A stretch of DNA of 20,725 nucleotides from a virus. The stretch lies in IMG/VR virus record IMGVR_UViG_3300042691_016183, positions 1 to 20,725 of that record; one strand, given 5' to 3'. Within the stretch, counting starts at the first letter, position 1, and every line of letters begins with the position of its first letter. The notes below the pieces were generated by a model, which saw only the letters and a list, made by a program, of their open reading frames with translations, did not search any database and had not been told where the DNA came from. Shown here in pieces: positions 1 to 20,725 of the stretch. A program made the translations under genes and the position numbers.

Positions 1-176
1 AATACATAAGAATTACTATCATTAGTCTTGAGCAAGACTTGGAGGGTATAGCAGAACAAATGGATTTGCTTGACCCTGAATCCAAAGACTGTAAAGATTT
101 AGATATTGAATATAACTTTATCAGTGGACAGGCCACAGGTATGAGGCATATACTAGAAATAGCACAGAAAGGCTAA
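1..176 (+). CDS. Hypothetical phage protein, 5' end cut by window
   Basis: Only the last 57 codons are present; the reading frame begins at base 3 and stops at TAA 174-176. The visible part is acidic and helical in character, ending in GMRHILEIAQKG, with no motif I can assign to a function. The stop is followed after one base by the ATG of the next gene, so the two are very likely co-transcribed and translationally coupled. The frame is open up to the window edge and its 3' border is neatly joined to a gene, which supports it as real coding sequence. Confidence 0.6.
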   Translation, partial: YIRITIISLEQDLEGIAEQMDLLDPESKDCKDLDIEYNFISGQATGMRHILEIAQKG

Positions 177-177
177 C

Positions 178-447
178 ATGCAACCTGATTATAATATACC
201 GCCGCACATTCAAAAGCAGATAGACCATGGCAGCAGCGGTCTGGATATCATGCATGGGCAACTGAAGGTACTTATGCTGGAGGCTGAAGACGAACTCAGA
301 ATGGCTCAAGAGATTGAGGAAGAGAACGACTACTCAGACGCTATGGAATCCATGGAGCGTAAGTATTGGGAAGGCTATACGGACGCCCTAGGTGCCCTAT
401 ACAGCCTAACCTACCAACTGTCATTTGCCATAGCAGAGAGGGATTAG
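178..447 (+). CDS. Small conserved actinophage-type protein, unknown function
   Basis: 89 residues, acidic and helical, without signal peptide or membrane segment. The C-terminal part (about residues 58-89, containing YWEGYTDALGALYSLTYQL and FAIAERD) resembles a small protein I have seen repeatedly in actinophage early regions; this is recalled family knowledge, and no function is known. The start follows the preceding stop by one base. A promoter with a perfect TTGACA lies just beyond its stop, so it closes a short transcription unit. Confidence 0.7.
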   Translation: MQPDYNIPPHIQKQIDHGSSGLDIMHGQLKVLMLEAEDELRMAQEIEEENDYSDAMESMERKYWEGYTDALGALYSLTYQLSFAIAERD

Positions 448-464
448 ATCTAATGTGGGAGCAG

Positions 465-493
465 TTGACAATACCCTTAGATTTTGATACTAT
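465..493 (+). promoter_or_regulatory. Sigma70-type promoter upstream of the DUF4241-like gene
   Basis: TTGACA at 465-470, a 17-bp spacer, then TACTAT at 488-493. The spacer begins ATACCC, like the TACCC found directly after the -35 of the promoters at 2931, 3193 and 3516, but shifted by one base. The expected start near 500 leaves a short leader with AAAGGA about 6 nt before ATG 523, so this promoter drives a conventional Shine-Dalgarno-led mRNA. Confidence 0.7.
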
Positions 494-522
494 TAATATA
501 AACACCAATAGAAAGGAAATAA

Positions 523-843
523 ATGAACACCAAACAAATGACGTACATTGGCTCGTTCTCTGTTGACAGCGGACAAGCAATTGTAGGAGACCCATGCTAT
601 TTAGATGAGTGGGAACCATGGAGTAATGGAGAACCATTCGACCACCAAAGTAAGGCTGGACAATACGGCTATCTTGGTGCCTGTGGAGTTACTCTAAAAG
701 AAGGCTATGGCACATTAGGCAATGGCTCTGCTGTTGCTTTTACAACTGGATATGGCGACGGGTTGTATCCCGTATATGCTGAACTAAATGATGACGGACG
801 TATCGTCAAAGTGGTAATTGTATTTGAGGAGGATGAGGAATAG
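523..843 (+). CDS. DUF4241-like protein
   Basis: 106 residues. The N-terminal part reads FSVDSGQAIVGDPCYL and the C-terminal part contains TGYGDGLYPVYAEL followed by an acidic tail; the GDPCY and GYGDG.YPV combination is typical of the DUF4241 group and related phage proteins. No enzymatic function is established for the family and I infer none. The start is fixed by AAAGGA at about 512-517, fed by the promoter at 465-493. The stop TAG shares its last base with the GTG start of the next gene, indicating coupling. Cytoplasmic; no membrane segment is visible. Confidence 0.7.
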   Translation: MNTKQMTYIGSFSVDSGQAIVGDPCYLDEWEPWSNGEPFDHQSKAGQYGYLGACGVTLKEGYGTLGNGSAVAFTTGYGDGLYPVYAELNDDGRIVKVVIVFEEDEE

Positions 844-1199
844 TGGGAGCAAGGTGCAACTTTGTATTTAAACAATCAGAGGACTATGCTGTTGCTCTGT
901 ACAGCCACTGGGACGAAAGTCATATGAATGAGTTACTTGCTGCAGCATTAGACCATGCTCTGCCACGTCTACATATGGGAGATATTCCATATGCAACTCG
1001 TATGGCTATTAGTTATATTATTAAAGATTCTATTCTGGAAGAGACAGGCTATGGAATCTCTGCTATGGACCCAAGCGACCAAGGTTTCTTGGACAGCCCA
1101 ATCACAATTGATTTAACTGACATGACTGTAGGCAGCGGGGAAGACTGGCATTCTATCCCTGATTTTATTGCATATCACTCAGTGCAATTAATTAAATAA
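843..1199 (+). CDS. Hypothetical protein, GTG start
   Basis: 118 residues starting at GTG 843, which overlaps the previous TAG by one base; the purine-rich GAGGAGGATGAGG just upstream supplies the ribosome-binding site. The protein starts GARCNFVFKQSEDYAVALYSHW and looks like a compact globular cytoplasmic protein. I do not recognise a named family, though the beginning resembles small phage proteins annotated as unknown. The next feature is the three-hairpin RNA candidate starting about 12 nt after the stop. Confidence 0.65.
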   Translation: MGARCNFVFKQSEDYAVALYSHWDESHMNELLAAALDHALPRLHMGDIPYATRMAISYIIKDSILEETGYGISAMDPSDQGFLDSPITIDLTDMTVGSGEDWHSIPDFIAYHSVQLIK

Positions 1200-1210
1200 C
1201 CTTAAATGAG

Positions 1211-1309
1211 AGGCCTGCGTGGTGAACAGGCCTGGCACCGTGAGGCTGAGGGGTCACCTCACGAGCACAAGGGGTAGAGCGCAAGTTTTGGTAGGGCTTG
1301 CGCTCCCCC
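1211..1309 (+). ncRNA. Candidate structured RNA with three consecutive strong hairpins
   Basis: The 137-nt gap between two genes can fold into three separate perfect hairpins. Hairpin 1: AGGCCTG 1211-1217 with CAGGCCT 1227-1233. Hairpin 2: CGTGAGG 1239-1245 with CCTCACG 1257-1263. Hairpin 3: GAGCGCAAG 1277-1285 with CTTGCGCTC 1297-1305, extended after a 2-nt bulge by GGGG 1271-1274 and CCCC 1306-1309. It is much richer in G and C than the surrounding genes. There is no T-tract after hairpin 3, so a plain terminator is unlikely. No tRNA features (T-loop, CCA) are visible. No convincing promoter lies upstream. It could be an independent RNA, a cis element in the leader of the 1337 gene, or a processing signal. 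The plus strand is assumed from the flanking genes. Confidence 0.55.
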
Positions 1310-1336
1310 AACATCTTTGATAGAATGGGAGCAACT

Positions 1337-1573
1337 ATGTATAGAATCAGCAGAAATACTACACCAACCAAAGAGGAAAAGGTAGCACAAAAGATTTCTA
1401 CTCTTGTGTCCGATTATTCTTTGGACTTGGAGGCAGTAGGCTATTATTTGGCTACGGCTATTCCATACCTGACCTATTCTCGTGCCCTTGAAATTTTGGA
1501 TTCGGCACGGTATAATAAAGAAGTAGCAGAATATTACAGACAAGGTGGATACTATGACGACAGACTTCTCTAA
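1337..1573 (+). CDS. Small conserved phage protein, unknown function
   Basis: 78 residues from ATG 1337, chosen because GGGAG at 1327-1331 stands 5 nt before it; in-frame upstream starts would run into the RNA hairpin. The segment EKVAQKISTLVSDYSLDLEAVGYYL in its first half (about residues 14-37) and the central TYSRALEILD resemble a small family common in actinophages (recalled), of unknown role. It overlaps the next gene by 20 nt, so the two form one translational unit. Confidence 0.65.
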   Translation: MYRISRNTTPTKEEKVAQKISTLVSDYSLDLEAVGYYLATAIPYLTYSRALEILDSARYNKEVAEYYRQGGYYDDRLL

Positions 1574-1814
1574 ACAAATAGAGATACTAGGACAGTTTTA
1601 TCAGAATTATAGAGATGATGAACAACTACTAGATTTTATTGAGTTCAATGATTTAGGGTTGCCTCTGGCTTATCTGGCATCAGAGGGTTTGTGTATGGTA
1701 TCTGATGACGGTATGAAATATATAGCAGAAACATGGGATTTATTTATGGCTGCTTTAGAAATAAAAGATACTGGATTTGAAGACCTAAATCAAATTTTTG
1801 ATAAAAAGAAATAA
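1554..1814 (+). CDS. Hypothetical acidic protein
   Basis: 86 residues from ATG 1554, preferred over GTG 1545 because AAGGTGG at 1542-1548 is well spaced for it. The protein is acidic (YRDDEQLLDFIEFNDLG) and helical, with no membrane segment or recognised motif. Its start lies inside the 3' end of the 1337 gene. It is the last gene before the long repeat-rich non-coding region, and no clear terminator hairpin with a T-tract follows. Confidence 0.6.
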   Translation: MTTDFSKQIEILGQFYQNYRDDEQLLDFIEFNDLGLPLAYLASEGLCMVSDDGMKYIAETWDLFMAALEIKDTGFEDLNQIFDKKK

Positions 1815-1873
1815 GGCTGCGGCCCCGGGTTAAATCATATCAAATCGGACATATCCACTATATATAAAAACAT

Positions 1874-2394
1874 ATTACGATCCAAACAATTTTTTCCCCA
1901 AAATAGTATTACGATGCTTTAAAAATTTTTCCAGATTCATAGCAAATCATTTTCTATTTGTCAAATCAGGTATCTATCTCTTATACTGTATATAGGAGTA
2001 TTTGTCAATTTCTTTTGTATACCCCGTCATTTTTCTGCCGCCCGCTGCGGCGGTGTCTAACTATCTTAAAAGACATTACGATCCCTCGCATAGTCCCCCC
2101 TTCAGAACGGGGCGGTATAAAAAAGATTACGATCCCATACAAATTATCCCCATATAAAACATTACGAACACATCAAATTTTTTCCTGGAATTTTAGAATA
2201 TTTCCCATATGTTTTATAACTTTTTGTTATAGTTTTCCACAATTTTTGGGCAGAATTATAACATTTTGATATCAAATATTGAGACAATATTGCCCATAAT
2301 GTGGACATAAATTCATATGGTGGATACTTGACAAAACAAAATTTTTATGATATGGGGTTTGGGAACTGGGTTGGTTTGAACTGCAGCATTACGA
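1874..2394 (+). repeat. Six iteron-like ATTACGA direct repeats
   Basis: Exact ATTACGA heptamers, all in the same orientation, lie at 1874-1880, 1908-1914, 2075-2081, 2126-2132, 2161-2167 and 2388-2394. The similarity extends further: most are preceded by an A-rich run ending in CAT or AGAT and three read ATTACGATCC. Four are followed 7-10 nt later by an A/T run and CCC or TCC. The effective unit is therefore about 25 bp. Start-to-start distances are 34, 167, 51, 35 and 227 bp. Candidate roles are iterons for a replication initiator, binding sites for a repressor, or stoperator-like sites. Confidence 0.7.
2265..2291. repeat. Overlapping AT-rich palindromes
   Basis: A perfect 12-bp palindrome TTTGATATCAAA (2265-2276) overlaps by two bases a second inverted repeat, AATATTG (2275-2281) and CAATATT (2285-2291), with a 3-nt loop. 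They lie between the fifth and sixth ATTACGA repeats in very AT-rich sequence. They could be a duplex-unwinding element or a dimeric regulator site. Confidence 0.6.
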
Positions 2395-2528
2395 CGCCCT
2401 CTTAAAGAGTGCTCCATTCCCCACTTTCCTCCATTTTCCTCCACCCAAGTCATATGATATTTATATCAGTAAGATTTATTATCTCATTATTTGGACAAAA
2501 ACAGGGGTATTTATGATACAATAAACAT

Positions 2529-2720
2529 ATGCCTAGTCAACATACTCAATGGTATAAAGATGTTCGCCTTATAGAGGCTTTGGACCAAATGCGCCAAAGA
2601 GATTTAGGTTTTATGTCCAAATGTTATTTTTGTGGCGCTAAGTCCATAGGTATAAAGGCTATAGAAGAAAAGTTATTTTCTGTCTGTGCTAGTCATGAAT
2701 CTGATAATCATCAGAAATAA
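2529..2720 (+). CDS. Small zinc-finger-like protein
   Basis: 63 residues. A probable metal site is formed by CYFC (residues 32-35) and CASH near residues 53-56, giving a CxxC...CxxH pattern. There is no Shine-Dalgarno sequence before ATG 2529. Instead GATACAAT lies at 2515-2522, so the TACAAT hexamer ends exactly 6 nt before the start. TGGACA at 2492-2497 could serve GATACA at 17-bp spacing. The mRNA is therefore probably leaderless. The 3' end overlaps the convergent minus-strand gene by 32 bp, and both stop codons lie inside the other gene. Confidence 0.6.
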   Translation: MPSQHTQWYKDVRLIEALDQMRQRDLGFMSKCYFCGAKSIGIKAIEEKLFSVCASHESDNHQK

Positions 2721-2901
2721 CGGGGGTATCCGTAAAATCCCCATATGCTTCTTCACATAATGGGCAATAACTATTAGCACTTCTGGTCTTATCAAGGCTA
2801 ATCAGCAATAATCCTTTATCTTGCATTTCTAGGATTTCTGGATCTATTCTGCCATAGACTATAGGTATTAATTTAGTCTTACATCTTATACAGTTAATCA
2901 T
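2689..2901 (-). CDS. Small zinc-ribbon protein
   Basis: 70 residues from the ATG at 2901, which is preferred over the in-frame ATG at 2937 because TATAAT ends 7 nt before it and the longer start would lie upstream of this promoter. MINCIRCKTKLIP supplies CxxC near residues 4-7 and SYCPLC another CxxC near residue 50, the classic two-knuckle zinc ribbon. No catalytic domain is visible; a regulatory or nucleic-acid-binding role is plausible. It is the only minus-strand gene in the left half and its promoter is back to back with the one at 2931. Confidence 0.6.
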   Translation of the reverse strand: MINCIRCKTKLIPIVYGRIDPEILEMQDKGLLLISLDKTRSANSYCPLCEEAYGDFTDTPVISDDYQIHD

Positions 2902-2908
2902 TAGGTTT

Positions 2909-2914
2909 ATTATA
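2909..2914 (-). promoter_or_regulatory. -10 element of the divergent zinc-ribbon gene
   Basis: TATAAT on the minus strand, 7 nt before ATG 2901. Upstream on the minus strand is GGGGCGGGTA (plus-strand TACCCGCCCC at 2918-2927), the same box that follows the -35 of the plus-strand promoters, here inside the spacer. The -35 is weak and overlaps the complement of the TTGACA at 2931-2936, so the two promoters are physically interlocked. Confidence 0.5.
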
Positions 2915-2930
2915 CTATACCCGCCCCTAT

Positions 2931-2959
2931 TTGACATACCCCCCTGCCTTTGCTATACT
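2931..2959 (+). promoter_or_regulatory. Strong sigma70-type promoter of the multi-hairpin RNA
   Basis: TTGACA 2931-2936, a 17-bp spacer starting TACCCCCC, and TATACT 2954-2959. The expected start at 2966-2967 coincides with the first base of stem 1 of the RNA candidate, and no start codon follows for 140 nt in the plus direction. TTGACATACCC recurs exactly at 3193 and 3516. Confidence 0.75.
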
Positions 2960-2965
2960 TATATA

Positions 2966-3109
2966 TAGAAGGCATACAACTGATGGCTCGCTGTGTGGTT
3001 GGTAGCCTTCTCTCCGCTCCCTTTCTGGCGGAGTAAGTCGTCCCTCCCTTTCTGGGGATGCGCTCCTGGGCATGAGCACTAAACTGCCCACTTTCTGTAT
3101 AATATATCT
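2966..3109 (+). ncRNA. Candidate structured RNA: four hairpins, two with identical loops
   Basis: Hairpin 1: AGAAGGC 2967-2973 with GCCTTCT 3005-3011, continued inward by TACAAC/GTTgGTA with single bulges, about 13 bp in all. Hairpin 2: CTCCGC 3012-3017 with GCGGAG 3028-3033. Hairpin 3: CGTCCC 3039-3044 with GGGATG 3055-3060 (one G-U pair). Hairpin 4: GCTC 3062-3065 with GAGC 3074-3077. Hairpins 2 and 3 have different stems but exactly the same 10-nt loop, TCCCTTTCTG (3018-3027 and 3045-3054), which suggests selection on the loop. The promoter at 2931-2959 would start the RNA at the foot of hairpin 1. The 3' end is not defined; the RNA may run into the tiny gene at 3110. No terminator is visible. 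Confidence 0.65.
3098..3103 (+). promoter_or_regulatory. -10 element with leaderless spacing
   Basis: TATAAT followed by six bases (ATATCT) and ATG 3110. There is no good -35 at 17 bp (AGCACT). The bases before the -10 (GCCCACTTTCTG) resemble the spacer of the 3193 promoter (GCCCATTTGTGA). They also resemble the loop sequence repeated in the RNA upstream. Confidence 0.55.
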
Positions 3110-3196
3110 ATGAGACAGATTACTGAGGAAATATTCCCCATAGTCAGAGATATTGATGATCATATAGATGATTTTGAAGAATATGATCTTGTTTGA
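3110..3196 (+). CDS. Very short acidic leaderless ORF (28 aa)
   Basis: 28 residues beginning MRQITEEIFPIVRDIDDHI, strongly acidic. No Shine-Dalgarno sequence, but TATAAT ends 6 nt before the ATG, the same geometry as its neighbours. Its TGA (3194-3196) lies inside the TTGACA of the next promoter. No function can be inferred. The recurring layout of promoter, tiny gene and promoter supports it as real, but its length keeps confidence moderate. Confidence 0.5.
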   Translation: MRQITEEIFPIVRDIDDHIDDFEEYDLV

Positions 3197-3221
3197 CATA
3201 CCCGCCCATTTGTGAGATACT
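3193..3221 (+). promoter_or_regulatory. Promoter with leaderless spacing
   Basis: TTGACA 3193-3198, a 17-bp spacer starting TACCCGCC, GATACT 3216-3221, then six bases (GGGGAT) to ATG 3228. The expected transcription start is the A of the ATG. The stop of the previous gene is embedded in the -35. Confidence 0.8.
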
Positions 3222-3227
3222 GGGGAT

Positions 3228-3365
3228 ATGGAACTAACTAAAGAATATATAAAGACAGAACTTACAAAGATTAACGATTTGTTATTTTCAGGCTCTCTTC
3301 ATGAGATAGATGAGGCAAGCCATATAACAGCAAAACTAATTAAGGAATTAAATGAAGAAAGATAA
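3228..3365 (+). CDS. Small leaderless hypothetical protein (45 aa)
   Basis: 45 residues starting MELTKEYIKTELTKINDLLF and ending KELNEER. It is charged and predicted to be a helical hairpin by eye, with no cysteines or membrane segment. The promoter at 3193-3221 places the mRNA start at the ATG. The last 14 bp overlap the start of the next gene, which must be translated from the same mRNA and probably uses the GAAG/GGAATTAAATGAAG context at the end of this gene. No known family is recognised. Confidence 0.6.
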   Translation: MELTKEYIKTELTKINDLLFSGSLHEIDEASHITAKLIKELNEER

Positions 3366-3519
3366 ATACTACACAAAAGATATAGACAATAATTGGATTG
3401 AGATTGATGAAGAAATCTCAGACAATGTATTGAGACAATATTTTGAAAGACGATATCTTGGCGCTTCTGTCATGTTTGCATTTATTGTAGGTTTCCTACT
3501 AGGTGTTATTGCTTCTTGA
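3352..3519 (+). CDS. Small single-pass membrane protein (55 aa)
   Basis: 55 residues. Residues 1-33 are hydrophilic (starts MKKDKYYTKDID), followed by one hydrophobic segment at about 37-54 (ASVMFAFIVGFLLGVIAS) that runs to the C-terminus. This gives a tail-anchored topology with the charged N-terminus most likely in the cytoplasm. It overlaps the previous gene by 14 bp. Its TGA (3517-3519) is embedded in the TTGACA of the SSB promoter. Small early phage membrane proteins may alter host membrane processes or lysis, but nothing here specifies which. Confidence 0.6.
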   Translation: MKKDKYYTKDIDNNWIEIDEEISDNVLRQYFERRYLGASVMFAFIVGFLLGVIAS

Positions 3520-3544
3520 CATACCCGCCTTTTTGTGTTAAACT
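3516..3544 (+). promoter_or_regulatory. Promoter of the ssb operon
   Basis: TTGACA 3516-3521, a 17-bp spacer starting TACCCGCC, and TAAACT 3539-3544. The expected start is near 3551, giving a leader of about 35 nt with purine-rich AGAGAGAG before ATG 3586. Unlike its neighbours it drives a Shine-Dalgarno-led gene. Confidence 0.8.
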
Positions 3545-3585
3545 AAAAGGGCTGGAAAAAGCGTAACTAGAGAAAAGAGAGAGCA

Positions 3586-3963
3586 ATGAATCCAGAAATT
3601 ACATTAGTAGGCCGTCTAGGCACAGAACCAGAAAAGATCGGTGACAAGGGAATTCGTTTCCGTGTTGTTACAAGTGATCGTGTTAAGAACGCAAATGGTG
3701 AGTGGGTAGACAAGGACACATCTTGGTGGACAGTTAAGATGTGGAATAAGGCTGCCGAGCAGGCATTGTCCACAGTTAAGAAGGGCCAAGAAGTAATTAT
3801 TCGTGGCACTATCTATCAAGATACTTGGACAGACAAGACAGATGGCTCAACACGTAGTTCATATGATGTAAGGGCAGAATCTATTGGAGTAACATCCTAT
3901 AGCCTTGCAAAGAAGAACACAGCAGCAATGGCTGCATCATCCACTGAGGATCCGTGGAAGTAA
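3586..3963 (+). CDS. ssb: Single-stranded DNA-binding protein
   Basis: 125 residues. An OB-fold occupies about residues 1-105: NPEITLVGRLGTEPE at the N-terminus, FRVVTSDR, then DTSWWTVKMWNKAAE and VKKGQEVIIRGTI. These are the standard strand motifs of bacterial and phage SSB. A short flexible tail follows and ends EDPWK, a minimal version of the acidic tip that recruits partner proteins. It coats ssDNA during phage replication and recombination. Its position beside the repeat-rich candidate origin and behind one of the strongest promoters fits an early, abundant product. Confidence 0.93.
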   Translation: MNPEITLVGRLGTEPEKIGDKGIRFRVVTSDRVKNANGEWVDKDTSWWTVKMWNKAAEQALSTVKKGQEVIIRGTIYQDTWTDKTDGSTRSSYDVRAESIGVTSYSLAKKNTAAMAASSTEDPWK

Positions 3964-3966
3964 TAT

Positions 3967-4227
3967 ATGCGTCATGAAGATGACTTCATCGGAGAGTGGA
4001 GGACGACAAGGGTTGACAAATCCCGTCCTCCGCTTCGGTGGATTGCAAACATAGCAGGAGACATTGCATCTAAAGGTTTACTTGATGTATCCTATATGGA
4101 AGATAATGGATATACAGGATGGCGATATAAAGTAAATCTATTTTTATGGGATAGGCTGTATCCTTTTTATAATAAGTATGGAACATTTTACGAAGTAGAC
4201 TTTGGAGATGAAGATGGGGACATGTAA
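3967..4227 (+). CDS. Hypothetical protein downstream of ssb
   Basis: 86 residues, starting MRHEDDFIGEWRTTRVDKS, with many tryptophans and tyrosines (RWIANIAGDIASKG, GWRYKVNLFLWDRLYPFYNKYG) and an acidic C-terminus. GGAAG about 6 nt before the ATG is the likely ribosome-binding site. It begins 3 nt after the ssb stop, so it is in the ssb operon, which suggests a role in replication, though this is context only. No membrane segment or named domain is recognised. Confidence 0.65.
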   Translation: MRHEDDFIGEWRTTRVDKSRPPLRWIANIAGDIASKGLLDVSYMEDNGYTGWRYKVNLFLWDRLYPFYNKYGTFYEVDFGDEDGDM

Positions 4228-4417
4228 ATGCGGATTCTCCACAGACGAGGAGAAGAATTGTAATGGCACTCACAATGTGGTTAAGCAGGTACGAGAATCT
4301 CTTGCAAAAGAAATTGAAGCACTATCATTAGATTCAGGTGAACCAAATGCACAATTAAATGCATTGGGCATGAAAATGATAATATTAGATATAGTTAGAG
4401 GCAAAAATGGCAGATAA
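4214..4417 (+). CDS. CDGSH-like iron-sulfur protein
   Basis: 67 residues from ATG 4214, chosen because GGAG at 4204-4207 is 6 nt upstream. Residues 4-20 read CKCGFSTDEEKNCNGTH: a CxC pair, then nine residues, then C-N-G-T-H. The CDGSH family binds a redox-active [2Fe-2S] cluster with Cys-x-Cys...Cys-x3-His, normally with eight residues in the gap, so this is one residue longer and has Asn in place of Asp. The remaining 47 residues are helical. It could be a true Fe-S protein or a zinc-binding derivative. It overlaps both neighbouring genes. Confidence 0.55.
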   Translation: MGTCKCGFSTDEEKNCNGTHNVVKQVRESLAKEIEALSLDSGEPNAQLNALGMKMIILDIVRGKNGR

Positions 4418-4592
4418 TGAAACAACAAGTTGTTTTTCATATAAAGTAGAAATGGTTGTACAGGTACTAGCATCAGATGAAAAGACTGCTAGAGATCTTT
4501 TAGATAAAAGTGGAGGATATGTTTCTTCCCGTACAGTTAATTTAATGGATTCTGTATCTTTATATACAGAGGCTAAAGACAAGGATATTTAA
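4407..4592 (+). CDS. Small hypothetical protein
   Basis: 61 residues beginning MADNETTSCFSYKVEMVVQV; an alternating hydrophobic pattern (YKVEMVVQVLA, SRTVNLMDSVSLY) suggests a small beta-alpha-beta fold. GAGG lies 7 nt before the ATG. It overlaps the end of the CDGSH-like gene by 11 bp and ends directly before a hairpin that may close the ssb operon. No known family is recognised. Confidence 0.6.
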   Translation: MADNETTSCFSYKVEMVVQVLASDEKTARDLLDKSGGYVSSRTVNLMDSVSLYTEAKDKDI

Positions 4593-4620
4593 CCATATTG
4601 CCACGTAAAGTGGCAAATGG
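4593..4620 (+). terminator. Hairpin closing the ssb operon
   Basis: TTGCCAC (4598-4604) pairs perfectly with GTGGCAA (4610-4616) around the loop GTAAA. After a bulged A the stem continues with CCAT/ATGG (4593-4596, 4617-4620), 11 bp in all. It starts right after a stop codon and precedes a new promoter. There is no immediate T-run, only a pyrimidine-rich stretch, so it may be a weak or Rho-independent-like terminator or an mRNA 3' stabiliser. Confidence 0.55.
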
Positions 4621-4659
4621 TGGTTCTTCTGTTCTATTTTCCGCCGAACTTTAATGCGA

Positions 4660-4665
4660 TATAAT
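4660..4665 (+). promoter_or_regulatory. -10 element with leaderless spacing
   Basis: TATAAT followed by TAAACT (6 nt) and ATG 4672. No ribosome-binding site lies between and no convincing -35 is seen at 17 bp (TTTTCC). It follows the hairpin at 4593-4620. Confidence 0.65.
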
Positions 4666-4671
4666 TAAACT

Positions 4672-5319
4672 ATGCCAGAATTAAATGCCAATATCCCGCC
4701 GATTGAATGTTATGTACGGGGTAATTTTTTGCGTGATCAAAAAGATAGCCATGATGTTTATCTACCCTGCGTAATTTTTGGCGTTGCTAGTGTACAAAAT
4801 CGCAGCCCGTTATTTCACTTTATGATGGAGGATGGTGGCATTTGGTGGCGTATGCCTATCAATGCTTTCTGCGCCGAACCTGGTGTGCCTGAAGTTGATA
4901 TACACAATTTAGTTTTGTGGAATTCTTTTAGCCCATACATAACTGTAACTAAGTTTGCTAACCTTGCTAATATTCGTATGACCTATATTGATAGAACTAA
5001 AACCAAGGTCAGTGGTAAGTATTTGTTTACTCTTGACTGGCATAACCCTGATACAAACCGAATTGATGATGGCTATTCAGAAAATCCTGGACAGCATAAG
5101 TGTGGTCATGTTATTCAGCGTGATGATGGTAACTTTGCTATTCAACCTAACAACCGTATCTTTGCATTAGAGCCTTCCTTTACTACTAAGCCTGGTAAAC
5201 CTGTTATTCATCGCTTGATCAATACCCGCAAATGGGACGTAGAGGATGCTGATAAATGGATTACAGAAGATTCTGATGCATATCATTATGACATTACGAA
5301 CAGAGATGAAAATGCGTGA
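4672..5319 (+). CDS. Conserved-looking hypothetical protein (215 aa), leaderless
   Basis: 215 residues, hydrophilic, without signal peptide or membrane segment. Recognisable stretches are GGIWWRMPINAFC, FTLDWHNPD and NNRIFALEPSFT, followed by LINTRKWDVEDADKW. I remember similar proteins in large environmental phages annotated as hypothetical, so a phage-specific family is likely; its function is unknown. The ATG at 4672 is only 6 nt after TATAAT and has no Shine-Dalgarno sequence, so its mRNA should be leaderless. The 3' end overlaps the start of the next gene by 8 bp. Confidence 0.7.
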   Translation: MPELNANIPPIECYVRGNFLRDQKDSHDVYLPCVIFGVASVQNRSPLFHFMMEDGGIWWRMPINAFCAEPGVPEVDIHNLVLWNSFSPYITVTKFANLANIRMTYIDRTKTKVSGKYLFTLDWHNPDTNRIDDGYSENPGQHKCGHVIQRDDGNFAIQPNNRIFALEPSFTTKPGKPVIHRLINTRKWDVEDADKWITEDSDAYHYDITNRDENA

Positions 5320-5473
5320 GTCATTTGAATTCCCCGAAACTTTAGAAGAAGTTTTATTAGTTGTAAAAACAATGGCTCCTACAAAATGGTTGTTAGTAGA
5401 TAGAGAAACTGGTCAGATATATCAAGGAAGTCCCACAGGGCATTGGGATAAACTTGAGCCAAAATTAAAGTGA
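5312..5473 (+). CDS. Small hypothetical protein
   Basis: 53 residues from ATG 5312 (ATG 5306 is also possible); the start overlaps the stop of the previous gene in ATGCGTGA, with AGAG as a weak ribosome-binding site. The protein begins MRESFEFPETLEEVLLVVK and contains KWLLVDRETGQIYQG, an ordered-looking small beta segment similar to short actinophage proteins of unknown role. The TGA is immediately followed by TATACT, the -10 of the next gene. Confidence 0.6.
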   Translation: MRESFEFPETLEEVLLVVKTMAPTKWLLVDRETGQIYQGSPTGHWDKLEPKLK

Positions 5474-5479
5474 TATACT
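5474..5479 (+). promoter_or_regulatory. -10 element of the fibre module
   Basis: TATACT directly after the TGA of the previous gene, then GAGGCC (6 nt) and ATG 5486. The GAGG is too close to the ATG to act as a ribosome-binding site. No strong -35 is seen at 17 bp. It opens the fibre and glycosylation region. Confidence 0.6.
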
Positions 5480-5485
5480 GAGGCC

Positions 5486-5767
5486 ATGACAACAAATAGA
5501 ATAGTTGCACTTAGCACAACTTCACCAATCTTGCTAAGTCCTGCTGGAACACATTCTGGAGTAGATATAACAGTACAGAATATTAATGCATCAGGCTATG
5601 TTTATATTGGCGGACCAGGTTTAACCAATGGAAACTACGGTTTTAGAATTGATCCTAGCCATGCAATTTCAGTTGAATTAAATGGAAAAGATTCTTTATA
5701 TGCTCTTGGCTCTACCAGTGGATTGTCTGCTTCCATCCTTATGACTAACCTAGAACAAGGTTCATGA
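5486..5767 (+). CDS. Probable virion structural protein next to the tail fibre
   Basis: 93 residues, beta-rich: SGVDITVQNINASGYVYIGG, FRIDPSHAISVELNGKDSLYALG and a short hydrophobic end. The pattern of a short beta-sandwich with ITVQN...SGYVYIGG and SVEL.G.DSLYA matches small proteins next to collagen-like fibres in actinophages (recalled). A decoration or fibre-associated role is likely but not proven. The start lies 6 nt after TATACT and is probably leaderless. It overlaps the fibre gene by 4 bp (ATGA). Confidence 0.65.
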   Translation: MTTNRIVALSTTSPILLSPAGTHSGVDITVQNINASGYVYIGGPGLTNGNYGFRIDPSHAISVELNGKDSLYALGSTSGLSASILMTNLEQGS

Positions 5768-6336
5768 TGGCTCGTTTTTATAATCCGCCAGATATTGGAG
5801 TTCCTGGTCCACAAGGTCCACAAGGTGCTACTGGTCCGCAAGGTCCACAAGGAGAGCCTGGTCCTGCTGGAGGTTTTGGATATTCAGCATCGTATTGGAG
5901 TAGCGTAGATCAAACTGGAACAATTGGATCTATTCAAGCACATACATTAAACAATATTGATTGGGAAGATGGAATCCAATTAGTAGATAATTCTAAAATT
6001 ACTTTTTTACATGCTGGAAAATATAACATAACATTTTCAGATCAATGGCATCATACTGGTGGCGGTGGATCTGGTAATACTGTAAACATTTGGCTTGCAA
6101 AAAATGGTACAGCATTGGAAGATACAAACACAAAAGTAATTGTTAACACTAACAATCCTTATTATGTTGCAGCATGGAACTTTTTTGTTAATGCTAGTGC
6201 AAATGATTATTATCAAATAATGTGGTCTGCCGACACAACAACAGTTAAACTAGAGGCAGAACCTGGAACTGGTAGCGGTGCAAATCGCCATCCTTCCATT
6301 CCTTCTGTTATTGTAACTGTTAATCAAGTAGGCTAA
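5764..6336 (+). CDS. Collagen-like tail fibre / minor tail protein
   Basis: 190 residues. Residues 12-36 form about nine Gly-X-Y triplets rich in Pro and Gln (GVPGPQGPQGATGPQG, then GEPGPAG), a short collagen triple helix. Residues 40-190 form a beta-rich C1q/TNF-like head: SKITFLHAGKYNITFSDQW, TVNIWLAKNGTALEDTNTKV, AAWNFFVNAS and a final PSVIVTVNQVG. This is the usual trimeric receptor-binding or fibre-tip architecture of actinophage minor tail proteins. Its stop TAA overlaps the ATG of the GT25 gene (TAATG), a strong hint that the two products are made together. Confidence 0.88.
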   Translation: MMARFYNPPDIGVPGPQGPQGATGPQGPQGEPGPAGGFGYSASYWSSVDQTGTIGSIQAHTLNNIDWEDGIQLVDNSKITFLHAGKYNITFSDQWHHTGGGGSGNTVNIWLAKNGTALEDTNTKVIVNTNNPYYVAAWNFFVNASANDYYQIMWSADTTTVKLEAEPGTGSGANRHPSIPSVIVTVNQVG

Positions 6337-7061
6337 TGAATAAACTGGGTGGGTTTGGTCCTGTATATGTAGTTAATCTGCCACGCAGAACTGATAGGCG
6401 TGAGCATATGGAAAAGTTATTTAAAGATTACGATATAACTAATTATACTTTTATAGATGCATTTGATGCACAAGAAAACATTCATCGGTTCATTTATAAT
6501 GCAGAAAGAAAAAATGAAAAGTCTGCTAAAAGAACAGAGACTGCTGCATGTATGTCTCATCTTAAGGCCATAAAGCATTGGCTAGACACCAGTGATACTG
6601 AGTATGCTATCTTTGCAGAAGATGATCTTTCTATGGATACCGTGCAATATTGGCCATGGACTTGGCAAGAGTTTCTTGACGCTATCTATTTTGATTACGA
6701 TGTGTTACAACTTTGTTTGACACAGTTTGGTCAAAAAAATGTTAAGATGCACAAAAGATTTAGAACAGACTATAGCGCTGGACTTTATATTTTAAAAAGA
6801 TCTCATGCCCAATCAGTAATTAAAAGAATGATTATTGATGAAAAATATAATGTAAACATAGATCGTAATGATGTTATTGTAGATCATAGTGTAATTATGG
6901 GTAATACAGATAGGGCTTATGCTTGTGGATTGTTTACATATGATGTAAGTACCCCGTCAGATATTAATCCAAGTGGAGTAAGGCTTCACACAAAATCCAG
7001 AGAGTCCGTGCTTCAATATTGGAAACAAAATAAACTAACATTAAAAGAATTCATTGACTAA
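6336..7061 (+). CDS. Glycosyltransferase family 25
   Basis: 241 residues. The N-terminus VYVVNLPRRTDRREHMEKLF followed by YTFIDAFDAQ is the classical GT25 signature (family of LPS galactosyltransferases and of animal collagen galactosyltransferases). RTETAACMSHLKAIKHWL and the acidic AEDDLSMD near residue 88-95 fit the GT25 nucleotide-sugar/metal site; DVLQLCLTQFG and the C-terminal region complete the GT-A fold. It probably transfers a sugar from a nucleotide donor in the cytoplasm. Its start overlaps the stop of the collagen-like fibre gene, so the fibre is a candidate acceptor (inference). Confidence 0.88.
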   Translation: MNKLGGFGPVYVVNLPRRTDRREHMEKLFKDYDITNYTFIDAFDAQENIHRFIYNAERKNEKSAKRTETAACMSHLKAIKHWLDTSDTEYAIFAEDDLSMDTVQYWPWTWQEFLDAIYFDYDVLQLCLTQFGQKNVKMHKRFRTDYSAGLYILKRSHAQSVIKRMIIDEKYNVNIDRNDVIVDHSVIMGNTDRAYACGLFTYDVSTPSDINPSGVRLHTKSRESVLQYWKQNKLTLKEFID

Positions 7062-7082
7062 CAGACCATCGTCTGGTATCAT
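7054..7082 (+). promoter_or_regulatory. Promoter with leaderless spacing
   Basis: TTGACT 7054-7059 inside the last codons of the GT25 gene, a 17-bp spacer, TATCAT 7077-7082, then six bases (ATAAAG) to ATG 7089. The spacer contains a small inverted repeat CAGAC/GTCTG (7062-7075), a possible operator. Confidence 0.7.
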
Positions 7083-7088
7083 ATAAAG

Positions 7089-7313
7089 ATGGAAGAAAAA
7101 AATTTTCTTGATGAACTAACAGAAGATCAGCGCAATGAAGTTTGGAAACTACTTGTCTATACTATTAAAGAGATGAGAGAAGAGATTGCAAAAGAGATTG
7201 AGAATACCGCCGCAGATTGGAAGATGGCAGGTAAAATTAAAAGTCGTAACACACTAAGAGCATTTCAAACAGCAGCATCTATATCAAGAGGGGTGGAAGA
7301 TGGAAATAACTGA
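7089..7313 (+). CDS. Small helical hypothetical protein
   Basis: 74 residues, almost entirely charged helix (MEEKNFLDELTEDQRNEVWK, MREEIAKEIENTA), with possible coiled-coil. The end includes RAFQTAASISRG. Similar short helical proteins are frequent in actinophages (recalled) without assigned role. It has a leaderless-type promoter and overlaps the next gene by 14 bp. Confidence 0.65.
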   Translation: MEEKNFLDELTEDQRNEVWKLLVYTIKEMREEIAKEIENTAADWKMAGKIKSRNTLRAFQTAASISRGVEDGNN

Positions 7314-7626
7314 AGCAGCAAAGATTAAAGTTGCTGAACAAATAAAAGCAAATAAAGAAATAATGCCAGATAAAACATTTTTTCTTAGAGTGACAGCAAA
7401 GATTGATGCTGATGATAAATTAAAACAACAAATATATTTTGATTATGAAATAAGAGAGAATGACCGTTTACTCAGGTTTAAAGACTTTGATCTTAGAATA
7501 GACGAAGACTCATATATTTATTTGAAACATGCAAAGTTAGAATATTATGATGATGAAGAAAATAAAACTGGATTTTTTATAGACAATCCAGATTCACACG
7601 ATCATTCTGTTCAAAATGTAATTTGA
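7300..7626 (+). CDS. HesB/IscA-like fold candidate, hypothetical
   Basis: 108 residues. It opens MEITEAAKIKVAEQI, which resembles the start of A-type Fe-S carrier proteins, and FFLRVTAKIDADDK fits the strand that follows in them. KLKQQIYFDYEI, LRFKDFDLRIDEDS and IYLKHAKLEYYDDEENKTGFFIDNPD continue the resemblance (a DFDLRID segment and G-F-x-I-x-N-P). The three cluster-binding cysteines are absent; there is no cysteine at all. So if homologous it cannot bind an Fe-S cluster in the usual way. The TGA lies within the -35 of the next promoter. GAAG-type bases in the previous gene precede its start. Confidence 0.6.
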   Translation: MEITEAAKIKVAEQIKANKEIMPDKTFFLRVTAKIDADDKLKQQIYFDYEIRENDRLLRFKDFDLRIDEDSYIYLKHAKLEYYDDEENKTGFFIDNPDSHDHSVQNVI

Positions 7627-7651
7627 CTTTTTTTATTTAGGGCTGTATAAT
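7623..7651 (+). promoter_or_regulatory. Promoter with leaderless spacing
   Basis: TTGACT 7623-7628, a 17-bp spacer, TATAAT 7646-7651, six bases (AGTTAT) to ATG 7658. The TGA of the preceding gene (7624-7626) is inside the -35. Confidence 0.8.
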
Positions 7652-7657
7652 AGTTAT

Positions 7658-7774
7658 ATGGAAAAGGGTAGAGTAGTGATTTGCGATATTTGCAATAAAG
7701 AAATAGAAGTTCGTAACAATGTATTTGCTCATGAAACTCTTTCTCGTCATTTAAAGGAGCATAAAAATGGCTAA
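7658..7774 (+). CDS. Tiny C2H2-type zinc finger protein (38 aa), leaderless
   Basis: 38 residues. Residues 9-12 are C-D-I-C, and histidines at 25, 31 and 35 follow in HETLSRHLKEH, giving a CxxC...HxxxxxHxxxH arrangement similar to a C2H2 finger. It may bind DNA or a protein partner. The promoter at 7623-7651 starts the mRNA at the ATG. Near its end AAAGGAG provides the ribosome-binding site for the next gene, with which it overlaps by 8 bp. Confidence 0.65.
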   Translation: MEKGRVVICDICNKEIEVRNNVFAHETLSRHLKEHKNG

Positions 7775-8561
7775 GGCAAAACCAAAGAAAGTAGCAGACA
7801 AGCCAACATCTGGTCACAGTAATAAAGAAACTGTAAGTTTTGGTTGGTGCGACAATGGCATGGTAGAGGGAAGATTTGCTACTGCAATCATAGCCACCAT
7901 GACAGAATCGCAGAGATCTGGTATTAACGTAGTTAATCACCTTCGTGTAAATGGAAACCAAATTGCAAGACAGCGCCAAGCACTATTTGACGCATGGGAA
8001 AAAATGGGCACAGACTGGCTGCTCTGGATTGATTCTGATATTATTGTTACACCACAAGTGTTTAAAATGATCTGGGATACTGCCGATAAAATTTCAAAGC
8101 CTGTTGTTTCTGGATTATATTTTGTTAGTAATGAAAATGAGCAATCTCTTATGGAGCCATTGCCTGCAATGTATATGGAAACTGGCGATGAGTTTTTGAC
8201 ACAGCCCATTCATCCATTCCCACAAAATCAAGTAATACCAGCAGATGTTACTGGATTTGGATTAATTTTGATGCATAAGTCTATCATTCCAAAAGTCAAA
8301 GAAGTTTCACAAGGATACTCTGTATTTGGTGAAAAACAAAATCCTGGGGCTAAGTTTGTTAGTGAAGATGTTGCATTTTGTCGTTATCTAAAAAAGGCTG
8401 GCATTCAACTATATGTTCACACTGGTGCTATGGTTCAGCATATGAAAACATTTTCTTTTGATTTTAATTATTACTATGTATACTGGCGTGGCGTACAGGA
8501 TAAAATAGTTAATAGAAAGCCAAGATCAGGTGGATCCCAGCCAGACAAGCCAAAAGAATAG
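7767..8561 (+). CDS. GT-A type glycosyltransferase
   Basis: 264 residues. A lysine-rich N-terminus is followed by a GT-A core: INVVNHLRVNGNQIARQRQ, then WLLWIDSDIIVTPQVFKM, whose DSD is the metal-binding DxD motif at about residue 90. PVVSGLYF, DVTGFGLILMHKS and FVSEDVAFCRYLKKAGIQLYVH (positions about 190-215) correspond to the acceptor loop and ExxxFC motif of phage-encoded transferases of this type. AAAGGAG precedes ATG 7767. It probably adds a sugar in the virion-glycan pathway encoded downstream; the donor cannot be read from the sequence. Confidence 0.8.
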   Translation: MAKAKPKKVADKPTSGHSNKETVSFGWCDNGMVEGRFATAIIATMTESQRSGINVVNHLRVNGNQIARQRQALFDAWEKMGTDWLLWIDSDIIVTPQVFKMIWDTADKISKPVVSGLYFVSNENEQSLMEPLPAMYMETGDEFLTQPIHPFPQNQVIPADVTGFGLILMHKSIIPKVKEVSQGYSVFGEKQNPGAKFVSEDVAFCRYLKKAGIQLYVHTGAMVQHMKTFSFDFNYYYVYWRGVQDKIVNRKPRSGGSQPDKPKE

Positions 8562-8712
8562 TTGGGTATGTCCCTGTACTGGTTGCGGTAAGGCCAGAAA
8601 ACAAGCATTTAAAGAAGTAAAAGACATACTTGAAGGTGGCGGTGACGCCTACTCCAGAATACAGTCTATTAAAAAACTAATAGACAATGCTATAATAGTT
8701 AAAAAGGGGTAA
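8530..8712 (+). CDS. Small cysteine-containing hypothetical protein
   Basis: 60 residues, start GTG 8530 with AGG just upstream, overlapping the transferase gene by 32 bp. VCPCTGCGKARKQAFKEVKDIL gives a CxCxxC cluster at residues 14-19 followed by a basic helix. I recall related short proteins in actinophages (CPCTGC...) with unknown role. The overlap makes the exact start uncertain; no in-frame ATG exists downstream of the overlap. It sits inside the glycosylation operon and ends 2 nt before the next start. Confidence 0.55.
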   Translation: MDPSQTSQKNSWVCPCTGCGKARKQAFKEVKDILEGGGDAYSRIQSIKKLIDNAIIVKKG

Positions 8713-8714
8713 TC

Positions 8715-9656
8715 TTGGCTAGAATTGTTTTTCTTGGCAACTTCAGAGTTGACTATACAAGTGAAAGTCATCATGCGAAAACCTTAGAGGCTATGGGCCA
8801 TAAGGTTACAAGATTACAAGAAACAGAAGCAAAAAGTGAACAAATATTAAAAGCAGCAATAGATTCAGATTTATTTATTTGGATTCATACACATGGATGG
8901 AAAACTCCTGGTAGGTATGAAATGGGGCAGGTTCTTCGTACCCTGGCAGATTATAAAATACCAACAATGACATATCATTTAGATCTATGGTTTGGTTTAC
9001 AAAGACAAAAAGATTTAGGAACACAGCCAGTGTACAAGCACATAGGTCATTTTTATACCGTAGATAAAAAGATGGCAGACTGGTTTAATCAAAAAACAAA
9101 AGTAAAAGGGCACTACCTACCCGCTGGAGTTTTTGATCAAGAGTGTGTTTTAAGGCCAGCCGAAATGCAGCGAGATGTTTTATTTGTTGGAAGCAAACAA
9201 TATCATAAAGAATGGCAATACAGACCAAAGTTGGTTGACTGGCTTAGTACAACATATGGAAATAATTTTGAGCACTATGGCAGCGGTGGCAAGCCAGGAG
9301 TGCGTGGACTTAAACTTAACAAACTTTACTGGACAACAAAAGTAGTTGTTGGCGATACATTGTGCATAGATTTTAAATATCCAGACTATTGGTCTGATCG
9401 TGTCTATGAAACTATGGGGCGTGGCGGTTTTATAATTCATCCGTATGTCAAGGGCATGGAAAGAGAATTTGAAGATAAGAAACATTTAGTATTTTATGAA
9501 TATGGTAATTTTAAACAACTGAAAGAGTTAATAGACTATTATATAGAGCATGACAAAGAGCGTGAGGAAATAAGAAGAGCGGGGCATCAGTTGGTTAAAG
9601 AAAAATATACCTATAAGAATAGGTGGGAACACATATTAAAGGAGTTAGAAATATGA
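8715..9656 (+). CDS. CgeB-like GT-B glycosyltransferase, TTG start
   Basis: 313 residues from TTG 8715 with AAGGGG 5 nt upstream. It begins ARIVFLGNFRVDYTSESHH, a Rossmann strand, and DLFIWIHTHGW. The C-terminal half carries DVLFVGSKQYHKEW, and then SDRVYETMGRGGFIIHPYVKG and HLVFYEYGNFKQLKELI. These match the donor-binding half of the GT1-like/CgeB proteins (spore-coat maturation and bacterial glycan enzymes). Residues 250-313 form the closing helices. It uses a nucleotide-sugar donor in the cytoplasm; acceptor unknown. The stop overlaps the next ATG (ATGA). Confidence 0.82.
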   Translation: MARIVFLGNFRVDYTSESHHAKTLEAMGHKVTRLQETEAKSEQILKAAIDSDLFIWIHTHGWKTPGRYEMGQVLRTLADYKIPTMTYHLDLWFGLQRQKDLGTQPVYKHIGHFYTVDKKMADWFNQKTKVKGHYLPAGVFDQECVLRPAEMQRDVLFVGSKQYHKEWQYRPKLVDWLSTTYGNNFEHYGSGGKPGVRGLKLNKLYWTTKVVVGDTLCIDFKYPDYWSDRVYETMGRGGFIIHPYVKGMEREFEDKKHLVFYEYGNFKQLKELIDYYIEHDKEREEIRRAGHQLVKEKYTYKNRWEHILKELEI

Positions 9657-10351
9657 CTTCTCGCATAAATCATTACAATTATAGTTTTGCAATTAGGGAA
9701 CATGAGGAAGACCCCAGTTACCAACACGACCTAGATTTTAAAGTTGTTGGCGAAACTTGGCTAGAAAATGTTTACAGGATATCAAGTGACCAATTTAATG
9801 GAGGCAGCGTCTTTGTTGATATTGGAGCAAATATAGGTGCTGTCAGTTTGTTTGTAGATAGTTTTAACAGAAATAGAAATGACTCTAATAAAATTAGAGT
9901 TATCTCTGTAGAGCCAGAACCGAACAATCTTGTATTATTAAATGAAAATATACAAAATAATGTAACTTATAACGTTACTGTAGTTCCAAATGCCATTTGG
10001 CATGAAGAAAAAATGGTATCAATAAGCAACCGTGGTGGCAATAGCAGTATTGTAAATTTAGAAAATGAAACTAAGACAGATATTCTTGCCATTACAATGG
10101 AGCAGTTATTTACTTTACATAACATTAAAGAAGTTGATGTAATGAAGATAGATATAGAGGGTGCAGAGTTTGATCTTATTATTAATACCCCCGCAGAAAC
10201 CTTGGCAAAAATTAAAAGGTTAGTGCTTGAGTTTGACAAATCATTTGACGGAAGTTTTGGTAAAATGATAGAAAAACTTGCTAAACAGTTTGGCATTGAA
10301 ATTCTAGGTAGCCCTGAAAGAGGAGGATATGTTTATGCAAACAGATACTGA
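9653..10351 (+). CDS. FkbM-family SAM-dependent methyltransferase
   Basis: 232 residues from ATG 9653 (ATGA overlap, AAAGGAG upstream). SAM motif I is VFVDIGANIGAVSLFV at about residues 50-65, motif II RVISVEPEPNNLVLLNENI at about 80-98, and DVMKIDIEGAEFDLII at about 162-177 is the FkbM hallmark. The family O-methylates sugar hydroxyls or fatty/polyketide groups. Inside a run of glycosyltransferases the likely target is a sugar of the phage-encoded glycan (inference). The end overlaps the following gene by 17 bp. Confidence 0.9.
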   Translation: MTSRINHYNYSFAIREHEEDPSYQHDLDFKVVGETWLENVYRISSDQFNGGSVFVDIGANIGAVSLFVDSFNRNRNDSNKIRVISVEPEPNNLVLLNENIQNNVTYNVTVVPNAIWHEEKMVSISNRGGNSSIVNLENETKTDILAITMEQLFTLHNIKEVDVMKIDIEGAEFDLIINTPAETLAKIKRLVLEFDKSFDGSFGKMIEKLAKQFGIEILGSPERGGYVYANRY

Positions 10352-11123
10352 GATCGATTATATAGTTTGTATACCTGTCTATAGAGTGACAGAAAGAATT
10401 TATAACTGCATGGAGTCTATACGAGACAAAAATGTTTTGCTAATAGATAACAGTGGTAACAGAGAGTGTGAAGTATTTGAAAAGAAATACGGCTTTCAAG
10501 TAGAATATCAGTCAGAAAATATTGGTTTAGCCAGATCATGGAATATAGCATTAAAGAAGAATCATGATTGGACCTTTGTTGCTTCATCTTCTATGCTATT
10601 CAACCAACCTTTCTCACACATTGCTGACATGCTGAAAGGCTTTAATGGTTTGATGTTTAGAACACAGCACGGATGGCATCTTTGTGGAATAAACAAAAAA
10701 CTGGTATCAGCAATCGGATATTTTGATGAAAACTTTTACCCATACAATTTTGACGATTGCGACTGGGATCACAGGTGTAGATTACTTGAAGAACAGTTTA
10801 TAAATAATACTGAATCAGATCTTGTAGTATCTTGGCGTAGTCAGTTTGTACATTCTAATACACCTATAAGTTATGTAATGAGGATAAATGCTGATGCAGC
10901 AGAAGTTGATGTGACATGTCAGGTAGACGGTGGCGCAACTATAGATGGTTTAAGAATTAATATTGATCCTCTTCATGATTATTTTAAGGCTAAATGGGGC
11001 GGAACTAGAACAAGAGAAGGTTGGGGAGAATACAAACATCCTTTTAATGATCCAACAAAATCTTTAGACTATTGGCCAGTAAACGACATACCAACTTTGA
11101 AAAAGAAATATGGACTAAAGTAA
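10335..11123 (+). CDS. Family 2 glycosyltransferase
   Basis: 262 residues. ATG 10335 is preferred to ATG 10329 because AGGAGG at 10321-10326 is 8 nt upstream of it and only 2 nt from the other. It starts DYIVCIPVYRVTERIYNCMESI and VLLIDNSGN, followed by YQSENIGLARSWNIAL, the standard GT2 nucleotide-binding half (the NIGLARSWN helix is typical). DDCDWDHRCRLLEEQF contains an acidic acceptor-site motif. There are no membrane segments, so it is a soluble transferase. Confidence 0.85.
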   Translation: MQTDTEIDYIVCIPVYRVTERIYNCMESIRDKNVLLIDNSGNRECEVFEKKYGFQVEYQSENIGLARSWNIALKKNHDWTFVASSSMLFNQPFSHIADMLKGFNGLMFRTQHGWHLCGINKKLVSAIGYFDENFYPYNFDDCDWDHRCRLLEEQFINNTESDLVVSWRSQFVHSNTPISYVMRINADAAEVDVTCQVDGGATIDGLRINIDPLHDYFKAKWGGTRTREGWGEYKHPFNDPTKSLDYWPVNDIPTLKKKYGLK

Positions 11124-11788
11124 TGCATACAATAGGAGTTTTACCAGCATCTGGAAAAGCCTCTAGGATTGGCGGTATACCGAAGTTCTGCTTACCCATT
11201 TCTGATGAAAGATCTTTGCTTCAATGGCATGTAGAACAAATGTTAGAAGTATGTGATGAGGTTCGTGTATCAACTAGATCTGAGTGGGTTCCTATTATAC
11301 AAAACATGGAAATGAATATTAAATTAATTGTTCGTGAACCTTCTACAATGTCTGATGCAGTTAAATTTATGATTGGTGAATATAATGACACTGTGCTTGT
11401 TGGTATGCCAGATACATATATTTTAAATGCTCCAGGAAATATTTATAAGGAAATGATGAAAGATACTAATGCAGACTTAGTTCTTGGAGTTTGGGAATGT
11501 GTAGAAGAATTAAAAGGTAGGGTAGGACAAGTCAAAGTTTCTGGAGATAAAGTTATTGGATCTGAAGATAAAGTTGACAATTGTGATTACCCTGATATGT
11601 GGGGAACTATGTTGTTTCGCAAGAATATGATAAGGTATATAGATCCAACACTAGATCATCCTGGAAAACAGATAAAAGAATGGATATCTGAAAGTGCTAA
11701 TATCAAGGCTGTAAGACCTGGTGGTAAGTACATGGATATTGGAACACTAAGAGGACTAAAGCAACTATATAAAGAAATGGACCTATGA
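11123..11788 (+). CDS. Sugar-1-phosphate nucleotidyltransferase
   Basis: 221 residues from ATG 11123, sharing TAATG with the previous stop. MHTIGVLPASGKASRIGGIP is a form of the nucleotidyltransferase P-loop signature (usual consensus GxGxRxxPxTxxxPK); KFCLPISDERSLLQWHVEQM follows. DTVLVGMPDTYILNAP has the metal-binding D, and VRPGGKYMDIGTLRGLKQLY near the end resembles the WxDxGT region of RmlA/GalU-type enzymes. It probably makes an NDP-sugar donor for the neighbouring transferases. The P-loop deviates (ASGKASR), which may mean changed specificity. Confidence 0.8.
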   Translation: MHTIGVLPASGKASRIGGIPKFCLPISDERSLLQWHVEQMLEVCDEVRVSTRSEWVPIIQNMEMNIKLIVREPSTMSDAVKFMIGEYNDTVLVGMPDTYILNAPGNIYKEMMKDTNADLVLGVWECVEELKGRVGQVKVSGDKVIGSEDKVDNCDYPDMWGTMLFRKNMIRYIDPTLDHPGKQIKEWISESANIKAVRPGGKYMDIGTLRGLKQLYKEMDL

Positions 11789-12816
11789 GACTAGGTATTA
11801 TTGCTAGATCTGATAATACTGGTCTTGGTAATCAGACTAGAGAATTAGTTAATATGCTTAAACCTGACAAGGTTATGGCAATTAACTCCATGTCATTTAA
11901 TAAAAATAAACAGCATCCAGAATGGTACAAAGGCTATGACTGCTATCATGTTAGAGGTTTTCCAAAACCACATGATATTGAGCCATTCTTAAAAAATCTT
12001 GATGTTGTATTATCTTGTGAGACATTCTACAATAATGGTTTTGTTGATTTAGCCAGAAGAAAAAATGTCAAGACTATTCTTCAATATAATTATGAGTTTC
12101 TTGATTATCTGCAAAGACCAGAAATGGTGCTGCCAGACGTTCTATTAGCACCTAGTTTATGGGGTTTTGAGGCTGTTACAGAGGCTTTTGGGGCTAAGGC
12201 TAAGGTTATACACCTACCCCCACCTACAACGCATGAGGTCTTTGCTAAGGTAAAGGCTAATAACTTAAGTAAAGGCTACCAAAGATTATTGCATGTTGGG
12301 GGCAAGGCTGCTCATCTAGACCGCAATGGTACTAATACTATTATAGAAATGTTAAAGCATTCTAGAGCAGATTATCAAATAGTTATAAAGACTCAATCTC
12401 CACTAAACCTTAATAAAACTGATAGTAGATTGTCTATTGATACAAATAGCCCAGAGAATAAAGAAGATCTTTATGATGGCTTTGACGCTATGGTATTACC
12501 ACGACGGTATGCAGGATTATGCTTACCAATGAATGAAGCATTACTATCTGGACTACCTGTATTTATGACAGATATATCTCCTAATAATAAGATATTGCCA
12601 AAGGAATGGCTAGTACCGTCGCAAAAAATAAATGAGTTTAAAGCAAGAACAATGATTGATGTTTATGAAGCAGATCCAAAATTGCTTGCCAAGTTAATTG
12701 ATGATTATATAAATAATGCAGATAAATTACAGGAAAAGAAAAAAGCATTTGATATTGGATACAATAATTTTTCTGTTGATGTTTTAAAAGATAAATACTT
12801 TGAGATATTAAAATAG
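11785..12816 (+). CDS. GT-B (GT4-like) glycosyltransferase
   Basis: 343 residues from ATG 11785 (ATGA overlap). RLGIIARSDNTGLGNQTREL is the glycine-rich acceptor-domain start; DVVLSCETFYNNGFVDLARR and VLLAPSLWGFEAV follow. In the donor half, LLHVGGKAAHLDRNGT, YQIVIKTQSPL, and DGFDAMVLPRRYAGLCLPMNEALLSGLPVFMTD form the E-x7-E-like GT4 region (LCLPMNEALLSGLPV). Last gene of the plus-strand glycosylation operon; its stop is part of a hairpin. Confidence 0.85.
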   Translation: MRLGIIARSDNTGLGNQTRELVNMLKPDKVMAINSMSFNKNKQHPEWYKGYDCYHVRGFPKPHDIEPFLKNLDVVLSCETFYNNGFVDLARRKNVKTILQYNYEFLDYLQRPEMVLPDVLLAPSLWGFEAVTEAFGAKAKVIHLPPPTTHEVFAKVKANNLSKGYQRLLHVGGKAAHLDRNGTNTIIEMLKHSRADYQIVIKTQSPLNLNKTDSRLSIDTNSPENKEDLYDGFDAMVLPRRYAGLCLPMNEALLSGLPVFMTDISPNNKILPKEWLVPSQKINEFKARTMIDVYEADPKLLAKLIDDYINNADKLQEKKKAFDIGYNNFSVDVLKDKYFEILK

Positions 12817-12841
12817 GGCGAGACCTTTTACAGTCCCGCCC
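12816..12841. terminator. Terminator hairpin between convergent operons
   Basis: GGGCG 12816-12820 pairs with CGCCC 12837-12841, then an A/C mismatch and GAC/GTC, with an 8-nt loop. It overlaps the TAG of the plus-strand operon. On the minus strand TATTTTAA follows the stem, so it may work better for the minus operon; it lies exactly between the convergent units. Confidence 0.65.
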
Positions 12842-12858
12842 CATATTGAGTAGTTTTA

Positions 12859-13113
12859 TTACTCGTCAGCCTTTTTCTTCTTTGCCTTTGCAGACTTTAG
12901 AGCCTTATCAACGGCTGCTGCTGCTGGCATACGACCAAATGCTGGATCGTTAGGATTGACTGCACGTGCTGCGACTGGGATTAGCGCACCAACGAGTGCT
13001 GCCCATAGATCCGCTGGATCTGTTACTCCAGCAACGTACAAAGCGGCTACTGCACCTACGATTGAACGACCATATGATGCGAGCATTGCCTTATGTTCTT
13101 TTTTGAGTTCCAT
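12859..13113 (-). CDS. Holin-like small membrane protein
   Basis: 84 residues. A hydrophobic stretch SIVGAVAALYVAGVTD (about 17-32) and a second, LWAALVGALIPVAARAV (about 36-52), are followed by NPNDPAFGRM and a lysine-rich tail. This SYGRS...AGVTDP...IPV.ARA.NP.DPAFG pattern is the signature of a small holin-like family common in actinophages and marine phages (recalled). AGGAGG 5-7 nt before the ATG is the strongest ribosome-binding site in the minus operon. It would form membrane lesions in lysis, but no endolysin gene is in the window. Confidence 0.75.
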   Translation of the reverse strand: MELKKEHKAMLASYGRSIVGAVAALYVAGVTDPADLWAALVGALIPVAARAVNPNDPAFGRMPAAAAVDKALKSAKAKKKKADE

Positions 13114-13122
13114 TATTTCCTC

Positions 13123-13281
13123 CTAGGATAGAACTTTAATTAGTATAGCATAGCCAGCCCAAAGACCGATGATTCCTGCCACCCCTGAGAATACTGGCGG
13201 TGCTGGAACTGGCAATTTGAATGCAGCAAATACAAGGCCACATCCAAAACCTGTTAATGTTGATAATAGTATTTCTTTCAA
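13123..13281 (-). CDS. XapX-domain small membrane protein, TTG start
   Basis: 52 residues starting at TTG 13281, which overlaps the stop of the upstream gene (TTGA) and has GGGGAG 5 nt before it. The sequence starts KEILLSTLTGFGCGLVFAAF and contains KLPVPAPPVFSGVAGIIGLW, then GYAIL. Two membrane helices flanking the P-x-P-A-P-P turn are the hallmark of XapX (DUF1427) proteins. The role of the family is unknown; next to the holin-like gene it may act in the membrane during lysis. It is too short for usual gene calls, and the TTG start adds to the risk of omission. Confidence 0.75.
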   Translation of the reverse strand: MKEILLSTLTGFGCGLVFAAFKLPVPAPPVFSGVAGIIGLWAGYAILIKVLS

Positions 13282-13493
13282 AATTTCTCCCCCTTATGTT
13301 TTGCATCTGGATCAGCATCTGGATTGTCTAGTGGAGTAGGAGCGGTAGCAAATGCACCACAACTATTACACTGAATATCAAGATGATACATTCCAATAGT
13401 ATATGTATCTGGATCAAAAGAAACTAATGCTCTAAAAAGATTATCTCCACAATTTGGGCAAACGCATGTAGGAATGCCTCTAGCGTCTATCAC
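13278..13493 (-). CDS. Zinc-ribbon protein, GTG start
   Basis: 71 residues starting at GTG 13493 inside the end of the upstream gene (14-bp overlap). CVCPNCGDNLFR and later CNSCGAFATAP give two CxxC knuckles about 29 residues apart. The C-terminus is Asp/Pro-rich (NPDADPDAKH). The spacing and the ISVG-like strand between match small phage zinc ribbons of unknown role. It couples to the XapX gene by a 4-bp overlap. Confidence 0.65.
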   Translation of the reverse strand: MIDARGIPTCVCPNCGDNLFRALVSFDPDTYTIGMYHLDIQCNSCGAFATAPTPLDNPDADPDAKHKGEKF

Positions 13494-13899
13494 TAGTGTC
13501 CTCTGGAAGAAGTTTTTTCAACTCTTCAAACTCTTTAGATATTTTTTTCAAGGCCTTATCATGTGGAGAAAGCATTCCTTCTACTGCCATTCCATATTTA
13601 TTGTAGTACTCTATCTCTGGTTGAACTTCAAGAACAAACTTGTTTAGCCCAGCCTGAACATTTTCTATATACTCATATGCCCACTCACGAGAATCAGAAA
13701 GAAACTTAATAAAGTTTTCTTTGTGTATGTCATCTTCCGTCTTAGTAGGAACACTGTTTATGCTATCCTGAAGCGCAGTATGGGCAATAAAAAGTTTAGC
13801 AAATCCTTCACTAACAGAGTTAAGTTTTTTGTTTACCGATACATATGATATTAAAAATGATAGGGTCAAAATGCTTAAAACAGCAAGAGCAATCTCCAT
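13480..13899 (-). CDS. N-terminally anchored coiled-coil protein
   Basis: 139 residues. Residues 2-21 (EIALAVLSILTLSFLISYVS) form one membrane segment without a charged N-terminal region, followed by a largely helical charged domain (KLNSVSEGFAKLF, then DSREWAYEYIENVQAGLNKF and KALKKISKEFEELKKLLP) that would lie in the cytoplasm. Similar proteins with an N-terminal anchor and WAYEYIE...V are known from actinophages (recalled), function unknown. GAGAAGG precedes the ATG directly after the previous stop. Confidence 0.65.
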   Translation of the reverse strand: MEIALAVLSILTLSFLISYVSVNKKLNSVSEGFAKLFIAHTALQDSINSVPTKTEDDIHKENFIKFLSDSREWAYEYIENVQAGLNKFVLEVQPEIEYYNKYGMAVEGMLSPHDKALKKISKEFEELKKLLPEDTSDRR

Positions 13900-14850
13900 T
13901 TATACCTTCTCTCTTAGTACTATTGTACTCTCATTATCGGCAATTGTCAAGCCATACATTTTTTTAAAGTCTACCCCAATAAATTTTTCATAGGTTTTTA
14001 AATGTCTATGTTTTCCAGCACCAAATGGACCCTTTTCTATACCACATAGAACCCTCATCTGCTTTTCTTTAGAGGCTGTTTCTATCTCTTTCCAAGATAA
14101 TTTTCTTATGTTTCTGTCTTTCCATATTTTTTTATAATTCCCTCTGTGATAAAAATGATAAAGAATATTGACACATGGAGAATATATATCCCACCCTCTT
14201 GTCCATGCTCTCATAGCGAAACAAATCTCTTCACCGAAAAAAGATATTTCAGGATCATATGGAACTTCTGAAACTATGTCTCCAGTAGTAAATATAAAGC
14301 CAGCCAGAACCGTGCTGGACTGTTCAGGAAACTTTCTCTGTTGGTCAGAAAACTCTAGTCTTTTTGCAGTCCATTCATTACGCCTATTTAAACTTGGCTG
14401 TTGTTTTGTAGGATATGCAGGCTTATCTTTGTCTTTTGTAATATAACTAATCTTGTTATTGCTTTCAACATGATATGGCAGTGGAAAATAAGACAGAATT
14501 ACCTTATTGTTTTTAGATATTTCTTGTGCTTGTTTGTGCTGATCGATACAAAGTTTATCCCAGTTTTTTGCAAATAATGTATGAGAATCTATTTGTAAAT
14601 AGTAGTCTTCTCCTTGATATTGTTCCATAGCGATTGCTCTTGCATACCCCGCACCTCTTGCTTCTTTTGGATGCATAGTCTTTAGCCGTAAGTTTTTAAC
14701 CCACGAAAGGTCGGGGATATCAGAATCAAAGTCTTGTATTACTACAGAAAAAACTAAATTATTAGGATTGGCTGCATTTTCAATTGCAGATTTAATAGTC
14801 CTAACTAACTCAGGATCCCTATAACTTGCTATTGATATTAATATCGTCAT
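13900..14850 (-). CDS. GlcNAc-transferase-like (Gnt1/PF11397-type) glycosyltransferase
   Basis: 316 residues. TILISIASYRDPELVRTIKS followed by NLVFSVVIQDFDSD is the signature of the GlcNAc transferase family related to Skp1-HyPro N-acetylglucosaminyltransferase. ARGAGYARAIAMEQYQGEDYYLQIDSHTLFAKNWD contains the metal-binding DSH motif (position of DxD); FFGEEICFAMRAWTRGWDIYSP gives the GEE...R.WTRG.D acceptor motif and YHFYHRGNYK the HFYHR motif. It acts in the cytoplasm, possibly on a protein hydroxyl-amino acid. It lies on the opposite strand to the main cassette and overlaps the upstream gene by 32 bp. Confidence 0.88.
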   Translation of the reverse strand: MTILISIASYRDPELVRTIKSAIENAANPNNLVFSVVIQDFDSDIPDLSWVKNLRLKTMHPKEARGAGYARAIAMEQYQGEDYYLQIDSHTLFAKNWDKLCIDQHKQAQEISKNNKVILSYFPLPYHVESNNKISYITKDKDKPAYPTKQQPSLNRRNEWTAKRLEFSDQQRKFPEQSSTVLAGFIFTTGDIVSEVPYDPEISFFGEEICFAMRAWTRGWDIYSPCVNILYHFYHRGNYKKIWKDRNIRKLSWKEIETASKEKQMRVLCGIEKGPFGAGKHRHLKTYEKFIGVDFKKMYGLTIADNESTIVLREKV

Positions 14851-15316
14851 GTGTTACCCAATAATATTTACATGTAGAACAACAAGGTTGATTGTAAAGG
14901 CTGTGTTTTGCATAACCAAAGTTTACATAATAAACAGGATCTTTATCAAATAAGTTTGCTTTATGTGTAGTGATTACACGCATAAGTCTGCTTGTATCAT
15001 TCCAGAATGATGGTTTCCTGTCGCCCCATTGATCCCAGCACATATCTTTAAGCCTGTTAAGGTTAGCCTCATTATTTTCTGTACGAATGCCACGCAGTTT
15101 TGCCTCACGAACCATTGCTTGGACATACTGCCAAAGGCCACGCTCATAGCCTTTCCACATAAGCACCGCAGGATGATTACGCCATCCTCCAGTAGGAGAC
15201 TTGCCAGACAGCACATTAAGTATTTGATAACACTCAAGTATCTGCTTGTTAAGGCGTTTGTTATCTAACCAACGAGCAGTTGTAACTGGATTAGATGATG
15301 GTAAAAATGTTTGCAT
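14819..15316 (-). CDS. Pyrimidine dimer DNA glycosylase-like / MSMEG_6728-type protein
   Basis: 165 residues. MQTFLPSSNPVTTARWLDNK, RLNKQILECYQILNVLSG, and GWRNHPAVLMWKGYERGL (about residues 43-60) match the MSMEG_6728-type group, placed by families near pyrimidine-dimer DNA glycosylases (PF03013). Lyase activity is not demonstrated here. A C-terminal extension with CCSTCKYYW (CxxC) is unusual and may bind a metal. A repair role against UV would suit a phage of sunlit water (inference). TAATG couples it to the upstream gene. Confidence 0.72.
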   Translation of the reverse strand: MQTFLPSSNPVTTARWLDNKRLNKQILECYQILNVLSGKSPTGGWRNHPAVLMWKGYERGLWQYVQAMVREAKLRGIRTENNEANLNRLKDMCWDQWGDRKPSFWNDTSRLMRVITTHKANLFDKDPVYYVNFGYAKHSLYNQPCCSTCKYYWVTHDDININSKL

Positions 15317-15546
15317 TATCTTAATGGTTCCCTAGTTACTAACACGATTGCCCCCTCCATCTCTAAGGCTTTCTTAACCATAGAGACATACTTTACTGCT
15401 TCTAGTTTCTCATCATGAGTCATACGGACAAATGATCTTTCATCTAATTTTATCGTAAGAAAGGTTTCGTTGTCAATAAGACTTACTCCAAAGTTTTTAG
15501 GAGCGGGTATAGAATGAAATGCCATACGCATTTTATCTGTATACAT
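15316..15546 (-). CDS. Hypothetical protein coupled to WhiB
   Basis: 76 residues from ATG 15546, which shares one base with the WhiB stop (TAATG); longer in-frame starts lie inside whiB and are less likely. The protein reads MYTDKMRMAFHSIPAPKNFG at the start, then VSLIDNETFLTIKLDERSFVR and AVKYVSMVKKALEMEGAIVL. This gives a beta-beta-alpha-beta look, with no recognised motif. Coupling to WhiB suggests co-expression but not a specific role. Confidence 0.65.
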   Translation of the reverse strand: MYTDKMRMAFHSIPAPKNFGVSLIDNETFLTIKLDERSFVRMTHDEKLEAVKYVSMVKKALEMEGAIVLVTREPLR

Positions 15547-15830
15547 TATTGCTCCATTGTTAATGCTTGCCAAGTATAAGACCAATCCTTTTTAGTCTTA
15601 TGACTGTTGAATTCTTTAGAGACTTCTCCACCTTCTAAGTAGATACCGCCCCAAACACCCCATTCTTTTCCAGATACGCCTACAGCAAAACAGGTCTTTG
15701 CTACTGGGCATGTCCTACAAAGAGAGTCTACAAATTCTCTTGTATCAGGTTGTTCCTCATATGTATCAAAGAATACATTTGTATCTGATCCTAGACATAG
15801 AGCATCATCTTTCCAAAGATGCTGTTTCAT
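15546..15830 (-). CDS. WhiB-family Fe-S transcriptional regulator
   Basis: 94 residues. Four conserved cysteines, C12, C38, C41 and C47 (CRTCPVAKTC), follow the C-Xn-C-X2-C-X5-C rule for a [4Fe-4S] cluster; GVWGG at 58-62 is the family turn. A short basic C-terminus with lysines (HKTKK) follows and could contact DNA. WhiB proteins are restricted to actinobacteria and their phages and act with the primary sigma factor; some phage versions interfere with host WhiB2 or repress host genes. AGGGG precedes the ATG. This is the best host marker in the window. Confidence 0.93.
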   Translation of the reverse strand: MKQHLWKDDALCLGSDTNVFFDTYEEQPDTREFVDSLCRTCPVAKTCFAVGVSGKEWGVWGGIYLEGGEVSKEFNSHKTKKDWSYTWQALTMEQ

Positions 15831-15832
15831 AT

Positions 15833-16042
15833 CTAGCCCCTATACTTGTTTGGTATGTCCCATCCATTGCGATTAACTTGATAAATGCGCTGAAGATACC
15901 AGACTCCATCTACCCTAACCCCATTAATGGCAGTGCGACCTGCATCAGATCGCTTAAGATCTCTTACATCCCAGCCAACCCAAGACAACTCTTTGTTCTT
16001 GGCTACGATCTTTTCCATTTTTTCTAAACTTGTTATAATCAT
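15833..16042 (-). CDS. Small conserved hypothetical protein
   Basis: 69 residues with MEKIVAKNKELSWVGWDVRDLK, GRTAINGVRVDGVWYLQRIY and GWDIPNKYRG. The tryptophan/glycine pattern (GW...L..., G.W......GW.IP.K) resembles a small family in actinophages (recalled) with unknown role. AGGAG precedes the ATG by 4 nt. It lies directly upstream of whiB in the same operon. Confidence 0.65.
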   Translation of the reverse strand: MIITSLEKMEKIVAKNKELSWVGWDVRDLKRSDAGRTAINGVRVDGVWYLQRIYQVNRNGWDIPNKYRG

Positions 16043-16049
16043 GATACTC

Positions 16050-16400
16050 CTAGTATCTAAAAATTCCTACTTCAATATTTTTTAATTCAGCCTCTGCAAC
16101 TAGTTTTGATACTGGCTGCTTGGGCTTGCTTAAGAACACAAAGTAATTTACATACTCCATATTTTCACTAACCCATGAGACAGGGACTTTATAGTTTTTA
16201 ATCTTCATGCCACGGGCCTTCATCCCACGCTCAGATAGATTGCAAAACTCTACAACCATAGAGTTAATTTTTGCTGGTCCAGCAGAGTAGATATGAAATT
16301 CTGAGTCACCATCTTTCATACCAGACATTGCAACTCCCATTGCACGTAGAAATACGTTATAGTCGTTGAAGTCATTCGTTCCCTGAACTACTACTATCAT
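16050..16400 (-). CDS. SLOG/Rossmann-like hypothetical protein
   Basis: 116 residues from ATG 16400, chosen because GGGGG stands 7 nt before it; ATG 16406 is closer to the G-run. MIVVVQGTNDFNDYNVFLRAM opens like the SLOG (DprA/LOG-related) Rossmann folds, which bind nucleotides; EFHIYSAGPAKINSMVVEFC and KIKNYKVPVSWV fit the next beta-alpha units, and VNYFVFLSKPKQPVSKLVAEAE completes it. The family placement is by pattern memory and the ligand is unknown. It overlaps the upstream gene by about 29 bp. Confidence 0.6.
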   Translation of the reverse strand: MIVVVQGTNDFNDYNVFLRAMGVAMSGMKDGDSEFHIYSAGPAKINSMVVEFCNLSERGMKARGMKIKNYKVPVSWVSENMEYVNYFVFLSKPKQPVSKLVAEAELKNIEVGIFRY

Positions 16401-16788
16401 TGTCATTCCCCCTACCTAAATTATCCAGTATAAAAAGCATTTTGTCAATATCAGTTTTGGACATATTTGATGTATCAACTGGTCTTGTTGTGCTGAAGTC
16501 TGGCTCATTGTTGATTAGATCAGCAACATAAAAAATATTGTCACTTACCCAATATGCTTTTTCATCTATTGCTATTACCTTAACCATGTTTTTCTGATTT
16601 CTTATATCTATCTGCGAAGGTTTATTTTCTAGATTTATATCTCTAGAAAAAAATGTTTTTAATAAAACATGCATATCGCTTTGACGATAAAAAACTCTAG
16701 AAACTTTTTTCTTTGTTTTATTATTTATAATTTTAATAATAAAAAAAGATAAAACCAGAGCCATCAAGACTGGTAAAACATATTCCAT
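16372..16788 (-). CDS. N-terminally anchored membrane protein
   Basis: 138 residues. Residues 2-22 (EYVLPVLMALVLSFFIIKI) form one membrane helix followed by a basic stretch (NNKTKKKVSRV), giving N-out/C-in topology. A soluble part and an Asp/Ser-rich end (NDNDSSSSGNE) follow; no domain is recognised. AGGA 6 nt before the ATG. With the 13480 gene this is the second anchored protein in the operon, pointing to an assembly or host-envelope role (inference). Confidence 0.65.
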   Translation of the reverse strand: MEYVLPVLMALVLSFFIIKIINNKTKKKVSRVFYRQSDMHVLLKTFFSRDINLENKPSQIDIRNQKNMVKVIAIDEKAYWVSDNIFYVADLINNEPDFSTTRPVDTSNMSKTDIDKMLFILDNLGRGNDNDSSSSGNE

Positions 16789-16796
16789 CTTATTTC

Positions 16797-16970
16797 CTAA
16801 GAATCAGATTTTGTTTTTGTAATTTTTGTTGCTGGCACTGGCTCTGATTTTTGCAATAAAAGTTTATTTACTTTTAATTGTGATTGCAATAATTGAAATT
16901 CCAGATCGGATGCTTTTTGTTTGTAGAAATTAACTAATTGTTTAATTTCTTCAATACCCAAGTCTTCCAT
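16797..16970 (-). CDS. Short coiled-coil-like protein (57 aa)
   Basis: 57 residues: MEDLGIEEIKQLVNFYKQK, then ASDLEFQLLQSQLKVNKLLL and a hydrophilic tail. The heptad spacing of Leu/Ile suggests a coiled coil. AGGGGG 7 nt before the ATG is a strong ribosome-binding site, and it starts 4 nt after the preceding stop, so this is a real gene despite its length. Confidence 0.6.
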   Translation of the reverse strand: MEDLGIEEIKQLVNFYKQKASDLEFQLLQSQLKVNKLLLQKSEPVPATKITKTKSDS

Positions 16971-16974
16971 TTAA

Positions 16975-17382
16975 CTACCCCCTTTTTGGACTAAATGCTG
17001 AACCTTCCCAGGTTTTTTCTGCTTTGCGCTTTTCTCGTTCTACGATGGCACGAGACCAGGAAAATCCTGCATCTCCTCCCCAAGCGTCCCACATAATTCT
17101 TCCGTTAGAAGGGTTACTAGTATTATAGAAGTCTTTACCCTTTTTGTCAACTTCATGGCGTGAGAAGAATGAATACATTCTTTTTACTGTATCAAGAGAT
17201 AGTCCACGACCAGCCACAATGTCTGTTGCACGGCCCCATCCTACTGGAGTTCCTGCACCTTTTGCTTTGCCTTCTTCTTTCCAACGAAGAGCACGACGTG
17301 CTGCTGATTTCATACCAGCATTCGGCGTATATGTTTCTGCCTTATGAATATCTGAAGGCTGCACGATACTAATTCTTGGCAT
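16975..17382 (-). CDS. Phage head-associated protein, unknown function
   Basis: 135 residues from ATG 17382 (ATG 17400, six residues longer, is also possible). GMKSAARRALRWKEEGKAKG, WGRATDIVAGRGLSLDTVKR, and MYSFFSRHEVDKKGKDF are followed by RIMWDAWGGDAGFSWSRAIV. This basic domain with a WGGDAG.SW motif recurs in phages next to portal or prohead protease genes (recalled). It probably acts in head assembly; exact role unknown. Confidence 0.7.
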   Translation of the reverse strand: MPRISIVQPSDIHKAETYTPNAGMKSAARRALRWKEEGKAKGAGTPVGWGRATDIVAGRGLSLDTVKRMYSFFSRHEVDKKGKDFYNTSNPSNGRIMWDAWGGDAGFSWSRAIVEREKRKAEKTWEGSAFSPKRG

Positions 17383-17512
17383 CTTTTTTGTACTCCCCAT
17401 ATTTTCCTAGAACTGATCTTACAGTTCCATTCTTATTAAGTCTAACTATCATCCCATTCTTAATTTGAACAGGATTAAATTTATGATGCTGTTTATATTT
17501 TCCAGATGACAT
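17369..17512 (-). CDS. Short basic protein (47 aa)
   Basis: 47 residues beginning MSSGKYKQHHKFNPVQIKNG, then MIVRLNKNGTVRSVLGKYG, ending KKDAKN. Basic, small beta-strand pattern, no known family. Its ATG overlaps the stop region of the large upstream gene by one base and its end overlaps the next gene by 14 bp, so it is embedded in tight operon packing. Too short for most gene callers. Confidence 0.55.
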   Translation of the reverse strand: MSSGKYKQHHKFNPVQIKNGMIVRLNKNGTVRSVLGKYGEYKKDAKN

Positions 17513-18525
17513 TATTTAACAAACGGATTAAGATCAAAAATTGATCCTGTCCAGTCTGTCATCCCCTTTGTAGCCTTGTTGCGCCAATCTTCTGGAAGCA
17601 TATCCATAGCATTTAGAGCACGAGCACGACGAATAATGTGTGCACGAGCAGCATCATAATTCTTAGCACGACCAACAGAACGAATTGCATTCATAAGATC
17701 TGCACGATTTGCTATTGGGAAAGATCCATCTGGCATTGCTGTTCCAGACTCTGCCATTCTTTCACGAGTAGCACCAGAGAACTCACGCTTGTCCATATCT
17801 TCATCATACATCTTGTATGTTCCCCCACGACGCTTGTATTCTTGAACCACCCATCCATTTGCAACTGCTGATGGATATACGTCAAACTTATCTTTTGCCT
17901 CTTGAACAATTCTTGCATAAAGGCGTGGATTAGATGGTGTGCTACCTCCACGACGTGGCTGAATCATTTCGCCATAATTTGGCTTCTTTGCTTTACCTAA
18001 TTCTTCATTAATCATGCGACGACGTGCCTCCTCAATTTCTTCATCTTCCTCTTCCATTTGCATTTCGGAATTTGCATCTTGATATGGAGCATTTGCAAGA
18101 GTACCTTTATCTATCCCTACATTTGATTCAAGTGATGGCATTGCCATTACCTCTGACGCTTTAAATCCTACAAAATATTTTGTTTCTTCTAATCCTCCTT
18201 CTTCCATTTCAAAAAGTTGGATTAAAACTGCTGGCTCTTCTGCAGAAGCCATAATAGAATATTCTGATCCAGGCATTCCCAACATACCATCTGTCATTAC
18301 GTGCACAACACGACCAACATAAACTTCATCGTCGTTTGGTGCCATGACCATATCGCCCTCTTTAACCATAGCCTTACCTATATTTCCTTCGCTAACATTG
18401 ATAGCATAAATTTGACGAGCAGCAGCCCCTCTTGTTTTATGGCAGCCCATTACAGTGCCGTCGTCTTTTAAAGCAGGGTATCCTGCACAGCCGTACGAAC
18501 CTTTAGCACCTACATGATATGGCAT
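17512..18525 (-). CDS. Prohead-protease-associated multi-domain protein
   Basis: 337 residues in three visible parts. Residues about 8-45 (SYGCAGYPALKDDGTVMGCH and KTRGAAARQIYAIN) are a Cys-containing module of the kind found in phage prohead proteins. Residues about 200-240 (NPRLYARIVQEAKDKF...GGTYKMYD) resemble DUF5872. Residues about 255-325 (FSGATRERMAESGTAMPDGS, FPIANRADLMNAI) form a DUF6582-like domain. A Glu-rich linker lies between. No serine-protease triad can be located, so a scaffold or maturation partner is as likely as the protease. It starts 6 nt after TATAAT, leaderless, under a palindrome. Confidence 0.72.
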   Translation of the reverse strand: MPYHVGAKGSYGCAGYPALKDDGTVMGCHKTRGAAARQIYAINVSEGNIGKAMVKEGDMVMAPNDDEVYVGRVVHVMTDGMLGMPGSEYSIMASAEEPAVLIQLFEMEEGGLEETKYFVGFKASEVMAMPSLESNVGIDKGTLANAPYQDANSEMQMEEEDEEIEEARRRMINEELGKAKKPNYGEMIQPRRGGSTPSNPRLYARIVQEAKDKFDVYPSAVANGWVVQEYKRRGGTYKMYDEDMDKREFSGATRERMAESGTAMPDGSFPIANRADLMNAIRSVGRAKNYDAARAHIIRRARALNAMDMLPEDWRNKATKGMTDWTGSIFDLNPFVK

Positions 18526-18544
18526 ACTCTGATTATATCAGAGT
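18526..18544 (-). promoter_or_regulatory. Palindrome overlapping a leaderless -10
   Basis: ACTCTGAT and ATCAGAGT form a perfect 8-bp inverted repeat with a 3-nt centre. On the minus strand it contains TATAAT (18532-18537), exactly 6 nt before ATG 18525, and overlaps the TGA of the upstream gene. It could be an operator or, if transcribed from upstream, a hairpin. Confidence 0.6.
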
Positions 18545-18876
18545 TCTTGGCTTTTAAGCAGCCTCTTTATTTCCTCAATACTCCATCTATCCTCTTTAGA
18601 GAGTTTAGCCAATTCAGACTCATCCAAGGCTTTTGGAGTCAAGATAACAATAGGGTTATCGTCCATAAAATTAATATTTAAAAACCCTTTTTCCCATAAC
18701 CCCATTAGTTCTTTATTTACATGATTAACATGTTCATCATAAAGTGCTGGAGATATTTCTTTTAGTTTAGGGGTAAATTGATAAAGGAATTCTCCTGTTT
18801 GTGAGTCTACCCCCGCAACCTGAAGACCGCCAGAAAGGATGAGTTGATTTATAATTTCTTGATCCATATCAGCCAT
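18538..18876 (-). CDS. Small conserved phage protein
   Basis: 112 residues. SGGLQVAGVDSQTGEFLYQF, then ALYDEHVNHVNKELMGLWEK, and GFLNINFMDDNPIVILTPKA look like a winged-helix module; the pattern (VAGVD..TGE.LY.FTPKL...P.LY) is common in actinophage structural operons (recalled), often near the prohead region. No enzymatic motif. It overlaps the thioredoxin gene by 8 bp. Confidence 0.7.
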   Translation of the reverse strand: MADMDQEIINQLILSGGLQVAGVDSQTGEFLYQFTPKLKEISPALYDEHVNHVNKELMGLWEKGFLNINFMDDNPIVILTPKALDESELAKLSKEDRWSIEEIKRLLKSQEL

Positions 18877-19123
18877 TTATAAACTTCTCCAATTCTTCTT
18901 TAGTCTTTCCACCAATAATTCTATTTTTTTCTTTTTCATTTTCAAACAAAATAAATGTTGGCACCGATTGAATGCCAAATGTTTTAACCAAATCTGGATT
19001 ATCATCTACATCAATGATTTGAAATCCAGCAGTTGATTGCTCTCTATTTAATTCTTCTACTATTGGCCGTGTTTTTTTGCATGGCTGGCACCAATCAGCC
19101 GTAAAGTAATAGATTGTCTTCAT
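18869..19123 (-). CDS. Thioredoxin-like protein
   Basis: 84 residues from ATG 19123, chosen because it forms an ATGA overlap with the upstream stop. TADWCQPCKKTRPIVEEL has the redox site W11-C12-Q-P-C15; the cis-proline P55 is in FGIQSVPTFILF; GGKTKEELEKFI is the last helix. It is shorter than the usual 105 residues because the first beta-alpha unit is missing, as in many phage thioredoxins. It reduces disulphides in the cytoplasm and may support phage ribonucleotide reduction, though no reductase gene is seen here. The Q-P in the active site differs from the usual G-P. Confidence 0.88.
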   Translation of the reverse strand: MKTIYYFTADWCQPCKKTRPIVEELNREQSTAGFQIIDVDDNPDLVKTFGIQSVPTFILFENEKEKNRIIGGKTKEELEKFING

Positions 19124-19503
19124 ACGAGTTTTAGGCTTATAGTAGACTTTGCGAGTTCTTCTGCTGTCCATAGTCCAACCTTAGAATCTCCTCCATATGG
19201 TTTTGCCAAATTTGCTTTAATCAATTGATCATTAATACTAACAGTAGAGTCTTTTAGAAATGCTGTTCCTAAATACCTGCCATACTTATCTGGCTTAGAA
19301 ACCTGAAGTCTAATTATTTTTCCTTCTATGTTTTCTACAAGGAATTGTTTTAGTGCTTTTCCAAGTGGCGTATTTTTTTCTGCTGTATCAATTCCTGCCA
19401 AACGAATACGCTCTTTGTGCCAAACGCTGAATCCAAGATCAATAAAAACGTCGACGGTATCACCATCAACAACTTTGTCAATTTTTGTATAATATTCATA
19501 CAT
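19120..19503 (-). CDS. Staphylococcal nuclease-like (thermonuclease) protein
   Basis: 127 residues. VVDGDTVDVFIDLGF, then RIRLAGIDTAEKN (R34, D39, T40, E42) and KYGRYLG (R76) supply the catalytic residues of the SNase fold; GDT gives the calcium-binding D15. It is a calcium-dependent nuclease that could degrade host nucleic acid. It has no signal peptide, so it is intracellular unless released by lysis. The ends overlap both neighbouring genes (TAATG and ATGA). Confidence 0.88.
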   Translation of the reverse strand: MYEYYTKIDKVVDGDTVDVFIDLGFSVWHKERIRLAGIDTAEKNTPLGKALKQFLVENIEGKIIRLQVSKPDKYGRYLGTAFLKDSTVSINDQLIKANLAKPYGGDSKVGLWTAEELAKSTISLKLV

Positions 19504-19763
19504 TAGTAAGACTTCCCCTGTGCTCTATTTTCTACTAAGCGGTCACGCTCATCTACAACCTCAAGCATAAAAGCCATCATCTTTGTATAAGCATCTGGAT
19601 CATTCATAATCTTTTCATAATGGTGTCCACAGAACAACAAGTCACCTGTAGATCCTTTGACTTGAACGTATGCCTGTGCCCCACATTTATCGCAACGATC
19701 AATTGCTTTTAAAATATATTCTTTTGGTTGTACGCTTGGGTGTTCTTGAACAACATTAGTCAT
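19503..19763 (-). CDS. DUF7455-type zinc-ribbon protein
   Basis: 86 residues from ATG 19763, because TATAAT ends 6 nt before it, so the ATG 15 bp upstream (19778) lies before the promoter. IDRCDKCGAQAYVQVKGSTG and DLLFCGHHYEK give CxxC and CxxH zinc ligands and the AQAYV strand that defines the DUF7455 family, widespread in actinobacteria. Its function is unknown. Confidence 0.82.
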   Translation of the reverse strand: MTNVVQEHPSVQPKEYILKAIDRCDKCGAQAYVQVKGSTGDLLFCGHHYEKIMNDPDAYTKMMAFMLEVVDERDRLVENRAQGKSY

Positions 19764-19769
19764 AATTTG

Positions 19770-19775
19770 ATTATA
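19770..19775 (-). promoter_or_regulatory. -10 element with leaderless spacing
   Basis: TATAAT on the minus strand, six bases (CAAATT) before ATG 19763. No clear -35 at 17 bp. Confidence 0.6.
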
Positions 19776-19778
19776 CAT

Positions 19779-19952
19779 CTACTTTCTATTATCCGTTGAG
19801 TAAAATCCTGATCCATTAAAAACTACGCCAACTGATCCCCAAACTCTTGTCATAATGTTGCCACAACAAGATGGTTCTCTGTCTTCACCGAAACCACGCT
19901 CAAACTCTATCTGAGACGAACATGTACTACATTTATAGTCGTATTTTGGCAT
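19779..19952 (-). CDS. FmdB-like zinc-ribbon protein (57 aa), leaderless
   Basis: 57 residues beginning MPKYDYKCSTCSSQIEFERG, then CCGNIMTRVWGSVGV and GSGFYSTDN. PxYDYxCxxC, a second cysteine pair and GSGFYSTD are the features of FmdB-type regulatory proteins, widespread and of uncertain function. It is too short for many gene callers but has the best promoter of the minus strand: TTGACA, 17 bp, TATACT, 6 bp, ATG. Confidence 0.82.
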   Translation of the reverse strand: MPKYDYKCSTCSSQIEFERGFGEDREPSCCGNIMTRVWGSVGVVFNGSGFYSTDNRK

Positions 19953-19958
19953 ATATAA

Positions 19959-19987
19959 AGTATACCCTATGCAGATTGCATTGTCAA
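19959..19987 (-). promoter_or_regulatory. Promoter with leaderless spacing, inside the HNH gene end
   Basis: On the minus strand TTGACA (19982-19987), a 17-bp spacer and TATACT (19959-19964), then six bases (TTATAT) to ATG 19952. The -35 lies in the last codons of the HNH gene. The geometry matches the plus-strand promoters exactly. Confidence 0.8.
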
Positions 19988-20242
19988 TCTAGCGTATGTA
20001 CGAAGCCTATGACAATTTGCACAAACGACTTCACACTTTTGTATTTCACGCAAGATTGCTTTCCAAGAAAATCCATCATGAATCATTCTAGAAACATTAT
20101 ACTTTTTATCTCTTATATGATCAAAATCTAAGACTATGTGATTATTTTCTCCGCAGTCTACACATCCACTTGCTTTTTTTATTTCAGCAAGTTTCTTTTT
20201 ATACTGCTGCTTTGTTTTATGTGCTAGTTCTTTTTCAGTCAT
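19967..20242 (-). CDS. HNH endonuclease
   Basis: 91 residues from ATG 20242, which has TATAAT 9 nt upstream (20252-20257); a longer frame to 20296 would run into the hairpin RNA. Its features are CVDCG (a zinc-binding CxxC), HIVLDFDHIRDKKYNVSRMI (the DH of the HNH motif), and EVVCANCHRLRT (CxxCH, the second zinc pair and catalytic His). This is the free-standing phage HNH type, involved in DNA packaging or homing; no intron is visible here. The C-terminal codons carry the promoter of the FmdB gene. Confidence 0.9.
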   Translation of the reverse strand: MTEKELAHKTKQQYKKKLAEIKKASGCVDCGENNHIVLDFDHIRDKKYNVSRMIHDGFSWKAILREIQKCEVVCANCHRLRTYARLTMQSA

Positions 20243-20274
20243 AGCACTTGTATTATAGCAAATAAATATTAAAG

Positions 20275-20349
20275 CCCCACACAGGAATTCAAGCACGAAG
20301 GCCGAATTTAAGGAAAAGGTAACTAATCCATCCCAAGGCCTGTGTGGGG
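20275..20349 (-). ncRNA. Candidate hairpin RNA between hsp20 and HNH
   Basis: A perfect 11-bp stem CCCCACACAGG/CCTGTGTGGGG (arms 20339-20349 and 20275-20285) encloses 53 nt. Inside, AATTC...GAATT and GGC...GCT form a smaller hairpin around CTTCGT, and a purine-rich/pyrimidine-rich segment makes the other side of a possible multi-branch RNA. TATAAT on the minus strand (20356-20361) is followed by six bases and then the first base of the stem, so transcription would begin exactly there; the 3' arm is followed by CTTTAATATTTATTT, a weak U-rich exit. It may be a discrete RNA of about 75-90 nt, or simply a terminator of hsp20. Confidence 0.55.
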
Positions 20350-20355
20350 ACTTCT

Positions 20356-20361
20356 ATTATA
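20356..20361 (-). promoter_or_regulatory. -10 element before the hairpin RNA
   Basis: TATAAT on the minus strand, six bases (AGAAGT) before the first base of the 11-bp stem. It sits just after the stop of the hsp20 gene. The -35 at 17 bp (AAGGTT) is poor. Confidence 0.5.
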
Positions 20362-20366
20362 CTGGA

Positions 20367-20725
20367 TTACTTCTTAGCAACCTTGATAGCGATTTCCTTT
20401 GGCTTTTTCTCCTCTGGAACAATGCGATCAATATCAATATGAAGCATTCCATCTTTCATCTCTGCACCAGTTACTTCCATATATTCTCCAAGTGCAAAAG
20501 TGCGGGTAAACTTGCGTGTTGCAATACCTTTATGAATTGCTTCTCCTTCAGTTTCTGTAGTGATTTCTCCCTTTACTATAAGAGTTCCTTCTTCAACAGT
20601 TACTTTAACATCATCTTTTGTGAAGCCAGCAACTGCTACAGATAACTTATAGGTGTCTTCATCTACCTTAATTAGATCATAAGGTGGATAAGATTGACGT
20701 GTTGCAGTATTGTGTACATGATTAA
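20367..20725 (-). CDS. Hsp20/IbpA-class small heat shock protein, 5' end cut by window
   Basis: 118 complete codons are visible; the N-terminus is beyond the window. The start of the visible part contains ATRQSYPPYDLIKVDEDTYK, then SVAVAGFTKDDVKVTVEEG, TLIVKGEITTETEGEAIHKG, and IATRKFTRTFALGEYMEVTG with the end DGMLHIDIDRIVPEEKKPKE. This is the alpha-crystallin domain of the IbpA class (AGF..D...V....L.V.G and GIA.R.F.R.F.L) and lacks only the C-terminal I-x-I/V variation (here IAIKV). It holds unfolding proteins; phage Hsp20 genes are known from cyanophages and environmental phages, presumably aiding virion assembly. The stop is at 20367. Confidence 0.92.
   Translation of the reverse strand, partial: NHVHNTATRQSYPPYDLIKVDEDTYKLSVAVAGFTKDDVKVTVEEGTLIVKGEITTETEGEAIHKGIATRKFTRTFALGEYMEVTGAEMKDGMLHIDIDRIVPEEKKPKEIAIKVAKK

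Follow-up and report, generated by a model that had tools for sequence, protein, structure and literature searches.

Layout of the locus

The window, i.e. the whole stretch of 20,725 nucleotides analysed here, carries on its plus strand a putative small RNA of about 130 nt (2966-3098), the 5' start of which is derived from a promoter and the 3' end of which is inferred to lie after a pseudoknot, without transcript data. The promoter is of the sigma-70 type (2931-2959, +) and near-consensus (11 of 12 matches), with TTGACA (2931), a 17-nt spacer, TATACT (2959) and a TG before the -10 element, and its predicted start falls near 2966. Downstream follow, all on the plus strand, a 5' stem-loop (AGAAGGC...GCCTTCT, 2967-3011), hairpin A (3012-3033, six conserved pairs, loop UCCCUUUCUG at 3018-3027), hairpin B (3039-3060, loop UCCCUUUCUG at 3045-3054), an H-type pseudoknot (3062-3089) and a third, single-stranded copy of the loop motif, CUUUCUG (CTTTCTG in DNA, 3091-3097). 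The pseudoknot reads GCUC CU GGGCA U GAGC ACUAAAC UGCCC, with S1 formed by GCUC (3062-3065) and GAGC (3074-3077), S2 by GGGCA (3068-3072) and UGCCC (3085-3089), and ACUAAAC as the third loop.

The first-pass annotation had pointed to two hairpins with unrelated stems and an identical 10-nt loop (TCCCTTTCTG), to a strong promoter upstream and to the absence of plus-strand coding sequence. The hairpins are present as described, the promoter is the one given above, and the plus strand has no open reading frame of 50 aa or more across 2966-3109; the pseudoknot (not a plain hairpin), the unpaired CTTTCTG and a TATAAT at 3098-3103 were not part of that description. Exact copies of the 10-mer TCCCTTTCTG occur in the window only in the two loops, with a one-mismatch match at 434 on the minus strand. 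An antisense frame of 90 aa (2927-3199) was taken as spurious, as the stems change freely and 1-nt indels occur among relatives.

The TATAAT (3098-3103, +), likely the -10 element of a leaderless promoter, stands 6 nt before the ATG of a 28-aa open reading frame without Shine-Dalgarno (SD) sequence (3110-3196, +). Because it lies directly before this ATG, the gene at 3110 looks leaderless and served by its own promoter, as far as the sequence allows such a reading. Several genes of the window, at 2529, 3110, 3228, 4672, 18525(-), 19952(-) and 20242(-), look leaderless, with a -10-like TATAAT, TATACT or GATACT some 6-7 nt ahead of the ATG.

In the predicted fold of the window RNA the loop core is largely unpaired, and the third copy is unpaired with a probability of at least 0.92. 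The fold of the single sequence by itself stands out only mildly (z = -1.9; 6 of 200 shuffles fold equally well), and on account of these modest statistics relatives were sought.

Relatives and covariation

When IMG/VR was scanned for two copies of the loop, 32 stretches were obtained, over half of which share the layout, and further scans added more, bringing the distinct two-hairpin relatives to about 18 (16 aligned and two found later, L299 and L300). The aligned members are 16 distinct sequences that are not near-identical, and their stems occur as CUACCC/GGGUAG, CAUCGC/GCGAUG, CGCCCC/GGGGCG, CGCAGC/GCUGCG, CGCCUC/GAGGCG and others, the partner always changing too. Pairing is retained in 96.4% of the cells overall and in 100% in hairpins A and B, and double changes are seen at 11 pairs (35 cells), including 4 of 6 pairs in hairpin A and 5 of 6 in hairpin B. 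The covariation score is 0.356 against 0.115 +/- 0.018 in shuffles, none of 500 reaching the observed value, and sliding the partners by one to three columns lowers pairing to 40-51%. Judged by these comparisons, the structured RNA at 2966-3098 is real, the proof being covariation and not single-sequence folding. A covariance model matches the small RNA of the window with 108 bits.

Around the hairpins the members vary. The structure of the 5' stem-loop is kept, with a variable sequence and inner part, and it is short in L007 and L008; a -10 element (TATAAT or TATACT) precedes it in other members too. The third copy is the full CCCUUUCUG in L001, L006, L009, L014 and L016. U-runs stand right after the pseudoknot in L020 (seven U, directly) and L008; the sequence suggests that transcription may terminate at this point, for which there are no transcript data.

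The loop core CCUUUCUG, an 8-mer, is 100% conserved and the stem columns 85% on average. Since the first scans required the loop, its constancy could be circular: most members were retrieved with loop-based patterns, which favour constant loops, and only loop-blind searches escape this bias. Three such routes were followed. Relatives of the neighbouring protein encoded at 843-1199 led to L264, with loops ACCCUUUCUG and UACCUUUCUG; a pattern of stem B plus pseudoknot gave 14 loci, two of them new (L299, L300); and a covariance-model search of 1.1 Mb yielded no full-length member whose loop core differed. Among loop-blind members the first loop positions vary freely (L264/L298, L299, L300) and the core is always CCUUUCUG. 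As the routes agree, what does not vary is the 8-mer CCUUUCUG. That the stems should change in a compensatory manner while the loops stay constant had been set beforehand as the test of a repeated ligand, for instance an antisense target, and this prediction was borne out by the full pairing of the hairpins and the invariant core.

Other versions of the element exist. L154, L170 and L173 have a single hairpin and a 3' copy, and L002/L023 (L002 5720-5830) present three CCCUUUCUG copies at a similar site on a different scaffold without pseudoknot, possibly an independent origin of the same device. The repeated unpaired motif is the feature common to the two-hairpin, single-hairpin and L002/L023 versions. 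The L002/L023 scaffold stands before a leaderless-looking gene.

Tandem repeats, such as those in L003, L012 and L032, fitted the search pattern but lacked the layout and were excluded. A search of INPHARED with the DNA of the whole window gave no match, and a scan of genome contigs for the two-loop pattern yielded 16 scattered matches in unrelated bacteria, which were not inspected singly and were treated as chance, leaving no host. RNA-less relatives might have hidden an RNA with different loops; the 10 kb downstream contained no pair of hairpins sharing a loop, 11 of 12 whole records lacked a tandem CCTTTCTG, and no full-length covariance match was obtained. About 1.1 kb after the homologue of gene 843 in L236-L267, relatives without the RNA share a conserved non-coding stretch that is rich in promoters and contains repeats of the motifs TTGACAAACC / GGTTTGACA and GGGCATAT.

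Complementarity to the Shine-Dalgarno sequence of a phage gene block

The core CCUUUCUG complements CAGAAAGG exactly. Every AGAAAGG was inspected in whole contigs from phages that carry the RNA, and most copies stand 6-10 nt before an ATG, with a spacing peak at 6-9 nt. Among the 7-mers found up to 25 nt ahead of a start codon, AGAAAGG ranks first in the 12 kb on the upstream side of the RNA (83 of 253 starts); in the 12 kb on the downstream side it precedes 0 of 145 starts, which mostly look leaderless or AGGAG-type. The gene table of one such contig (G010) has an AGAAAGG-SD block at about 14.3-26.3 kb, flanked by genes with AGGAG or with TATAAT about 6-8 nt before the ATG, the latter of which look leaderless by sequence. 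The block proteins GP88, DUF932, DUF1281 and DUF4241 have no assigned function.

The asymmetry is reproduced by duplex energies: the mean loop:leader duplex is -7.6 kcal/mol upstream versus -4.2 downstream and -3.6 for shuffled leaders, and the real loop is equalled by just one of 150 shuffled loops. At AGAAAGG sites the mean is -11.2 kcal/mol for the loop versus -9.9 for the 16S tail. The window contains only the end of the block, with two predicted targets on the plus strand, of which only the first favours the loop over the 16S tail. This site, CAGAAAGG at 165-172, lies 5 nt before the ATG of a gene for 89 aa without assigned function (178-447) and would form 8 bp with either loop (-10.9 kcal/mol versus -8.4 for the 16S tail). 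At the second, AGAAAGG at 510-516, 6 nt before the ATG of a DUF4241 gene (523-843), the loop is no better (-9.9 versus -10.2 kcal/mol).

RNA-less relatives use the same SD, and the share of C before it is alike (31/85 vs 42/104). The idea that this C evolved to match the loop G is unsupported in view of the equal share; it follows that the SD did not arise as an adaptation to the RNA, and that the RNA exploits an existing SD class. Trans-compensation, a changed loop together with a changed SD, was not seen among the members found.

Mimicry of 16S rRNA and the likely host

The 16S rRNA of small-genome Actinomycetes ends in CACCUCCUUUCUAAGGAG (ending also given as CACCUCCUUUCU), and the ending CCUCCUUUCU is that of, e.g., Bacillus subtilis 168 and Mycobacterium smegmatis mc2 155. 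The loop copies the last seven nucleotides of actinobacterial 16S rRNA, CCUUUCU, plus an added G, and AGAAAGG is the complement of the same seven. As the SD complements the 16S tail and the loop resembles it, their mutual complementarity is partly expected.

An actinobacterial host is inferred because the window encodes WhiB (Pfam PF02467) and the one cultured relative that was found for gene 843-1199 infects an actinomycete; the host identity is not proven. This relative, the nearest cultured one found for the protein, is Actinomycetia phage DSL-LC01 (44% identity over 67%), the first 50 kb of which contain no AGAAAGG, no pseudoknot and no loop. Auxiliary genes of the window are WhiB (15546-15830, -), thioredoxin (18869-19171, -), Hsp20 (20367-20723, -) and a PHROG 3704 protein (4672-5319, +), the last also found in cyanophages and Pelagibacter phages and sometimes annotated PurM or ferredoxin.

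Mimicry of the 16S 3' end, along with the largely leaderless or AGGAG-type genes after the RNA, would also fit a role in host shut-off, with the loops as decoy anti-SD sequences that occupy host mRNAs in general and leave leaderless phage mRNAs free. However, of 233 gene starts sampled in small-genome actinobacteria, the presumed hosts, only 2 carry AGAAAGG, and the phage block abounds in it; the targets are accordingly more likely to be genes of the phage than of the host. We regard shut-off of the host as unlikely.

Proposed mechanism

We propose, as the probable function, that the RNA, made by a family of freshwater phages, is a trans-acting antisense sRNA of the phage with two to three anti-SD copies and keeps the AGAAAGG-led block repressed. 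An antisense role is preferred since the loop core complements the SD of the neighbouring block exactly. Two hairpin loops, usually with a single-stranded 3' copy, would present CCUUUCUG as a mimic of the 16S 3' end (CCUUUCU), and each copy would pair over 7-10 nt with the (C)AGAAAGG SD of the phage's own genes, blocking ribosome binding. The sequence data show the conserved structure, the invariant core, the exact complementarity, the asymmetry between gene blocks and the accessibility of the loops in the predicted fold; transcription and pairing in vivo are inferred, in the absence of expression data. Downstream genes without AGAAAGG, mostly leaderless-looking or AGGAG-led, would escape. Firing of the strong promoter may then silence the block and so act as a translational switch, where repression rather than activation is likewise an inference, as is an early-to-late order, the early or late timing of the AGAAAGG block being a guess. 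The 3' pseudoknot would cap and probably stabilise the RNA, again an inferred role. More tentatively, and with slightly less than even confidence, these phages may have two translation classes, AGAAAGG-led and leaderless or AGGAG-led, the first of which is silenced in bulk by a ribosome-mimicking RNA to switch the lytic programme, this RNA being closed by a pseudoknot that belongs to a wider, undescribed phage element.

One loop on different stems is also the classical layout of a repeated protein site, and the loops could sequester an RNA-binding protein in the way that CsrA is titrated by RNAs of the CsrB/RsmZ type. This we consider improbable, as the core exactly complements the commonest start-proximal 7-mer of the same phages and the third copy lies in unpaired RNA, without its stem. 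Still harder to sustain is a cis-acting leader or attenuator of the gene or genes directly downstream: the RNA does end right in front of the following, co-oriented gene, but a separate TATAAT stands 6 nt ahead of that gene's ATG, what comes after the RNA varies from member to member, and in some (L020, L008) a U-run directly follows the pseudoknot. A DNA-level element without RNA, i.e. protein-binding repeats or an origin, as short repeats beside promoters might suggest, is strongly disfavoured by base-pair covariation in four helices including the pseudoknot, which is a signature of RNA.

Relation to known small RNAs

That no described RNA family has this layout, as initially supposed, holds for Rfam 15: nothing relevant was found for the whole window at gathering score or for 2900-3150 at E up to 5, and the window RNA had no covariance-model match to LhrC, 6C RNA or C4 antisense RNA. 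C4 RNA of phages P1/P7 is a phage antisense RNA acting near a ribosome-binding site by specific pairing in one operon, whereas the present RNA matches an SD class common to many genes. The hairpin loops of 6C RNAs carry runs of six C, a feature not met by the loop UCCCUUUCUG. UCCC-motif sRNAs are chromosomal and of other architecture, and we know of none that combines a pseudoknot with covarying stems bearing one and the same loop.

The 6C RNA of Actinobacteria is a small RNA with C-rich hairpin loops that is reported to regulate multiple genes, and it is comparable as a C-rich-loop sRNA from the phylum of the likely host (PMC9569102); the phage RNA differs in its loop motif CCCUUUCUG, which has no C run, in its pseudoknot and in its phage location. 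The UCCC-motif sRNAs of Staphylococcus and Bacillus (RsaE, RNAIII, SprD, FsrA) share a C-rich motif that binds SD sequences (cited in PMC4132741). Closest in mode of action is Listeria LhrC, in which three redundant CU-rich sites directed against the SD region were tested experimentally, the sites lying in loops or single-stranded RNA and blocking translation at a purine-rich SD region (PMC4132741). The two loops and 3' tail of the phage RNA, CU-rich and complementary to the SD class, meet this feature. Unlike LhrC, it has two identical-loop hairpins and a pseudoknot instead of a terminator loop, its motif is CCUUUCUG rather than CUCCC-UUUU, it is phage-encoded, and the genes that it is predicted to target form a block of the phage itself. 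By analogy, it would work like LhrC mechanistically, with repression itself inferred, yet it is a member of no known family. Anti-SD sRNAs are already known in bacteria, and no earlier description of phage ones was found in the open-licence literature; in the present case the RNA seems to be directed against all phage genes that share one class of ribosome-binding site. If true, phages could change their gene programme at translation instead of transcription.

The 3' pseudoknot as a separate phage element

A pattern of the 3' module alone, TCCTGRGCATGAN(4-8)AAANNGCYC, matches at least 120 IMG/VR stretches, and 182 distinct pseudoknot contexts were obtained among the matches listed and other loci collected. 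The third pair of S1 forms in 180 of the 182 as four Watson-Crick types (GC 59, AU 49, CG 42, UA 28; shuffled expectation 40%), and S2 has a compensatory pair, A-U in 162 and G-C in 20, so that the criterion for an H-type fold, two interleaved helices with compensatory changes in both, is met. Among the matches listed, 171 instances had enough flank, and in 143 a frame of at least 60 codons ends within 150 nt upstream (control 54/171), 78 of these frames ending 5-19 nt before the pseudoknot. In annotated phages (Labelle, Molivia, NMeng1, ParMal1, D6E, phiEF-1.1, Javan271, S-EIVl) it is intergenic; in most cases a stop codon lies no more than a few tens of nt upstream, and a tRNA, scaffold/capsid or other gene follows. 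Hosts of pseudoknot phages are actinobacterial, cyanobacterial, firmicute and alphaproteobacterial.

With Rfam 15, the window and other pseudoknot-bearing loci gave no match to a pseudoknot family, only tRNA reaching gathering score, and searches of the open-licence literature for the pseudoknot sequence and for exonuclease-resistant phage pseudoknots found no relevant earlier description. The pseudoknot is a phage element in its own right, widespread and apparently undescribed, and looks like a general element of phage mRNAs. As it usually sits soon after a stop codon, it possibly protects the 3' end or blocks exonucleases, a role that is untested.

The form CCUGRGCAUGA...AAACUGCYC is seen in L041, L058, L289-L296 and about 180 other contexts, at 3062-3089 in the window, and a BLAST match is also present in a 6-kb virus record (Sigmofec virus). 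At several loci (L041, L061, L097, L102, L116, L117, L063, L111) the pseudoknot stands directly before tRNA-like genes, as if marking the mRNA/tRNA boundary. Another conserved phage RNA (L045, L066, L094, L095, L109, L146) consists of a hairpin, GUCGGGGGAGACAGCGAC, whose purine-rich loop does not vary, and of this pseudoknot after it; the RNA lies downstream of a TATAAT, and several copies follow the apparent C-terminal end of an Hsp20-type gene.
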